DNA of 64,000 nucleotides from Acidobacteriota bacterium (lineage in GTDB: Bacteria > Acidobacteriota > Blastocatellia > Pyrinomonadales > Pyrinomonadaceae): positions 1-64,000 of the forward strand of contig QHXI01000090.1 in NCBI GenBank assembly GCA_003222895.1. The letters are read 5' to 3'. The translations under genes and the position numbers were made by a program. Shown here piece after piece: positions 1-64,000 of this stretch. The notes under the pieces are model-generated. The model was not told where the DNA came from. It worked only from the letters and a program-made list of their open reading frames with translations, and made no database searches. Within the stretch, counting starts at the first letter, position 1; each line of letters begins with the position of its first letter.

Positions 1-99
1 CTTTAGCTCATGAAAGACTAGTTCGCCAGTTTCAGTTTTCAAATAACAAATGGTTTGTTGTCGTGCATGAAAGTCAACGCCGATATATATTGTCTCCAT
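1..99 (-). CDS. IS110-family transposase, N-terminal fragment (runs off left edge)
   Basis: Only the first 33 codons are inside the window. The ATG at 99 opens METIYIGVDFHARQQTICY, which resembles the start of the RuvC-like DEDD domain of IS110-family transposases; the Asp in GVDFH would be the first catalytic acid. IS110 enzymes move an unflanked element through a circular intermediate, guided by an element-encoded bridge RNA (family knowledge). A strong ribosome site (AAGGAGG) lies 6 bases upstream but sits in the closing stem of a folded leader at 100-168. The catalytic Ser domain is outside the window, so activity cannot be judged. Confidence 0.8.
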   Translation of the reverse strand, partial: METIYIGVDFHARQQTICYLKTETGELVFHELK

Positions 100-168
100 A
101 GCGCCTCCTTTCAGTCTCATGTCGAATGAGCGACTGGCCGTGAGTCTAGCACTCACGAAGGAGGCGCT
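100..168 (-). ncRNA. Folded leader RNA of the IS110 transposase (three-way junction sequestering the RBS)
   Basis: On the minus strand the 69 bases before the ATG can form a closed three-way junction. A perfect 11-bp outer stem pairs 158-168 with 100-110. Inside are a perfect 7-bp hairpin (151-157 with 139-145, loop 146-150) and a second hairpin with CAGT/ACTG and CTCAT/ATGAG arms within 111-138. The 3' outer arm contains the AAGGAGG ribosome site next to the ATG at 99, so the fold would mask translation initiation. It may be a translational attenuator, part of the element's bridge RNA, or both. Pairing is read from sequence; expression is unknown. Confidence 0.55.
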
Positions 169-179
169 GCTTCATAACA

Positions 180-272
180 TCAGTACCGGGAGCGGTAGCG
201 ACTGGGTTGGATATAATTTCGCGAGCCCCGATTACCAAGTTAATGCCCGGTCGCTACCGCTCCCGTTCTGAC
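180..272. repeat. REP type A, inverted pair
   Basis: A perfect 16-bp inverted repeat (187-202 with 250-265) lies within two copies of the same unit. The forward copy starts at about 180 and the reverse copy ends at about 272. The unit has a head, TCAGTACC or TCAGAAC, followed by a core, CGGGAGCGGTAGCGAC. The same unit recurs at 54660-54688 inside a gene. Confidence 0.75.
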
Positions 273-303
273 CTCGTCCCAAAAGACCAATCCGGGGCTC
301 GCG
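220..303. repeat. Inverted repeat interleaved with REP type A
   Basis: Bases 220-233 pair with 289-303 (14 bp with one extra C). The left arm lies between the REP-A arms and the right arm lies outside them. The order of arms is therefore A-B-A'-B', which cannot be drawn as nested hairpins. It may be a second small palindromic element entered by a REP unit. The right arm ends about 20 bases from the stop codon of the GH13 gene. Confidence 0.6.
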
Positions 304-321
304 TGCATTCACGTGTGGCCC

Positions 322-2460
322 TTAATACTGCCAGTTTACGTTCACGTAACCGGTTCCGCTGGTGGGCACGGTGTACTGATGGTTATTTCCTGCTTCCCAC
401 GTCACCGAACCATTCGCCGCGATCTTTATGAACTTGAATTGGATCGTCTGGCCCGCCGGTACGCTCGCCGTTAGAAACCAGTTGGGATAATTTGGCGGCA
501 GCATCGGACCGACCGCCCCGTCCCACGTCGTACTCCAATTTCCGAGTTCGACGGTGCTGCCGGTAAGAAAGATGTAGTCGCCCGTCTGCGTCGACGTCGC
601 GTTGTTAACTGTGAACGTCACTGGAATCAGTTTCGCCGTCAGCACTGTATATTGAATCCCGTTCGAAACCTGGCTCGACGAATTCGTAACCGTGACGTTG
701 TAACCGCCATTCGTCACCGAAGGAGTTGTGCAAACTATCTTCGTCGACGTCCACGAATTGATCGTCGCGGTGGTCGTGCCGAACTTTACGCTGCCTGCGC
801 TTGAGCCAAAGTTGCGACCGGCGATTGTAACCTGGACGCCCGCTTGGCCGGAGGTTGGTCCAATTGAGCCTACCTCGGGTGCGGCCGCGCCTTCGGTGAA
901 TTGCCAAACCGCGACGGTGTGGGCCGGCAACGTAAAAGTAGTTACCGGATTATTTCCTCCCGATCCCGTGTTAACCGATATCGACGAGCCGCCCAAAAGC
1001 CCGTTGAGATAATCGCTGTAGCTCCCGACCGGAAGCGACGTGTTAAGACCGCTAATCGAGTACGACGACGTTTCGTTCTTGTTGACGGCGATGAGCGCGA
1101 CGCTACCAAAAAATTTCCGCTCAAAGATGTAAACGTCGCTACTAATCCATCGCTGGCCCATCGAGCCGTACGGAATTGCCGGATTGTTATGACGCAGGGT
1201 CGAGAGCTGCCCGATCAGTTTATACGCCGTCGTGGTGGTGCTGAAGCCCGGCATCATAGGTCGATTGTAAGGGTCGCCGCCTCCGTTGGTGTCGTTGTGC
1301 AAGTACTGCTCGGTGCCGTAATAGATGCACGGGATACCGCGACTGGTGAGCGTAAATGCCAGGGCTTCATGCAAGCGGTTATTGTTATTGTTGAGGGTCA
1401 GAAAACGGGTCATGTCGTGATTGTCGATAAACGTCACCAGGTCTTCTTTCCAGGTAAAGTTGCCGGCCTCTTGCGAGATCACACCGTCAATCTCTGAAAA
1501 GTTAGTGTTCGAACCGAAGACATCACGAATCGCCGTGTTAAGCGGAAAGTCGAGCATCGATATGCCGCTCTTGTTCGCAAACTTGTAAGAATCATGGTAG
1601 AGCGGATCTGAACTATTGCCCTGGTACCATTCCCCAAAAAGAAAGCTGTCGCCGTAGGTGTAGATCGAGTTGGCAAAGCTGTACTCCCAGCCCCAGTTCG
1701 CGTGCTTGATCGCGTCGATGCGAAACCCGTCGACGCCGTGTTGCTGAAACTGTTGCACCGCGTTTTTGAGATAACCGTCGATCGTTGCGCTCTCCTGATT
1801 CAGATCGGCGAGATCGAACAGCGCGTAATACTGCAACTGGTAACGATCGTTCCAATCAGAAATATTTCCGTTATGATGAAAATAACCGTTCGCGTCGTTG
1901 GTGTAGTTCCCGACGAAACTTCCGTTGTCGTACAGCGCGCCGTATTCGCCCGCGTTGTCCTGGGTCGAATGGTTCGGCGCAAAGTCGACGATCACCTTGA
2001 TCCCGTTCTGGTGCGCGGCCGTCACCAGATTATCGAAGTCGGTCCAGGTATTACTGGTGTCGCCAAAATGTTCTTCGACTTTTTTGAAGTCGCGTCCCTG
2101 GTAGCCATGATACGAAGCGGTTGGGTTGCCCTGGCCGTCGGGAATATTCGTATTCAGATTGTCTACCGGCGGCGAAATCCAAACCGCCGTCACACCCAAG
2201 CCCGCCAGGTAAGACATCTTCTGCTGAATGCCGGCGAGATCGCCGCCCCAGTAAAGACGCCAATTGGTCTTGGTCGAATCGTAGAGGCCTGAGCTCTGTG
2301 ACGGATTGTTGTTCGCGGTACTGCCGTCAAAAAACCGATCGGTCATGATTTGATAAATGACCTCACGCTTGAAGTCGGCAGCCTGAACACTACAGAAGAA
2401 AGTTAAGTGAATCGAAATTAAGATTGAAAATACCCTGAAACATGTAGCAGCTTTTCGCAT
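322..2460 (-). CDS. Secreted GH13 enzyme, probable cyclodextrin glucanotransferase
   Basis: The 712-residue protein is predicted to act outside the cell on starch, either transferring alpha-1,4-glucan chains (including cyclisation) or hydrolysing them. Residues 1-27 form a Sec signal peptide ending SVQA. The GH13 barrel follows, with nucleophile Asp249 (GFRIDAIKH), acid/base Glu277 (FGEW) and Asp346 (FIDNHD). An all-beta C domain, an IPT/TIG domain at about 530-605 and a C-terminal CBM20 starch-binding domain complete the A-B-C-D-E layout and length of CGTases. Phe215 (ALFDLADLN) occupies the central site where CGTases have Tyr or Phe and plain amylases have small residues. A maltogenic amylase of the same layout is the main alternative. 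The gene stands alone. Confidence 0.88.
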   Translation of the reverse strand: MRKAATCFRVFSILISIHLTFFCSVQAADFKREVIYQIMTDRFFDGSTANNNPSQSSGLYDSTKTNWRLYWGGDLAGIQQKMSYLAGLGVTAVWISPPVDNLNTNIPDGQGNPTASYHGYQGRDFKKVEEHFGDTSNTWTDFDNLVTAAHQNGIKVIVDFAPNHSTQDNAGEYGALYDNGSFVGNYTNDANGYFHHNGNISDWNDRYQLQYYALFDLADLNQESATIDGYLKNAVQQFQQHGVDGFRIDAIKHANWGWEYSFANSIYTYGDSFLFGEWYQGNSSDPLYHDSYKFANKSGISMLDFPLNTAIRDVFGSNTNFSEIDGVISQEAGNFTWKEDLVTFIDNHDMTRFLTLNNNNNRLHEALAFTLTSRGIPCIYYGTEQYLHNDTNGGGDPYNRPMMPGFSTTTTAYKLIGQLSTLRHNNPAIPYGSMGQRWISSDVYIFERKFFGSVALIAVNKNETSSYSISGLNTSLPVGSYSDYLNGLLGGSSISVNTGSGGNNPVTTFTLPAHTVAVWQFTEGAAAPEVGSIGPTSGQAGVQVTIAGRNFGSSAGSVKFGTTTATINSWTSTKIVCTTPSVTNGGYNVTVTNSSSQVSNGIQYTVLTAKLIPVTFTVNNATSTQTGDYIFLTGSTVELGNWSTTWDGAVGPMLPPNYPNWFLTASVPAGQTIQFKFIKIAANGSVTWEAGNNHQYTVPTSGTGYVNVNWQY

Positions 2461-2730
2461 GACAAAATCCTCCCAAGTAGCTGGTTGGTAAATTTCTGGG
2501 GCGTGAGGCTATGCATTATATAGCAAGCTTGCTGCAACTGGTTGTGTAAATGTGGCGTGAAAAGTTCGGATGATCTGACATGGAAGTAATTTCTAACGTG
2601 CAGATTCGACTTACCTGCGAAGGATTCGCTGTAAGTGAGTAATTACCACATGGAAGCGTTGATGAAGAAGGGCGGGTTTGGTGGTTGATTCGCCGACGCC
2701 CCGAATTGAGGGGCAAATGCGAGTCTGGTC
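2461..2730. other. Intergenic region between divergent genes
   Basis: About 270 bases separate the GH13 start codon from the toxin-antitoxin promoter. I see no gene, hairpin or repeat here. It presumably carries the GH13 promoter on the minus strand, but I could not pick a convincing -35/-10 pair. The sequence is somewhat richer in A and T than the flanking genes. Confidence 0.5.
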
Positions 2731-2759
2731 TTGTCAGCATTGCGTCTCAGCGATAAGAT
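2731..2759 (+). promoter_or_regulatory. Sigma-70-type promoter of the toxin-antitoxin / nuclease / protease cassette
   Basis: TTGTCA at 2731-2736 (5 of 6 to consensus) and TAAGAT at 2754-2759 (4 of 6) are separated by exactly 17 bases. Transcription would begin near 2766, just before the TGAGGA ribosome site at 2768-2773. It is the only good promoter I see before the five co-directional genes ending at 5743. Confidence 0.55.
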
Positions 2760-2780
2760 TTGCCCACTGAGGACTACATC

Positions 2781-3008
2781 ATGCAATCGATTGATGACCT
2801 TGCACGAGCAATAACCGAACTCGATCCGTATGAACGTCAGGCTCTGATGGATAGACTGTCGAAGTTGACTAATGAGCAAGATCGAGACGCGCTGTCGGAG
2901 GCTAGTTTTCAGGCGATGCAGGAAGCGATGAAGGACGAGTTATTTCTCGCCGACTTGCACGAAGTGATGGACGACTTTCGCTACGTTGATTCCGAGGAAG
3001 CGGCATGA
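2781..3008 (+). CDS. Antitoxin-like small protein upstream of a MazF/PemK toxin
   Basis: This 75-residue acidic, mostly helical protein would be the antitoxin that neutralises the following toxin. It has no clear ribbon-helix-helix or AbrB motif, so the call rests on size, acidity and position. The ATG at 2781 is preferred over an in-frame TTG at 2760 because TGAGGA lies 7 bases before it. Its TGA stop overlaps the ATG of the toxin (ATGA at 3005-3008), the usual translational coupling of such pairs. The N-terminal region (IDDLARAITELDPYERQAL) is helical and may be the dimerisation part. Confidence 0.65.
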   Translation: MQSIDDLARAITELDPYERQALMDRLSKLTNEQDRDALSEASFQAMQEAMKDELFLADLHEVMDDFRYVDSEEAA

Positions 3009-3358
3009 CGCCCGAACGGTGGGGCGTTTGGCTGGCGAACCTCGATCCTGTCGTCGGTTCGGAGCAAGGAAGAACGCGTCGAGTACTTGTCCTGAGCGAC
3101 ACGAAACTCAATCAGATTCTGCCGGTCGCTAACGCGCTCCCGATCACCTCGCGTAAACAGAACCGCCGCATCTATCCGAATGAAGCATTGGTTCCGTCAG
3201 GAACTGCGGGGCTGAACGTTGAATCAATTGTACTCTGTTACCAAATTCGCACACTCGATAAGCAACGGCTGATAAGGAATCTCGGAACTCTTCGCGAGAC
3301 GAACCTCCGTTCTGAGATCGTTGCTGCCTTACGATTCCAACTTGTAATAACCGATTGA
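3005..3358 (+). CDS. MazF/PemK-family endoribonuclease toxin
   Basis: This 117-residue protein matches the CcdB/MazF beta-barrel fold. It shows the family's N-terminal signature GVWLANLDPVVGSEQG, followed by TRRVLVLS and, further on, the NVESIV segment found in MazF-type toxins. Such toxins cut mRNA at short sequences and stop growth when the antitoxin is lost. The gene overlaps its antitoxin by four bases and ends 25 bases before the MutH-like gene. The pair may therefore serve as an addiction or abortive-infection element for the cassette, which is an inference. The length is normal and the frame intact. Confidence 0.85.
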   Translation: MTPERWGVWLANLDPVVGSEQGRTRRVLVLSDTKLNQILPVANALPITSRKQNRRIYPNEALVPSGTAGLNVESIVLCYQIRTLDKQRLIRNLGTLRETNLRSEIVAALRFQLVITD

Positions 3359-3383
3359 TTCAACCAAAGGCCTGCGCCAAACA

Positions 3384-4070
3384 ATGCTGTCTTTCTTCAT
3401 CTCGACCCAAACCCTGAATCGCCGTGAAGCCGTCCGCCGCATCAATTCGCTCGCCGGAAAAGATCTGCGCGCGATGGCTGACGAATTCAAGATTCCGGTT
3501 TGGAAGAATGGTCGCGAGAACAAAGGCTGGGCCGGTCTCGTGATCGAGCACTACCTCGGTCTGCCGCAGAACTCAAGACAGGCGCCGGACTTTGGCGATT
3601 GGGAATTGAAAGTCGTGCCGCTGCGCAAGGACGCTGAAGGAAATCTGCGCGTCAAAGAATCGATGGCGATCACAATGCTCGAACCCGCGGAAGTTCTGGC
3701 CAACAAATTCGAAGACAGTCATCTTTACGATAAACTACGCAGTATGGTGGTCGTCAGCCGGGTTTGGGAAGGCAAAGAAGAGTTGCATTCGATGCTGCAT
3801 GCGGCGGCTGAATTTGATCTCGAAGATGCGAAGACCCGCGATCAGGTGAAGGATGATTACGAAACTGTTCGCACTCAGATTCGCACGCGCGGCATTGACT
3901 CAGTCACCGGAGATTTGGGAAAACTGGTGCAGGCGCGAACCAAGGGACCCGGTCACGGCAGCACTTCGCGTGCGTTTTATGCGCGGCCAATTTTCGTTGC
4001 GCACATTTTGAATTTGCAGAAGCTGGCATCGATGCCGCGCGTTTTGGGCGATGCGGTTGAGACGATCTAA
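3384..4070 (+). CDS. MutH/Sau3AI-type DNA endonuclease
   Basis: This 228-residue protein shows two MutH/Sau3AI landmarks. KGWAGLVIEHYLG (residues 47-59) carries the helix Glu, and DFGDWELKVVPL (69-80) carries the metal-binding Asp and the ELK pair. In E. coli, MutH nicks the unmethylated strand at GATC; Sau3AI-like relatives cut both strands as restriction enzymes. No Dam-type methylase, MutS or MutL is present in the window, so a stand-alone restriction or stress nuclease is at least as likely as mismatch repair. The ATG at 3384 has no strong ribosome site. Its stop is 3 bases before the subtilisin gene, so the two are probably made together. Confidence 0.75.
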   Translation: MLSFFISTQTLNRREAVRRINSLAGKDLRAMADEFKIPVWKNGRENKGWAGLVIEHYLGLPQNSRQAPDFGDWELKVVPLRKDAEGNLRVKESMAITMLEPAEVLANKFEDSHLYDKLRSMVVVSRVWEGKEELHSMLHAAAEFDLEDAKTRDQVKDDYETVRTQIRTRGIDSVTGDLGKLVQARTKGPGHGSTSRAFYARPIFVAHILNLQKLASMPRVLGDAVETI

Positions 4071-4073
4071 CAC

Positions 4074-5435
4074 ATGAGCGACACAAGCGAGCGCATCCAC
4101 GAAGCCAGCGGCTTGCCGGCGATTCAACTCCCGGTTTGTCCTGTCTGCGAACGATATTGCGAAGACGAACTTCATCCCATCGATGCTCTGTCCGAAAGTC
4201 TGCATCACATCGTCCGATCGAACGCCGCGACTCCCGAAGCCGAGCATCTCTGTCGCCGGTGCCTGGAATTGTTCACCCGCGCGAAACGACAAATCGAATC
4301 GCACGCCAGCGTTTTTGAGCAAAACGATTTCGTTTTGCCGACGCCGCTGCGCATGGACGCCGATGAAAGATTCCGTGGCCGCGGTGTGACGATGGCGTTT
4401 CTTGACTCAGGCTTCTATGCCCATCCCGATCTGACTCAACCAAAAAATCGCATCGTCGCTTATCACAGCATTTTTTCCTCGCAGGGCGACGAAACTTCGC
4501 TGGAGACAAACGATGTCGCAAGCTGGCATGGCATGATGACTTCCGTTGTCGCGGCTGGAGACGGAGGATTGGTCGACGGTTTCTATCGCGGCATCGCGTC
4601 GGAAGCCGATCTCGTGCTCGTCAAGATTGGCCGCACCGGCCGCATCAGCGAAGCGCAAATCGAGGAAGGCCTCGAGTGGGTGCTGGCGAATGCCGCGAAA
4701 TATCACATCAAAGTCGTCAACATTTCCGCCGGTGGCGATGCCAACGAAAGTTACTTGACGAATCCGCTCTCGCAAACGGTCGAGCGTTGCACGCGCGCCG
4801 GCATCACCGTCGTGTGCGCTGTCGGCAATGCCGGGTACGTTACCGGTCATCCCGTTCTGCCGCCGGCGAGCGCGCCTTCGAGCATTGCGGTGGGCGGTCT
4901 CGACGATCAGAATTCGACCGATCGCGCGCGTCGCGGCATGTATCGCTCGTCGTATGGACCAACGATCGATGGACTGCAAAAGCCGGAAGTAATCGCGCCG
5001 GGCATCTGGGTGGCGGCGCCGATCCTGCCGCATACACCGACCGCCGCCGAGGCTGAGTTGTGTGCAAAGCTTGAAGCAGCTTCAGATGAAGAATTGTCTG
5101 CGCTGATTGAGCAACATCGTGGCATTGATAAAGATATCGATGAAGCGATTGAGTTGCGAATTCCGATGCTGCGTCAACTGATTACGATCAAGCTGCGCGA
5201 AGGCAACGTGATCAATCAGCATTACAAGTACGTTGACGGCACTTCCTTCGCCGCGCCAATCGTTTCGTCGATCGTCGCGTGCATGCTGGAAGCGAATCCT
5301 AGGCTGACTCCGCAGCGCATCAAAGGAATCCTGATCGATACAGCCGAACGCGTGCCCGATGTCGAAGTCGACCGACAAGGCTGGGGCGTCGTCAACGCCC
5401 GGCGCGCGGTTAAGCTGGCGTTGCAGCTTGGCTAG
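4074..5435 (+). CDS. Cytoplasmic subtilisin-like S8 serine protease with Cys4 N-terminus
   Basis: The 453-residue protein has the subtilase triad Asp111 (AFLDSGF), His152 (SWHGMM) and Ser391 (GTSFAAP), with oxyanion Asn252 (VGNAG). There is no signal peptide or pro-domain, so it should act inside the cell. Residues 22-63 hold CPVC and CRRC, a likely zinc site rarely attached to subtilases. A helical insert of about 65 residues (320-385) lies between the last core strands and the Ser loop and could be a regulatory lid. It begins 3 bases after the MutH-like gene. A protease that processes or releases the adjacent nuclease or toxin is a reasonable hypothesis; general protein turnover is the alternative. 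Confidence 0.85.
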   Translation: MSDTSERIHEASGLPAIQLPVCPVCERYCEDELHPIDALSESLHHIVRSNAATPEAEHLCRRCLELFTRAKRQIESHASVFEQNDFVLPTPLRMDADERFRGRGVTMAFLDSGFYAHPDLTQPKNRIVAYHSIFSSQGDETSLETNDVASWHGMMTSVVAAGDGGLVDGFYRGIASEADLVLVKIGRTGRISEAQIEEGLEWVLANAAKYHIKVVNISAGGDANESYLTNPLSQTVERCTRAGITVVCAVGNAGYVTGHPVLPPASAPSSIAVGGLDDQNSTDRARRGMYRSSYGPTIDGLQKPEVIAPGIWVAAPILPHTPTAAEAELCAKLEAASDEELSALIEQHRGIDKDIDEAIELRIPMLRQLITIKLREGNVINQHYKYVDGTSFAAPIVSSIVACMLEANPRLTPQRIKGILIDTAERVPDVEVDRQGWGVVNARRAVKLALQLG

Positions 5436-5509
5436 ACACCGGCTTTGTGGCTGTGCCAGAATTCGGGAAACGAATCCAGTAAGCCCAACAGGAGAAACCA
5501 AGAAGTTTT

Positions 5510-5743
5510 ATGTCTGAAAGCGAGTCCGCAATCGCCGCGAGCCAAGACGCTCCCGCGGCCGAAACCGAAGAAATAACTTACCAGGCCGTCGAGAAGGACG
5601 GCGTCGTCACCGCGATTTGGGAAATGAAGGGCCGGAAACACCTGCGCACGATCGACCCGCGATCGCGACAAGGACGCGAGATCCTGAACCTTTATACCAC
5701 CGAAGAAGAGCAACCGCAGGCGAGCGAGGCGGCGAGTTCATAA
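5510..5743 (+). CDS. Small charged protein, unknown function (end of cassette)
   Basis: I do not recognise this 77-residue protein. It has an acidic Ala/Ser/Glu-rich start, a central segment with predicted strands (YQAVEKDGVVTAIWEMKG), a basic patch (RTIDPRSRQGR) and an acidic low-complexity tail. The ATG at 5510 follows a purine-rich stretch (AACCAAGAAG) rather than a classical ribosome site. It starts 74 bases after the protease and is followed by a rho-independent terminator, so it is probably the last gene of the transcript that begins near 2766. An inhibitor or substrate of the protease is possible but untested. Confidence 0.6.
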   Translation: MSESESAIAASQDAPAAETEEITYQAVEKDGVVTAIWEMKGRKHLRTIDPRSRQGREILNLYTTEEEQPQASEAASS

Positions 5744-5772
5744 ACTCGGAGCTGATCTCGACCCGTTTGGAT

Positions 5773-5794
5773 GCGGCACTTGTGCCGCCTTTTT
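5773..5794 (+). terminator. Rho-independent terminator of the cassette
   Basis: GCGGCA and TGCCGC arms (5773-5778 and 5783-5788) with a CTTG loop are followed by CTTTTT. It lies 30 bases after the small-protein stop codon and closes the transcript begun near 2766. Confidence 0.75.
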
Positions 5795-5841
5795 CGCCGC
5801 ATAAGTACGGCGTCTAAACGAATAGTCCTTCAATAACTCTC

Positions 5842-6789
5842 TCACGTCAGCAGATTCTGCGGCCTTTCCGCAACAAACGCTTCAATATTATCGATGACTT
5901 GATCGGCGAGTGATTGTACCGCTTCGTTGCTGGCCCAGGCGATGTGTGGAGTGATGATGAAGTTCGGCAGATCAAGATCGAGCAGAAGACTTCCGTGAAC
6001 GGGCGGCTCTTCGCGCAGCGCATCGATTCCGGCACCCGCGATCAATCCGTTCTTCAACGCATCGACTAAAGCTGCATCGTCGATCAAGGCGCCGCGTGCG
6101 GTATTGATCAGCAGCGCGTCGCGCTTCATCGATTGAAACTCGGCACGTCCAAACAATTCGCGCGTTTCATCCGTCAGCGGACAATGCAAACTGATCACAT
6201 CGCTTTCGCGCAATACTTCTTCAAAATCCGTTCGCCCTTCGCGAGTCGATGATGCGTTTTTGCGCTCAGCGATCAGCACGCGCATCCCGATTGATTCCCC
6301 AAGCCGCGCCATACTACGGCCGATCGATCCGTAACCAACAATTCCCAGCGTCGTGTTGCGAATGTCGTGCAGCTCGTGCACCAACAGACAGAACTGCTTC
6401 GACTGATTCCACAATCCATGCTGCACATCCCGGCGATAGGCGATCAGATTTCGACGCAGCGCCAGGATCATCATGAGCACGTGTTCGGGCACTGCGTTCG
6501 CCGCATAACCGCGCACGTTGCAAACGGCGACACCGCGACGACGACAGTAATTCAGATCGACGCAGTCCGATCCGGTCGCCGCTATCGCGATCAACTTCAG
6601 ATCGGGGACCTGCGAGAGTTGCGGCTCGCCCAAAGACAGCTTGTTGCTAATGATAATTGTCGCTTCGCGCGCTCGCTCGATCACCTGATCAGCTAAAGTC
6701 TCTGGATATTCAACCCATTCGTGATCGAAACTGGGCCGGCGAAAGTTCGCCTGAATCGTATTTCGTTCGAGAAAGACTATGCGTTCCAT
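5842..6789 (-). CDS. D-isomer-specific 2-hydroxyacid dehydrogenase (glycerate dehydrogenase-like)
   Basis: This NAD-dependent enzyme of 315 residues interconverts 2-hydroxy and 2-keto acids, for example glycerate and hydroxypyruvate. Visible landmarks are the nucleotide-binding GIVGYGSIGRSMAR, catalytic Arg in INTARGALID, Glu in ALREEPP and His in TPHIAW, in the family order. The ATG at 6789 (MERIVFLERN) is preferred; an in-frame extension upstream reads a basic low-complexity peptide that overlaps a repeat. It is convergent with the cassette at 2.7-5.8 kb and stands alone. The exact substrate is not decidable by eye. Confidence 0.88.
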   Translation of the reverse strand: MERIVFLERNTIQANFRRPSFDHEWVEYPETLADQVIERAREATIIISNKLSLGEPQLSQVPDLKLIAIAATGSDCVDLNYCRRRGVAVCNVRGYAANAVPEHVLMMILALRRNLIAYRRDVQHGLWNQSKQFCLLVHELHDIRNTTLGIVGYGSIGRSMARLGESIGMRVLIAERKNASSTREGRTDFEEVLRESDVISLHCPLTDETRELFGRAEFQSMKRDALLINTARGALIDDAALVDALKNGLIAGAGIDALREEPPVHGSLLLDLDLPNFIITPHIAWASNEAVQSLADQVIDNIEAFVAERPQNLLT

Positions 6790-6808
6790 AGCGGCGATTT
6801 CTTTGCGA

Positions 6809-6892
6809 CCTCTGTCTCTCTGTGTGTCTCGGTGATGAAATCTTTCTGGAAGCATTTACCACAGGAGCATACAAATCGCACAGAGCATCACG
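6809..6892. repeat. Degenerate word-type inverted repeat (CTCTGTGT words)
   Basis: The left part reads CTCTGTCTCTCTGTGTGTCT; the right part (from about 6855) has the matching ACCACAGG and CACAGAG words in reverse complement. The pairing is weak, and the locus is listed because four better elements of the same design occur in the window. Confidence 0.35.
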
Positions 6893-6933
6893 GAGTAAAG
6901 CTAACGTCAAAGTGCTAAACTTCAAACCGAGAT

Positions 6934-7392
6934 ATGGACGTTCACATTCGCCGCGCCACGCCCAATGAAGCTGCGACCTTGACCGCGATCGCGCACGCCG
7001 CAAAGCGTTATTGGGGTTATCCGGAGGAATGGATCGAGCATTGGAAAGTTGATCTAACCATCACTCCGGATTTCATCGCGGACAACGAGGTGTTCGTGGC
7101 GATCATGGGCGACGGGATCGCCGGCTGCTGCGCATTGGTTGTCAACGATTCGCTGGCTGAGATTGAACACATGTGGATCAAGCCCGAACATATCGGGGCC
7201 GGCGTCGGTCGGGCGTTGTTCGATCAGGTTCGAGATCGCGCAAACGAGCTTCACTTGCCCGCCCTGGAACTTTCGGCCGATCCAAACGCGGAAGGTTTCT
7301 ATGAACGCATGGGCGCCGCGCGCGTAGGCGAAGTTCGCGCTGATATGAATGGTCAAACGCGCCTGCTGCCGAGAATGCGAATCACATTTTAA
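6934..7392 (+). CDS. GNAT-family N-acetyltransferase
   Basis: The protein has 152 residues and the GNAT fold: an N-terminal strand (VHIRRATPNEAATL) and an acetyl-CoA pyrophosphate loop in HIGAGVGRALFDQ, following the beta-4 strand (EIEHMWIKPE). The C-terminal GFYERMGAARVG is the usual GNAT motif B. The acceptor is unknown. The stop codon overlaps the start of the next small membrane gene (TAATG at 7390-7394), which implies translational coupling. Confidence 0.85.
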   Translation: MDVHIRRATPNEAATLTAIAHAAKRYWGYPEEWIEHWKVDLTITPDFIADNEVFVAIMGDGIAGCCALVVNDSLAEIEHMWIKPEHIGAGVGRALFDQVRDRANELHLPALELSADPNAEGFYERMGAARVGEVRADMNGQTRLLPRMRITF

Positions 7393-7577
7393 TGTGGGAT
7401 ACAAAACGACAAGTCGTTTGGCTCGTCGCCGGAATTTCATTCGGCACGTTCATCGTTTTCATGGACGCCCACAACGAAGTCGGCCAATTCGAACCTGCCG
7501 TGTTCGTGTTTTGGGAGATTGTTCTGCTGGCGATTATCTTGACGCTTTTCTGGCTGTACTCACGGAAGAAAACCTAA
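7392..7577 (+). CDS. Small two-helix membrane protein
   Basis: This 61-residue protein has two hydrophobic helices (about residues 9-25 and 35-55) and a basic end (YSRKKT). It is coupled to the upstream acetyltransferase by a TAATG overlap. There are no recognisable motifs. The arrangement suggests the pair is co-expressed, though the role of the membrane partner is unknown. Confidence 0.6.
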   Translation: MWDTKRQVVWLVAGISFGTFIVFMDAHNEVGQFEPAVFVFWEIVLLAIILTLFWLYSRKKT

Positions 7578-7616
7578 AAGACGCGGCCGGCAGTCTCTAA
7601 ACGAAAACCTGTCGAA

Positions 7617-8540
7617 TCACGGCGTCGGCTGCATCGTCTTGGCCCGCGCATCGATTCCTCGTTCGCCCATCACCAACAATCTGCGCGCTTCGCTGAACGG
7701 AACGCTTTGAGGAAGATAAGAAAGGACGTAGCGGTGCTTTCGCAGCTCGTCACAGATTGCCTTTGCTGCCGTACGCGAATCATCAATTGGAAAGATTCGG
7801 CCGCCCGTGCCTTCGGCGAGATCATCGATGACCTGTCGGGGTTTCGGCACGTCGCGCCGAATCGCGCCGCGCGTGCGATCAGGCGCCTGGACGCAATAGA
7901 CGGCAATGTCCAGAGATTGCAGCGCGTGCAGCGCCTGCGTGAACTTCGTATTGCTGCCGCGATCGAGGCCGTCACTGATTACTACAATAGCGCGCTTCTG
8001 AGCTGACAACGGCTCCAACGCATCGCCGAGGACCGCCATGATTGCGTCGAACAAGTGCGGATCGCCTTTTTTGCGAAATGCTTTGAGCTCGGTTTCCATC
8101 TTCTTTGCGTCGTCAGTCCAATCGGACACGATCTCTGCGTTGCTGTCATAGCCGACGATCAGCAACTTGTCGCCGTCGTAAATCTCGTAAGCAAACTCGA
8201 GCGCCGCGGCCTCCAGCTTGTCCACATCGGCGCGAATCGTCAGCGAGTTATCCACCAGCAGAACAATCTTCGCCGCCGAAAGATCGGGCGAAAAACTTTT
8301 GATCGTTTGCTCGACTCCGTTGTCGAACAACGAAATCTCTTTTGAAGTGATGGGCCCTGACGCCGCGTCGGTTCGGGCAGCGACGACATTCAGCGTGGTC
8401 GAAGCATCGTTGGTAGGATGGGCGCGGCGGCCGGCCTGGGCCAATAGACTTCCGATGATGGAAACGAACGTGAGAGCAACCGCCAACACACGCCACCATG
8501 CATTGGACTTTGCGGTTGACGATGCGAGCGGCGATTTCAT
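7617..8540 (-). CDS. VWFA-related acidobacterial protein, exported
   Basis: This 307-residue protein has an N-terminal membrane segment (about residues 16-35) and one von Willebrand A domain. The metal-binding MIDAS start is DNSLT, where DxSxS is canonical, with later support from VISDGLD. The C-terminal RYVLSYLP segment matches the end of the VWFA-related acidobacterial family. ATG 8540 (MKSPLAS) is chosen because the upstream extension is basic, has no signal and would overlap the FmdB gene. The role is unknown; these proteins are abundant, exported and presumed to bind proteins or calcium. Confidence 0.78.
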   Translation of the reverse strand: MKSPLASSTAKSNAWWRVLAVALTFVSIIGSLLAQAGRRAHPTNDASTTLNVVAARTDAASGPITSKEISLFDNGVEQTIKSFSPDLSAAKIVLLVDNSLTIRADVDKLEAAALEFAYEIYDGDKLLIVGYDSNAEIVSDWTDDAKKMETELKAFRKKGDPHLFDAIMAVLGDALEPLSAQKRAIVVISDGLDRGSNTKFTQALHALQSLDIAVYCVQAPDRTRGAIRRDVPKPRQVIDDLAEGTGGRIFPIDDSRTAAKAICDELRKHRYVLSYLPQSVPFSEARRLLVMGERGIDARAKTMQPTP

Positions 8541-8550
8541 GACGCGCGGA

Positions 8551-8844
8551 TTAACTTTTGTCCGAACCGGTTTTCTTGACTGGGGATTTTTTCTTGTCTT
8601 TGTCGTCGCTTGAACTCGGTTCAGGCGACGACAGCTCCTTATCAACTTTTTCCGCGACACTACCTTTGCGCGCGTAATCGGTCACGTACCAGCCTTCGCC
8701 TTTGAACTGCATGGACGTGCGAGAAATCTGCTTCTCAAGGCGACCGCCGCATTTCTTGCAGCGCGTCGGCGGCTTATCTGAAATCTTCTGATAGACTTCG
8801 ATTTGATTCTGGCACTTCTTACAACGGAACTCGTAAATTGGCAT
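8551..8844 (-). CDS. FmdB-type zinc ribbon protein
   Basis: This 97-residue protein begins MPIYEFRCKKC and has a second CKKCGG knuckle, giving the Cys4 ribbon of the FmdB/CxxC_CxxC_SSSS family. A middle segment (FKGEGWYVTDYARK) is typical, and the tail is Lys/Ser-rich and acidic-basic mixed. The family is usually annotated as regulatory, but its biochemical role is unproven. It lies 10 bases upstream of the VWFA gene, so the two share a transcript. Confidence 0.85.
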   Translation of the reverse strand: MPIYEFRCKKCQNQIEVYQKISDKPPTRCKKCGGRLEKQISRTSMQFKGEGWYVTDYARKGSVAEKVDKELSSPEPSSSDDKDKKKSPVKKTGSDKS

Positions 8845-8982
8845 CTGGGATCAATTAGTCTTCCTCGGTTTTGAATTCGCTGAAATTATACGAGACCGTT
8901 CTCTGCCGTTACAAACCGTTCGCAGTTTCAGATGCAGGACGGATGCGTCGCGCCGCCTGGTTTGTAAGGAGGCTGCTGATTT

Positions 8983-9011
8983 TTGCAACTTCCGCGACCC
9001 TTCGTTATGAT
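8983..9011 (+). promoter_or_regulatory. Sigma-70-type promoter of the sigma-54 activator gene
   Basis: TTGCAA at 8983-8988 (4 of 6) and TATGAT at 9006-9011 (5 of 6) have a 17-base spacer. The predicted start near 9018 leaves a leader of about 43 bases before the ATG at 9061. Confidence 0.5.
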
Positions 9012-9060
9012 CAATCTCAAGTTGCGCAGAAGCGTTCGATAACTCTGTCTGATTTCGTTA

Positions 9061-11202
9061 ATGCAACCAGAAACAGAACACAGCCTCTCGTTGGAGCGTA
9101 AGCTTAAGCTGCACGAAGCACGCGAATCGATCATTGGCCGGCTCGCGGCCAAGTTGCCGACGTCCATTAATCTTGATTCATTCCTCCAAGTAATCGTGGC
9201 CGAATTGGGTCGAATGATGGAAGTCGATCGCTGCGACATCATCAAGCTCACGCCCGAAGGCGAGTTGCGCATCAGTCATGAATGGCGCGCGAATGACAAC
9301 GTGCCGTCCAGTTTGCAAGCACGCATTCCCGTGGATGTCGCGACGCTGTCGCAATACCTGGATGTGCGACGGCCGATTAAGTTGGATGATACTTCTTCTC
9401 CGGAACTCGATCACAAGGTGCGTTTCTTCGCAAAGAGCCTAGGAACGCGCTCGCTTTTGGTCGTGCCGGTCGTGCTCGACGATGAGGTGCTCGGACTGAT
9501 CGGGCTGCATCACACGCGAGCCGCACGGCACTGGACCGATGAAGAGGTCGCGTTCCTGGTTTCAATCGCGACGCAACTTGCCATCGGTTATCAATACACG
9601 CGTATCTACAACGACAAGAAACGCGAAGCTGAAACGACAGAGGCTTTGCTCGAAATTGCCAACACACTAAACGCGCGATCGGATTTCGGCGACGTTAGTT
9701 CGGCAGTTTTGGAACGAGCGCTGTCTTTGGTTGGCGCGGATTATTGCGCGCTCGGCGTGCTCGACGCCGATGAAAAGCGGATCAGCCTCGCGGCCTTCAA
9801 AGCCGCGCCGCACGCCGTCACCGACAAAGTTCGCGGATTAATCGAAACTCACGGACAGTCGATGGATGTAACCGAATATCCGGCGATGGTCGATATCTTG
9901 TCGCAAGGCAAAACGCTCAAACTGCACGAGACGGATCTTCCGCTGCCCTTGCGCGTGATCTTCAACGCAACGCTGGGCGGACGCGCGGCGCTGGTGGCGC
10001 CGGTGCGCATCGCCGGGCACGCGTTCGGTTTGCTCGGTTTGGTTTGGAGCGAACAGCGCGATCGCTTCAAAGATCACGAAGTTGCTCTGGTCGAAGGCAT
10101 CGCCGATCAGATCGGCACCGCGCTCGAACGCGATCATCTCTCAGCCGAAATCATGCGGCTGAAGAGCGCGCTGCACGAACGTTATGGCGAAGAAAGGATC
10201 ATCGGGCAGGCTCCCGCGATCCGGCGGGCGATCGAACTGGCGTTGAGCGTAGCCGACACGCAAACTTCGGTTTTGATTCAGGGAGAATCCGGCACCGGCA
10301 AGGAGCTATTGGCGAATCTGATTCACTTCAATTCGGGCCGCGAGGATCAGCCGTATATTAAACTTAACTGCGGCGCGATTCCCGAAACGCTGCTCGAATC
10401 CGAATTGTTCGGCCACGAAAAGGGCGCGTTTACCGACGCGCGCGCGCGCCGGCAAGGTCGATTCGAAGAGGCGGATGGCGGCACTCTGTTTCTCGACGAA
10501 GTTGGTGAGATGAGTCCGACTGCGCAGGTGCGTCTGCTCCGCGTACTTCAGGACGGCGAGTTCACGCGTGTCGGCGGCAACGAAGTATTGAAAGCGGATG
10601 TGCGAATCGTCGCGGCTTCAAACGTCGATCTCGAACGCGCAGCCGAGCAGGGAAAGTTTCGCCGTGATCTTTTTTATCGCTTGTCGGTTTTTCCCATCCG
10701 CCTTCCAGCTTTGCACGAGCGTCGTGAAGACATTCATCCTTTAGTCTTTCACTTCCTGGAGCATTATAAACAGCGCACTGGCCGATTCGTTTCGGGAATC
10801 TCGAAAGAAGCGCTGCGCGCGCTGGTCAGTTACGACTGGCCCGGGAATGTTCGGGAACTTGAAAACGCGATCGAGCGTGCAGTAATTATCGCTTCAGGAC
10901 GACAGATCGAACTCGACGATCTGCCGACGGCAATCGGCAACGTCGCTGCTGAGCGCGAAACGCTTGCGCGCGCTGAACGCGCTCAGGCTGCCAGCGAAGG
11001 CCGTAGCACCACGCTCGCGATTGAAGTGCCGTCATCGATGGAAGACATCGAACGGAAGGCAATTGAAACGACACTTGATTACACCTCAGGCGATAAGACA
11101 AAGGCGGCGCGGCTGCTGAACATTGGACGCAAAACCATTTATCGAAAGCTCGAGCAATACAACGGACAACAGACCTCCAACAGTTCTCCAGAAGAAAACT
11201 GA
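9061..11202 (+). CDS. Sigma-54-dependent activator with two GAF sensor domains
   Basis: This 713-residue enhancer-binding protein has two GAF domains (about 30-180 and 200-350) that sense a small molecule or gas. The AAA+ domain follows, with Walker A GESGTGKE near residue 408 and the sigma-54 contact loop GAFTDA near 455 (canonical GAFTGA; the Asp variant is common). A Walker B region ([12 protein letters not shown]) follows. The C-terminal Fis helix-turn-helix ([20 protein letters not shown]) binds enhancer DNA. No receiver domain is present, so activation should be by ligand at the GAF domains, not by phosphorylation. Targets are unknown; I saw no clear -24/-12 promoter nearby. Confidence 0.93.
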
Positions 11203-11220
11203 TCAGTTCAAGCTGACCAA

Positions 11221-12114
11221 GTGAACAACTCGCCCGAAATCACCCATGACGCGGATTCGACTGTGTCTGCATCTCCGAATGCGACCCCGCAAGTCTCGGT
11301 TGCACCAGATAACAGTCCTGACAACCCGCCGTGGGGAATTCTCGCGGCACTGATTACCTGGTTCGTGAGCATTGCGATGCTCGCGATCGTGCCAAACCTT
11401 TGCGTCCTGCCATATCTAGCTTATCGCTATGCCGGAACGCAGCCGACACGCGACGTACTGCTCAGGAATCAAACTTTCGTTTTCTTGTTCGTGATTGGAT
11501 GGTTGCCGGCGCACCTTTTGACGCTGGCACTGGTGTGGGCCATCGGCACCCGTCTGGGCAAGCGTTCATTCAAACAAGTATTCGGTTGGAGCTGGAGTCC
11601 GAACTTTGGTCTTTGGCGAAGTTCAGCGTTGGCGATCACGTTGTTCGTCGTTACCCTCGTACTGATTGGATTGTTTGGCGGGCCGCGAACAGATCTCGAT
11701 CGAATTCTGGAAAGCTCGCGCGCTACGGCAGTCACGTTAGCGATTATCGCCGTAGTCACGGCGCCGCTGGTCGAGGAATTGATCTATCGCGGGCTGCTGT
11801 ATTCAGCTTTCCAGAAAGCCGTTGGCCAATGGGGCGCAGTCGTGATTGTGGCGTCGATGTTTGCCGGGTTGCACGTCGTTCAATATTGGCCCAACATTGG
11901 CGCCATTTCGTCGATAACTTTGCTCAGCGCCGTGCTAACGCTGACCCGCGCACGCACCGGTCGCGTGCTTCCCTGCTTCGTCGTGCACCTGGTTTTCAAC
12001 GGCGTTCAGTCGATCATCATCATTATCGAGCCTTACCTGCGCACGTTGTTCGAACACTGGCGACACGAGCCGGTTAACAGTTTCATTTTGCACATTTCGC
12101 GGCTTCTCGGTTAG
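11221..12114 (+). CDS. CPBP (Abi/Rce1-type) intramembrane metalloprotease
   Basis: This 297-residue membrane protein has about eight helices. It carries the CPBP signature EELIYRG near residue 185 and His-containing helices further on (FAGLHVVQY and VVHLVFNG). Relatives cut or process peptides within the membrane. The start is GTG at 11221, 18 bases after the upstream stop, and the first 35 residues are a polar, Pro/Asn-rich cytoplasmic lead. It ends two bases before the next start codon, so it is co-transcribed with the oxidoreductase. Confidence 0.85.
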   Translation: MNNSPEITHDADSTVSASPNATPQVSVAPDNSPDNPPWGILAALITWFVSIAMLAIVPNLCVLPYLAYRYAGTQPTRDVLLRNQTFVFLFVIGWLPAHLLTLALVWAIGTRLGKRSFKQVFGWSWSPNFGLWRSSALAITLFVVTLVLIGLFGGPRTDLDRILESSRATAVTLAIIAVVTAPLVEELIYRGLLYSAFQKAVGQWGAVVIVASMFAGLHVVQYWPNIGAISSITLLSAVLTLTRARTGRVLPCFVVHLVFNGVQSIIIIIEPYLRTLFEHWRHEPVNSFILHISRLLG

Positions 12115-12116
12115 CG

Positions 12117-13514
12117 ATGGACTACGAAGTTGTCGTTATCGGCGGAGGCATCGGCGGACTGACCGCCGCCGCTTTGCTGGCAACTCGCGGCGTCAACGTC
12201 TGTTTGCTCGAGAGGCAATCGCTGGTCGGCGGCTGCCTCGCCAACATCGAACACCTCGGTTATCAATTCGAGCCCACCTATGGCCTTTATTTGGGTTGGG
12301 AGCCGAACGGAATTTTCGCGCGCATATTTTCTGAATTGCCGGTCGCGCCCCCGCGAGTTCACCGTCTGTCACCAGCTTACGTCGTTCGCTTGCCCGACGG
12401 CATTGATGTTGCAGTCTCAGATGACTCGAACGCCTTCGAAGACCAACTGCGAAAGAGTTTTCCAGAGTCTGCCGAAGCTACCGTAGAATTTTATCGGCAG
12501 CTAGTGCAGCACGAGGTTCGATCTTCGCGATGGAATAGCTCAAATCGGGACCTCACTCGAATTCTGCAGAGTTGCTCCTTGAGGTTTCGTCGCTTCATTG
12601 ATATTCAACTGCAGACGTTCGCGCAATGCAGCAGCGAAAACTGTCCCGCCGATCTCGCGGCGCTCGCTTTGAATCCGCACGACGGGCGATGGGAGATCGA
12701 AGGCGGCGGACAAGCACTCGCGGATTCGTTAGCCGAGTCTCTCATGCAGAGCGGCGGAACTTTGCGACTTGATTCTCCCGTGTTGCGGCTAGCGTATGGT
12801 CCAGAGGGATCAGCAGTAGGAGTCGATTTGTTAAGCGGCGAACGAGTGATCGCAACGCGCGGAATAATTAGCAACCTCACTGTATGGGACACGTATGGCA
12901 AGCTCATCGGGCCGAGCCGCACGCCGCCCACGATTTCATCTCAACTCCGAAAGCTGCAATCGCCGGGAGCATATCTTCTGTTGCTCGACATGGATCGGGA
13001 GGCTGTTTCTCGTCTGCCGTCGCGACGCATCCTGGCACTTACTGATTTGCAAGACGACCAGCCCTATGATCCCAAAACCGCACAACTCGTCTTCAATGCA
13101 GCATCCGATCTCGATCGTCGTGCGCCTCAGAACAAACTCGCGGTTACCGTGTCCGCGTTCACGAATGCAGAAGACTGGTTTTCTTTCCATGAAGATCACA
13201 ACACGCACGCGGAACAGGATCAAAAAATGCTCGAACAGATATGGTCGCGATTGCATTCCGCCATCCCGGAGTTGCGGGACAGCGTCGAAGTAATTGAGTC
13301 GGCAACGCCACAAAGTTTTTATGAGACAACGCGCCGCAAGTTCGGCATGATCGGCCGGCCACATTCTGAGCAGGCCATGTTGAACGGATTGTCGAAGACT
13401 CATTTGTCGAATGTCTTCATCGTTACCGACACGACGAGTTCGGGCTTGGGCATTGCGGGGGTGGTCGAGAGCGCTCATGTTCTGACAAGCATAATCGACA
13501 AAATATCCGCGTGA
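12117..13514 (+). CDS. FAD-dependent amine oxidase / phytoene desaturase-like oxidoreductase
   Basis: This 465-residue flavoprotein begins with a dinucleotide-binding site, VVIGGGIGGLTAAALLATRG (residues 5-24), followed by ERQSLVGGC as in phytoene desaturases and carotenoid isomerases. The C-terminal stretch GLGIAGVVESAHVL is the second FAD contact. The substrate is uncertain: there is no phytoene synthase or other carotenoid gene here. It starts two bases after the CPBP gene stop. Confidence 0.8.
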   Translation: MDYEVVVIGGGIGGLTAAALLATRGVNVCLLERQSLVGGCLANIEHLGYQFEPTYGLYLGWEPNGIFARIFSELPVAPPRVHRLSPAYVVRLPDGIDVAVSDDSNAFEDQLRKSFPESAEATVEFYRQLVQHEVRSSRWNSSNRDLTRILQSCSLRFRRFIDIQLQTFAQCSSENCPADLAALALNPHDGRWEIEGGGQALADSLAESLMQSGGTLRLDSPVLRLAYGPEGSAVGVDLLSGERVIATRGIISNLTVWDTYGKLIGPSRTPPTISSQLRKLQSPGAYLLLLDMDREAVSRLPSRRILALTDLQDDQPYDPKTAQLVFNAASDLDRRAPQNKLAVTVSAFTNAEDWFSFHEDHNTHAEQDQKMLEQIWSRLHSAIPELRDSVEVIESATPQSFYETTRRKFGMIGRPHSEQAMLNGLSKTHLSNVFIVTDTTSSGLGIAGVVESAHVLTSIIDKISA

Positions 13515-13524
13515 ATCCCCTCCA

Positions 13525-13553
13525 TTTACGGCTGAACATAATTATTGTATAGT
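13525..13553 (+). promoter_or_regulatory. Promoter of the GntR-family regulator
   Basis: TTTACG at 13525-13530 (4 of 6) and TATAGT at 13548-13553 (5 of 6) are separated by 17 bases. The -10 box overlaps the palindrome at 13550-13567, the layout expected of an autorepressed gene. Confidence 0.55.
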
Positions 13554-13567
13554 GTCGGGCGACACTA
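13550..13567. promoter_or_regulatory. Palindromic operator of the GntR-family regulator
   Basis: TAGTGTCG and CGACACTA form perfect 8-base arms around GG. The site covers the -10 box and the predicted transcription start and ends 5 bases before the preferred ATG at 13573. GntR proteins bind such dyads as dimers. Confidence 0.65.
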
Positions 13568-13572
13568 GACTC

Positions 13573-13953
13573 ATGTACATAACGATCGATGAAACCGACC
13601 GTCGGCCGATCTACCGACAGGTTGCGGACGAAATCAAAGGACTGATCGCCCGAGGCTCGCTCAGCGAAGGCATGGCCCTCCCGCCGGTTCGCCAGGTTGC
13701 TGATGACCTTGGTGTGAATCTGAACACGATTGCCGCCGCTTATCGCGAACTACAGAAGGAAGGTTTGTTGAAGGTTCGTCACGGAGCCGGCGCCGTCGTG
13801 TCCTCGCGGCGCGTTGCCCAACAGAGCGATAGTGATCTGCGGAAGACACTGCGCGCGAGCTTAGCTCACATGGTACTCGCAGGTTTGCCGCGGGCCGAGG
13901 TGACGGAAATCGTGAACGAAGAGATTCGCGATCTATTCAGACGAGAACGATAA
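13573..13953 (+). CDS. GntR-family repressor, YtrA type
   Basis: This 126-residue regulator has a winged helix at the N-terminus (RPIYRQVADEIKGLI ... NTIAAAYRELQKEG) and a short helical C-terminal arm of about 45 residues, typical of the YtrA subfamily. An upstream in-frame GTG at 13552 exists, but it falls inside the operator palindrome; ATG 13573 (MYITIDETDRR) is preferred. YtrA-type repressors usually sit before the ABC transporter genes they control. None follows here; the next gene is convergent, so the targets are elsewhere or it regulates only itself. Confidence 0.88.
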   Translation: MYITIDETDRRPIYRQVADEIKGLIARGSLSEGMALPPVRQVADDLGVNLNTIAAAYRELQKEGLLKVRHGAGAVVSSRRVAQQSDSDLRKTLRASLAHMVLAGLPRAEVTEIVNEEIRDLFRRER

Positions 13954-13956
13954 TCG

Positions 13957-15036
13957 TCAGTTGATGGGATCTCGGACCTTATTTACGATTCGGTTGCCGG
14001 AATCCGGATCAGTACGCTGAGGCGGCGGCGGAGAACTCATCGATCCCGATCCTGAGCTGCCCACGTTTCCCGCTGGTCCCAAGCGCGGTCCGCCATTTGG
14101 CCCGACCGTACCTACCGGTGGGGACCCTGCGCCGAACGTCCCATTGCCGGGCGAGTTGCTGATGTAAGGCCGATTGGCATCTGCCCACTCACCGCGATAG
14201 CCATATCGGTATTGGTAGTACGCGTAGGCATGCCCGTATGGGCTTGCCCATGAGTAGTAGAACGGCAGAAAAGTGTAACAGCTCACGAATGGGCTCCACG
14301 TCCATAGGCCCCAGCGACTGAAACCGCCAGAAAAACTCCAACTGCTAGATGCAAGATAGCCATTCAGCACGCGAGCTGATAGCTTCTCGTTTGCCCGGGC
14401 GAGGGTTTGGCCACGCTCGCGGCTCCAGTCATCGAACTCATCCCGATCCAACTTTGTTAATTTCGTAATCTGCGGCACAGGACGGGTAAAGCTAACTTTC
14501 TTGTTGCTCTTGACTATATTTTTCGGATCATTGTCGAGCCACACAAGGCCCTTTCTCACCAGCAATTCGGTAACGCCGCCCGTGACATTGATCCGATAGA
14601 TACCGCTCCGCACGATCATCAGGCGCTGCTGATCAGTAACGATTGGGATGCGGAACTCTAAATCCTTAGGACCGGTCGCTTCGATGATCGCGCTGCCCTT
14701 ATTTATCTTCACCTGCAGTTTATCAAGCGAATTGTCGACCAGCACAAACTCGCTTTTCTCGGAAAGCCTGAGGTAAGTGCCGGGATTCAGCAAAACCTCA
14801 ACCTGACTTTCGCTGCCCGTGGTCACGACGTCTCCAGAGCCCAAATCATCCTGACTGGTCAGAAGCTGTTCCGTCGCCCCCCGTTTGACCATCACTTTCC
14901 CCGATACCGCATTCACGCCGCCCGCTTTTGCGGATATTCCAACGCGTTCGCGATTTTGAGCGTCCGCCGTAAGCGCGAGCAAAGCGATTATCATCGTCAG
15001 CACGCTAGACTTGACTGCGAGTCTTGACACTTTCAT
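13957..15036 (-). CDS. Exported FecR-domain protein with Tyr-rich and Pro/Gly-rich C-terminus
   Basis: This 359-residue protein has a signal peptide (residues 1-26, ending TADA) and a FecR-like beta domain (about 40-185: GKVMVKRGATEQLLT, DDLGSGDVVTTG, TYLRLSEKSEFVLV). A Trp/Tyr-rich segment and a Pro/Gly/Ser tail follow. FecR domains usually sense or scaffold in the periplasm; no sigma factor is adjacent. ATG 15036 is preceded by a strong AGGAGG site. The first of a minus-strand group of exported proteins on its transcript side lies 86 bases upstream. Confidence 0.75.
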   Translation of the reverse strand: MKVSRLAVKSSVLTMIIALLALTADAQNRERVGISAKAGGVNAVSGKVMVKRGATEQLLTSQDDLGSGDVVTTGSESQVEVLLNPGTYLRLSEKSEFVLVDNSLDKLQVKINKGSAIIEATGPKDLEFRIPIVTDQQRLMIVRSGIYRINVTGGVTELLVRKGLVWLDNDPKNIVKSNKKVSFTRPVPQITKLTKLDRDEFDDWSRERGQTLARANEKLSARVLNGYLASSSWSFSGGFSRWGLWTWSPFVSCYTFLPFYYSWASPYGHAYAYYQYRYGYRGEWADANRPYISNSPGNGTFGAGSPPVGTVGPNGGPRLGPAGNVGSSGSGSMSSPPPPQRTDPDSGNRIVNKVRDPIN

Positions 15037-15121
15037 TTCAGACCTCCTGAGAGCCAGCGATTTGGGGAAGGTGCGGCAATTATACGCCGCGCGGCGACGA
15101 TGTCCACTGATTTTACTGCGC

Positions 15122-15568
15122 TCACAGAAGCGGGTCGCTCTTACCTGCTGTTTGCGTCGCATTCACGTGGATCGCATTGTCCGATGAATCGAGATAGAAG
15201 TGACGGGTGCCGGTGGTTCCCTGTGGTTGTATTTCCGGATCCGCGTTTACTGTGAATTCGTTCTCAGAGGATTTCATGCGTAGGCGATAACCTTTCAACA
15301 TTGGCATATTGGAGGCAAACCTTTGATCCAGAAAACCCGCCTGGGTCAGCGCGTCGAAATCACCATACGATCCGCGCGTCACTTTGAATTGTGTCTGCGC
15401 GGTAGCGATCGTGCGCAGTGCCTGAATCGCGAATCCTTCATCAGCCGCACTGACTGCCTTTGGATACGCGCCGAATCCGGGTTGTGACGATGAACATGAG
15501 GTGAGCAGCAACGCAACCAAGAGCATCAGCAACCTGACCTTCGTCGTTTCAGGGTTGTCATTTTTCAT
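15122..15568 (-). CDS. Pilin-like lipoprotein, unknown function
   Basis: This 148-residue protein has a lipobox LLTSC with Cys25 as the predicted lipidated residue. The mature part starts with a helix (EGFAIQALRTIATAQTQFKV) and a YGDFDALTQAGFLD segment that resembles type IV pilin-like proteins of Acidobacteria, but it lacks a prepilin peptidase site. ATG 15568 overlaps the end of the VWFA gene by 11 bases, so translation is probably coupled. The role is not known. Confidence 0.65.
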   Translation of the reverse strand: MKNDNPETTKVRLLMLLVALLLTSCSSSQPGFGAYPKAVSAADEGFAIQALRTIATAQTQFKVTRGSYGDFDALTQAGFLDQRFASNMPMLKGYRLRMKSSENEFTVNADPEIQPQGTTGTRHFYLDSSDNAIHVNATQTAGKSDPLL

Positions 15569-16586
15569 CTGGGAATAATCGATTGTTGACCATTTCAAAG
15601 TAGCCGCGCTTGGCACGCACGGCGAGATCGGGATGGCCAACGACTTGAACCGCGACGTCGTGCCACGCGCCCTGATGCTTTCGATTTACAGGTCGATATC
15701 CGATGCTGTAGACCGTGCTGAGATCGCGAATCACCTGCGTATAAACTCCGTTGAGATCCTTCACCTTGTTCGCGCGATAAACCTGATTGCCGCTTTCGGA
15801 AGCAAGCATCGCAAGTTGCTCGCGCGCCATTGTGTAGGCGCTGGGCGGGGTGCTGCGGGGATTAGATTCTTTTTCGGTATCGAGGTAAATCGGCACAATG
15901 ATCGAGTCCACCCGTCGCACGACCTGCATTAGCTCATCGAAGGTAGTTACCGAGCCATCACCGAAGACTCCGGGCAAAGCGTTGTCTACGCCGTCGGTCA
16001 TGACGACAACAGCGCTGCGGCGATGCTCCGTCCGCGACTGAATAACCACGTGCTCAAGAACGAAACGCAATGTATCCCAGAAGTTCGTGCCGCCCGACGG
16101 CTTCTCGATGTCGTCGATGCTCTTCTTCAATGCCGCGTGATCCGATGTCAATTTCGACACGATTTGAATGTCGGCGGTGAAGGTAAAGATCGCGATGCGA
16201 TCGCCGGGACGTGTGGCGTCAACGAAGCGCTTTGCGGATTTGCGAATCAAACCGATCTTGTCGACAGTTGAGCCCGACAGATCCAATAGCAAGACGAGAT
16301 CGAAGGGGCCGTCGCTCGACTCGAAGAAGGCGATCTCTTGCGGCGTTCCGTTATCGAGAATGGCAAAATCTTTTTGTTGCAAGTTCATCGGGGCCGGGGC
16401 GGCCGTTCGATTGAAGACGCTAACATTCAGCGTCACCAGGTCAGTATCGATGCGCACCACGTCGACTTGGTCAGGAGTCTGGGCCAAGACGTCCTGTTGG
16501 TATAGGGCTGTGAGCAGAAGAAGACCCAAAGCCCAAAGGCACTTGCGTCGGACAGCGTTCATGTTTCGAATCGAGGAGATCATCAC
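15558..16586 (-). CDS. VWFA-related acidobacterial protein, exported
   Basis: This 342-residue exported protein has an N-terminal signal (to about residue 36, ending VLAQ) and a short beta segment with FAILDNGTPQEIAFF. A VWA domain follows with a full MIDAS (LDLSGS) and VVVMTDGVDN. The end (VYSIGYRPVN and RAKRGYF) is diagnostic of the VWFA-related family. Starts at 16586 or at Met9 (16562) are both possible. It is a paralogue of the protein encoded 48 bases upstream and shares its domain order from the beta segment onward, which indicates tandem duplication. Confidence 0.87.
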   Translation of the reverse strand: MMISSIRNMNAVRRKCLWALGLLLLTALYQQDVLAQTPDQVDVVRIDTDLVTLNVSVFNRTAAPAPMNLQQKDFAILDNGTPQEIAFFESSDGPFDLVLLLDLSGSTVDKIGLIRKSAKRFVDATRPGDRIAIFTFTADIQIVSKLTSDHAALKKSIDDIEKPSGGTNFWDTLRFVLEHVVIQSRTEHRRSAVVVMTDGVDNALPGVFGDGSVTTFDELMQVVRRVDSIIVPIYLDTEKESNPRSTPPSAYTMAREQLAMLASESGNQVYRANKVKDLNGVYTQVIRDLSTVYSIGYRPVNRKHQGAWHDVAVQVVGHPDLAVRAKRGYFEMVNNRLFPDEK

Positions 16587-16634
16587 CCGCGATGAAATTC
16601 AACTCATGACCTACCGCTCACCGCTCTCGGCGGC

Positions 16635-18335
16635 CTACTTCGCATAATACCCGCGTTTGCCGCGCGCTACGGTATTCGGCCGGTTGGCGTTGACGCGAAT
16701 TGTTCGCCAAGAGCCGTCACGAATCTTGTTCGTTGGTCGATAAGACAACGTGTACAGCGTACCGAGATCGGCAACGACTCGATCATACGCACCAGACAAA
16801 TCTTCCAGCTTCTCGCATTCGTAGAAGGCGCCGCCGCCGGCGTCAGCCAAATTTTTCATTCGATCGTGAGCCAAATCGAAAGTCTCCTGTTGAATATCCA
16901 GAGGACTGAGCGGCTCGTAACTTTGCGTGTCGGTCCAAATCGAATAGACGAGGCCATCGAATTCTTTCGCGCGGCGAATCACTTCTTCGTGAGTCAGCGT
17001 CGAGCCTTCGCCGGTCACATTCGGCAAAACGCTGTCCAGTCCGTCGCTAATCACCACGATCGCATTGCGCCGCGTATCCTTCGCTTCGCGAAAGACCTCG
17101 TCCATGGCGAACGCGATCGAGTCGTAGAGTTTCGTACTGCCGTCGGGTTTCTGAATAGAATTTATTCGCTGGCGCAAAGCTTCGTGATCGGTCGTCAACG
17201 GCGAAACGACAACCTGACTGCCGGCGAATGTAATCACGGCGATCCGATCGAACGGACGGGCCGCATTAACAAAATGAAGCGCGGCCCCCTTGATCACGTC
17301 GACAACTTTCGTGGTCGAACCTGAAAGATCGATCAGCAGCAGCAAATTGAAAGGCGCCGATGAGGATTCAAAATGCGCGATCTGTTGCGGCGCATTGTCT
17401 TCATACAAACGGAAATCGTCTTTCGTCAGATCATTCACACCGCGATTTGTTCCTCGATCGACGACGCTGACGTTCACGCTCACCAGTTCAGTATCGACGC
17501 GAATCACGTCGCCTTCGGAAATTTCTTCCGGGCCGTTTGCTACCGGCGCCGGCGTTCCCGCCGGCGTCGCAGGTTGGTTGGGTCCAAGCAGATCCGGCCG
17601 CTGTCGCGGAGTCGTAGCGGCTACAGAAGCAGTCAGAGTTTCGCTGCGATTCCGGCTGGGGATAACAATCCGTGATCCAACTTCCGCCGAATTAGCAACA
17701 CTGATGTTGCCCGCCTGCGAATAAAGACGAATCGAATTGCCGCCGCCACCGACGCGGCCTTGCAACTGCGGACTGGCGCCGCGATTCACCGCGAGCGAGT
17801 CAACTGGCGACGAAACGCTTCCCGTTTTCGAATCAGCAACAATCGTTGCCTTTGCGTTGTTCGGAAGTTCGACGCGAATTTCGCCGGATCCGGTTTGCGT
17901 CAATAGCGCCGCCGGCAAACCTCGCATGACAACCGATCCGTCCGCAGTGACAATCGCGACGTGCGCACGCGCGGGAATGCGCAAATGAAGATCGATCCCG
18001 GTCGAATTCGCGGAGCCCCGCGCCAAACGAATCGAAAGCAATCCCTCGCCGCGATCGATGACCGCCGGCAACTTTGTTGACTGTTCGCTCTGTTCTACCG
18101 CCGCGACCGACACATAGTTTTCGTTCCAAACTTCGGCAATAACGCCGCCGCGCAAATTCTCAACCCGCAAATTTCCGTTCGCCGGCAACTCGAAACGCAA
18201 GTCGCCAGCCGTTTGCGACAAAGATGCCGGCACACAAATGCCTGCGGTAACCAACGAGAGGAACAGAGCGACTGCCAAACACAAGACTTTATGAAGAGAG
18301 AAGCGAGAAAATTGGGTGGCGGCCCGGTACTGCAT
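16635..18335 (-). CDS. VWFA-related acidobacterial protein with N-terminal adhesin-like beta region
   Basis: This 566-residue exported protein has a signal peptide (about 1-40). A beta-rich region follows (about 45-240), resembling DUF4097-type putative adhesin repeats (VRGLPAALLTQTGSGEIRVEL style). A linker rich in Pro/Ala leads to the VWA domain (about 275-566) with MIDAS IDLSGST and VVISDGLDS. The end (LYTLSYRPTN, ARGKRGYYAK) matches the neighbouring paralogue. The extra N-terminal region suggests a second surface-binding module. Confidence 0.85.
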   Translation of the reverse strand: MQYRAATQFSRFSLHKVLCLAVALFLSLVTAGICVPASLSQTAGDLRFELPANGNLRVENLRGGVIAEVWNENYVSVAAVEQSEQSTKLPAVIDRGEGLLSIRLARGSANSTGIDLHLRIPARAHVAIVTADGSVVMRGLPAALLTQTGSGEIRVELPNNAKATIVADSKTGSVSSPVDSLAVNRGASPQLQGRVGGGGNSIRLYSQAGNISVANSAEVGSRIVIPSRNRSETLTASVAATTPRQRPDLLGPNQPATPAGTPAPVANGPEEISEGDVIRVDTELVSVNVSVVDRGTNRGVNDLTKDDFRLYEDNAPQQIAHFESSSAPFNLLLLIDLSGSTTKVVDVIKGAALHFVNAARPFDRIAVITFAGSQVVVSPLTTDHEALRQRINSIQKPDGSTKLYDSIAFAMDEVFREAKDTRRNAIVVISDGLDSVLPNVTGEGSTLTHEEVIRRAKEFDGLVYSIWTDTQSYEPLSPLDIQQETFDLAHDRMKNLADAGGGAFYECEKLEDLSGAYDRVVADLGTLYTLSYRPTNKIRDGSWRTIRVNANRPNTVARGKRGYYAK

Positions 18336-18393
18336 TGGGTGATAGCTTAGACTTCAACCAACAAAAATCAAAACGGGGGAGAACTATGCCAAC

Positions 18394-19695
18394 TCAACGA
18401 GCCTTGATTATGAAAAAGGTAACGTCGTCGTGGGCGCCAAGGCCTTCGGTCCATTCAATCACATCGCGATGAACGAAATCGATAATTTCATGCGCGGTCA
18501 GTTCGCGGGCTTGACGCACAGCATCAACCAGACGCTCCCGGCCGTATTCTTCACCAGCTGAGTTCATGGCTTCGGTTACGCCGTCTGTGTAAAGCACCAG
18601 CATCTGACCAGGTTCTATCGTTTCAAAGTATTCGTAGTAGCGCGTGTCGCGAAACATTCCCAGCGGCACGCCGCCGCGTTCTTCAAATCGAGCGGTGCCG
18701 TCTTTGTCCATCAGCAGCGCCGGATTGTGACCGGCGTTTGTGTAAGCGATGGTGTGATTCGTCGCGTCGAGAATTCCGTAAAACGCCGTGACGAATTGAT
18801 TGCGTTCGATCGATTCCCAGAGCAAGTAATTTACCTTGGACATCGAGATGTGCGGCGCATAGCCGATGTGCGTGGCCGCACGCAAGCTGGCGCGCAGAAA
18901 AGCCATCAGCAACGCCGCAGGCACGCCTTTGCCTGAGACGTCAGCGATCACGACTCCGATCTGATCGTCGTAGATGCGCACCCAGTCATAGTAATCGCCG
19001 GAAACTTCTTCGGTCGGAAAGTTGTACGCGCTGATGTCGAAGCCTTCGAGCTCAGGGTCTCGCGCCGGCAGGAGCTCGAGTTGCACCTGGCGCGCGACTT
19101 CGAGCTGAGTTTCCAGCCGCTGCTTTTCGATCAACTGATCGTGCAGCATCACCTTCTCGATGATGATTGCGACTTGTGATGCCAGCAGCATCAAAACTTC
19201 CATATCATCGTTCGAGTATGCGTTGAGTTCGTCACTTTCGAGATCGAATACGCCGATGACTTCGTTGTTCGAAATGATGGGCGCGACCATTTCCGAATTC
19301 GTCCGCGGCCGCGCATTGATATAACGGGGGTTGTTGCGCACGTCGTGCGACACGTAAGGTTTGCCGGTAACCGCAACGTGACCGATCAGACCCTCGCCCA
19401 TTTTCAGATGTAGCTCCTGCAAGTCATCGATCTCGTATCCACGAACCGCTTGCGTGTGAAATACGCAGGTTTCATCCAGTGTGTTTTCTTCCCATTCCGT
19501 GAACGGCCGCGAACATTTGACCAGATAGATTCCAGCCGCATCGTAAGGAATCAATGAATCGAGCGTGTCCATCACCAGGTTCAGCACTTCATCGAGATCG
19601 AGCGAGCGGCTGATCGTCTTGGTGATGTCGAGCAACATGCGCAACTTGTCGACAGTGGTCAAGCCTGCGGCGGGTTTTTGAGCTAGTTCCGGCAT
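18394..19695 (-). CDS. GAF-domain SpoIIE/PP2C-type serine phosphatase
   Basis: This 433-residue cytoplasmic protein has a GAF sensor (about 25-185), a coiled linker and a C-terminal SpoIIE/RsbU-type PPM phosphatase domain. The metal-binding Asp residues appear in VSGDYYDWV, VIADVSGKG and YTDGVTEAMN. RsbU-like enzymes dephosphorylate anti-anti-sigma factors, but no partner switch genes are seen here. ATG 19695 is preferred to a TTG at 19704. It lies 9 bases after the ImmA-like gene, so the two are probably on one transcript. Confidence 0.9.
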   Translation of the reverse strand: MPELAQKPAAGLTTVDKLRMLLDITKTISRSLDLDEVLNLVMDTLDSLIPYDAAGIYLVKCSRPFTEWEENTLDETCVFHTQAVRGYEIDDLQELHLKMGEGLIGHVAVTGKPYVSHDVRNNPRYINARPRTNSEMVAPIISNNEVIGVFDLESDELNAYSNDDMEVLMLLASQVAIIIEKVMLHDQLIEKQRLETQLEVARQVQLELLPARDPELEGFDISAYNFPTEEVSGDYYDWVRIYDDQIGVVIADVSGKGVPAALLMAFLRASLRAATHIGYAPHISMSKVNYLLWESIERNQFVTAFYGILDATNHTIAYTNAGHNPALLMDKDGTARFEERGGVPLGMFRDTRYYEYFETIEPGQMLVLYTDGVTEAMNSAGEEYGRERLVDAVRQARELTAHEIIDFVHRDVIEWTEGLGAHDDVTFFIIKAR

Positions 19696-19704
19696 GGGTC
19701 TCAA

Positions 19705-20364
19705 TTATACGTGCTCGACACTTGTCCCAGAAGCACGCTTGTATTCGGGCCAAAGATGCGTGACTTTAATGCGATATTCGACCAGTTGACGACTCACGTG
19801 AAAGTGCCGAGCGACCTCTTGTGCCGCGGACCCTTTCATTACCAATCGCCGCAGCGACGAATAGGGCACCAGAGCCGCCGCGCCGATCGCGTAGGCAGCT
19901 TCTTCATCGTCGTGATTGTAATCGCGAGCGAGAGCGCGCCCGCCCGCTACCGCAGGCGGTTCTGACAAATCACCCTTCGTGACGGTTGGGTTTCTGCCAA
20001 TGACGGCGAGTCGATTTGGCGTGTGGCCCAGAAAAACATGCGCGACTTCTTCCATCAACGTAGCGCGATTGCGTTGCTTGCCGTGAGCCGGATTCAGAAT
20101 CACCAGTCGCCAGCCGTTCGGCAGCGGACGCGAACACGCGCCACCGGACCATTCCTCGGCTCCTTCACTTAACAAGTGTTCGCGCGATCCAGGCGACAGA
20201 CCTTCGATCGAATCGAAGTCAACGACGAGCAGCTTTGCAGACTGCGCGAGAGCGAATGGATCGAGCGGCTGATCCCCGCTCACGCCGGCAAAGTCACGCA
20301 TGCCGAGAGCTCTCAACTCAAATTGTTTTCGCTTTTCCGTGGGCGGAAGAAGAAAGTTCTGCAC
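19705..20364 (-). CDS. ImmA/IrrE-like protein with altered metallopeptidase motif
   Basis: This 219-residue protein begins at a GTG (20364). ATLMEEVAHVFLGH (residues 101-114) occupies the place of the HExxH zinc motif of ImmA/IrrE peptidases, but the first His is Glu105; Glu106 and His109 remain. A downstream DEEAAYAIGAAALVP segment fits the third-ligand helix. The C-terminal SAAQEVARHFHVSRQLVEYR looks like a helix-turn-helix. It follows an XRE repressor, the usual ImmR-ImmA order, and precedes a SpoIIE phosphatase by 9 bases. It could be a catalytically altered peptidase or a binding-only regulator. Confidence 0.7.
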   Translation of the reverse strand: MQNFLLPPTEKRKQFELRALGMRDFAGVSGDQPLDPFALAQSAKLLVVDFDSIEGLSPGSREHLLSEGAEEWSGGACSRPLPNGWRLVILNPAHGKQRNRATLMEEVAHVFLGHTPNRLAVIGRNPTVTKGDLSEPPAVAGGRALARDYNHDDEEAAYAIGAAALVPYSSLRRLVMKGSAAQEVARHFHVSRQLVEYRIKVTHLWPEYKRASGTSVEHV

Positions 20365-20389
20365 GAGAAATTATAGTACGAAGATTGAA

Positions 20390-20458
20390 CCACAGATGAA
20401 CACAGATCTACACAGACTATTTCATTTCTTATCTGTGAATATCCGTGTTCATCCGTGG
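20390..20458. repeat. Word-type inverted repeat (ACACAGAT words)
   Basis: Two 27-base arms (20390-20416 and 20432-20458) match in reverse complement at 23 of 27 bases. Each arm is built from about ten-base words of the form ACACAGATGA. The repeat fills the gap between the XRE and ImmA-like genes. Confidence 0.7.
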
Positions 20459-20463
20459 CTAAT

Positions 20464-20868
20464 TCAGGCTCGTTTCTTATTGGACGTCGCGCTGAATTGC
20501 GCGTATGCCACGCGGAACAATTCAGAGAGCGCCTTCGCCGTGTCCGCCGTCAGATGTTTGTCGGCGCGCAGATGCGCTTCGACAATTTCCGGGGTGGATT
20601 CATGGGGATAGTAAACAACAGGTTTGGGATCGGATGCGGTGCGATGGCCGTCATGCATCACTCGTTCAATCGGCATGTCGAGCCACGACGCGAGCCGCGC
20701 GATATTGTCGGCGTCCGGCTTGCCGGCGCCATTCTCGATTCGCGACAGAGTTGAGGCCGACACGCCGGTAATATCAGCGACGTCGCGCAAACTCAGGCCC
20801 TGCTGTTCTCGCCGCCGGCGAACTGCACTGCCCAACTCAGAAGTGTTGACTCCAGTTTTCTTCATCAT
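20464..20868 (-). CDS. XRE-family helix-turn-helix regulator
   Basis: This 134-residue protein has a Cro/CI-type DNA-binding domain at residues 10-66 (GSAVRRRREQQGLSLRDVA ... STLSRIENGAGKPD). An unrecognised helical C-terminal part follows, with a basic end (SNKKRA). The start may be either of two adjacent ATGs at 20868/20865. It lies upstream of the ImmA-like gene on the same strand. By analogy with ImmR/ImmA pairs, the neighbour may control its stability; the altered zinc motif of the partner makes this uncertain. Confidence 0.85.
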   Translation of the reverse strand: MMKKTGVNTSELGSAVRRRREQQGLSLRDVADITGVSASTLSRIENGAGKPDADNIARLASWLDMPIERVMHDGHRTASDPKPVVYYPHESTPEIVEAHLRADKHLTADTAKALSELFRVAYAQFSATSNKKRA

Positions 20869-20955
20869 GGGCCATTAGTTTAGCATTGCTTGAGTTTTAG
20901 CCGCAAGACTTTGTTTTATGAACGCAACAACACCGCGAGTTGTAGCCTTGCGGCA

Positions 20956-20989
20956 CAAAACCAAAAGAGGCGGGACAATGCCCGCCTCT
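20956..20989 (-). terminator. Rho-independent terminator of the S41 protease gene
   Basis: AGAGGCGGG and CCCGCCTCT arms (20966-20974 and 20981-20989) are followed on the minus strand by TTTTGGTTTT. It lies 26 bases beyond the protease stop codon. Confidence 0.8.
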
Positions 20990-21014
20990 AAAGGTTTCGG
21001 AATGGTCATGCAGA

Positions 21015-22745
21015 CTATGGTTGGACCAGACGCGCACGCATTGCCGTCATCGCCAGGTCGCGTGCGCGCGGCACTAATTCCACTGCTTTCGCGATCTGCG
21101 GATCGTCTTTGGTCAGAACCTGCAGTGCGGCCACGGTTCCGTAAGCTGCCGTTGCCAATTGATAGCGCAACTGCTGTTGAATGAACTCACGATTGCGATC
21201 GAGCTGCGGCATGAACGCTTTCCAGTTAGCATCCTTCGCGACGTAATCTTTGAAAGCGTTGAAGACCGAGTCGTTCATCGGAAAATCAGTCGGCTGAATG
21301 TCGTGTTCGAACTGAATCGCACTGTCGACTTTGTACTTATCGAGACCTGAAATGCGTCCGCTGGTAACCTCGCGCGCGAAGAAAAAGATCGGGTCGCGTA
21401 GGCGAACCACCGAATTCGGCACAAGCTGCGGCTTGACCGCTTCGTCCGGCGTGATTCCGCCGCCGCCAAAAACCGGTCGGCCGGTGTCGGTTTTGCTGGC
21501 TGGGCCAGCCGGAGTTTGATTGCCGTTGGGATCGCGCAACGTTCCGCCGCGCGAAATGTAGTTGTACCAACCACCTTGGCTATAGTCGCGCTGAATCAAA
21601 CGCCCGGATGGCGTGAAGTACTTCGCCGACGTTAGCGTCAGACCGGTGCCGTAGTCCATCGGAATGATGCTCTGCACCAGGCCCTTGCCGAACGTGGTCT
21701 GGCCGACGATCAACGCGCGGTCGTGATCCTGCATCGCTCCGGAAACGATTTCGGAAGCCGAAGCCGTGAACTCGTTAACGAGAATCACCAGCGGCGTTCG
21801 ATCAGGATTTGGATTGTTCGATCGATAAGTGCGATCGTTCAGACCGTTCCTGCCTTTCTGGCTCAGAACCAGTTGGTCTTTCGGAAGAAAAGCGCTGGCA
21901 ACTTCGATCGCTTTGTCGAGGAATCCGCCCGGGTTGTTGCGCAAGTCGAGCACAAGCGAATTCATGCCTTTCTGATGCAGCCCGTCGAGCGCATCCTGCA
22001 AACCTTGCGCGGTGTCGTAATTGAAGCCGTGCGTCATGTCGATATAGCCGACGCCCGGACGAATCATGTAGTAGTCAGGAACGGAAGGCTGCGACACCGC
22101 ATCGCGAATGATGTCCACCGTTTCCACGCGGCCAGAACTGGCGCGCGTGACGGTGACCTTGACGTCGCTGCCGCGCGGCCCGCGAATCTTGTCGCGCACC
22201 TCCGCAGAAGACTTGCCGTGCATCGCGACCCCGTCAACGGCGTCGATACGATCGCCGTATCTCAGCCCCGCCTTCTGTGCGGGCGCGTTGTGAAAAGTTG
22301 CGGTAATGTAGGTATCGACTGACTCGCCGACTGAATAATTCTGAATGGTCGCGCCGATGCCGAGATATTCGCTGCGCTGATCAGTTTTCAGCTCATCGAA
22401 TTCTTCCTTGTCGAAATAATTCGAGTGCGGATCGAGCGTCCGCAGCGCTCCCATGATCGAAGACTTGTAGACATCGTTGTAATTCAGTTTGTTGCCGTCG
22501 ATGTAATTGTCCTCGACGACCTTCAACGCGTCGCCGTAATCCTGCGAGATCGCGGGCACGGCATTGCTCATCGTGCGTGTACGCGGCCGCCGATCAGGCG
22601 CGGGCGCGGCTGGCTGCGTCCGACCGCTTGTGCGGCCCGAGGAAGTATTCGATTGACCAGGTTTTTGTTGCGCCAGAACAAAGACGGGAAGCGCCAGAGA
22701 AAAAATGATTAGCGCCGCAAGCGCCAGCGAGAATTTATTCTTCAC
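21015..22745 (-). CDS. S41-family C-terminal processing peptidase
   Basis: This 576-residue exported protease has a signal peptide (about 1-25, ending VLAQ), a low-complexity Gly/Pro/Arg linker and a PDZ domain (about 125-205; GLRYGDRIDAVDGV). The S41 domain follows with the Ser in ASASEIVSGAM and the Lys in TFGKGLVQS, the family's Ser/Lys pair. Such enzymes trim the C-termini of periplasmic proteins. A C-terminal helical region of about 130 residues follows. It is monocistronic, with its own terminator. Confidence 0.92.
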   Translation of the reverse strand: MKNKFSLALAALIIFSLALPVFVLAQQKPGQSNTSSGRTSGRTQPAAPAPDRRPRTRTMSNAVPAISQDYGDALKVVEDNYIDGNKLNYNDVYKSSIMGALRTLDPHSNYFDKEEFDELKTDQRSEYLGIGATIQNYSVGESVDTYITATFHNAPAQKAGLRYGDRIDAVDGVAMHGKSSAEVRDKIRGPRGSDVKVTVTRASSGRVETVDIIRDAVSQPSVPDYYMIRPGVGYIDMTHGFNYDTAQGLQDALDGLHQKGMNSLVLDLRNNPGGFLDKAIEVASAFLPKDQLVLSQKGRNGLNDRTYRSNNPNPDRTPLVILVNEFTASASEIVSGAMQDHDRALIVGQTTFGKGLVQSIIPMDYGTGLTLTSAKYFTPSGRLIQRDYSQGGWYNYISRGGTLRDPNGNQTPAGPASKTDTGRPVFGGGGITPDEAVKPQLVPNSVVRLRDPIFFFAREVTSGRISGLDKYKVDSAIQFEHDIQPTDFPMNDSVFNAFKDYVAKDANWKAFMPQLDRNREFIQQQLRYQLATAAYGTVAALQVLTKDDPQIAKAVELVPRARDLAMTAMRARLVQP

Positions 22746-22903
22746 TTAGAACCTCACAGGAATTGAACTCGAACCCCGGGGAGCCCCTTTGCTCGATCAC
22801 ATCACGACCAGGAAGTCGTTTTGCAATCTTAACGGATGCGGGAGCGAGCGGCAAGGTTGCGTTGGAAGTCAGAAGCCGTTCAATTAGATCAATTGAGCGG
22901 TGA

Positions 22904-24202
22904 TTAGGCCGCGTGCATCAAGGCGGTCCTCATCGCGGCTGCCGATTGCCAACGCTGCCCGGGATCTTTGGCCAGCGACCGTTCGATGACTTCAGCGACG
23001 CGTTCGGGCACATTCGACGCGCGCTGTCGTAGCGGAATGATTTGGCCTTCGAAGATGGCGCGCACCGTTCCGGCCATATCATTGTTCGGTCCCATGTCCA
23101 ACGCGACATCACCGGCCAGCAGGCTGTAGGCGGTCATACCGATCGCGTAGATGTCCGAGGTTGGCCGCACGTTCCGAAAATCTCGAATTTGTTCCGGCGG
23201 CATGTACGCGAAGGTGCCGGCCATGTCACCGGCCATAGTGATGCCGCTCATTCCGGTTTGGGTGAAACTCTTTGCCAGGCCGAAGTCGGTGAGCTTGGCA
23301 GTGAAGTTCGGCGAATCGCCGGCAACCAGAATGTTCGATTCTTTTATGTCGCGATGGATGTAGCCGCGCGCGTGCGCATAAGCCAGAGCGTCGAGCGATT
23401 GCGAAATAATGTTGATGGCTTCCTGATAAGGCAGGCGACCGCCCTGGGCATCGGCCAGACGTGCCGCGTCCGAACCTTCGACGTATTCACTCACGAGATA
23501 GACGGCGCCGTTGTGTGTTCCGCTTTCGATGAAGCGAACGATGTTGGGATGATCGAGAGCGGCGGCAACGTCGATCTCGCGCATGAAGCGACGCAGAGAT
23601 TGATCCGCGACCGCGACTTCGGGAAGCAGTGTCTTGATGGCGACTGATTCGCCGCTCTTTTCACTGCGGGCCAACATCACGCAGCCCATGCCGCCACGCC
23701 CCAGCATTCTAATCATTTCGTAGCCCGGAACAGGTTGCGGCCTGCGCTTCAATTCCTCGCGGCAATCTTCGCAAATGAAAGTCAGCTTATCGTCCGCGGC
23801 GGCTTCAGTCTGTTCCCGGCGACCGCAGTTCGCGCATTCGATCGTCACGAGCGATGGTCGAGCCAGCGTCGGCGCGCCTGAGCTATCAATCGACTGGGAC
23901 GGCTCGGCCAGCACATCGACCTGCAGAACCGTCTGACCGCCTTGGATGCGATCGCCGCTGTGCAGAAATACTTCCGAGACTCGCTGGCCGTTCACAAACG
24001 TACCATTCGTCGATCCCAGGTCGCGGAGAAAACAACGCGGCGGGGCAATCTCGAGCAGGCAATGATGGCGAGAGAAAAACTTGTCTTCGGGCAGGTAAAG
24101 ATGCGCGGCGTCACTACGGCCAATCAGGAAAGTATCGTGTTGGTCGAAAGCGAATTCGCGGCCGGTGTAAGGGCCTTCCAGGACTCGTAGAGTAACGCGC
24201 AT
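22904..24202 (-). CDS. Serine/threonine kinase with FHA domain and zinc ribbon
   Basis: The 432-residue kinase has an unusual order. An FHA phosphothreonine-binding domain comes first (1-95; LIGRSDAAHLYLP, FFSRHH, LGSTNGTFVN). A Cys4 ribbon follows (CANCGR ... CEDC, about 124-147), then a Hanks-type kinase domain (160-430) with LGRGGMGCV, catalytic HRDIKESN, DFGLAKS and APE-like MPPEQ. No transmembrane helix is seen, so it is cytoplasmic. It starts 9 bases after the frameshifted zinc-ribbon gene; the order suggests an operon with that gene and the next kinase. Confidence 0.92.
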   Translation of the reverse strand: MRVTLRVLEGPYTGREFAFDQHDTFLIGRSDAAHLYLPEDKFFSRHHCLLEIAPPRCFLRDLGSTNGTFVNGQRVSEVFLHSGDRIQGGQTVLQVDVLAEPSQSIDSSGAPTLARPSLVTIECANCGRREQTEAAADDKLTFICEDCREELKRRPQPVPGYEMIRMLGRGGMGCVMLARSEKSGESVAIKTLLPEVAVADQSLRRFMREIDVAAALDHPNIVRFIESGTHNGAVYLVSEYVEGSDAARLADAQGGRLPYQEAINIISQSLDALAYAHARGYIHRDIKESNILVAGDSPNFTAKLTDFGLAKSFTQTGMSGITMAGDMAGTFAYMPPEQIRDFRNVRPTSDIYAIGMTAYSLLAGDVALDMGPNNDMAGTVRAIFEGQIIPLRQRASNVPERVAEVIERSLAKDPGQRWQSAAAMRTALMHAA

Positions 24203-24211
24203 TGAGGGACA

Positions 24212-25173
24212 TCACCGGCTGATTTCCAGATCGTCGAAGGCTATTTCGTGTTCGTCGCTGGCGTACAGACCTACGCGGCCATTGTCATATTTCTCGATGT
24301 CAACGATTGAAGTTACGAATTGTCCGTTGATATAGAAGTCCAGCTTTCGATCGCGAATTCTGACCTCGAGCTGGTTCGGCGAGGTGCCGCCGCGAATGGC
24401 GCTGAACGAAGTCCACTCGACAATGGTCGTGTCCTTTCCGCCCTTCTGATCGACGATTTTGTATTTGGGATCGTCGCCGCTGTGCAGGTAGGCGAAACGC
24501 CATCGATACTGCGCGTGCCGATTCGGACCGTGGCGTTCTTCGTCTTGTAATCCGGCTTATCAGGCGCATAAATGACGAAGTAGAAACCCTTGACGCCCTT
24601 CATGTGATACTCCTCGTCCGCGTACCACATCGTGCCGTAAGTCGACGAGCCGGTGCGCCAGTCCTGCTTGGAAAAATCATCGCTGAAAGACGTGAGCGTC
24701 GAACGCGCGTTCGAGTTTTCGTTCGTATTCGTCACGTCTGAGTTCGCGTTCTTGTTGGTGTTCGTGTTGTGGTTCGCCGTTCGATTCGAGTTGCCGTTGT
24801 TGTTGTTCGTGTTGGTCATGTTGGCGACCGCGACGATCAAGATGACGACGCCGATTACCATAAAGACGAGCACCGCGCCGATCCCCAAAATCCATGGCCA
24901 GACGCTGCGCTTTTGCGGCTGCGCGGGCGGCATCGGAGACCAGGCCGGCGGCGACGGTGGTTGGGGCGGTTGCGGCGGGGGCATCGACGGCTGCTGGCTG
25001 GGATAAGCAATCGTTGGCTGCGGAGTAGTTTCGCGCGACTGGGGATATTGAACCGTCGCACTCGGATCGAACGACGATGGCGCGGCCGTACTCACCAGCG
25101 GTGATCCGTCATCGAGACAAAAACTCAGAGCATCATCGGTGTAGGTACGATTGCATTGGGGACAGCGCTTCAT
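24212..25173 (-). pseudogene. Zinc-ribbon membrane protein with C-terminal lectin-like domain, frameshifted
   Basis: The start ATG (25173) opens an N-terminal ribbon (CPQCNRTY ... FCLDDG), a Pro/Gln-rich stretch, one membrane helix (about residues 95-117) and an Asn/Thr-rich linker. An extracellular beta domain (FSDDFSKQDWRTG) follows. Near 24515-24535 the frame breaks: frame 0 continues as low-quality Arg/Ser-rich sequence to 24313. The next frame reads on sensibly (QYRWRFAYLHSGDDPKY, later KLDFYINGQFVTSIVD) to a stop at 24212, just before the FHA kinase. One base gained or two lost would explain it. It is either a true mutation or a sequencing error. Confidence 0.78.
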
Positions 25174-25474
25174 GTTGGCCTCGTTTCGTTATTTCGTACG
25201 ACGCTCGTAATGTCGAGCCGATGCTAGTGCAGTTCAAGCGTCGCAGTCTATACGACAAGTCAAATCATACTCAAGTGAAATGCAAGATAAAGTGAGGATC
25301 TTGAAGTCAGTACCATCCGCGTAAGCGGATGGGTTAATCAATCAACTTCCGCACTTGCCACCCTTAGCGTGACGACATCATTGATGCCAAATACGAGGGA
25401 AGTGCCATGTCGCTCGACTCAGGTGCAGTCCTGATCCCATCCGCTCACGCGGATGGTACTGACCTCGCAATTCT
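25174..25474. other. Intergenic region holding a REP type B pair
   Basis: There is no gene here. Bases 25174-25306 would hold the promoter of the zinc-ribbon gene on the minus strand. The rest is dominated by the inverted REP-B pair at 25307-25463 and the roughly 100 bases between its copies, which hold no recognisable gene. Confidence 0.6.
25307..25463. repeat. REP type B, inverted pair
   Basis: The forward unit at 25307-25334 and the reverse unit at 25436-25463 match at 27 of 28 bases. Each has the head GTCAGTACC, a small hairpin (CATCCGC / GCGGATG) and a GGG tail. The head is shared with REP type A, but the hairpin is unrelated. Confidence 0.8.
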
Positions 25475-27136
25475 TTACAGAGTTCGTCCGCAGCGCCCGC
25501 AGAATTTGGTTCCCGCGGCATAGGTAGCATTGCATCCGGCGCACAACACTTCGACGGGTCGTGGCGCATTCCACGCGATCGCGGCGCCGCCCAGCGAAGC
25601 TCCGCAACGGCCACAGAATTTGGTTCCGAGCGGTTGATCCGTTCCGCAGCGTGTGCAGCGAATCGGACCGGTCGCGCCGCGAAGACTTGGTTGATTGAGG
25701 CTTGGATAAGAAGGCTGCGGTTGCGGCGGGTGATGAATAGAAGCTTCGGCGGTCACCATATCAAAGTTTGTGTTGCCACAACGTCCGCAAAATTTCGTGC
25801 CGGCCGCGAATCGCGAACCGCACTTGGCGCAAGAGACAATAAGCGGCGACTGGATTGCGACGCCGGACACGCTGCCGAGGCTTCCGCCTTGTGAGGGAGA
25901 AAGCCCGCTCGAAGGAGCGGATTTGAATTGCGCTTGAATAATTTGCTCGTCTGAGTCGGGGCGAATCTCGATGATCCGCTCGTCGTCTTCATCGCCACCA
26001 TGCGCCACGCGCAAGACGTGCTTGCCGGGGGGAATCGATTTCAAAATCACGCGACCAGATCGTCCGATGCTGCCGTGACGCTCGTCATCCACGTATACTT
26101 CTGCGCCGCTGGGCGCCATGATCACGACGCGTGCTTCACCTTTTTCTTCTTTCACTGAAGCGTTGTCGAAAGCATCATCGAATTCAGTAAACCATTCCGC
26201 GACTGTCGCCGGACGACCCTCTGCTTCGCGTTTCAAAGCGCGCATCACCGACGCTTCGACTTCCGACGGAACATCTGAGCGCAGCGTGCTGAGCGCGGGC
26301 GCGTCCTGCGTCAGCTTCGAGGCAAAGATTTGCATGATGTCGCCGGTGAATGGCGGGCGACCGCCGAGCATGTGATAGGCCATTGCGCCCAGCGCATAAA
26401 TGTCCGCGCGCGCATCGAGAGCCGCGCCGGCCTGCATCTGTTCCGGCGCCATGTATTCCGGCGTGCCGAGAATTCCACGCGACGCCGGCCCGCTGCCGGA
26501 AGTAATCCCTGCGAGGCTCTGGCTGATAATCTTCGCGAGTCCAAAATCGCCGACCTTCACAAAGTCGTCGCCGCTGACAGTTCCGTCCTTTTTCTTTCGC
26601 TGAACGATGAAGACGTTCGCCGGCTTTAAATCGCGATGCAGAATTCCTTCATCGTGCGCGGCTTCGACGCCGGCGCTGATCTGTTTCAGCAGAGTATGCG
26701 CGCGCTGCACCGTGACCGTGCCTTCGCGACGAAGCAGTTGATAGAGCGATTCGCCTTCGACGTATTCCATCACGAGAAAGAAGACGCCCTCGGCGCTCTT
26801 CCCGAAATCAGTGACGTCGATGACGTTCGGATGCTGGATGGATGCGGCGGTGCGAGCTTCGCGTTCGAATCGCGCGATGGCTTCGCCTTCCTGCAAATCT
26901 TCGTCTGAGAGAACGTCGGGACGAATCGTCTTCACCGCCACGCGGCGAGTAATCAGATTCTGGTCGCGCGCGAGATAAACCTGGCCCATCGCGCCGCGGC
27001 CCAGACGCTTATCAAGACGATACCGCCCGTTCAGCAAGGTCGTGCCCGGCAGCGTCGTTTTGGTTTTTGCCTGGTCGTCCGGACAGAGAGCGGCGTCGTC
27101 TTCAAAGCACCGTTCGCAACGTGGACATTCGCGCAT
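25475..27136 (-). CDS. Serine/threonine kinase with one N-terminal and three C-terminal zinc ribbons
   Basis: This 553-residue kinase starts with a Cys4 ribbon (CPRCERCF ... CPDD), then a Hanks-type domain (about 30-310) with LGRGAMGQV, catalytic HRDLKPAN and DFGLAKI. A PEGA-like beta domain (about 335-400: GAEVYVDDE, IPPGKHVLRV) follows. Three similar C-terminal ribbons each hold a CxxC and FCGRCG. There is no membrane helix. ATG 27136 (MRECPRC) is chosen because the ribbon starts there and the extra upstream residues are unlike the family. The zinc ribbons probably recruit partners; this is an inference. Confidence 0.92.
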   Translation of the reverse strand: MRECPRCERCFEDDAALCPDDQAKTKTTLPGTTLLNGRYRLDKRLGRGAMGQVYLARDQNLITRRVAVKTIRPDVLSDEDLQEGEAIARFEREARTAASIQHPNVIDVTDFGKSAEGVFFLVMEYVEGESLYQLLRREGTVTVQRAHTLLKQISAGVEAAHDEGILHRDLKPANVFIVQRKKKDGTVSGDDFVKVGDFGLAKIISQSLAGITSGSGPASRGILGTPEYMAPEQMQAGAALDARADIYALGAMAYHMLGGRPPFTGDIMQIFASKLTQDAPALSTLRSDVPSEVEASVMRALKREAEGRPATVAEWFTEFDDAFDNASVKEEKGEARVVIMAPSGAEVYVDDERHGSIGRSGRVILKSIPPGKHVLRVAHGGDEDDERIIEIRPDSDEQIIQAQFKSAPSSGLSPSQGGSLGSVSGVAIQSPLIVSCAKCGSRFAAGTKFCGRCGNTNFDMVTAEASIHHPPQPQPSYPSLNQPSLRGATGPIRCTRCGTDQPLGTKFCGRCGASLGGAAIAWNAPRPVEVLCAGCNATYAAGTKFCGRCGRTL

Positions 27137-27465
27137 AGTAAGGAAAATCGACCTAAGCTGAAGAATAAGGCGTTGCCGAAGCGCGGTCAATCGCGGTCTT
27201 TGAAGTCACGTGTCAGAAGCCCGCGCGTCAGCAAGGGCTCGTTCAAAAGTGGCCGTCCCTTACGGTCGGGCTTCTGACTCCAGAACAAACCTCTTTACTT
27301 GGTGGGCCAACTATCCGATAATTCCCTCCCCCCCCGTCTGACGGACCAGGGCCGAGCCAATCAGAGTTCGAGAAAATGCGGGCACGACGCCCGCGTTTGT
27401 GTCTGTAGCGCAAGTTCGATTGCGCAAATGCAAGTTAACAACGTGCGATACATGGAGGATCCTCG
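27137..27465. other. Divergent intergenic region between kinase and Ku, with a REP type C pair
   Basis: This 329-base gap holds the imperfect REP-C pair (27212-27278), a run of eight C at about 27326-27333 and a small hairpin, GCGGGC/GCCCGC, near 27377. It also contains the GGAGG ribosome site before the Ku ATG. No small gene was convincing. Confidence 0.55.
27212..27278. repeat. REP type C, imperfect inverted pair
   Basis: The forward unit starts at 27212 (GTCAGAAGCCCG) and the reverse unit ends at 27278 with the same head in complement. The arms diverge towards the centre. A near-identical and perfect version of the pair is at 51614-51681. Confidence 0.75.
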
Positions 27466-28338
27466 ATGCGATCGATTTGGAAAGGTCACATACGTTTTCT
27501 GCTGGTCGCGATTCCGATTCGCGTCTACAACGCGATCGAAGCGTCCGAAAAAATTCAGTTCAACCAACTGCACCGCGAAGACTTTGGTCCGATCGGCTAT
27601 GACAAGCGCTGCAAAAAATGCAGCCAGATCGTTACGAACGATCAGATCACGAAAGGTTACCAGTACGAGCCGGATCGTTATGCGTTGGTCGAGCCGGACG
27701 AGATCGCAAAGATAAAGATCAGGACAACCAAGGCAATCGACATCATCGGCTTCGTCGACACCTCTGAGATTCCGACTACGTTCTTTGATTCTCCTTATTA
27801 TCTCGGGCCGGACGGCGCGGTCGCAGAGAAACCTTACGCGCTGCTGCGCCAGGTGCTGAAAGACACGGGCAAAGTCGGACTCGCGAAAGTTGTGCTGCGC
27901 GATCGCGAAGATTTGGTCGCGGTCTTTCCGCTCGAGGATGGAATTGTTTTGCAGAAGCTGCGCTACCCCGCAGAGGTTCGCAAAGTCGAAGAAGTTCCCG
28001 ATCTTGATAAAGCTACCAAGCTGGATAAGAAAGAATTAATGCTCGCGACCAGCTTGGTCGAACAGATGGTGACATCGTTCGCGGACGTCGACACGGTCGA
28101 TCATTATCACCAGGCTTTGCGCAAGCTGATCGATTCGAAGATCAAGGGTAAGAAAGTTACCGAGTTTGAAAAGGTCGAAGACATTCCGCGTCTCGATATC
28201 ATGACCGCATTGAAGAAGAGCTTGCAGGCATCCTCACGCAAGCCGATGGTCAAAGCGGCGCCGGTCGCGAAAAAGAAAGCCGCGCTCACCCTGGTCAAGG
28301 CAAAACCGGCAACGGCAAAGAAACGAAAGGTGGGGTAA
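27466..28338 (+). CDS. ku: Ku DNA end-binding protein
   Basis: This 290-residue bacterial Ku has the beta-barrel start (MRSIWKGHIRF, VRVYNA-type IPIRVYNAI), a CKKC zinc-like pair (residues 49-52) and the GYQYEPDRYALVEPDEI segment typical of the family. The C-terminus is a Lys/Ala-rich tail (KPMVKAAPVAKKKAAL and onward) thought to aid DNA binding. Ku bridges double-strand ends for LigD in bacterial end joining; no LigD is in the window. GGAGG lies 8 bases before the ATG. A divergent PolX-like gene lies next door. Confidence 0.95.
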   Translation: MRSIWKGHIRFLLVAIPIRVYNAIEASEKIQFNQLHREDFGPIGYDKRCKKCSQIVTNDQITKGYQYEPDRYALVEPDEIAKIKIRTTKAIDIIGFVDTSEIPTTFFDSPYYLGPDGAVAEKPYALLRQVLKDTGKVGLAKVVLRDREDLVAVFPLEDGIVLQKLRYPAEVRKVEEVPDLDKATKLDKKELMLATSLVEQMVTSFADVDTVDHYHQALRKLIDSKIKGKKVTEFEKVEDIPRLDIMTALKKSLQASSRKPMVKAAPVAKKKAALTLVKAKPATAKKRKVG

Positions 28339-28345
28339 GAACAAG

Positions 28346-28467
28346 TCCGCAGATTACGCCGATCACGCAGATTGATTTCGCTGTGATCACGTGCGAAATT
28401 GCGATTCCGAGTGAGTTCTTATTTGGTTCTCGATCTTCCTATCTGCGAAATCTGCGTAATCGGCGGA
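28346..28467. repeat. Word-type inverted repeat (CGCAGATTA words)
   Basis: Two 27-base arms (28346-28372 and 28441-28467) match in reverse complement at 23 of 27 bases. They are built from nine-base words of the form CGCAGATTA. The repeat lies between the convergent ku and PolX-like genes. Confidence 0.7.
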
Positions 28468-28477
28468 TAACTTCTTT

Positions 28478-30226
28478 TCACACCGGCCTGACTGCCTTCT
28501 GAAACGCTTTCATTCCCAGCGTATTCAAAACCTCGCCGCGCCGAATCCATGCTCGACGTGCGATGCCGACGCCGAACTTCACATTGTTTAGCGCTCCCAT
28601 CGAATGCGCATCCACTGAAATCACAAATTTGATCTTGCGTTTGCGAGCTTCGCGCAGCCAGCGCGGTTCCATGTCCAGCCGATAAGGATCGCCGTTAACC
28701 TCTACCGCGGCACGATTCTCGGCGATGACATCCAGGATTTCTTCTACGCGACAATCGAAGGGCGGGCGCTTTTGAATCAACCGACCCAGCGCGTGGCCCC
28801 AGATCTTGAACACCGGTTGGCGCATCGCGGTCACGATTCGGCGGGTCATCTTGTCTGAGTCCATTTTGTAGCGCGAATGAATGCTGGCGACGATCACGTC
28901 GAATTGCTCAAGAATCCAATCAGGATAATCGAGCGAACCATTGGCAACGATATCCGACTCAGTCCCTTTCAGAATCTTCACCTTCGTCTTCTGCTGAACT
29001 TCGTCGATCTCTTCCCACTGTCGCTGCAGCCGATCGATTTTCACGCCGCCGGCATAGAAGGCCGTCGGTGAGTGATCCGTAATCGTGATGTACTTCATGC
29101 CCATTGACTCCGCGGCAGCGACCATTTGCTCGACGCTGTGCTTGCCGTCTGAGTACGTCGTGTGGCAATGGACCATCCCGCGAATGTCTTCGGCTGTGAT
29201 CAGATCTTCCGTCAGTTTCCGTTTCAACGCGGCTTCGATTTCACCCTCGTCTTCGCGAAGCTCCGGTGCAACGAATTGCATGCCGAGGCGTCGATAGATC
29301 TCCGGTTCATTCTCGACTCGATGCAGCGACTTCGCGGTCGCGCGCCTCGCGCTATCTTTTTGAATTCCATTCGAGGTGAGCTTCAATCTCTTCTTCGCCG
29401 CGATCGTTTGCAGCTTCGCCAGATGGGCTGGCGATCCTGTCGCAATCAACAAAGCCATCGCAAACTCTTCCGAATTCACGACGATAAGCTGTGCACCGAA
29501 TCCCTCGCTCAGCTGAACAGTCACTCGATCGGCAGAACGTTCGATCTCGCGAGCAATCATCGGAAACTTCAGAAAATCATCGACCAGCGTCCGCGGCTTC
29601 TTAGCGCTGGCGACGATGACGATTTGCCCAACGGTTTCTTTCCAACGCCGCAGGGAGCCGGCGAGCTCAGCGTCGATCAGAGTACGCGAAGTTTTCAGGT
29701 ATTCGATGATTCGATCGCCCGCGCGCAGCGCGTGATGAATATGAATTCGCTGTTCGGGCTTTTCGTCGACTGCATTAATCGCTTCTAGAATTCGCTCTTC
29801 CGTCTTTGCTCCAAAGCCTTTGACGTTGCGTAATTTCCCTGCTTCGGCCGCAGCTCTCAATTCATCAATCGTGGTAATGCCGAGGGCACGATGCAATTGA
29901 TCGACTTTCTTGACGTTCAATCCCCGCACGTTCGAAAGCTCGACGATGCCCGGCGGGAACTTTGCGCGCAGCTCATTCAAGAAAGCCGATTGCCCGGTCG
30001 TATAAAGCTCTTCGATCTGTTTGGCCAGCGCATAGCCAATGCCTTTCACGAACGTCAGTCGATTCTCTTTGATCAGCTTGCCGGGATCTTCCGACAACTC
30101 AGCAACCGATCGGGAGCCGAGTTTGTAAGCGCGCGCTTTGAAATACTCGCCACCTTTCAATTCGAGCAGCGTTCCGATTTCCTGAAGCGCTGCCGCAATC
30201 GCATATTTGTCTGGTCGTTGGGCCAT
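28478..30226 (-). CDS. polX: PolX-type protein with destroyed polymerase site and intact PHP nuclease site
   Basis: The 582-residue protein has the PolX layout: an HhH-containing N-terminal domain (1-155), a nucleotidyltransferase palm (about 160-310) and a C-terminal PHP domain (about 345-582). In the palm the family text GSxRRxKExxGDxD reads GSLRRWKETVGQIV, so the two catalytic Asp are Gln201 and Val203. The third Asp site reads GAQLIVV (Gln246). The PHP metal ligands look complete (HCHTTYSDG, TDHS, GTESDI, ASIHS, DAHS). It should therefore be a 3'-5' exonuclease or phosphoesterase, not a polymerase. ATG 30226 is preferred to an upstream extension. Confidence 0.85.
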   Translation of the reverse strand: MAQRPDKYAIAAALQEIGTLLELKGGEYFKARAYKLGSRSVAELSEDPGKLIKENRLTFVKGIGYALAKQIEELYTTGQSAFLNELRAKFPPGIVELSNVRGLNVKKVDQLHRALGITTIDELRAAAEAGKLRNVKGFGAKTEERILEAINAVDEKPEQRIHIHHALRAGDRIIEYLKTSRTLIDAELAGSLRRWKETVGQIVIVASAKKPRTLVDDFLKFPMIAREIERSADRVTVQLSEGFGAQLIVVNSEEFAMALLIATGSPAHLAKLQTIAAKKRLKLTSNGIQKDSARRATAKSLHRVENEPEIYRRLGMQFVAPELREDEGEIEAALKRKLTEDLITAEDIRGMVHCHTTYSDGKHSVEQMVAAAESMGMKYITITDHSPTAFYAGGVKIDRLQRQWEEIDEVQQKTKVKILKGTESDIVANGSLDYPDWILEQFDVIVASIHSRYKMDSDKMTRRIVTAMRQPVFKIWGHALGRLIQKRPPFDCRVEEILDVIAENRAAVEVNGDPYRLDMEPRWLREARKRKIKFVISVDAHSMGALNNVKFGVGIARRAWIRRGEVLNTLGMKAFQKAVRPV

Positions 30227-30373
30227 AGTTAAACCAAAAGAGCTTGCACTGCCATGCCAGCGAAATGCCGCGCGCACCAAGTCTATGGCATGGAGGGTGC
30301 TTATTCATAAACGCCAACATAAGCACCAGTCTCAGCAACAGGAAACCGACATCGTCGTTAGGACTCTGTAAGA

Positions 30374-31447
30374 ATGGCGAACGAACTACGCACCGAAGTC
30401 GAACAGGTTAAAAAACGCGCTGATGTAAAGCAGGCGCTCAAGCAGACCAGCATCGTCAAACCCGAGGACGACAAACCGAAAGCGAAAGCCAAGGACAAGG
30501 TGGTGCTGAGCACACACGCGATCGTGCTGCTCGCGCTGTTGGTCGCTCGGTACCTTCTGCAATTTAGTCTTTTTGGTTTTGCCGCAAGATATCCTAAGAC
30601 AATCGACGTGCTGCAACGACTCGACCTCGGCGCGATGGGCGTGGTGTTCGTTCTCGCGGTGGCCAAAATCGTCGACGTTTATGTCATCGGCGGTCTTTAT
30701 AGCCCGGTCTCGAGATATAACCTGCGGCGCGTCGCGAAACTTGCGCTGGGCCTGTTACTGGCTCTGATTGTTATCTCGGCGCTCTTTAAGACCTGGTATA
30801 CGGCTGTCGTTTCCGTCGGACTCGCGTCATTAGTCTTGGGCCTTGCGGTTCAGACGCCGATGACCAGTTTTCTCGGATGGATTTACATTTTGGCGCGCGC
30901 GCCGTATCGCGTCGGAGATCGAATCAAGATCGGCGACGCGACGGGCGACGTAATCGACGTGAGTTATCTCGACACGACGTTGTGGGAATTTGGCGGTGAC
31001 TATCTTTCGACCGATCATCCGTCGGGCCGGATCATCAGATTTCCAAATTCAAAGATTCTAAGTTCGACCATTTACAACTACACGTGGCCGGTCTTCCCTT
31101 ACGTCTGGAACGAGGTCAAATTCAGCATCGCCTACCAGAGCGATTTGGAATTTGTCGCCGAGACGATGGAGCGCGTCGCTGCCGTGGAAGTCGGCGAAGC
31201 GATGATGAAGCAGGTGCGGATCTTTCGCGAATTGTTGGCCCAGACGCCGGTCGATCAATTGGAAGTCCGAGAGTACCCGGCCGTTCTGTTTCGCGTTAAT
31301 GCCAACACGTGGCTCGACGTAATCGTGCGATACCTTGTGCATCCGAAAGAGGCGGGCCGCGTAAAGTCGCGTCTGATCAAGAAATTATTGAAAGAACTTA
31401 ACGCCGCTCCCGAGCGCGTGCAGTTTCCGAAAGGCGACGCCCGCTGA
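30374..31447 (+). CDS. MscS-family mechanosensitive channel
   Basis: This 357-residue membrane protein has a charged N-terminal helix, then hydrophobic segments at about 55-80, 95-115 and 122-170. The last includes the pore-lining helix (GLASLVLGLAVQTPM). The beta domain starts at RAPYRVGDRIKIGD, with the typical FPNSKILSSTI. It would release solutes during osmotic downshock. It is followed 33 bases later by a small membrane gene on the same strand. Confidence 0.9.
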   Translation: MANELRTEVEQVKKRADVKQALKQTSIVKPEDDKPKAKAKDKVVLSTHAIVLLALLVARYLLQFSLFGFAARYPKTIDVLQRLDLGAMGVVFVLAVAKIVDVYVIGGLYSPVSRYNLRRVAKLALGLLLALIVISALFKTWYTAVVSVGLASLVLGLAVQTPMTSFLGWIYILARAPYRVGDRIKIGDATGDVIDVSYLDTTLWEFGGDYLSTDHPSGRIIRFPNSKILSSTIYNYTWPVFPYVWNEVKFSIAYQSDLEFVAETMERVAAVEVGEAMMKQVRIFRELLAQTPVDQLEVREYPAVLFRVNANTWLDVIVRYLVHPKEAGRVKSRLIKKLLKELNAAPERVQFPKGDAR

Positions 31448-31480
31448 GCGCTTTTATCAATCTCGAAACGAGGAAATCCG

Positions 31481-31882
31481 ATGAGAGAACTTTTTCACAA
31501 GTTCGCACAAATAACATCGCAAGCCGTCGGTTCATCATGGTCTTTCATTCTCGCCGTTCTAATCATCCTGGTCTGGGCCGCGACGGGACCGATGTTTCAT
31601 TACTCTGACACCTGGCAGTTAGTCATCAACACCGGCACCACGATTATCACGTTCCTGATGGTCTTCCTGATTCAGAACACGCAGAACCGCGACGCCATCG
31701 CGATTCACCTGAAACTCGACGAGTTGATTAAGGGTGTCAAAGGCGCGCGCACAAGTTTGGTGAATCTCGAACAACTTTCTGACGAGGACCTCGAGAGCTT
31801 GCAGAAAGAATTCGAACGGATACATCACTCTGAAAGCCATCACATCAAGAAGAGAAAACCGAACGCGAATGACGACGATTGA
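31481..31882 (+). CDS. Low-affinity iron permease-like small membrane protein
   Basis: This 133-residue protein has two transmembrane helices (about residues 18-36 and 43-65) joined by a short loop. TGPMFHYSDTWQLVINTGTT and FLIQNTQNRD are typical of the low-affinity iron permease family, and a soluble helical tail follows (LKLDELI ... DDD). Transport is only presumed from the family name. Its end overlaps the topoisomerase start by 14 bases, so the two are translated from one message. Confidence 0.8.
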   Translation: MRELFHKFAQITSQAVGSSWSFILAVLIILVWAATGPMFHYSDTWQLVINTGTTIITFLMVFLIQNTQNRDAIAIHLKLDELIKGVKGARTSLVNLEQLSDEDLESLQKEFERIHHSESHHIKKRKPNANDDD

Positions 31883-32903
31883 GCGATTGAACGCGAACGG
31901 CATACGCCGAATCGGGTCGCCAGAGAAAGGCTTTCGTTACAAACATGCAGGCGGTAAGCGACTGTCGCGGGCAGAACTGTCACGCATCGACGAGCTGAAA
32001 ATTCCCCCGGCCTGGGAAGATGTTCATATCAATCCAGCCGCTAACGGCGCTGTGCAAGCGCTGGGCAAAGACGCTGCAGGTCGTTGGCAATATCTCTATC
32101 ACGAACGCCACGTGCGGCATCGTGAAAGTAAGAAACTGCTGCGGCTGATTCAATTCGCGCAGAATCTTCCCGCGCTGCGTAAAACCGTCGCACGTCACCT
32201 GCGTCTGCCGGGTCTGCCGCGCGAGCGCGTGATGGCTGCAATCCTGCGCATTCTCTCATCGAGTTTCATTCGCCCGGGTAGTCAGGTTTACGCGAATGAG
32301 AATGGAAGTTACGGCATCGCCACGCTGCGGCCTAAGCACGTTAAGGTGAAAGGCGATCTGATCATCTTCGATTTTCCGGGGAAGTCAGGCGTGCAACAGC
32401 ATCGAGAGTTTCGCGATCGCAGCGTCGCAAAAATCGTGAAGGAACTGCTGAAGCATCCTTCGCGCGAAGTCTTCGCGTATGAAAACGGCGAGGGCAAACT
32501 GGTCGATGTAAAGCGGCGGCACATTAACGAATACATCAAAGAAGTCATGGGCGGAAATTTCACGGCGAAGGATTTTCGCACGTGGGCCGGCACATTGATT
32601 TGCGCTTGCGCGCTGGCGCGCGCGGCGGCAGAAATTCAAGACCATCCACGCGAATCAAAACGCACCCTTGTCGCCGCAATCAAAGAAACCGCCGACTCTT
32701 TGGGCAATACTCCGGCGGTGTGCCGCGACGCTTACATCTGCCCGCTGGTAGTGAGCGGATTCACTGCCGGTCTGGTAATCGATCGCTACTTTGAGAGCGT
32801 GAAAGACCTGATCAAATATCGCGGCCGGTCTTTGCACCCGGCCGAAAAGTCTTTGCTTAAATTACTAAAGCGGGAACTCAGTACGAACGGAAAAACAAGG
32901 TGA
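31869..32903 (+). CDS. Type IB DNA topoisomerase (poxvirus-like)
   Basis: This 344-residue enzyme relaxes supercoils by a 3'-phosphotyrosine intermediate. The N-terminal domain has IPPAWEDVHINP and the family's RYHERHVRH-like YHERHVRHRE. The catalytic domain has Arg in SYGIATLRPKH, Lys in DFPGKSG, Arg in KDFRTWAGT and the probable nucleophile Tyr in RDAYICP. The start is chosen at the overlap with the permease gene. The last residues are basic. Confidence 0.92.
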   Translation: MTTIERLNANGIRRIGSPEKGFRYKHAGGKRLSRAELSRIDELKIPPAWEDVHINPAANGAVQALGKDAAGRWQYLYHERHVRHRESKKLLRLIQFAQNLPALRKTVARHLRLPGLPRERVMAAILRILSSSFIRPGSQVYANENGSYGIATLRPKHVKVKGDLIIFDFPGKSGVQQHREFRDRSVAKIVKELLKHPSREVFAYENGEGKLVDVKRRHINEYIKEVMGGNFTAKDFRTWAGTLICACALARAAAEIQDHPRESKRTLVAAIKETADSLGNTPAVCRDAYICPLVVSGFTAGLVIDRYFESVKDLIKYRGRSLHPAEKSLLKLLKRELSTNGKTR

Positions 32904-33031
32904 CATTTCTCCGTATGATCGTTCAAATTTTCGACCAAAGAATGTATTTGCTTTTAGCGGTTCGCGATGTTAATTTTATTTGCTTACTTTCCCCGATTGG
33001 CTACTTCAACCTTGAAAGGATTTTCTGATAG

Positions 33032-33415
33032 ATGAAACATTTTAGTATGAAGGTGAAACTCGCTTTGGGTCTCGCCGTTATCGCTCTGTTCGTTACGGCT
33101 TCGGCCCTGGCCCGCTCTGGCAAGCAGGACTTTGTGCTGCACAATAAAACGGGTGTCGAGATTCATTCGCTCTACGTGTCGCCTCATTCAACCGATGACT
33201 GGGAAGAGGATGTTCTCGGCGTCGACACATTGCCGAACGGGGAAAGCGTCAAGGTGACGTTTGAGGATCGTGACAAGCACGTTCACTGGGATCTCAAGGT
33301 AACGGACAAAGACGGCAACTCGCTCGAGTGGTACGATCTGAACCTGATTGAAACCGACGAAGTCACGCTGCACTGGGATGCCAGCAAGGGCAAAGGCTGG
33401 GCCGACATTAAGTAG
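33032..33415 (+). CDS. Small exported beta protein, unknown function
   Basis: This 127-residue protein has a signal peptide (about 1-28, ending ALAR) and a beta-sandwich-like domain. It repeats a theme seen in small secreted proteins of unknown function: FVLHNKTGVEIHSLYVSP and an acidic WEEDVLGVDTL segment. No enzyme motif is visible. It is monocistronic, with its own terminator at 33450-33485. Confidence 0.7.
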   Translation: MKHFSMKVKLALGLAVIALFVTASALARSGKQDFVLHNKTGVEIHSLYVSPHSTDDWEEDVLGVDTLPNGESVKVTFEDRDKHVHWDLKVTDKDGNSLEWYDLNLIETDEVTLHWDASKGKGWADIK

Positions 33416-33449
33416 CTCGCCTTCCAACCGCGAATTGATTTACGCGCGA

Positions 33450-33485
33450 CTGCTCGCGGCCTGGACGGCGCGAGCAGTTTTCTTT
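33450..33485 (+). terminator. Rho-independent terminator
   Basis: CTGCTCGCG and CGCGAGCAG arms (33450-33458 and 33469-33477) are followed directly by TTTTCTTT. Confidence 0.85.
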
Positions 33486-33553
33486 GGCGCTGCATCGACT
33501 CCGATTTTTCCATCCGTCGATGTAAACTGCCCTCCACCTTTCGGAGGCTTAGC

Positions 33554-36500
33554 ATGAATCACTTTTCGCGCGCGTTTCTCATCGTCTTCATTACAAGTTT
33601 TACCGCGCTAGCTCAATACAATCCCGAAAACTTTTCCGCAATGAAGTGGCGGCTCGTTGGGCCACATCGCGCCGGCCGCGTCACCACCGTGGCGGGCATT
33701 CCCGGCCAGCCATCGATTTATTACTTCGGCACGCCGGGCGGCGGCGTTTGGAAGACGAGCGATGGCGGCCGCACCTGGAAACCGATCTTTGACGACGCGC
33801 AGGTGCCGTCGATTGGCGCTGTCGTGGTCGCCCCATCGAATCCAAACATCGTCTACGTGGGCACGGGCGAGCAGTTGGAAGGCAACGGTATTTACAAATC
33901 AATTGACGCGGGTGCGACCTGGACCAATGTGGGATTAACCGACGTGCATCATATTTCTTCGATCGTCGTCGATCCGCGAGATCCCAACGTTGTCCTGGTC
34001 GGCACTTACAATTTTTCATTCCCCGATCCGCAGCGCGGTGTCTTCAAAACACCCGATGGCGGCAAGACCTGGAGCAAAGTTTTCTTCAAAGACGATAAGA
34101 CGAGCATCGCCGATATGTGCGCCGCCCCTGACGATCCGCGCGTAATTTATGCGGCGAGTTTTGCGTTGCAATTCGATCCGAACAACCGGCGCGGAGCTGC
34201 CGAAGCGCAAATCTTCAAATCGACAGACGAAGGCGCGACCTGGCAGCAGGTCAGCGAAACAGGTCTGCCGGCTAATCCGCGTGGGCGCATCGGCGTAACT
34301 GTCGCCCGCGGAACAAATGGGAAACGCGTCTACGCGATCATGAGCCAGGGTTTCTTTCGATCCGACGATGGCGGCGCGACCTGGCAACAGAGCACAAAAG
34401 ATCCGCGCGTGCTCGGCAGCGGATATTTCAGCCGCACGTACGCTGATCCAAACAACGGCGACCTGGTTTACGTGGTGCAGACCTCAACGTATCGGTCGAC
34501 TGACGGTGGCAAAACTTTTCAAGCATGGAAAGGCGAACCCAGCGGCGAAGACGATCACGTGCTCTGGATCGATCCGACCGATTCGCAACGTATTCTTATG
34601 GGAACCGATCAGGGCGCGGTGATCACGCTCAACAGCGGCGGCACGTGGACCGAATGGTTCAATCAACCTACGGGCGAGATGTATCACGTCACGACCGACA
34701 ATCAATTTCCCTATCGGGTCTACGCGGCGCAGCAGGACAGCGGATCGGTCGCCGTGCTGAGTCGTAGCGACTTTGGCATAATCACGTATCGCGATTGGTT
34801 CTCGACCGGCGCGTTTGAAAGTGGTCGTATCGTTCCTGACACGACCAATCCGAATCTGGTTTTCGCGGTTGGTTGGTACGGATCAGTTTTGCGTTTGGAT
34901 CGAACAACGGGTCAGCTCGCGACCGTGTTCGCTCCCGGCGCGAAGTATCGTTATACGTGGGAGACGCCGCTGATGCGTTCACCTCACGATCCAAAGACGA
35001 TGTATCTCGGGACGCAATACGTGATGCGCACAACTGACGACGGTGAAAATTGGCAGGAGATGAGTCCCGATCTTACAACCACGGATCCGGCAAAGCCCGG
35101 CAACGGAGTGATTCAAGTCATCGCCCCATCAGCAGCGAAATCCGGAGAGCTCTGGGTTGGCACAAGCATCGGCCTGGTCCAACTCACGCGTGACAACGGC
35201 GCGACGTGGAACGTCGTCACGCCCGCGGAATTACCGGCGAACAGCAGCATCACTCTGATCGAAGCTTCACCAAACGACGGAGACACAGCTTATGTCGTCG
35301 CGGCTGGCCGCAACGACTTGCATCCTTACATCTATCGCACGCGCGATGCCGGAAAGACCTGGCAAAAGACTGTGAACGGCCTGCCTGATAACGCCATCGC
35401 GCGCGTCGTTCGTGAAGATCCGCAGCGGAAAGGGTTGCTGTACGGCGGAACCGAAAAAGCAGTCTACGTTTCGTACGACGGCGGCGACCATTGGCAGTCT
35501 CTGCAGTTCAATCTGCCGACGGTTTCAGTGCGCGACCTGCACGTTCATGGCGACGATCTGGTGGCGGCAACTTACGGACGTTCGCTTTGGGTTCTTGATG
35601 ACATCTCGCCGCTGCGACAGACGGGTTCTGAGATCGCGAGCGCTCAATTATTCAAACCTTCAACGGCGGTGCGCACGCGTTGGGACAATCATCCCGACAC
35701 GCCTTTGCCGCCTGAGACACCGCACGGCGACAATCCGCCGGATGGCGTGATCATTTATTATTATTTGAAGTCGGCGCCGAAAGAGATCTCGCTCGAGATT
35801 CGCGACGATCGCGGCAACGTCGTCAGAAGATTCTCAGATAAAGCCGAGCCACGCGATCCGCGTCCGAAGAATGTTCCGGAATGGTGGTTTGAACCGCCCA
35901 CGGCGCTATCGACGAGGGTGGGCTTGAATCGTTTCGTTTGGAATTTGCAGTGGCCGCATCCGGACGCGCTCGCGTTCAGCTTCCGCGGACTGCCGCTTGA
36001 TTACATTGAATACACCCTGCCCGATCACGCGGTCGCCGGCAACACGCCAGTCAATCAACCACCGGGACCGTTTGTCGTGCCCGGAACTTACGAAGTTATT
36101 TTGACGGTGGATGGTAAGACCTATCGTCAACCTCTAACCGTTGCCCTCGATCCGCGCGTGAAAACTTCAGCAGCGGACTTGCAAGCGCAGACCGATCTCG
36201 CGCGCATGATCGACGACTGGATGAACATCAGCTATCGGGCTTATAACGACGTGACCAAGCTACGCGCGACGCTGGATGAGCTTCGACGGTCGGATAAGTT
36301 TGAATCAAAAGAGGTACTGGTTACGTTGGATAAAGATCTGGGCGAGCTTCAGGACGGATTTGGCGCCATCAATCGAGACATCACGCGGTTCGTCACGATG
36401 GTTCAGAGTGGCGACGCCCGCCCAGCTAAATCGATCATCGAAAATGTCGCGCCGTCCTGCATTGCTTTAAAAAATAATCTGGCCCATTTGAGAATCCTCA

Positions 36501-36601
36501 ACCAGGAAAAGCTAGCAAGTTTGAATACGATGTTAAGGCAAAGCAGGCTCGCACTCATACCGATTCCTACTATTCCAAATGATCCCAAGTGTACGAATTG
36601 A
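33554..36601 (+). CDS. Secreted sortilin/VPS10-type BNR-repeat propeller protein
   Basis: This 1015-residue protein has a signal peptide (about 1-20, ending ALAQ) and a WD/BNR-type ten-bladed propeller region. At least six Asp-box motifs are visible, such as SDGGRTWKP, SIDAGATW, TPDGGKTWS, STDEGATWQ and STDGGKTFQ. The C-terminal third has a beta domain (IIYYYLKSAP) and a helical tail (TDLARMIDDWMNIS). Relatives are annotated as exported glycosyl hydrolases or sortilin-like proteins, but no catalytic residues are assigned. It shares layout and sequence with the gene at 44521, so one arose by duplication. Confidence 0.85.
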   Translation: MNHFSRAFLIVFITSFTALAQYNPENFSAMKWRLVGPHRAGRVTTVAGIPGQPSIYYFGTPGGGVWKTSDGGRTWKPIFDDAQVPSIGAVVVAPSNPNIVYVGTGEQLEGNGIYKSIDAGATWTNVGLTDVHHISSIVVDPRDPNVVLVGTYNFSFPDPQRGVFKTPDGGKTWSKVFFKDDKTSIADMCAAPDDPRVIYAASFALQFDPNNRRGAAEAQIFKSTDEGATWQQVSETGLPANPRGRIGVTVARGTNGKRVYAIMSQGFFRSDDGGATWQQSTKDPRVLGSGYFSRTYADPNNGDLVYVVQTSTYRSTDGGKTFQAWKGEPSGEDDHVLWIDPTDSQRILMGTDQGAVITLNSGGTWTEWFNQPTGEMYHVTTDNQFPYRVYAAQQDSGSVAVLSRSDFGIITYRDWFSTGAFESGRIVPDTTNPNLVFAVGWYGSVLRLDRTTGQLATVFAPGAKYRYTWETPLMRSPHDPKTMYLGTQYVMRTTDDGENWQEMSPDLTTTDPAKPGNGVIQVIAPSAAKSGELWVGTSIGLVQLTRDNGATWNVVTPAELPANSSITLIEASPNDGDTAYVVAAGRNDLHPYIYRTRDAGKTWQKTVNGLPDNAIARVVREDPQRKGLLYGGTEKAVYVSYDGGDHWQSLQFNLPTVSVRDLHVHGDDLVAATYGRSLWVLDDISPLRQTGSEIASAQLFKPSTAVRTRWDNHPDTPLPPETPHGDNPPDGVIIYYYLKSAPKEISLEIRDDRGNVVRRFSDKAEPRDPRPKNVPEWWFEPPTALSTRVGLNRFVWNLQWPHPDALAFSFRGLPLDYIEYTLPDHAVAGNTPVNQPPGPFVVPGTYEVILTVDGKTYRQPLTVALDPRVKTSAADLQAQTDLARMIDDWMNISYRAYNDVTKLRATLDELRRSDKFESKEVLVTLDKDLGELQDGFGAINRDITRFVTMVQSGDARPAKSIIENVAPSCIALKNNLAHLRILNQEKLASLNTMLRQSRLALIPIPTIPNDPKCTN

Positions 36602-36611
36602 TAAGGGAAGA

Positions 36612-36998
36612 ATGACCAAACGCGCTATACATCGCGAAATTCCAGAGGCGCATCGCGCCTCAGAGCACCTCGATAACGAGCGCACGTTCCTCGCGTGGGT
36701 GCGCACGAACGTCGCACTAATCAGTCTCGGCTTTGTTGTCTCACGGCTCAGTCCAACACTCAGCGCGGCTGGAGCGACCAATGCGAGCCGGATCCTCTCC
36801 AGAACTCAACCAGTCGGAATCGTGCTCATTGTGTTTGGAGCCTTAGTGACCGTGCTCGCAGCTTTGCGCTACGATCAAGTCAACCGTCAGATCGAAGCCG
36901 GAGTGGTAAAGCCTGATCGCGCTTTGGTTTGGGTCGTGACCCTGATAATCAGTCTGTTATCGGCAGCCGCGGTCGTCTACATGGTAATGGGCGGCTGA
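36612..36998 (+). CDS. DUF202/YidH-family membrane protein
   Basis: This 128-residue protein carries the signature SEHLDNERTFLAWVRTNVALI followed by three predicted membrane helices. The function is unknown. The ATG at 36612 lies 10 bases after the propeller gene stop, with AAGGGAAG between, so it may be cotranscribed. Its stop is inside a strong hairpin. Confidence 0.88.
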   Translation: MTKRAIHREIPEAHRASEHLDNERTFLAWVRTNVALISLGFVVSRLSPTLSAAGATNASRILSRTQPVGIVLIVFGALVTVLAALRYDQVNRQIEAGVVKPDRALVWVVTLIISLLSAAAVVYMVMGG

Positions 36999-37018
36999 GA
37001 GAAATCTCCCGGCCGCCC
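36989..37018. terminator. Hairpin between convergent genes (weak terminator)
   Basis: GGGCGGC (36989-36995) pairs with GCCGCCC (37012-37018) and an inner GAG/CTC pair extends the stem. It is followed by ATCTTGTCT, only modestly T-rich on the plus strand. It lies between genes transcribed towards each other. Confidence 0.45.
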
Positions 37019-37047
37019 ATCTTGTCTAATCGATTTCAGCAGAGCTA

Positions 37048-39070
37048 CTACGAACAACTTCCATTCACCGTGTAATGCGGGCCGCTGTCTATTGCTGGCC
37101 CGCTTCCCTGGCTCTTCGGCACAACCACTCTCGCCGTCGCAGTTCCGACATTTCCAGTCGAATCCGTAACTTTGATGGTGATTGTGTAAACCCGGCCGTC
37201 GCCGTCGCCATCTCGTTCAGCACGCAATTGAACTGACTTACAATCGCCTGCGATTACAATGTCATTCAGCGTGTTGCCATCACCTTCGCTGTTCTCCAAC
37301 TCATCACTGATAACCTTCGAGATGACGACGTCGCCAACGCCGAGGCCCGTATCGCAGCTATCCGATACGCTCGCGACAAAGTTAGTTATGGTAAAGCTCA
37401 CGTACTTGTGATTCGGAGACCACAGTATGGGCGCGGCCCCGTTCAGTGTAATCACTGGCGCTGTCGAATCGACAACGTTTACGGTGCGCGTCTGTGAGAC
37501 CGCCGGATTACCCGACGGATCGCTGGCGGTGTAGGTGATCGTGTATGTCCCCGGCGTGTTGACATCCACCGTGCCGGCCGCAGTTGCCGGAAAACTGCCC
37601 GCGCAATTATCGCTGGCGGTCGCGCCAGGATCGGTGAAGCTCGTGTGGCACTCAACGGTCATCGGATTAGATCCATTAAGGGTGATCAGCGGTGCAGTCG
37701 TGTCAACTACGTTTACCGTGCGATTTTTTGAGGTCGTATGCGAGCCATCGCTGACCATGTACGTCAACATGTAGCTGCCGACAACATTTGAATTGACCGC
37801 GCCGCTCACGATGATCGCGCTCGTCAAATCGCCCGCGCACTGATCGCTCGCAGTCGCGCCAAGATCTACAAAAGTAGTATGGCACTCGACTGTCATTGGA
37901 TTCGGGCCATTAAGGGTGATTGTCGGCGCTTGCGTGTCGACGATGTTAATGATCACATCGTCAGTGTCTGATCCGCCGCCTGATGACGAAAGCGTGAGCG
38001 TGATGGTGTGCGTCCCGGCCGGCAGAGCCACCACCAACGTCGCACCCGTGCCAAGTGTCGTCGTTCCCTCTGTCCAGGTGTACGTCAGCGTCCCGCTTCC
38101 CGTTGACGCAGTCCCATCGAGAGTCGCGCTCGTGGTTACGCCGGAACACTCGACAGTCTGATCGGGTCCGGCATTCGCAACCAACGGAGTCGCCGTGTTG
38201 CTGAGTTTCTGAATACGATCATTTCCAGAGTCGGCCACGAATACGTTTATTAAAAGTTCCGGTTGAGGTGAAGCTCTGAATTCGATTGTTGCCGCTATCA
38301 GCAACATAGACGTTGCCTCCCGCGGCGGTCACGCCGGTAGGTGAGGTGAATTCGCTGTTCCCGCTGCCCGAGGTTCCCCACACCCTGACAAATCCACCGG
38401 TTGAAGTAAATTCTTCAATGCGACTATTGCCGGTGTCGGCTACATAGACGTTGTCAGATACGTCAATCGCGATCCCTTGAGGGAAACTCATCTGCCCATT
38501 TCCGGCTCCGCTGCTGCCCCAATCGACAATATGAGTTCCAGCCGAGTCGTATTTTCGTATTCGGTGATTGTTGCCATCCAGGATGTAGACATTATTCGCG
38601 GAGTCCACGGCCACGCCGCTCGGACTTAGTAAGCCGCTCCCGACGAAATTCAAAAAGGTGCCGATTGAATTGAACTTTGACACCCGATTCGTTGGATCAT
38701 TTGCATCCGAGACATAAATGTTTCCGGCTGAATCAACCGCGATTCCGGAAGGCGTAATAAATTGCCCGGGTGAAGAACCGCCGCTTCCGAACTTCAGTAT
38801 GAAGGTCCCGGTGTTATCAAACTTTTGCACGCGCTGACCGCCTTCCGCAACGTAGACATTTCCGCCAGCGTCAACGGTGATGGCGGTAGGTGTAAAAAAC
38901 TGACCGTCGTTTGATCCGGTACTTCCCCACTTCGTCACAAAGGTAAGGGCGGCGACGCCGATTGACACCGCTAATACAATCGCTGCGACTGCCGTGGTTC
39001 TATTGAACAAGCGCCGCATTAATGTCAATTTCGACGGAGAAGATTGACGGGGGTTCCTACTGTGTAGCAT
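37048..39070 (-). pseudogene. NHL-repeat and Ig-like-repeat exported protein, frameshifted
   Basis: From ATG 39070 (good AAGGAG site) the reading frame encodes a signal anchor and NHL-type repeats (GIAVDSAGNIYVSD, GIAIDVSDNVYVAD). It stops at 38219 after the nonsense tail NKRIRGRLWK. A second frame, overlapping it, begins in the middle of another NHL blade (NVFVADSGNDRIQKL) and runs to 37048. It carries a PKD-like domain and two or three Ig-like DUF5011-type repeats (TITLNGPNPMTVECH). About 30 residues of one blade are absent at the join. The likely history is a repeat-mediated deletion that broke the frame, or an assembly collapse. Confidence 0.8.
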
Positions 39071-39269
39071 GTGTGTGCTCCTTATGATTTTTTTACAGAG
39101 ACCGTCGAGCTTGTGGGAAGTTCGAGTGGCGGCGGACAATATCACAGAAGCAGCGTCTTGGCACGAGGAATCTGGACAGCGAACATGGTCGAACTAGCGG
39201 AACGCTTGATTGTGGCATCTGAGGCGAATAAATTAGCTGCTTTCTTAAGGAGACTTCTGGGAGGACAGG

Positions 39270-41426
39270 ATGAGGCGCACATTAATCTTATTGTTCGTTA
39301 GCGTATTCGCGGCAGGTCTGACGATCGGTTTTAGGAGCTCCGCAGCCGAGAGCATCGGAGGCGCGGGGCAAAAACCTGCCGAAATCAAAATCGATCCGAA
39401 AACGTTCGAAGACTACGTTGGGCAATACGTCTTCGCCGAGAATCCGGATCTCGTGCTGTCGTTCTTTCGCGAAGGGACGAACTATTTCATTCAGGCGTCG
39501 AGCCAGGGACGAATTCAAATCTATCCGGCCAGCACTTCAAAATTCTTCACAAAGATTCTTGATGCCGACGCTACTTTCGTTCGTGACCCGCAAGGAAAAG
39601 TCATCGCCGTTCTGTGGCGTCAAGGGGATCGATCAGCGCGAGCGCAAAGAACCAGCGACCAGCCCGAGATCCTAACCGATGTCGCGTTCAATCGTCGCGA
39701 CGAGATGATTCGCATGCGCGACGGCGTGCGTTTGCACACCCTGATTTACACTCCAAAAGATCAAAAGGAGCCATTGCCGATAATCGTTAATCGCACGCCC
39801 TATGGAATAGCTGAGACAGATTCCGACACTGTCAATCGACGGTATCGCGACCTGATCCACGATGGCTACATTTTTGTCCTACAAGACATTCGCGGACGAT
39901 ACGGATCGGAAGGCCAGTTCGTGATGAATCGTCCCCTCCACGATCCGAAAGATGCGAAAGGCATCGACGAAAGCACCGACACCTACGACACGATTGACTG
40001 GCTGGTGAAAAACCTCAAGAAGAACAATCGCCGCGTGGGCATCCTCGGCGTTTCCTACGATGGTTGGCTTTCAGCGGTGGCGACGATCAATGCACATCCC
40101 GCGCTGAAAGCGTCGTCGCCACAGGCGCCGATGACCGACACATGGCTGGGTGACGATTTCTTTCACAACGGCGCATTCCGTCAAAGCTACGGTTACGAAT
40201 ACGTGAAGATGATGGAGACGTCGAAAGAGAATTCTGAAGTATCTTTCGACAAGGACGCCTACGACTGGTATCTCGAAAAAGGATCGCTCGGCAGAATCAC
40301 CGAATTGAACGAAGGAAAGTTTCCAACGTGGAATGCGTTCGTCGCGCATCCTGCTTACGACGACTATTGGCAAGCACGCGGCTACGGAAACAAGCTCAAA
40401 GCTACGAGCGTCGCTACGTTGGTAGTCGGCGGGTGGTGGGATCAGGAGGATTATTACGGCGCTTTGAAAACGTACGAGGCGCTGGAGAAATTCGACAAGA
40501 GCAATCACAACTTCGTCGTGCTCGGGCCGTGGAACCATGGCGGATGGAATGGCTTCGGGCGAAGCCTGGGTGATGTGAACTTTGGCAGCTCAACCGGAAA
40601 TTACTTTCGCTCGCAAGTGCAGGCTCCGTGGTTTGCTTATTACTTGAAAGGCAAAGGCAAGCTAAATGAACCGGAGGCGCTGACTTTCGAAAGCGGGAGC
40701 AATCAGTGGACGAGATCCGATCGCTGGCCGCCGAGAGAAGCTGTGGCGCGCGATCTCTTTCTGCACGATGCTGGCAAAGCATCTTTTGATAAGTCCGCGC
40801 CAGTCGGATTCCGCGATTACGCCGAATACGTTTCTGATCCCACCAATCCGGTGCCCTATCGCAACCGGCCGATTCAACCAACTTACGGCCGCGGTTCAAG
40901 TTGGTATACGTGGCTGGTTCAGGATCAGAAATTTCTCGAGGGGCGCCGCGATGTATTGAGTTGGAAGAGCGAGGTGCTCGATAGCGATTTGACGATCGAC
41001 GGCGAGGTGATGGCGCACATGTTCGCTTCAACCTCAGGAACTGACAGCGACTGGGTGGTAAAGCTAGTCGATGTTTATCCCGACCACAATCCGGATGATC
41101 CAAAGATGAATGGCTATCAGTTAATGATCGTCGATGAGATCTTTCGCGGGCGTTACTTGTACAGCTTTGAACGAGCAGAGCCCATCGTGGCGGACCAGGT
41201 GAATGAATACATGATCGACTTACGCGCAAATAATCATACGTTCAAGAAAGGGCATCGCGTGATGGTGCAAGTGCAATCCACCTGGTTTCCGCTTTACGAT
41301 CGCAATCCGCAGAAATTCGTCGAGAACATTTTCAAAGCGCAGCCGCAGGACTATCAGCCGGCGACGCAACGCGTTTATGAATCCGCGTGTTATCCGTCGC
41401 ACCTGACTTTGCCGGTCATGCCTTAA
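39270..41426 (+). CDS. CocE/NonD-family hydrolase (X-Pro dipeptidyl-peptidase S15 fold), exported
   Basis: This 718-residue protein has a signal peptide (about 1-24) and a short beta domain. The alpha/beta hydrolase core begins at about 145, with RDGVRLHTLIYTP and the nucleophile in GVSYDGWLS. The cap and C-terminal jelly-roll domains follow (SWFPLYDRNP). Enzymes of this fold cut acyl-ester or X-Pro peptide bonds. A strongly conserved DIRGRYGS segment fits the family. It stands alone between the broken NHL gene and the racemase-like gene. Confidence 0.88.
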   Translation: MRRTLILLFVSVFAAGLTIGFRSSAAESIGGAGQKPAEIKIDPKTFEDYVGQYVFAENPDLVLSFFREGTNYFIQASSQGRIQIYPASTSKFFTKILDADATFVRDPQGKVIAVLWRQGDRSARAQRTSDQPEILTDVAFNRRDEMIRMRDGVRLHTLIYTPKDQKEPLPIIVNRTPYGIAETDSDTVNRRYRDLIHDGYIFVLQDIRGRYGSEGQFVMNRPLHDPKDAKGIDESTDTYDTIDWLVKNLKKNNRRVGILGVSYDGWLSAVATINAHPALKASSPQAPMTDTWLGDDFFHNGAFRQSYGYEYVKMMETSKENSEVSFDKDAYDWYLEKGSLGRITELNEGKFPTWNAFVAHPAYDDYWQARGYGNKLKATSVATLVVGGWWDQEDYYGALKTYEALEKFDKSNHNFVVLGPWNHGGWNGFGRSLGDVNFGSSTGNYFRSQVQAPWFAYYLKGKGKLNEPEALTFESGSNQWTRSDRWPPREAVARDLFLHDAGKASFDKSAPVGFRDYAEYVSDPTNPVPYRNRPIQPTYGRGSSWYTWLVQDQKFLEGRRDVLSWKSEVLDSDLTIDGEVMAHMFASTSGTDSDWVVKLVDVYPDHNPDDPKMNGYQLMIVDEIFRGRYLYSFERAEPIVADQVNEYMIDLRANNHTFKKGHRVMVQVQSTWFPLYDRNPQKFVENIFKAQPQDYQPATQRVYESACYPSHLTLPVMP

Positions 41427-41563
41427 TCGCTGAGCGGCGTACTGGCCATGAAGAATCCTTTATTGGTCGCCACGACGCGAATCGAATGAACCGATCGACC
41501 GGTTTTTTCTCGTCGGTCGTATGGAAGAATTGATTGCGGCAGCACGATTATCCAAAGCAACTT

Positions 41564-42259
41564 ATGAAGACAGTTGGCATCATCGGCGGCATCGGTCCTG
41601 AATCGACGATCGAATATTACCGCTTCATCATCGCAGGATATCGCGCGCGGACAAACGACGACAGTTATCCCGCGATCATCATCAACAGCGTCGATCTCAG
41701 CAAATTGGTAGGCTGGATGAACGCGAACGAACTCGATGCGGTTACTAACTATCTGGCGGCCGCAATTGAGAAGCTTGCGCGCGCAGGAGCGGATTTCGCG
41801 GCGCTTGCCGCCAATACTCCGCACATCGTCATCAATCAAATTCGCGAACGCTCGCCGCTGCCGATGATCAGCATCGTCGAGGCAACGCGCGACAAGGCAA
41901 GTGCCCTCGGGCTACGGCGACTCGGATTATTCGGAACGCGTTTCACGATGCAGAGCCAATTCTATCCAGAAACGTTCGCCGAGAAGCAGATAACGATCGT
42001 CGTTCCTAACGAAGCCGAGCAGGATTACATTCACGAAAAATATTTCACTGAATTGATCAAGAACATTTTTCTATCCGAAACGCGCGCGCGCTTGCTTGAG
42101 ATCGTCCGTCGAATGAAAAATGACGATGCTATCGATGGATTAATACTCGGCGGCACTGAGCTTCCTCTGATTCTTCGTGAGGGCGGCGACGACCAACTTC
42201 CCTTCCTCGACACGACGCGCATTCACGCCGACGCGATTGTGGACGAGATACTTTCCTAA
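41564..42259 (+). CDS. Aspartate/glutamate racemase-fold protein lacking both catalytic Cys
   Basis: This 231-residue protein begins MKTVGIIGGIGPESTIEYY, the start of the Asp/Glu/hydantoin racemase superfamily. The two catalytic cysteine positions are occupied by other residues: CNT reads ANT with Ala83 (LAANTPH), and GCTE reads GGTE with Gly197. The rest of both loops is kept. The Asn-Thr and Thr-Glu pairs of the substrate pocket remain, so it may bind an acidic amino acid without racemising it, or perform another reaction. ATG 41564 is preferred to an upstream start that adds ten unrelated residues. Confidence 0.75.
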   Translation: MKTVGIIGGIGPESTIEYYRFIIAGYRARTNDDSYPAIIINSVDLSKLVGWMNANELDAVTNYLAAAIEKLARAGADFAALAANTPHIVINQIRERSPLPMISIVEATRDKASALGLRRLGLFGTRFTMQSQFYPETFAEKQITIVVPNEAEQDYIHEKYFTELIKNIFLSETRARLLEIVRRMKNDDAIDGLILGGTELPLILREGGDDQLPFLDTTRIHADAIVDEILS

Positions 42260-42397
42260 TCCGTAGACAGATTCAAAGCGGCGTGATACAAATGCCGCGC
42301 TTTCGTTGCCACCTCGCGTTTGATGGAGATACTCACATGTCCGGAGCAACTCCATAAATCATTTGAACAAATTCTCATCCAGAAAAGGAACCAAGCC

Positions 42398-43507
42398 ATG
42401 CGCATCGCATCATTCAACGTCGAAAACATGTTTCGTCGGGCCGTCGCGCTGAACTTGGCCACGTGGAAAGACGGCAAGGTAATTCTCGATCAGTACGCTA
42501 AGGTCAATTCGCTTCTTCAGGAGCCCGTTTACACCGCGGCGATCAAGAAATCGATCATTGATGCGCTGGACACACTTGGATTGAAGAAGAGCAATGAATC
42601 GCAATTCGTGATCCTGCGCGAGAACCACGGGCATCTCCTGAAGCGACCAAAATCCGGGCCCATGCAAGTCATCGCCGAGGGACGTAGCGATTTTATCGGC
42701 TGGGTCGAACTGAAGACGGAAGCAGTCGATGAGGTTGCCACCAAGATGACTGCGAAAGTAATTCGTGAAGTCAACGCGGACGTCTTGGCAGTGATCGAAG
42801 CCGAGGATCGAATTGCCCTGGTGCGCTTCAACGATCAACTATTGAAGCCGATTCATTCCACGTATGGCGGAATCATGCTAATTGACGGCAACGATGACCG
42901 CGGAATCGATGTCGGCTTGCTAACGAAGCAGCCTTCGATGATCGAATCAATTGTTAGCCATGTTGACGACATGACGGGCGGCAAACGCATCTTCAGTCGC
43001 GACTGCGTTGAATACACAGTTCGGGTTACGGCGACGAAACGAATTCTCGTGATGGTGAATCATTTCAAAAGCAAAGGATTCGGCAATCAGGCCACCTCTG
43101 ACGCCAAAAGGAAAGCTCAAGCACAACGCGTGCGCAACATTTACGATCAGCGACGTGCCCAGGGTGTTGACTTGATCGCAGTCGTCGGGGACTTCAACGA
43201 CACGCCCGACAGCGCACCGCTGAAACCGCTGCTGTCACAGCAATCGGATCTGAAAGACATTTTCGACCACCCAAAATTCAAAAGTGACGGCCATCTCGGC
43301 ACGTTCGGCAACGGCACTAAGAACAACAAGATCGATTACATCCTGCTCTCGCCCGCTCTATTCAGTCGCGTCACGAACGGCGGCGTCGAGCGTCGAGGTG
43401 TTTGGGGTGGGACGAACGGAACTCTCTTTCCGCACTTTCCTGAAATTACAAAATCAATCGAAGCCGCGTCGGATCATGCCGCGATTTTCGCCGACTTGGA
43501 TTTGTGA
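42398..43507 (+). CDS. Endonuclease/exonuclease/phosphatase (EEP) family protein
   Basis: This 369-residue protein starts MRIASFNVENMFRRA, the first EEP motif with the Asn metal ligand. It continues with DVLAVIEAED, the VVGDFNDTP motif and the C-terminal DHAAIFADL His-containing motif. It could cleave DNA, RNA or a phosphoester; the family cannot be resolved by eye. There is no signal peptide. An AAAAGGA site lies ahead of ATG 42398. Its stop overlaps the next start (GTGA at 43504-43507). Confidence 0.85.
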   Translation: MRIASFNVENMFRRAVALNLATWKDGKVILDQYAKVNSLLQEPVYTAAIKKSIIDALDTLGLKKSNESQFVILRENHGHLLKRPKSGPMQVIAEGRSDFIGWVELKTEAVDEVATKMTAKVIREVNADVLAVIEAEDRIALVRFNDQLLKPIHSTYGGIMLIDGNDDRGIDVGLLTKQPSMIESIVSHVDDMTGGKRIFSRDCVEYTVRVTATKRILVMVNHFKSKGFGNQATSDAKRKAQAQRVRNIYDQRRAQGVDLIAVVGDFNDTPDSAPLKPLLSQQSDLKDIFDHPKFKSDGHLGTFGNGTKNNKIDYILLSPALFSRVTNGGVERRGVWGGTNGTLFPHFPEITKSIEAASDHAAIFADLDL

Positions 43508-43989
43508 CGAGTTGCATGCCATATCCACCGCCAGCAACACTGAAACAATTTCTAAAGCCTTACGATCGCGAGACTCAGACGCTCGCGTTAGCTCTTCGCG
43601 CGCTGGTGCTCGAAGAGATGGCGCCCTGTTACGAAAATATTTATGACGCGTACAGCGCGGTCGCGATTGGTTACGGGACGAGCGATCGCTTGAGTGACGG
43701 CGTCTTTCACATCGCGGTGTATGCTAAGCACGTGAATCTTGGATTCAATGACGGCGCGACACTTGCTGATCCAAAAAACATTCTTCTAGGAAACGGCAAT
43801 CGCATTCGTCACATTTCAATCAAGACTCCGGAAGACTTGAAACGGCCAGAGCTGCGCGCCTACATTCGCCGTGCGAAGAAAAAAGCAATTGCTGATGCGC
43901 GAAAATTAGGCGAGCCGCTGCCGAAGAAACCCAGGGGCGTTGTCTCAATCGTGAAGGCGATCTATGCGAAGAAACGCCGGCCAAAATAA
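43504..43989 (+). CDS. DUF1801-domain protein
   Basis: This protein has 161 residues if the GTG at 43504 is used, or 157 from ATG 43516. It carries the DUF1801 (YdhG-like) core (MAPCYENIYDAYSAV, FHIAVYAKHVNLGF, IRHISIKTPEDLK) and a basic C-terminal tail (KAIYAKKRRPK). The function is unknown; the fold resembles iron-chaperone-like domains. Its start overlaps the EEP gene stop, so the two are probably translated together. Confidence 0.75.
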   Translation: MTSCMPYPPPATLKQFLKPYDRETQTLALALRALVLEEMAPCYENIYDAYSAVAIGYGTSDRLSDGVFHIAVYAKHVNLGFNDGATLADPKNILLGNGNRIRHISIKTPEDLKRPELRAYIRRAKKKAIADARKLGEPLPKKPRGVVSIVKAIYAKKRRPK

Positions 43990-44059
43990 TATGCGTGCGC
44001 AATTAAGTTTCGGTTCAACTATGTCCGTGACAAAGGATTTGCCTGACAAAGGATAGACG

Positions 44060-44488
44060 ATGCGAAATAAGCTCATGATTCTTAGCGCGGCGATGGTGTT
44101 GTTGACAGCAGTGCCCGCCGGAGCCATCAAAGTCTTCAAGGTGCGCAGTGAAGGCTTGGCCGACGTTAAGATTTACGAAACAAGCAGTGAGGGCTTGGCG
44201 GACTGCATTGTCTACGTAGCGAATAGCGAAGGCTTGGCCAGCGGCAATGCCAAATGGTATTACGTCAACAGCGAGGGACTCGCCGACGCAAAAATCTACT
44301 TCACTAACAGTGAAGGGCTGGCGGATAAGAAGGTTTACTTCACGAAGAGTGAAGGTTTAGCAAAATGTGACGTAGACTGGGCTGGCTACAGCAAGAGTTC
44401 GGCCGGCTGGCGATTTGGCACCTGTTTGTCTACGCATTCTGCGACGCTGATCCGAGACATGGTGCTGTCTCGGTGCGGTTCGCTCTAG
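44060..44488 (+). CDS. DUF6150-type repeat protein (SEGLAD repeats), exported
   Basis: This 142-residue protein has a signal peptide (about 1-22, ending PAGA) and six regular repeats of 14-17 residues, each with SEGLA (for example VRSEGLADVKIYE). A shorter C-terminal region follows with WAGYSKSSAGWRFGTC. This matches the DUF6150 family, which to my recollection is predicted to form a septoil-type 7(1) knot. Cysteines near the end may form a disulfide. The function is unknown. It is upstream of, and close to, a secreted propeller protein (33 bases). Confidence 0.75.
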   Translation: MRNKLMILSAAMVLLTAVPAGAIKVFKVRSEGLADVKIYETSSEGLADCIVYVANSEGLASGNAKWYYVNSEGLADAKIYFTNSEGLADKKVYFTKSEGLAKCDVDWAGYSKSSAGWRFGTCLSTHSATLIRDMVLSRCGSL

Positions 44489-44520
44489 CGCGAAATACCA
44501 AAAGGAAAAGAGAGAAATCC

Positions 44521-47133
44521 ATGTCTAACGTTCGTAGAACCAGCGCGCGAACCGTAGCAACATTTTGCGTGCTTGCGGCTGCTTTCCTATCAATTTCGAG
44601 CGCTATCGGCCAGCAATACGATCCGAGTCTTTATTCCGGACTTCGTTGGCGGATGATTGGGCCGTTTCGCGCGGGACGCGTGAACGCGGTCAGCGGTGTC
44701 TTGGGAGAGCCGGACACTTTCTATTTTGGATCGGTTGGCGGCGGCGTTTGGAAAACGACGAACGCGGGACGCACCTGGAATCCGATCTTTGATTCAGCAA
44801 CCTCGGCGTCAATTGGAGCGATTGGTGTTGCGCCTTCAAACGCGGATGTGATCTATGCCGGCACTGGCGAAGCCGACATGCGCGACTCGATTCAATTCGG
44901 CGACGGCATGTACAAATCGACTGATGCCGGCAAGACGTGGAAGCACATTGGACTTGAGAACACGAAACAGATTGGTCGAATCATCGTCGATCCGAAGAAT
45001 CCGAGTCTCGTCTTTGTCGCGGTGCTCGGAAATGCATACGCGTCGAGTCCGGACCGCGGCGTCTATCGTTCCAAGGACGGCGGGGCAACCTGGCAGAAAA
45101 TTTTGTTCAAGAACGACGACGTCGGCGCAATCGATCTCAATTTCGATCCGATGAATTCGCAAATCGTTTATGCCGCGATGTGGAACGTCCGCCGGCCGCC
45201 CTGGTTCATCTACACGCCGGCCAATGGGCCCGGCAGCGGCATCTTCAAATCAACCGACGGCGGCAGCACGTGGAATGAAATCGATGCCGGCATCCCGGTT
45301 GAGAATCGCGGGCGCATCGGCATCTCGGTCTCGCCTGCAAATCACAATCGAATCTACGCCGCAGTCGATGCAAAAGATGGCGGCATCTTTCGCTCAGATG
45401 ACGCGGGCGTGACATGGACGCGGCTGTCGAGCGACAAGCGCCTATGGGATCGCGGCTGGTACTTTGAAAAGATCACTGCCGATCCAAAGAACGCCGACCT
45501 CGTCTATATAATGAACACGTCGGTGTATCGATCGACCGACGCAGGCAAAACGTGGAAAGCAATCAAAGGCGATCCGACCGGCGATGATTTTCATCAACTG
45601 TGGATCAATCCCGACGATCCAAAACGCATGGTGCTCGGCACCGATCAGGGAACGATCGTGAGTGTCGATGCCGCCGTCACCTGGAGTTCCTGGTACAACC
45701 AAGCGACCGCGCAGATTTATCACGTCGCGCCTGACTATCGTTTTCCATATTGGGTGACGGGTGCGCAACAGGACAGCGGCGCCGTTGGCTCGCCTTCGCG
45801 CAGCCGCCACTCGGAGATTTCTCAGCGTGATTGGGAAGGTCTCTGCGCCGGCGGCGAATCGGGTTACACCGCGCCCGATCCTCTGCATCCGGAAATTCTT
45901 TATGGCGGCACGGTCTCGCGTTGCAACGTCGTGACCGGCGAGACGAAAAATGTTTCGCCTGAACGCGGCGGAACACCAGGACAATATCGTCATGATTGGA
46001 CGCAGCCCGTAGTTTTCTCGCAGGCTGATCCGCATGCGCTTTATTACGCAAATCAATTTCTTTACAAGACGACGAACGGCGGCGAGAGTTGGACACAGAT
46101 CAGTCAGGATATGACGCGCGAAGATCCCGGTGCGCCGCCGAACCTGAATGAAGCCGCGACGGCTGACGCGCCGACGGATAAACGCCGTGGCGTGATTTAC
46201 ACGATAGCACCGTCGCCTCTGCGCGCTTCGTTGATTTGGATCGGCACAGACGATGGTTTGATTCACGTGACGAACGATGATGGCAAGACGTGGGCAGCGG
46301 TCACGCCACCGGCGCTGACTTCGTGGAACAAGGTCACGATGATCGATTCGTCGCACTTTGACGTGAATAAAGCTTTCGCAGCCGTCGAACGTCATCAACT
46401 GCAGACCGTTAAGGAAGATCCTTATCGACCGGGGCTGCTTTTTGCCGGAACCGAACGCGCCGTGTTCGTCTCGTTCGATGACGGCGATCATTGGCAATCT
46501 CTGCAGCTAAACCTGCCGCCGGCATCGATGCGCGATCTCGCCTTTCACGATGACGACCTGATCGTTGCGACACACGGGCGCGGGTTCTGGGTGCTCGATA
46601 ACATGAGCGCGCTGCGTCAACTGACGTCGCCAATGACTCGCACCGACGCGATTCTTTTCAAGCCTTCCGAAGCCGTCGAGGTAATTGCGGGTAGTGACGA
46701 TGGAACACCGCAACCGCGCGATGAAGCACTCGCCGAGAATCCACCGACGGGCGCGATCATTTATTACTATTTGAAATCAAACCAGAGTGGTCCGGTGACG
46801 ATCGAAATCATCGATCCGTCCGGCGAAACTATTCGGAAGTACTCAAGCGAAGACAAGTTTCCGCCCGTCGATCCAGACAAGTTGAATTTTCCACCGTTCT
46901 GGGCGCGCACGTCTGAACCTTTGCCCGCGACGGCAGGCATGCATCGATGGATTTGGGATTTCCGCCCGACTCCGCCGCCCACGGCTGGACGTGGGGGCGG
47001 TGGCGGAGGCGGTGGTTTCTTCGGACGCGGCAGTCAACTAGCGCTGCCGGGAACTTACACGGTGAAACTGACGGCGAACGGCAAGAGCCAAACAGCGCCG
47101 CTCGTGGTGAAACCCGATCCGCGATCGAAATAA
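44521..47133 (+). CDS. Secreted sortilin/VPS10-type BNR-repeat propeller protein (paralogue)
   Basis: This 870-residue protein has a signal peptide (about 1-31, ending SAIG) and repeated Asp-box motifs (TTNAGRTWNP, STDAGKTWK, SKDGGATWQ, STDGGSTWN, STDAGKTWK). A C-terminal beta region follows (IIYYYLKSNQSGPV) and a Gly-rich segment near residue 830. It lacks the C-terminal helical tail of the paralogue at 33554. ATG 44521 is used because a purine-rich site (AAAAGG) lies upstream; the ATG at 44473 adds a 16-residue basic lead. Confidence 0.85.
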   Translation: MSNVRRTSARTVATFCVLAAAFLSISSAIGQQYDPSLYSGLRWRMIGPFRAGRVNAVSGVLGEPDTFYFGSVGGGVWKTTNAGRTWNPIFDSATSASIGAIGVAPSNADVIYAGTGEADMRDSIQFGDGMYKSTDAGKTWKHIGLENTKQIGRIIVDPKNPSLVFVAVLGNAYASSPDRGVYRSKDGGATWQKILFKNDDVGAIDLNFDPMNSQIVYAAMWNVRRPPWFIYTPANGPGSGIFKSTDGGSTWNEIDAGIPVENRGRIGISVSPANHNRIYAAVDAKDGGIFRSDDAGVTWTRLSSDKRLWDRGWYFEKITADPKNADLVYIMNTSVYRSTDAGKTWKAIKGDPTGDDFHQLWINPDDPKRMVLGTDQGTIVSVDAAVTWSSWYNQATAQIYHVAPDYRFPYWVTGAQQDSGAVGSPSRSRHSEISQRDWEGLCAGGESGYTAPDPLHPEILYGGTVSRCNVVTGETKNVSPERGGTPGQYRHDWTQPVVFSQADPHALYYANQFLYKTTNGGESWTQISQDMTREDPGAPPNLNEAATADAPTDKRRGVIYTIAPSPLRASLIWIGTDDGLIHVTNDDGKTWAAVTPPALTSWNKVTMIDSSHFDVNKAFAAVERHQLQTVKEDPYRPGLLFAGTERAVFVSFDDGDHWQSLQLNLPPASMRDLAFHDDDLIVATHGRGFWVLDNMSALRQLTSPMTRTDAILFKPSEAVEVIAGSDDGTPQPRDEALAENPPTGAIIYYYLKSNQSGPVTIEIIDPSGETIRKYSSEDKFPPVDPDKLNFPPFWARTSEPLPATAGMHRWIWDFRPTPPPTAGRGGGGGGGGFFGRGSQLALPGTYTVKLTANGKSQTAPLVVKPDPRSK

Positions 47134-47182
47134 GACTCGGAAATCAAGTTGGCTGGGAACGGAAAAGCAGTGGGCCCGGATA

Positions 47183-47266
47183 ATGCTTCGGTTCTTAATC
47201 GTCCGTGGTGCGCTGGGGGGTCTCGCCATCGGATTCGTCGCGGGTGTAATTATGCTCGGATTTTAG
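47183..47266 (+). CDS. Possible 27-residue single-helix membrane peptide
   Basis: ATG 47183 opens a short frame that ends in TAG at 47264-47266. The product is one hydrophobic Gly-rich helix (GGLAIGFVAGVIMLGF) with two Arg before it, a good positive-inside membrane anchor. No strong ribosome site is seen. It could be chance; it lies in an otherwise empty 290-base gap. Confidence 0.35.
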   Translation: MLRFLIVRGALGGLAIGFVAGVIMLGF

Positions 47267-47427
47267 TTGACTATTCGAACTACCATACGTAAGAATATCT
47301 GGACAGAATTGGCCTACGGTAATCAGGTTTCTCAAAATAGGATTGACAATGCTGCATGATCTGAGACCGAGTTAAGATGCTGTTCTCCCAACCGCAAAAA
47401 CAAGATTCCAATCTAGGTGTATCCGTG

Positions 47428-48159
47428 ATGAATGAATCTAGCCAACTGATCGAGATTACTCCCAATCCAGAATGGATTCAGCGATTCATAAGCGATCTCA
47501 AGCCGGCAAAGGCTTGCGTTGTGGAGCACCGAGTCTTTAGAGAGTTGGCGACAGCGCGATTACCTGTTAAGAAAATCCAAGAAGCACAGGTTAATTTTTA
47601 TCCTCTAATCGAGAGCTTTCCAATTTACATGGGTTTGATATTGGCTAAAGTTCCAGCTGGAAGATCCGTTTGGAATAGCAGGGCCCGCAACTGGTTACTT
47701 ACTAACATGAATGTCGAGCGCAGACATGCGAATTGGTGGAAGAACTTTGCTAAGGGATTCGGCGTCGCCGATGACAGATTTTCAAAAGAGATTTCTCCGC
47801 CACCTATGATGGATGCCATCAACAATTATCTCTGGCGAATATGTTCCTTCGGTTCGCTCGTTGAGGGACTTAGCGCTTTGAATTATGCGATTGAAGGACC
47901 AACCGGACAGTGGTCGAAAAATGTATTTCCTGGAATTGAAAAATATCGCACGAAGCATGGCGTGGAGATCAGTAAAAGAACTTTGGAATGGCTTAGAGTC
48001 CATGCGAGCTATGATGATAAACATCCGTACGAGGCTTTGGAATTAATAAAAGCTTTTACGAAAACAACTGAGGAACAAGAAAACGTATTTCACGCTGCGA
48101 AGCGTTCATTAGAATATTACGCTTTAGCTCTGGAATATTGCTACAGCAAAGTTCTATGA
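47428..48159 (+). CDS. TenA/heme-oxygenase-like diiron protein
   Basis: This 243-residue all-helical protein resembles the iron-containing redox enzyme and TenA/PqqC-type superfamily. It shows Glu and His residues spaced as in diiron helical bundles (VVEHRVFRELA, NVERRHANWW, SLVEGLSALNYAIEG, YDDKHPYEALE). Relatives act in folate-like (CADD), PQQ or lipid oxidations; the substrate is unknown. ATG 47428 is preferred to the upstream 17-residue extension. The gene is visibly AT-richer than the genes before 47 kb. Confidence 0.75.
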   Translation: MNESSQLIEITPNPEWIQRFISDLKPAKACVVEHRVFRELATARLPVKKIQEAQVNFYPLIESFPIYMGLILAKVPAGRSVWNSRARNWLLTNMNVERRHANWWKNFAKGFGVADDRFSKEISPPPMMDAINNYLWRICSFGSLVEGLSALNYAIEGPTGQWSKNVFPGIEKYRTKHGVEISKRTLEWLRVHASYDDKHPYEALELIKAFTKTTEEQENVFHAAKRSLEYYALALEYCYSKVL

Positions 48160-48253
48160 TTTTGCGCAGGAAGACCTCGCGGTTCTGGCCTTAGATATCT
48201 TCAAGCTTTTAAAAAGTTCCAATTAGAATCTTGCCCATCCAAGAGGAGATACG

Positions 48254-48949
48254 ATGGTAGAACTCACGCCCTTACAACGTTTTCTCGCTACAAACATAGC
48301 TCAATTCTTAGGAGCTCTCTTGCTTCTTTTCATCGGACTCATTCCGTTTGCTAACGATCATCAAATTAACATTGGGATCGGAGTAACTTGGATCATCTAT
48401 ATGATGGCCGTCATATTTGCGGCTTTATTCGCAGGAGGTGGCTGGGCTTTATGGCATGCTCAGAAACATAACGGACTTGACCATTGTTGCGTCAATCGCA
48501 CAATTTGGACTTACGTGATCGTTGATATTGTCGTCGTATTGTTTCTTGTGTGCCAAGAAGGTGGCCTCTGTAGAAGCATATTCGTTCCGTTGTTTTTTCT
48601 GATTCCCATAGCACTTATGATAGTGGAGCCGCATGACAAATTGAAGCGGGTCTATATTGTACTGTTTGTACTTATTATGTGCATCTTGATTTCGTATATG
48701 GTTTCACGATACGTCGGTGTGCCTGCAGAGAGTAAAGTCGAACGCCTGCCGCTTTTCGGTGGAAGATCCCTCGCCGTCACCTACTTTTCCGAATTGGCTC
48801 ATCCCGGCTACGATGTGTCGGTATTCATTGTATCTCTTATCTCGGTAGTTATACCCCTTTTCCAAAAGTTCGGGATTGGCGTTATAAAGCTTATGAGGGA
48901 TAGGGAGGTAATTGCAGAACCTACCCATCACGTTGAGGAACCGAGCTAG
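48254..48949 (+). CDS. Multi-pass membrane protein, unknown function
   Basis: This 231-residue protein has six or so predicted membrane helices and a loop with WHAQKHNGLDHCC near residue 73. No family is recognised. It is AT-rich like the gene before it and ends three bases past the stop of a small minus-strand membrane gene. RBS AAGAGGAG is at 48240-48247. Confidence 0.6.
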   Translation: MVELTPLQRFLATNIAQFLGALLLLFIGLIPFANDHQINIGIGVTWIIYMMAVIFAALFAGGGWALWHAQKHNGLDHCCVNRTIWTYVIVDIVVVLFLVCQEGGLCRSIFVPLFFLIPIALMIVEPHDKLKRVYIVLFVLIMCILISYMVSRYVGVPAESKVERLPLFGGRSLAVTYFSELAHPGYDVSVFIVSLISVVIPLFQKFGIGVIKLMRDREVIAEPTHHVEEPS

Positions 48950-49071
48950 TGCGGTCGGTGATTCTTACTATCAAGCCGAATCACGTTGACAATGAAGTAC
49001 AAACCCAGAACCGCAAAAACGAGGCCCAAGACTATCGGTATCCAGAGACTGACCGTCGATAGTGAAAACAT
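48946..49071 (-). CDS. Small single-helix membrane protein
   Basis: This 41-residue peptide (MFSLSTVSLWIPIVLGLVFA and onward) has one membrane helix and a basic C-terminus (RLDSKNHRPH). A good ribosome site, GGGAGG, lies 7 bases before the ATG at 49071. It overlaps the convergent membrane gene by four bases at the stop codons. Confidence 0.55.
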   Translation of the reverse strand: MFSLSTVSLWIPIVLGLVFAVLGLYFIVNVIRLDSKNHRPH

Positions 49072-49545
49072 AGAAATCCTCCCGTGACAACTGGATGCAT
49101 TTGATGTGCCGCTTAGGTGAGAATGACTTTGGCGGGTCGCAAACCAATCATAGCATGGCACTTATCATAACCTTCTGTCAAACGGTTCCTTATACATTAC
49201 TAAAGCTCCGGCTGCGTGAATTTTCGGACACTTGGGCGTTTTCACGACTGATCGGAAAGTCGATTCGAACATCCCTAAGGCGTCTATTATTAGGGTGGAG
49301 GATCCCAAAAAAGGATTGGATATGCTGACCGTACGGGGGAGATTCTTTTGGTCGCCGACCTATTAATCACAATTTGGCCTTTTTCCGGGCTTTTTAGCGA
49401 ATTTCACCAACTGCAACGCCATCTCAGCCTCGTGCGGACGCCACTCGGGAACGCGCTAAGATAACTCGGCACCTCGGGGACGCCGCTCGGCATCGCGCGG
49501 CGAGAAGTGAGCTACGCAAAGTTGCCCCAGAATACCAGCCACTCG
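49072..49545. other. Gene-poor region (about 470 bases)
   Basis: There is no supportable gene, tRNA or strong hairpin. A short inverted sequence (CGCCGCTCGGC) lies near 49482, and the start-region promoter of the next gene should be here. The base composition changes from AT-rich to GC-rich near 49.4 kb, which may mark the right border of an acquired segment. Confidence 0.5.
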
Positions 49546-50505
49546 ATGATCAGAAGGATACAATTCCTGCTGTTGATTCCGTTGCTGGTGCTGCTGCTCG
49601 GTGTGCTTTATGGACTACATTCTGCGCCGAGCCAGGAAGGTCAAACATCTCCCGTCAATAAGCTTGAGCCGAGTGCCGGGCCATCTGCGAATCTCGCGAA
49701 CCCGGACTTTGATCGCCACGTTAACGAACTAAAGAAAAGACTTCCCTCAAGCGATTTTTCGATCGTCGTGCAACCGCCGTTCGTCGTCATCGGCGACGAA
49801 CCTGCGGATGATGTGAAGGAGCATTCCGAGCGAACGGTGAAGTGGGCCGTGGATAAACTCAAGCAGGATTACTTCACGAAAGATCCGAAAGAGATTCTCG
49901 ATATCTGGCTGTTCAAAGATTCAGCTTCATACGAAAAACACGCGACTGCTTTGTTCGGCGAGAAACCAACGACGCCCTACGGCTATTACTCGACCGCGCA
50001 CAAAGCTCTGGTCATGAACATTTCAACCGGCAGCGGCACTTTGGTTCACGAGATCGTCCATCCGTTCATCGAAGCAAACTTTCCCGCGTGTCCCGCGTGG
50101 CTCAACGAAGGTCTGGGCTCGCTTTACGAACAATGCGGTGAAGTTAATGGTCACATTCACGGTTTTACCAATTGGCGTTTGCCCGGTTTGCAAGCGGCGA
50201 TCAAGACGGGCTCTGTGCCGTCGTTTCGCAAGTTGATGGCGATGGACACGCGCGCGTTCTACAACGACGATGACAAGGGCACGAATTATTCTCAGTCGCG
50301 TTACCTCTGTTATTACCTTCAGCAGCGAGGCTTGCTTACCAGGTTCTATCGCGAATTTCATGCTCACCCTGATGAGGATCCAACCGGCTATAAGACCCTG
50401 CAACGAATTCTACGCTTGCGTGATATGAATGCATTCAAGCAGCGATGGGAGCAGTATGTGCTCGGCTTGAAGCAAGGATACGAACTGACGGTGAGGCCGA
50501 ACTAG
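49546..50505 (+). CDS. Membrane-anchored gluzincin-type metallopeptidase, unknown family
   Basis: This 319-residue protein has a membrane anchor (residues 3-24) and a short linker. The soluble domain holds the zinc site HEIVH in TLVHEIVHPFIEANF and the downstream Glu in WLNEGLGSLYEQC, the DUF1570-like/gluzincin pattern. The substrate is unknown. ATG 49546 is preferred to an upstream GTG whose extra residues are hydrophilic and unlikely. Confidence 0.78.
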   Translation: MIRRIQFLLLIPLLVLLLGVLYGLHSAPSQEGQTSPVNKLEPSAGPSANLANPDFDRHVNELKKRLPSSDFSIVVQPPFVVIGDEPADDVKEHSERTVKWAVDKLKQDYFTKDPKEILDIWLFKDSASYEKHATALFGEKPTTPYGYYSTAHKALVMNISTGSGTLVHEIVHPFIEANFPACPAWLNEGLGSLYEQCGEVNGHIHGFTNWRLPGLQAAIKTGSVPSFRKLMAMDTRAFYNDDDKGTNYSQSRYLCYYLQQRGLLTRFYREFHAHPDEDPTGYKTLQRILRLRDMNAFKQRWEQYVLGLKQGYELTVRPN

Positions 50506-50545
50506 CTCGTTCTATTTCCAATTTCGTTTCATTACCAACATTCAA

Positions 50546-50574
50546 TTGACATCGCTTTTGCCGTGTAGTAGCGT
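50546..50574 (+). promoter_or_regulatory. Candidate sigma-70 promoter upstream of phoH
   Basis: A perfect TTGACA at 50546-50551 with a 17-base spacer to TAGCGT (3 of 6) at 50569-50574. The -10 is weak, so this is tentative. Confidence 0.35.
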
Positions 50575-50587
50575 CCGAAGTGTACTT

Positions 50588-50662
50588 ATGCAAACGAGCA
50601 ATAGCCATCTCACCAACCTCTATCCGCCCATCATTTTCTCAGCAGAAAGTACGGTAAGTTGA
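50588..50662 (+). CDS. Possible 24-residue leader peptide overlapping phoH
   Basis: ATG 50588 starts a 24-codon frame ([17 protein letters not shown] and onward) that ends at TGA 50660-50662. The stop overlaps the TTG start of phoH (TTGA at 50659-50662), which would allow translational coupling. No Shine-Dalgarno is visible before it. It might instead be a frameshifted upstream extension of phoH. Confidence 0.25.
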
Positions 50663-51612
50663 AGCACATCGAGCTTCCACCAAAGGGCCTGGAAACGCTG
50701 TTCGGCGTTCACGACCAAAACATCAAATACCTCGAGTCGCTGCTCGACGTTCAAATTAACGGACGCGGTCACAGCCTGAACGTCGACGGCAATCCGAAAG
50801 ACGTCGAAACGGTCGAGCGCATCCTCGAAGATTTTTCCGAGCTGTTCGCTGAGGGTCGTCAGTTCACCGACAAGGAACTGCGCGAAGCCTTTGCGCAGAT
50901 CGCCGAAGATCGCGCCTACAGTCTGCGAGACTACTTCACGCGGTCGCGATTCAGTCCGGCGGGGAAGAAACAAGTTGCGCCTAAATCGGCGATGCAGCGC
51001 AAATACGTGGAAACGATTCAGCAAAAAGATATCGTGTTCGGCATTGGGCCGGCGGGCACGGGTAAGACTTATCTCGGTGTGGCGATGGCGGTGCAGGCGT
51101 TGATGCAGAAGCAAGTCAATCGCATCGTGCTCGCGCGGCCGGCTGTCGAAGCGGGAGAAAAGCTCGGGTTTTTGCCCGGCGACTTGCAGGAGAAAGTCGA
51201 TCCTTACTTGCGACCTCTATATGACGCGCTGTTCGATCTGGTTGATTACGAACGCGTGACGCGTTTGCTCGAAAAGCGCGTGATTGAAATCGCGCCGCTC
51301 GCATTCATGCGCGGCCGAACTCTCTCTGATGCTTTTGTCATTCTCGACGAAGCTCAGAACACCACCAGCGAGCAGATGAAGATGTTTTTGACGCGCATCG
51401 GTTTCGGATCGAAAGCTGTGATCACCGGCGACGTCACACAGATCGATCTGCCAACCGGAAAGCGCAGCGGCCTGGTCGAAGCCGAGCGCGTTCTCGCCGG
51501 CATCGAAGGAATCGACTTCGTTTACTTCACCGATAAAGACGTCGTGCGGCATAAGCTGGTGCAGATGATCATCAAAGCCTACGAGTCGCACACAAAGAAG
51601 AGTGAGATTTAG
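50659..51612 (+). CDS. phoH: PhoH-family P-loop ATPase
   Basis: This 317-residue protein opens [19 protein letters not shown], typical of PhoH. It has an N-terminal KH-like RNA-binding part, then Walker [12 protein letters not shown] near residue 134, Walker B-like VILDEAQN and the conserved [13 protein letters not shown] region. A TTG start is inferred (no ATG or GTG nearby in frame), overlapping a short upstream frame. In many bacteria phoH is next to ybeY, as here; both act on ribosomal or RNA metabolism. Confidence 0.93.
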
Positions 51613-51613
51613 T

Positions 51614-51681
51614 GTCAGAAGCCCGGCCGTCAGGGAGGGCGAGTTACCAGAGGAGCCCTCCCTGACGGCCGGGCTTCTGAC
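51614..51681. repeat. REP type C, perfect inverted pair
   Basis: A perfect 27-bp inverted repeat (51614-51640 with 51655-51681) has a 14-base loop and the head GTCAGAAGCCCG on each arm. It fills the gap between phoH and ybeY. No T-run follows, so it is not a normal terminator, though the hairpin could slow RNA decay or transcription. Confidence 0.85.
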
Positions 51682-51687
51682 ACTCCG

Positions 51688-52113
51688 ATGATCGATATCA
51701 TCAACCGCCAGCGTGCCCGAAAGATTAGCGCGAAACCATTGCGTGAGTTCGTCGCCCGGTTGTTGCAGTTGGTCGAGCGCGAATTGCAGGATGTCTCGAT
51801 CGCATTCGTCACCGATCCGGCGATCAAGAAGCTCAATCGACAGTTTCGCGGGACGGATTACGCGACTGACGTGCTTTCATTTCCGAGTCACGCTGAACCA
51901 TTCGAATCGCAGAACGAAACAACTCTCGGCGAAATCGTCATCTCAGTCGATCGCGCCGCGGCCCAGGCGAAAGAAAACGGACTAAGTTTTTCCAACGAAG
52001 TCGAGCAATTGATTCTTCACGGGTTGTTGCACCTCTGCGGATACGATCACGAAACCGATCACGGCGAGATGAATCGATTGGAGCTGAAACTGCGAAAGAA
52101 GTTGGGGATCTAA
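51688..52113 (+). CDS. ybeY: YbeY endoribonuclease, rRNA maturation factor
   Basis: This 141-residue protein has the family zinc motif HGLLHLCGYDHETDHGEM with three His. It acts in 16S rRNA 3' end processing. The start is ATG 51688, 7 bases after the REP-C pair; no Shine-Dalgarno is evident because the REP sits there. It is preceded by phoH and followed by a CorC-like gene, the standard phoH-ybeY-corC order. Confidence 0.95.
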   Translation: MIDIINRQRARKISAKPLREFVARLLQLVERELQDVSIAFVTDPAIKKLNRQFRGTDYATDVLSFPSHAEPFESQNETTLGEIVISVDRAAAQAKENGLSFSNEVEQLILHGLLHLCGYDHETDHGEMNRLELKLRKKLGI

Positions 52114-52120
52114 TAGCCGT

Positions 52121-52230
52121 TAATCGTAATTTGTGAATAGAAGCTGCCCTTCATAATGGGCCATTAGCCTGAGCGTTGCGTTATGCTCGAAGTCCGCTAA
52201 ACTATTTACGATTCACGATTCACGATTTAG
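52121..52230. repeat. Word-type inverted repeat (AATCGTG words)
   Basis: The left arm (52121-52140) reads TAATCGTAATTTGTGAATAG. The right arm (52201-52230) is three tandem seven-base words (AATCGTG in reverse complement). The repeat lies between ybeY and the CorC-like gene and ends 15 bases before its ATG. Confidence 0.6.
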
Positions 52231-52244
52231 GCGCAATCGCCTCT

Positions 52245-53552
52245 ATGGAAATTCTGTTAGCCATCAGCGCATTGCTTCTCTTGGCAATGACTTTTCTGGC
52301 CGCCGTGGACATGGCGTTCGGCCAGTTAAGCGATGTCGGCCTTAGACGATTGGCGGCTGAAGCTGAAGAGCACCCGAACGCGCGCTACGCTCCCTTCCTG
52401 AAAGAGGTTCTCGAAAATCGATCGCGCTTCAGCTTCACGCTGGCGGCGGCGATTCAGATCCTCCTCGTCATTTTCATCGTCCTGGTTACTTACATCTCGC
52501 TGCGATTCTTTTCTACCAGCGGAGTGGCGCTGCTTATTTCGCTGGTAATCGGTTTGGTGCTTGCCGGAATATTTCGGCAGTTCATTCCGCGCATGATTTC
52601 GCTGCGCAATCCTGAAAGTAAACTGCTGCGACTTCTGCGGTTGCTGCGGCCGTTCTATCAGCTGCTCGCCTTTGCCGCCGAGCCGTGGCATCGCTCATTC
52701 GATCGAATGCGCGAACAGGAAGAACTCGAAGAATCAACTTCGGAAGATGAAGAAGACGATACTGGCGACGACATCGAAGCCTTGATCGACGTCGGCGAGG
52801 CCGAAGGAATTATTGAAGAGGAAGAGCGCGAGCTGATTCAATCCGCGATCGAGTTTGGCGACACGTGCGTCGGCGAAATCATGACTCCGCGTACTGAAAT
52901 CGTGGCGCTGGCGAAGAGCGCCAATGTGCGCGAAGCCCGCAACTTGATCATTGAATCGCGCCACTCGCGTCTTCCGGTCTACCGCGATCAAATCGACAAC
53001 GTCGAAGGGATCATTTACGTACGCGACCTTTTGCCGTCTCTTTCAATGGGCAAGGCCGATTCGCCGATCGCGCCCTTCATTCGACCGGTTTATTTCGTTC
53101 CGGAAACGAAACCGGTCGCGAAACTCCTGCGCGAAATGCAAAAAGCGCACGCCTATCTCGCGATGGTAATCGACGAATATGGCGGCATCGCGGGGTTGGT
53201 CACGGTTGAAGATATCCTGGAAGAAATCGTCGGCGAGATCGAAGATGAAGACAAGAGCGGAGAAGAGCCGGAGGAAATCATTCCAACGGGCGATGACTCG
53301 TACGAGGTTCTCGGCAGTACTGAAATTGGGAAAATAGAGCGCTTGTTCGATATGGAAATCGAAGCTGACGACTTCACGACGATCGCCGGCCTGGTCATCG
53401 CGCAAAAAGGAAGTGTGCCCCGGCAAGGTGAGCATCTGAGTTTTCGTGGTCTGGAAGTTGAAGTGTTGGAAACGGACGAGAAACGAATTTCGCGTCTCCG
53501 GTTAAGAAAATTAGCCGGGACCAAGGCCGAGGACGCAGCCGCAAATCGATGA
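52245..53552 (+). CDS. HlyC/CorC (CNNM) family transporter or regulator
   Basis: This 435-residue protein starts with a three- or four-helix CNNM membrane domain (about 1-125). An acidic linker follows (EESTSEDEEDDTGDD), then a CBS domain pair (IMTPRTEIVALA, VVEDI-type LVTVEDILEEIVGEIEDE) and a C-terminal CorC_HlyC domain (about 360-435). Relatives regulate magnesium or cobalt efflux. The ATG at 52245 follows a word-type repeat. Its stop overlaps the next start by four bases. Confidence 0.9.
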   Translation: MEILLAISALLLLAMTFLAAVDMAFGQLSDVGLRRLAAEAEEHPNARYAPFLKEVLENRSRFSFTLAAAIQILLVIFIVLVTYISLRFFSTSGVALLISLVIGLVLAGIFRQFIPRMISLRNPESKLLRLLRLLRPFYQLLAFAAEPWHRSFDRMREQEELEESTSEDEEDDTGDDIEALIDVGEAEGIIEEEERELIQSAIEFGDTCVGEIMTPRTEIVALAKSANVREARNLIIESRHSRLPVYRDQIDNVEGIIYVRDLLPSLSMGKADSPIAPFIRPVYFVPETKPVAKLLREMQKAHAYLAMVIDEYGGIAGLVTVEDILEEIVGEIEDEDKSGEEPEEIIPTGDDSYEVLGSTEIGKIERLFDMEIEADDFTTIAGLVIAQKGSVPRQGEHLSFRGLEVEVLETDEKRISRLRLRKLAGTKAEDAAANR

Positions 53553-53785
53553 CGAGTCGCCTACGCAAACTTGCCGCAATTATTTCGCCCGGCATCGCGG
53601 GCCCATCCATCTGCGAAGCTTGCGGCAACGAATTCTCGTGCGGCGCCAGCCTGCGCGGATGTTGGTGTTCTGAGATTACTTTGAGCGACGAGGCGCGCGC
53701 AGAATTGAAAAGTAGTTATCGAAACTGTCTTTGCAGATCGTGCCTTGAGCGCTTGGCAGAACCGCCCAACGTAGCGGGTCCTTGA
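53549..53785 (+). CDS. Cysteine-rich CWC-family protein
   Basis: This 78-residue protein has the arrangement CEACGNEFSCGAS ... CWC ... CLCRSC of the Cys-rich CWC family, a presumed metal-binding domain. The function is unknown. Its ATG overlaps the CorC stop (ATGA), so the two are translated together. Confidence 0.82.
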   Translation: MTSRLRKLAAIISPGIAGPSICEACGNEFSCGASLRGCWCSEITLSDEARAELKSSYRNCLCRSCLERLAEPPNVAGP

Positions 53786-53921
53786 TCGTTTTCAGACGCG
53801 CAACTCCCTATTTCCGATCCAGTGCTCGCTTCAACAGGCACTTCTGACGGTTGACAACGATCGCGCGCTCGCCGACTATTCCTTCTTCACGTTCTAAGAT
53901 CAAGTTCGTTCACAAAAGGCC

Positions 53922-55088
53922 TTGGCAAAGAAGCAAAGTAAATTTCTGCGTGGCCGCCGCATCGATCCAAGACCTATCGACGGCAAGATCAAGCTTACCG
54001 ATCTAGTCGATGAAGCATTCATCGCTTACAACGCCGCGCGCCTGCGCGAAGCATGCTGGCTGTTCAACGAAAAAATGCTCGAGCCGGACGTGACCGTCGG
54101 CGTAACACTGACCGGCGCGTTAACTCCCGCAGGTCTCGGCATGTCGGCATTGATTCCGCTCATCAAAGCCGGCTTCATCGATTGGATTATTTCGACGGGC
54201 GCGAACTTTTATCACGATACGCACTTTGGCATTGGCCTCTCGATGCATGCAGGCAACGCCTCGACTTCAGATATCGTGTTGCGCGAAGAAGAAGTCGTGC
54301 GCATCTATGACATCTTCTTTGATTATTCAGTCCTGCTGAATACGGACGATTTCTTTCGCCGGGTAATCGCAGCGCCTGAGTTTCAGAAGACAATGTCCAC
54401 GGCCGAGTTTCACTATCGCGCCGGCCGGTATGTGCTTGAACGCGAGCGCAAACTCGGCTTGAAGAACAAATCTCTGTTGGCCGCGGCCCATGAATACGCA
54501 GTGCCGCTTTATACTTCTTCGCCCGGAGATTCGTCGATAGGAATGAACGTCGCGGCAAAGGCTTTGCAAGGGAACAAGCTCGCTTTTGATCCGTCGTTGG
54601 ACGTAAATGAAACCGCGGCGATCGTGCTTGGTGCGAAGCGCGGACTGATTCGCGACCGTGTCAGTACCGGGAGCGGTAGCGACCGGGTCAAGAGGTCAAG
54701 CAAGAAGAAGTTGGGCCGCTCTGCGATTTTCATTCTCGGCGGCGGCTCGCCAAAGAACTTCGCTTTACAAACTGAACCGCAGATTCAGGAAGTGCTGGGT
54801 ATCGACGAACGCGGCCACGATTACTTTCTGCAAGTCACCGACGCACGGCCGGACACCGGCGGGCTTTCGGGCGCGACGCCGGGTGAAGCCGTGTCATGGG
54901 GCAAAGTCGATCCCGATCGTCTGCCCGACGCGGTCGTGTGTTATCTGGATTCGACTGTCGCGCTGCCGATCATAACGGCGTATGCTTTAGCGAAACATAA
55001 GCCACGACCGCCCCGGCGGCTTTACGAACGGCGTGAGGAATTCATGAACTTGTTGATACGTGAATACGAGAAATCGAACCGAAGGTAG
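53922..55088 (+). CDS. Deoxyhypusine synthase-like (bacterial DHS/homospermidine synthase) enzyme with REP insert
   Basis: This 388-residue protein matches the deoxyhypusine synthase fold, with an NAD-binding middle and the active-site Lys328 in AVSWGK, the equivalent of human Lys329. In bacteria without eIF5A-type substrates, such proteins make homospermidine or related polyamines. A TTG at 53922 is the likely start. Residues of about 246-262 ([17 protein letters not shown]) are a basic, Ser-rich insert encoded partly by a REP type A unit at 54660-54688. It is in frame, so the protein may still function. Confidence 0.87.
54660..54688 (+). repeat. REP type A unit inside a coding region
   Basis: GTCAGTACC head and REP-A core, 27 of 28 bases identical to the copy at 180-207. 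It is read through in frame by the deoxyhypusine synthase-like gene and encodes VSTGSGSDR and following residues. Confidence 0.8.
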
Positions 55089-55134
55089 TACGAGTCAAAA
55101 CTGGGTGAGTAATCCGACAAATCAAAATCCATCT

Positions 55135-55557
55135 ATGAAGAACGAGCCGGGGATTTCAGTGAAAACATCGACGCCAAGCTACTACAACTGTTCCAAATGT
55201 CCAGCTTACTGCTGCTCGATTTACGAGCGAGTGCAGGTTACGAAACGCGACATCCGCCGGTTAGCGGACTACTTTGGTGTTGACAACGAGACAGCGCAGA
55301 AACGCTTCACGACCACGTGGCAAGGCGAACAGATCCTGCGCCGAAAGGCCGATCCGATCTTCGGGAAAGCGTGCAAGTTTCTCGACCCGGTGACGCGTCA
55401 ATGCACGATTTATGACGGCCGTCCTTCCGTGTGCCGCGAATTCCCTGCTCGGGCTCGCTGCGCGTATTACGACCTACTATCTTTCGAACGCAGCCAGCAG
55501 GGCGACGACACTGTTTTGCCTTTGGTGCAGATAACGTTTAGAAATGGAAACAAGTAG
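55135..55557 (+). CDS. YkgJ-family cysteine cluster protein
   Basis: This 140-residue protein has CSKCPAYCC and further Cys (FGKACKFLD, QCTIYDGRPSVCREFP, ARCAYYD), the Cys-rich pattern of the YkgJ/UPF0153 zinc- or iron-binding family. The function is unknown. ATG 55135 is used; an upstream frame shares bases with the DHS-like gene end and adds a low-quality lead. Confidence 0.87.
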   Translation: MKNEPGISVKTSTPSYYNCSKCPAYCCSIYERVQVTKRDIRRLADYFGVDNETAQKRFTTTWQGEQILRRKADPIFGKACKFLDPVTRQCTIYDGRPSVCREFPARARCAYYDLLSFERSQQGDDTVLPLVQITFRNGNK

Positions 55558-55583
55558 CACAACTTGTAAATTGTGATCGTCAA

Positions 55584-55799
55584 ATGGAGCAACTGCTTTC
55601 CAAATTAGTCGACAAGGAAATTGACATCGTCTGCACGGCCGCGGCTAGCCTGCGCGGCAAGGTCGTGAAAGTCGAAGACGGCGTGCTGCAACTAAAAGAT
55701 GATGAGGGCGAACTCTGCTATGTCGCGATTGACAAGATCGTTGTTGTCTGGGAGAAGCGCGATCGAGATCGTCACCCGGGATTTATTTTCAAGAGTTGA
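55584..55799 (+). CDS. Small Lsm-like (Mm0924-type) protein
   Basis: This 71-residue beta protein (VKVEDGVLQLKDDEGELCYVAI and onward) is like small SH3/Lsm-like proteins of archaeal Mm0924 type. The function is unknown. It lies 26 bases after the YkgJ gene and before a bidirectional hairpin. Confidence 0.65.
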   Translation: MEQLLSKLVDKEIDIVCTAAASLRGKVVKVEDGVLQLKDDEGELCYVAIDKIVVVWEKRDRDRHPGFIFKS

Positions 55800-55824
55800 G
55801 ATCATACGCAGCTCCAAAGAATAA

Positions 55825-55853
55825 AGCCGCAGTCGGATTTCTCCGCTGCGGCT
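55825..55853. terminator. Hairpin terminator between convergent genes
   Basis: AGCCGCAG (55825-55832) pairs with CTGCGGCT (55846-55853), followed by TCTCTTTCTT on the plus strand. It ends the plus-strand genes before the minus-strand NlpC gene. Confidence 0.75.
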
Positions 55854-55878
55854 TCTCTTTCTTCGTTCAGCACGTTCT

Positions 55879-56568
55879 TTATGGCTCTCGGCTTTCCTCG
55901 ACGTCAACGTTGTTGACAGGTTTACCAGCGCGCGGTTTTGCGTTGGCTGTTGATTGCCCAGACTGAAGCGGCACTCGTCTGAAACCATCGATGCGCGACA
56001 ACCAGTAATCATTGAACGGCGAATACATGACGCCACCATGTCTCGCTGAATGATAGAAGCCTTTCTCATCCACGACGATTCCGACGTGCGACAGATTACT
56101 GAAGAAGACGAGCGTGCCGAACTTGAAATCATCGTTCTGCGCCGGAGCCTCGAAGGTCGCCCAGTATGAGCGTGCCGGACCGCGTTGGAAATTCACACCG
56201 ATGTCCTGGAACGCACGCCAAACCAAACCGGAACAATCAAACTCTTCCGGCCCGGTGCGATTGAAATGATAGGTAGCGCCGAGGCGCGATTGAATCGCTG
56301 TCAACAAATCTTGATCGAATCGATTGCTTAGATTGAGGGAAGCCGCGGTCAGACTGGGCAGCGGCAGCGGTTTCACAACACGCGGCCGGCTTTCTTCGGT
56401 GGTCGAGGGCGCAGACATTTGCGTCTCAAGCCGGATCGACCCATTTATATCAATATTAGTCCGAATTGGGCGCGGGTCAGCTTCACTGCTTTGAGCAATC
56501 ACAGCGCTCGAAAATAAAAGCGTGGCGCAAACGACGAGCAGGCGGGGGAACAGTATGCGAATATTCAA
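55879..56568 (-). CDS. Exported NlpC/P60-family cell-wall peptidase
   Basis: This 229-residue protein has a signal peptide (about 1-25) and a C-terminal NlpC/P60 domain. Its Cys is in DCSGLVWRAF and its His in SHVGIVVDEKG, so it should cut peptide links in murein. A short Pro/Ser-rich lead connects the two. The start is TTG (56568) with no clear ribosome site. Confidence 0.85.
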   Translation of the reverse strand: MNIRILFPRLLVVCATLLFSSAVIAQSSEADPRPIRTNIDINGSIRLETQMSAPSTTEESRPRVVKPLPLPSLTAASLNLSNRFDQDLLTAIQSRLGATYHFNRTGPEEFDCSGLVWRAFQDIGVNFQRGPARSYWATFEAPAQNDDFKFGTLVFFSNLSHVGIVVDEKGFYHSARHGGVMYSPFNDYWLSRIDGFRRVPLQSGQSTANAKPRAGKPVNNVDVEESREP

Positions 56569-57011
56569 AGGGGACTCGATTCTCTTATTAAGCTTTACTT
56601 ACTATTTCCAGCAGTGAGGTAGGGAATTCATTCTAGCGGGCGACCGGCTTCGTCACAACAACCAATGTGACTGTTTTGTGATAACGCATCAAGTTGAAAA
56701 GAAGTGAACCAATTAGAGGCAGCGACGACGTCGATTCGACCTCGCGATTCATATCTGAATTTCTGTCGTCCTCAGTACGGACACAATCCGTCAAATTGAA
56801 CTGTGACAAGGCGATGGGAAGAAACGCATTCAGAGAAGAGTAGCGGCGAGAACCACTCTTTAGCTAACAGCATTCTAGCGAATCAAAGCGGCTGAGCGCC
56901 AGAGATTTCTTCTTGAGCTGGAACGGGGGGCGATTTTGGGAAGTTCACGTTAGAAAGGGCGCCCAGAGCATGCTCGACGAAACGCCCTGCCCAACGGTCG
57001 GGAAGGGGCGG
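56569..57011. other. Intergenic region upstream of NlpC and downstream of the trypsin-TPR gene
   Basis: This 443-base gap holds no gene I can support. It should carry the promoter of the NlpC gene on the minus strand, but no clean -35/-10 pair was found. A frame at 56913-57251 overlaps the trypsin-TPR gene and is not credible. Confidence 0.55.
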
Positions 57012-58214
57012 CTATCGTTGCAGTTCAGCCAACAGCCGCTTGTTCAGGTCCGGATCGATAGGTTCCAGCAGCCGACTCTGCGCGAGCGCTGCGGCGCGAT
57101 CACCAATTTCAAGGTAAGCAAGGCCGAGGTTGTAATAAGCCTCAGGCTGATCGGGCTGAACGCGCGCCGCTTCCTTGTACGACGCAATCGCTTCTTCGAA
57201 ACGGCCCGCAAAGAAGTACGCGTCGCCGAGTTTGTTATGGGCTTCCGCTGATGTTGGCCGAAGTTGCAGCGCGCGTTTGTAGGCGCGAATCGCGTCGTCG
57301 TTGCGCCCCTGCTTTACTTTGCAATAACCGATTTGGATCCAGGTCTCGGGCCGACGGGGATTTCGATTCGCGGCCGTCTCGAAATAGTTGAGCGCGCTGT
57401 CATAATTGCCTAACCAAAGCGAATCGATTCCGCCGCGATACCAAAGTTCAGCTAGAACTTCCGGCTGCGTCGTCGACCTATTGCGTGTGCCGATTTGATC
57501 GAAGGACATCAACTGGCCGCGACTGAGTGAGGCGATCCGCGACACGCCCAACGCTAGATTAATGTTCTGTCCGTTCGTGACCTTTACCGTCACAATTCCA
57601 ATCACCTGTCCACGCATGTTAAAAAGCGGGCTGCCGCTGTTGCCGTGTGAAACCGGCGCGGTTGTTTGAATGATCCGTCCCAGATCGGGAACTTCGCGAA
57701 TCGCAGAGACAATGCCGTCGCTCACCGAGCCTTCGAGGCGCAAGGGATTTCCAATCAGAAAAACTTTTTCACCCTCATCCGGAATGCTCGTGGTCAACGG
57801 TAGGGGGTGTGAACGCTCCGCCGGCAGATCAACTTTCAGCAAAGCGAGATCCGCTTCGTCGTCTACCGCCAGCGCGCCGGCGACAGGAAAAGTGCGGCCC
57901 TTGCCGTCGAGCGTGTGAATCTCGACGCGGTGCGCGCCTTTGATGACGTGCATATTCGTCACGACTTCACCGGGCCGAACAAAGAAACCGCTGCCACTGA
58001 TCAGGGGTTCGCCTTTCAGATCGTAAGTCAGGACCGAAACGACCGATGGTTTCACTCGTCGCACGAGATCGGGAAGCGACTCTTGCGCTGCCGCCACCTT
58101 GGTCTGTTCGACCTTCGCAGATTCAGATGCTTCTTGAGCGCGAGCCGCGTGAAGAGGAGTGAATGCAAGCAGAGCGAGAACGAAGATGGGGGAATGGGGG
58201 AATATTCTATTCAA
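57012..58214 (-). CDS. Exported trypsin-like serine protease with C-terminal TPR repeats
   Basis: This 400-residue protein has a signal peptide (about 1-26, ending ARAQ) and a DegP-type trypsin domain (about 35-225) with His in TNMHVI, Asp in DEADLALL and Ser in HGNSGSP. There is no PDZ domain. Three to four TPR repeats (about 240-395; AYYNLGLAYLEIGDR) follow. The start is set at TTG 58214 because AGGAGG lies 6 bases upstream; a GTG 24 bases earlier would put the ribosome site inside the gene. The TPRs may bind partner proteins. Confidence 0.87.
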   Translation of the reverse strand: MNRIFPHSPIFVLALLAFTPLHAARAQEASESAKVEQTKVAAAQESLPDLVRRVKPSVVSVLTYDLKGEPLISGSGFFVRPGEVVTNMHVIKGAHRVEIHTLDGKGRTFPVAGALAVDDEADLALLKVDLPAERSHPLPLTTSIPDEGEKVFLIGNPLRLEGSVSDGIVSAIREVPDLGRIIQTTAPVSHGNSGSPLFNMRGQVIGIVTVKVTNGQNINLALGVSRIASLSRGQLMSFDQIGTRNRSTTQPEVLAELWYRGGIDSLWLGNYDSALNYFETAANRNPRRPETWIQIGYCKVKQGRNDDAIRAYKRALQLRPTSAEAHNKLGDAYFFAGRFEEAIASYKEAARVQPDQPEAYYNLGLAYLEIGDRAAALAQSRLLEPIDPDLNKRLLAELQR

Positions 58215-58410
58215 GGCGAACCTCCTAATGCGAACCACTAAAACTGAAGCGACAGCGACCGCTCTGACGTACTAACAGTGATCGGGGATTTGAGCAACGC
58301 CGCACATGCGACGCAAACGGTCGGGAAGGAAGTCGGGCTAACCTTGAAACGCATCATAGCGCAGTAAACGCAGAATGCAAAGAAAAATGTGACGAGTCCG
58401 AAACAAACGG

Positions 58411-58447
58411 GGAAAGAAAAGCCGGCGAGATTTGGGCCTCGCCGGCT
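58411..58447 (-). terminator. Rho-independent terminator of the rpoBC transcript
   Basis: AGCCGGCGAG and CTCGCCGGCT arms (58438-58447 and 58420-58429 on the minus strand) with an 8-base loop are followed by TTTTCTTTCC. It lies 24 bases after the rpoC stop. Confidence 0.88.
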
Positions 58448-58470
58448 AACACTTGCTCACGGCGGATGCG

Positions 58471-61400
58471 TTATTCTTGCTCGGTGACTTCGGCTTCGGC
58501 TACTTCTTCTTCGCCGTCGCCCACGCTGGCCATTACCGTGTGCGCCACGGGTTGCGGAGTCTCAGAACCCCCGAGAATCTCGGGAAACTCTTCGAGTTCC
58601 TCTCTTTCGCCCTCGCCGATCGTTTCATCGCGGTCGACATCGACATTGCGGTAATACTCCATGCCGGTGCCGGCGGGAATCAGCCGGCCCATGATCACGT
58701 TCTCTTTCAAACCGCGCAAGTAATCAACGCGTCCGGAGATTGCCGCTTCGGTAAGCACGCGAGTCGTCTCCTGGAACGACGCGGCCGAAATGAACGAGTC
58801 GGTTGAGAGCGATGCCTTGGTGATGCCGAGCAATAAAGGTTCGGCCTGAGAGACTTCGCCTTTCTCGCCCAGCACCCGTTCGTTCTCATCCTGGAAGCGG
58901 AAACGATCCACCTGCTCTTCGAGCAGGAATTCCGTGTCGCCGACTTCCTTGATCTTTACCCAGCGGAGCATCTGACGAACAATCACTTCGATGTGTTTGT
59001 CGTTGATGTTCACTCCCTGCAAGCGATAGACCTCCTGAATTTCGTTCGTCAGATATTCCTGCAAACGATTCATACCCAGCACGCGCAGAATGTCGTGCGG
59101 GTTCAGTGGTCCATCCTGAAGAGCTTCACCGGCGCGGACGCGATCGCCTTCTTGCACGTTGATGTGCGTACCTCGCGGGATATCGTACTCGCGCTCTTCA
59201 CCATCGTCGCCGACGATGATGAGTTTGCGTTTGCCCTTCGAAATTGGCCCAAGCTTAACCGTGCCGTCGATTTCCGACATGACCGCGGCTTCGGCTGGAC
59301 GGCGAGCTTCGAACAGCTCGACCACACGCGGCAGACCGCCCGTGATGTCTTTCGTCTTAGTAGTCTCGCGCGGAATCTTCGCAATGACATCGCCCGGCTC
59401 GACCATTTCACCGTCATTTACCATCAGGTTCGCGCGCACCGGCATCTGGTAAGTCTTCAGAACTTTGTTGCTGGCGTTGCGAATTTCCAGACGCGGCTGT
59501 TTCTTTTCATCCGGCGAATCTTTGACCACCATGTGCGACAGACCGGTAACCTGATCCGTCTCTTCTTCGAACGTCACGCCTTCCTTCAAGTCCTGGAACT
59601 TCAGATGACCAGCGACCTCGGTCAGGATTGCGAAGGTAAACGGATCCCAAGTCGCGAGCAGCTGATCCTGCGCGACCATGTTGCCGTCCTCGACCAGGAT
59701 GTGCGCGCCGTAAACGATCTGATAGCGCGCGACTTCGCGGCCACGTTCATCCATAATTATCAACGCGCCGTTGCGATTCATCGCCACGCGTTCGCCCTTA
59801 CGGCTCTTCACCGTTTGCAGTTCGACGTACTTGACCTGCGTGCCTGGCTCGCCAATTGACTGTGCCGCGATGACACCGACTGCTTCGCCGATCTCGACCG
59901 GCCGGCCGGTCGCGAGATTGCGTCCGTAGCACTTGATGCAGCAGCCGCGCCGCGTTTCGCAGGTCAACACCGAACGAATGCGCACGCGTTGCACGCCTGA
60001 GCGTTGAATTTCAGCGGCAAGATCTTCGTCAATCTCCTGATTACCCTCGACGATGACAGTTCCCTCAACCGGATCGATTACGTCTTCAAGCGCCGTGCGG
60101 CCGACGATACGATCGCGCAAGCTCTCGATCTCTTCGCCGCCTTCGACGATGGCACTGGCCGAGATGCCTTTCAGCGTGCCGCAGTCCTGCTCGCTGATGA
60201 TTACGTCCTGCGCCACGTCGACCAGTCGCCTTGTGAGGTAACCGGAATCTGCCGTCTTCAGGGCCGTATCCGCCAGACCCTTTCGAGCACCGTGGGTCGA
60301 GATGAAGTACTGCAAAACGTTCAGGCCTTCACGGAAGTTTGATTGAATCGGCGTCTCGATAATTTCACCCGAGGGTCGCGCCATCAATCCGCGCATACCG
60401 GCGAGCTGGCGAATCTGCTGCGCCGAACCGCGCGCGCCCGAATCGGACATGATCAAAATCGGGTTCATTTCGTTGGACGCCTTCTCTCGATCGTCCATCG
60501 CCTTGAACATTTCCTTCGCGACTTTATCGGTTGCTTCCGACCAAATCGCGATGACCTTGTTGTAACGCTCGCCGTTGGTAATCACGCCGTCGCGATATTG
60601 CTGCTCGACCGTAATCACGTCTTTCTCAGCCTTGCCGACAATCTCGGGCTTCGAAGGCGGCGTCACGAGATCGTCGATGCCGATCGAGATACCAGCCTTG
60701 GTCGCATACAGGAAGCCAAGCGCCTTGAGATCGTCGAGCATCTTCACCGTCATCTCGTGACCGAGACGAATGTGCGAGAAATTGACGAGCGACTGCAAAC
60801 CCTTCTTGCGCAATGTGCCGTTGATATACGGCAAGCCGGTCGGAATCGCATCGTTGAAGATGACTCGACCGACCGTCGTGTTAACGACCCGGCGCACATC
60901 TTCCTGCAACGTGCCGCGCAGAATATCTTGCGTATCGTGCTCCTGAGTCAGATCGATCAAGTCGCCAATGATGCGCAACTTGATCGGCGTTTGCGTGGTC
61001 ACGTCCTTCGAATCCAGCGCCAGGAACACTTCCTCTTTCGATGCGAACACGCGGCCTTCGCCCTTCGCGCCTTCCTTATCGCGCGTCAGATAGTAGATGC
61101 CGAGCACGATGTCCTGCGAAGGCACTGCGATCGGCTGACCGCTCGCCGGACTCAGAATATTGTTCGAAGAAAGCATCAGCACCGCCGCTTCGATTTGAGC
61201 TTCGGGCGAAAGCGGAATGTGCACGGCCATCTGATCACCATCAAAGTCTGCGTTGAAAGCGGTGCAGACGAGCGGATGAATCTTGATGGCCTTGCCTTCG
61301 ACCAGCACTGGTTCGAACGCCTGAATACCGAGACGGTGCAGCGTCGGCGCGCGGTTCAAGAGCACCGGATGTTCGCGAATCACCTCCTCGAGGATGTCCC

Positions 61401-62622
61401 AAACGACAGGCTCCTGACGCTCGACCATTTCGCGCGCCTGTTTGATGGTCGCGGCGTGCGCCTGCTTCTCGAGTTGGTTGTAGATAAATGGCTTGAACAG
61501 CTCGAGCGCCATCTTCTTCGGAAGACCGCACTGATGCAGTTTCAACTCAGGCCCGACAACTATTACTGATCGCCCCGAGTAATCGACGCGCTTGCCCAAC
61601 AGGTTCTGGCGAAAACGTCCCTGCTTGCCCTTGAGTGTTCCGCTCAAAGATTTCAGCGGACGATTGTTCACGCCGCGCAGCACGCGACCGCGACGGCCGT
61701 TGTCGAACAACGCGTCGACTGCTTCCTGCAGCATGCGCTTTTCGTTGCGCACGATGACTTCGGGCGCGCGCAGTTCCATCAGCTTCTTCAGACGATTGTT
61801 GCGATTGATGACGCGACGATACAGATCGTTTAGATCGGAGGTTGCGAATCGTCCACCGTCGAGCGGCACCAGCGGCCGCAATTCAGGCGGAATCACCGGA
61901 ATCACATCCAGGATCATCCACTCAGGATGATTGCCGGATTTTAGAAATGAGGTTGCGACCTTGAGTCGCTTCGAAAACTTCAGCTTCTTCTGCTGCGAAG
62001 TCTCTTCACGCATCCGACGACGAAGTTCGACCGCGAGCTCTTCGATCTTCACCGACGCCAACAGTTCCTTGATCGCTTCGGCGCCCATGCGCGCGACGAA
62101 CTGACCGGGAAACTCGCGCATTAATTCGCGATACCGCTCGTCGGTTAGCAGCTCGCGCTCTTTGATCTCTTTCAAATCGCCGGGATCGATAACGATGTAA
62201 GACTCGAAGTAAAGAACTTTCTCAAGTTCGCGCAAAGGTATATCCAACAAGTGTCCAATGCGGGAAGGGAGTCCTTTGAAGAACCACACGTGCGAACACG
62301 GGCTGGCAAGATCTATATGGCCCAGACGTTCGCGACGAACTTTAGCCTGGGTGACTTCGACGCCGCACTTGTCGCAGATCACCCCACGGTGCTTCATGCG
62401 CTTGTACTTGCCGCAGAGACACTCCCAGTCGGCCACGGGTCCGAAGATCCGCGCACAGAATAAACCATCGCGTTCCGGCTTAAACGTGCGATAGTTGATC
62501 GTCTCAGGCTTCGTGACTTCACCGTGCGACCACTGCCGGATCTTTTCCGGTGAAGCAAGCGAGATGCGAATCGCCTCGAAGTCAGGCGCCAATTGCGTTT
62601 TCTCTTGATGAAATCGAAACAC
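58471..62622 (-). CDS. rpoC: RNA polymerase beta' subunit
   Basis: The complete 1383-residue beta' subunit has an N-terminal zinc-binding domain ([20 protein letters not shown]), the catalytic NADFDGD near residue 459 with the surrounding [16 protein letters not shown], and the bridge and trigger regions. A second set of Cys ([13 protein letters not shown]) is also present. It lies downstream of rpoB, in the usual order, 117 bases away. That spacer holds a word-type repeat. The acidic C-terminal tail ([13 protein letters not shown]) is long and low-complexity. Confidence 0.98.
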
Positions 62623-62634
62623 GTTTATCTCCAG

Positions 62635-62739
62635 TTAGCAGCAAGCTGTGAGCAGTAAGCAGCAAACTGCTTCTATTTCAATTGACCACAAGCGAGCCGA
62701 ACGATGAACAACTGCTCACTGCTCACCGCTCACTGCTCA
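62635..62739. repeat. Word-type inverted repeat (TGAGCAG words) between rpoB and rpoC
   Basis: Each arm (62635-62662 and 62712-62739) is four tandem seven-base words close to TGAGCAG. The arms match in reverse complement at 23 of 28 bases. The right arm touches the rpoB stop codon. Confidence 0.75.
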
Positions 62740-64000
62740 CTAAATCCCACTCGTAATCAGAGGCTCAGCAATCGTCTCGTCCGGGGCGCCAACTTTCTGC
62801 ACTAACTCAACGTCGAGGCATAGTGACTGAAGCTCTCGAACGAGCACGTTGAACGATTCGGGCAAACCTGGATCGAAATCGGCCTCGCCTTTGACGATCG
62901 CTTCGTAAATCTTCGAGCGTCCCGCGACGTCGTCGGATTTAGCCGTCAGCAATTCCTGCAAGATATGCGCAGCGCCGTAAGCTTCCAGCGCCCACACTTC
63001 CATCTCTCCGAATCGCTGTCCGCCGAATTGCGCCTTGCCGCCCAGCGGCTGCTGCGTGATCAGCGAATATGGCCCAATCGAGCGCGCATGAATCTTGTCG
63101 TCGACCAGGTGTGACAGCTTCAACATGTAGATGTAACCAACCGTCACCTTCTGCTCGAATGCATCGCCGCTGAGTCCGTCATAAAGGATTGCCTTGCCTG
63201 ACTCGTTAATGATTTCAGGCAAGCCAAGTTCGGCGGCTCGCACCGCAGATTCTTGCAGCTTCTGCTTGATCTCTTTTTCGGTCGCGCCATCGAACACCGG
63301 CGTCGCAAAGTGCATCCCGAGCACGCGCGCGGCCCAGCCCAGGTGCGTCTCGAGAATCTGACCCACGTTCATGCGCGAAGGCACGCCGAGCGGGTTCAGA
63401 ACGATTTCCACCGGCGTTCCATCGGGCAGATACGGCATGTCTTCTTCCGGCAGGATGCGCGCGATCACGCCCTTGTTCCCGTGGCGTCCGGCCATCTTGT
63501 CGCCGACTGAAAGCTTGCGCTTCATGGCGATGAAAACTTTCACCATCTTGATCACGCCCGGCGAAAGCTCGTCGCCTTGCCGCAGCTTGGCGATCTTCTC
63601 TTCGTAAATGTCCGAAAGAATTTTGATCTGTCGCTCGGTGCGATCTTCGTATTCTTTCACTTCCGCCGCGGCATCGACGCGTGACGAAGCGACTTGAGCT
63701 TTCCGTAGAGCTTTCGGCTCGACACTCTGGAGCATTTCGCGAGTGATCGGCACGCCCTTGGGAATCACAACTTCGCGATTTGCGGTTAAGTCCGCCGACA
63801 GCTTGCGTCCTTCGAACAGTTCGTAGATTCGCTCGTTGCGCTGCTCCTGAAGAATGCGAATTTCATCTTCAAGGTCGCGGCGCAGACGTTCTTCTTCGCC
63901 CTGTTCGATCGAAAGCGAACGCTGATCTTTCTCCTGGCCTTTGCGCGTGAACACCTGGACATCGACGACAGTGCCGTCGATTCCCGGCGGGGAAACGAGC
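62740..64000 (-). CDS. rpoB: RNA polymerase beta subunit, C-terminal part (runs off right edge)
   Basis: About 420 C-terminal residues of the beta subunit are present and the frame is open to the end of the window ([17 protein letters not shown] before [10 protein letters not shown]). Recognisable are [40 protein letters not shown], the [20 protein letters not shown] stretch and the C-terminal anchor region. The 5' part, including the rifampicin region, is outside the window. Confidence 0.97.

What the first reader, a model, noticed from the sequence alone, without database searches (positions are those of the whole stretch)
100..168. Three-way-junction RNA masking the ribosome site of an IS110 transposase
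An 11-bp perfect outer stem encloses two hairpins immediately before the ATG. Its 3' arm contains the AAGGAGG site, so the fold should block translation until opened. IS110 elements also make guide (bridge) RNAs from non-coding ends, so this RNA may serve in targeting, in self-limitation, or both. The non-coding end here is short (about 70-85 bases).
Basis: partly seen in the sequence, partly recalled or inferred. Interest (0 to 1): 0.7.

Follow-up and report, generated by a model that had tools for sequence, protein, structure and literature searches.

The report
Transposase RNA lock, far-end key
The start of this jumping gene's message folds up and hides the ribosome site of its own transposase, and a matching stretch at the element's other end is predicted to open that fold, which would tie transposase production to the presence of the other end, for example in the excised circle.

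Summary
On the minus strand (window 168 to 100) an 11-bp perfect stem encloses two hairpins, and its 3' arm holds AAGGAGG before the ATG (MFE -36.2 kcal/mol, z -4.7). It is the 82-nt left end of an IS1111-type IS110-family element, cut by the contig end, at the tail of a REP. Five left ends and four right ends lie on contig ends of the same genome. The stem is real: relatives change its letters but keep the pairing. It is not the guide RNA, which in this group comes from the right end, and its loops do not match the REP. They do match the other element end: in 24 of 27 elements with both ends, the leader segment just before the Shine-Dalgarno arm is complementary to a segment about 60-100 nt before the right end, with compensatory changes. 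This pairing and the mask exclude each other in folding models: predicted site accessibility rises from 0.21 to 0.58 when the own right end precedes the leader, and only to 0.25 when that segment is shuffled. Best reading: an RNA lock, opened by right-end RNA. The mask is well supported; trigger and sign are inferred. A masked leader is known in ISPpu9; I found no description of the far-end key.

The parts
1..99 (-). First 33 codons of the IS110-family transposase, cut by the contig end
   Evidence: 82% identical to the G034 transposase start; no Pfam hit on the fragment alone
100..181 (-). Left end of the element (82 nt), the transposase leader; left-end base n is window 182-n
   Evidence: Boundary from five own-genome copies and about 30 relatives beginning GATG
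169..174 (-). TGAAGC, left copy of the subterminal inverted repeat (right copy GCTTCA on other contigs)
   Evidence: only 6 bp perfect in the own element
158..168 (-). 5' arm of the mask stem
139..157 (-). Hairpin 1, with -10-like TAGACT at 148-143
112..136 (-). Hairpin 2
111..131 (-). Segment complementary to the right end (GCTCATTCGACATGAGACTGA)
   Evidence: 0/5000 shuffles against the own right end; same place in relatives
100..110 (-). 3' arm of the mask stem, containing the Shine-Dalgarno AAGGAGG (110-104)
182..272 (.). Flanking REP/REPIN target; AGTACC at 182-187 is the tail of the REP

Best explanation
The structure is the 5' leader of an IS1111-type transposase gene and works as a translation lock with two mutually exclusive folds. 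Locked: the 5' arm, next to the subterminal inverted repeat, pairs with the Shine-Dalgarno arm; this happens in any transcript that enters the left end without the right end before it, including read-through from the host. Open: the segment between hairpin 1 and the Shine-Dalgarno arm pairs instead with a complementary segment 60-100 nt before the right end. Shown here by sequence: the mask stem and its covariation, and the left-right complementarity and its covariation. Shown here by modelling only: the mutual exclusion. Inferred: that RNA:RNA pairing is what is selected; that it activates translation; that the partner comes from transcripts crossing the right-left junction of the excised circle, where the right end lies just upstream and folds first, or else from right-end RNA in trans or from the 3' part of the same mRNA.
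For: Mask: z -4.74, own versus swapped arms, covariation 0/500. Key: own element 0/5000; 22 of 23 relatives at 4/500 shuffles or fewer, L042 43/500; swapped right ends mostly score like shuffles; in eight closer relatives 12 double-sided compensatory cells against 3.3, 0/500. Exclusion: Shine-Dalgarno accessibility 0.21 leader alone, 0.58 with own right end upstream, 0.25 with only that segment shuffled; 22 of 22 elements above their shuffled mean, Wilcoxon p 5e-7; swapped right ends 0.23, inverted repeat without the key 0.26. Window element 0.06 to 0.58. In trans 0.22 to 0.46. Junction-promoter geometry TTGAC-17-GATG-like in 19 of 21 right ends. Precedent: weakening the ISPpu9 leader fold raised translation 26-fold (PMC8450116).
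Against: No RNA or protein data. The junction promoter would start near left-end base 10, downstream of the right-end segment, so opening in the circle needs transcripts that start further upstream or run round the circle. Mismatches between the two segments do not favour G-U (13 against 10 reverse transitions). L127 is predicted to become less accessible. Three elements with both ends (L053, L055, L092) and eleven plasmid elements lack the complementarity. Own left and right ends come from different contig ends. The models ignore pseudoknots, proteins and kinetics.
Confidence: 0.5

Rival explanations
1. Simple lock without a key: the leader masks the ribosome site in read-through transcripts, while a weak internal promoter (-10 in the loop of hairpin 1) starts inside the stem and gives messages with a free site, as in IS10 and IS50 (own knowledge). 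The left-right complementarity serves something else.
For: Mask well supported. -10-like TANNNT in the hairpin-1 region in 28 of 34 left ends against 9.5 in shuffles. A leader starting at base 45 has mean accessibility 0.51 against 0.22 for the full leader.
Against: No clear -35 at the right spacing; leaves the conserved left-right complementarity unexplained.
Confidence: 0.2
2. The right-end RNA is an antisense repressor: it pairs with the leader next to the Shine-Dalgarno and blocks translation of messages that escape the mask, giving guide-RNA feedback and copy-number control.
For: Complementarity lies directly upstream of the Shine-Dalgarno arm; antisense control is common in insertion sequences (IS10, IS30, IS200, cited in PMC8450116).
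Against: The paired segment stops short of the Shine-Dalgarno and start codon; models predict more, not less, accessibility, both for the full leader (0.22 to 0.46) and for the short one (0.51 to 0.61).
Confidence: 0.13
3. The two segments act as DNA: a second pair of subterminal inverted repeats, or a left-end site bound by the right-end RNA, used in excision or insertion rather than in translation. A related option is a 5'-3' duplex in the mRNA that is cut to release the guide RNA.
For: Distance to the ends is fairly constant (59-103 nt from the right end, left-end 39-75); G-U wobble is not favoured.
Against: Perfect fit of the left segment into the gap between hairpin 1 and the Shine-Dalgarno arm. 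In ISEc11 a mini-element with cargo after base pair 50 or with its centre replaced still moved (PMC11187229), though ISEc11 was not tested for this feature.
Confidence: 0.14

Closest known systems
ISPpu9 of Pseudomonas putida (IS110 family, in REPs), PMC8450116
   Same: Transposase 5' leader folds over the ribosome site; small RNAs encoded on both sides of tnp modulate it; inserted in REP sequences
   Different: 244-nt leader; an antisense RNA (Asr9) opens it and a downstream sense RNA (Ssr9) binds Asr9. Here the leader is 82 nt, the mask arm adjoins the inverted repeat, and the right-end segment is itself complementary to the leader
IS1111 group with seekRNA (ISEc11, ISPa11, ISKpn4), PMC11187229
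   Same: Short left end, long right non-coding region, subterminal inverted repeats, junction promoter; ISPa11 also targets a REP
   Different: No leader mask or left-right pairing is described in the parts read; the pairing was not detected in IS5075 and ten other plasmid elements
IS10 and IS50 protection against read-through transcription (own knowledge)
   Same: Transcripts from outside fold over the transposase start
   Different: Here the proposed alternative partner lies at the far end of the element
IS621 bridge RNA (IS110 group), PMC11208160
   Same: Promoter formed across the RE-LE junction of the circle; REP targets
   Different: There the left-end RNA is the guide; here it is a leader

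Membership tests
IS110 family, IS1111 group | DEDD RuvC-like domain plus Transposase_20 domain | tested here: met
   Full-length relative L036 matches PF01548 and PF02371; L036 and L042 match NF033542 above cut-off. The 33-aa window fragment alone gives no Pfam hit
IS110 family, IS1111 group | Long non-coding region downstream of tnp, short upstream | tested here: met
   82 nt upstream; at least 178 nt downstream in the own element, about 170-400 in relatives
IS110 family, IS1111 group | Subterminal inverted repeats, usually 11-13 bp | tested here: inconclusive
   About 8-13 bp in many relatives, only 6 bp perfect in the own element
IS110 family, IS1111 group | Active junction promoter in the circular form | tested here: inconclusive
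   TTGAC with 17-bp spacing in 19 of 21 right ends, circle -10 predicted GATGAT; activity not testable here
IS110 family, IS1111 group | Guide RNA from the downstream region bound to the transposase | not testable with these tools
   Needs RNA co-purification
IS110-group bridge RNA in the left end | Long left end encoding a guide with a target-binding loop | tested here: not met
   82-nt left end and no significant REP complementarity
ISPpu9-type masked transposase leader | Leader fold that includes the ribosome site | tested here: met
   (structure and covariation; effect on translation not tested)
ISPpu9-type masked transposase leader | RNA complementary to the leader that opens it | tested here: inconclusive
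   A complementary right-end segment exists and is predicted to open the fold; no such transcript is shown

The most novel reading that the evidence does not exclude
A circle-sensing RNA switch: transposase translation is locked while the element is integrated and unlocked only when transcription crosses the right-left junction of the excised circle, because the right-end segment is then made first and displaces the mask.
Probability: 0.33. Interest if true: 0.78.

Novelty: new variant of a known kind. Interest (0 to 1): 0.62.

Why it matters
IS110 and IS1111 recombinases are now studied as RNA-guided tools, but how native elements limit or trigger their recombinase is little known. A leader lock whose key lies at the opposite end, kept by compensatory change across a clade found mainly in Acidobacteriota, would link recombinase production to an intact element or to its excised circle. 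It can be tested directly with reporter fusions.

Tried and rejected
Left-end RNA as guide RNA: rejected by layout and by lack of REP complementarity. RNAalifold on the MAFFT left-end alignment: no pairs, replaced by arm-swap and named-structure counts. G-U asymmetry to separate RNA from DNA pairing: inconclusive. Left-right pairing in IS5075 and ten other plasmid IS110-family elements: not found, although several have a shorter outer stem. L053, L055 and L092 failed the first left-right scan and were left out of the later one; L039 was left out because its right end is cut by the contig. Rfam: nothing credible. Viral contigs: no relatives. Plasmid DNA search: no match. Literature searches for such control in IS1111: nothing beyond ISPpu9.

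Full report
What is there. Window 1-181 is the left end and the first 33 codons of an IS110-family element on the minus strand, cut by the contig start. Five left ends lie on contig ends C60, C64, C96, C138 and C160 of the same genome, each after the GGTACT (or close variant) tail of a REP hairpin. Empty REPs read GGTACTGAC. The right end, absent from the window, was recovered from contig ends C167, C74, C82 and C44 by searching with a relative's right end.

The fold. In relatives with 39-66% identical transposases the same plan recurs with different letters: GGTTTCTCC/GGAGAAACC, GGCACCTCC/GGAGGTGCC, GTTGGTCTCG/CGAGACCAAC, GTTGATTCCAT/ATGGAATCAAC. More distant relatives keep it too: AAGAAGGCTTC/GAAGCCTTCTT in L127, CGAAGGCTCC/GGAGCCTTCG in L129. 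Own arms pair better than arms swapped between elements, -21.5 against -14.5 kcal/mol, and changes on both sides exceed shuffled and slid controls.

Which group. The layout is that of IS1111: short left end, long right non-coding region, subterminal inverted repeats, and TTGAC placed 17 bp before a GATG-like tetranucleotide in 19 of 21 right ends. In that group the guide RNA comes from the right end (PMC11187229; PMC11208160). The own element's inverted repeat is short (6 bp perfect), a weak point for formal membership.

The other end. The leader segment between hairpin 1 and the Shine-Dalgarno arm is complementary to a segment 59-103 nt before the right end (or before the contig cut, for two elements) in 23 relatives: 22 at 4/500 shuffles or fewer, L042 at 43/500. 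It is also present in the own element: 21 leader positions with one gap and one mismatch, 0/5000. Three further elements with both ends lack it (L053, L055, L092), so the count is 24 of 27. Right ends swapped between elements score on average like shuffles, apart from near relatives. In eight closer relatives one aligned position holds T-A, C-G and A-T pairs in different elements, and double-sided changes total 12 against 3.3 in shuffles. Eleven plasmid elements including IS5075 do not show it, so it marks a clade.

How it may work. The mask pairs left-end bases 14-24 with 72-82; the key pairs a right-end segment with bases 51-71. In circle order (right end, then left end) the two helices cross, so a nested fold can hold only one. 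Modelled accessibility of the Shine-Dalgarno rises from 0.21 to 0.58 with the own right end upstream, but only to 0.25 when the key segment alone is shuffled; all 22 elements exceed the mean of their shuffled control. The inverted repeat without the key gives 0.26 and swapped right ends 0.23, against 0.22 for the leader alone in that set. In trans the mean rises from 0.22 to 0.46. In transcripts crossing the junction the key is made first, which would favour opening during transcription. The junction promoter itself would start near base 10 and so make a masked message; opening then needs transcripts from further upstream, a second pass round the circle, or right-end RNA in trans. These are inferences from nested-fold models.

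What is known. ISPpu9 already shows a masked transposase leader in this family, with a 26-fold rise on weakening the fold and an antisense RNA proposed to open it (PMC8450116). The mask is therefore a known kind. I did not find a description of a key at the opposite end kept by compensatory change, but the library holds open-licence papers only, so this is no proof of novelty.

Verdict. Observation confirmed; masking well supported; targeting role not supported; a lock with a far-end partner is the best reading, with the trigger and even the sign of regulation still open.

Noticed in passing
window 182-272 and genome-wide: REP/REPIN repeats: GGTACTGAY occurs 159 times in the genome (reversed control pattern 34), and the genome has seven Y1_Tnp (RAYT-like) genes over the family cut-off.
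   Followed up: partly
window 148-143 (minus strand): A -10-like TANNNT motif sits in or by the loop of hairpin 1 in 28 of 34 left ends (shuffled mean 9.5), without a clear -35; promoter or RNA motif is undecided.
   Followed up: partly
L110, L112, L107, upstream of the transposase genes: IS110-family elements on plasmids of other lineages also seem to pair their left end with the ribosome-site region (10 bp in L110, 7 bp in L112, 6 bp in IS5075), so the mask may be wider than this clade; not tested statistically.
   Followed up: partly
L078 (Phormidium tenue contig), L070 (Parvularcula MAG): Elements of the same clade with the same leader plan occur in assemblies labelled as other phyla, by transfer or by contamination.
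   Followed up: no
L030 (G034:C21:65500-70500): A long copy close to the window's element has its transposase split over two frames and no recognisable right-end repeat.
   Followed up: no
G000:C82:42173-43072: A second, different IS110-family transposase gene (341 aa open frame) in the same genome.
   Followed up: no
window 322-2460 (minus strand): A 712-aa open reading frame beside the element that, by reading, looks like a secreted alpha-amylase-type enzyme.
   Followed up: no
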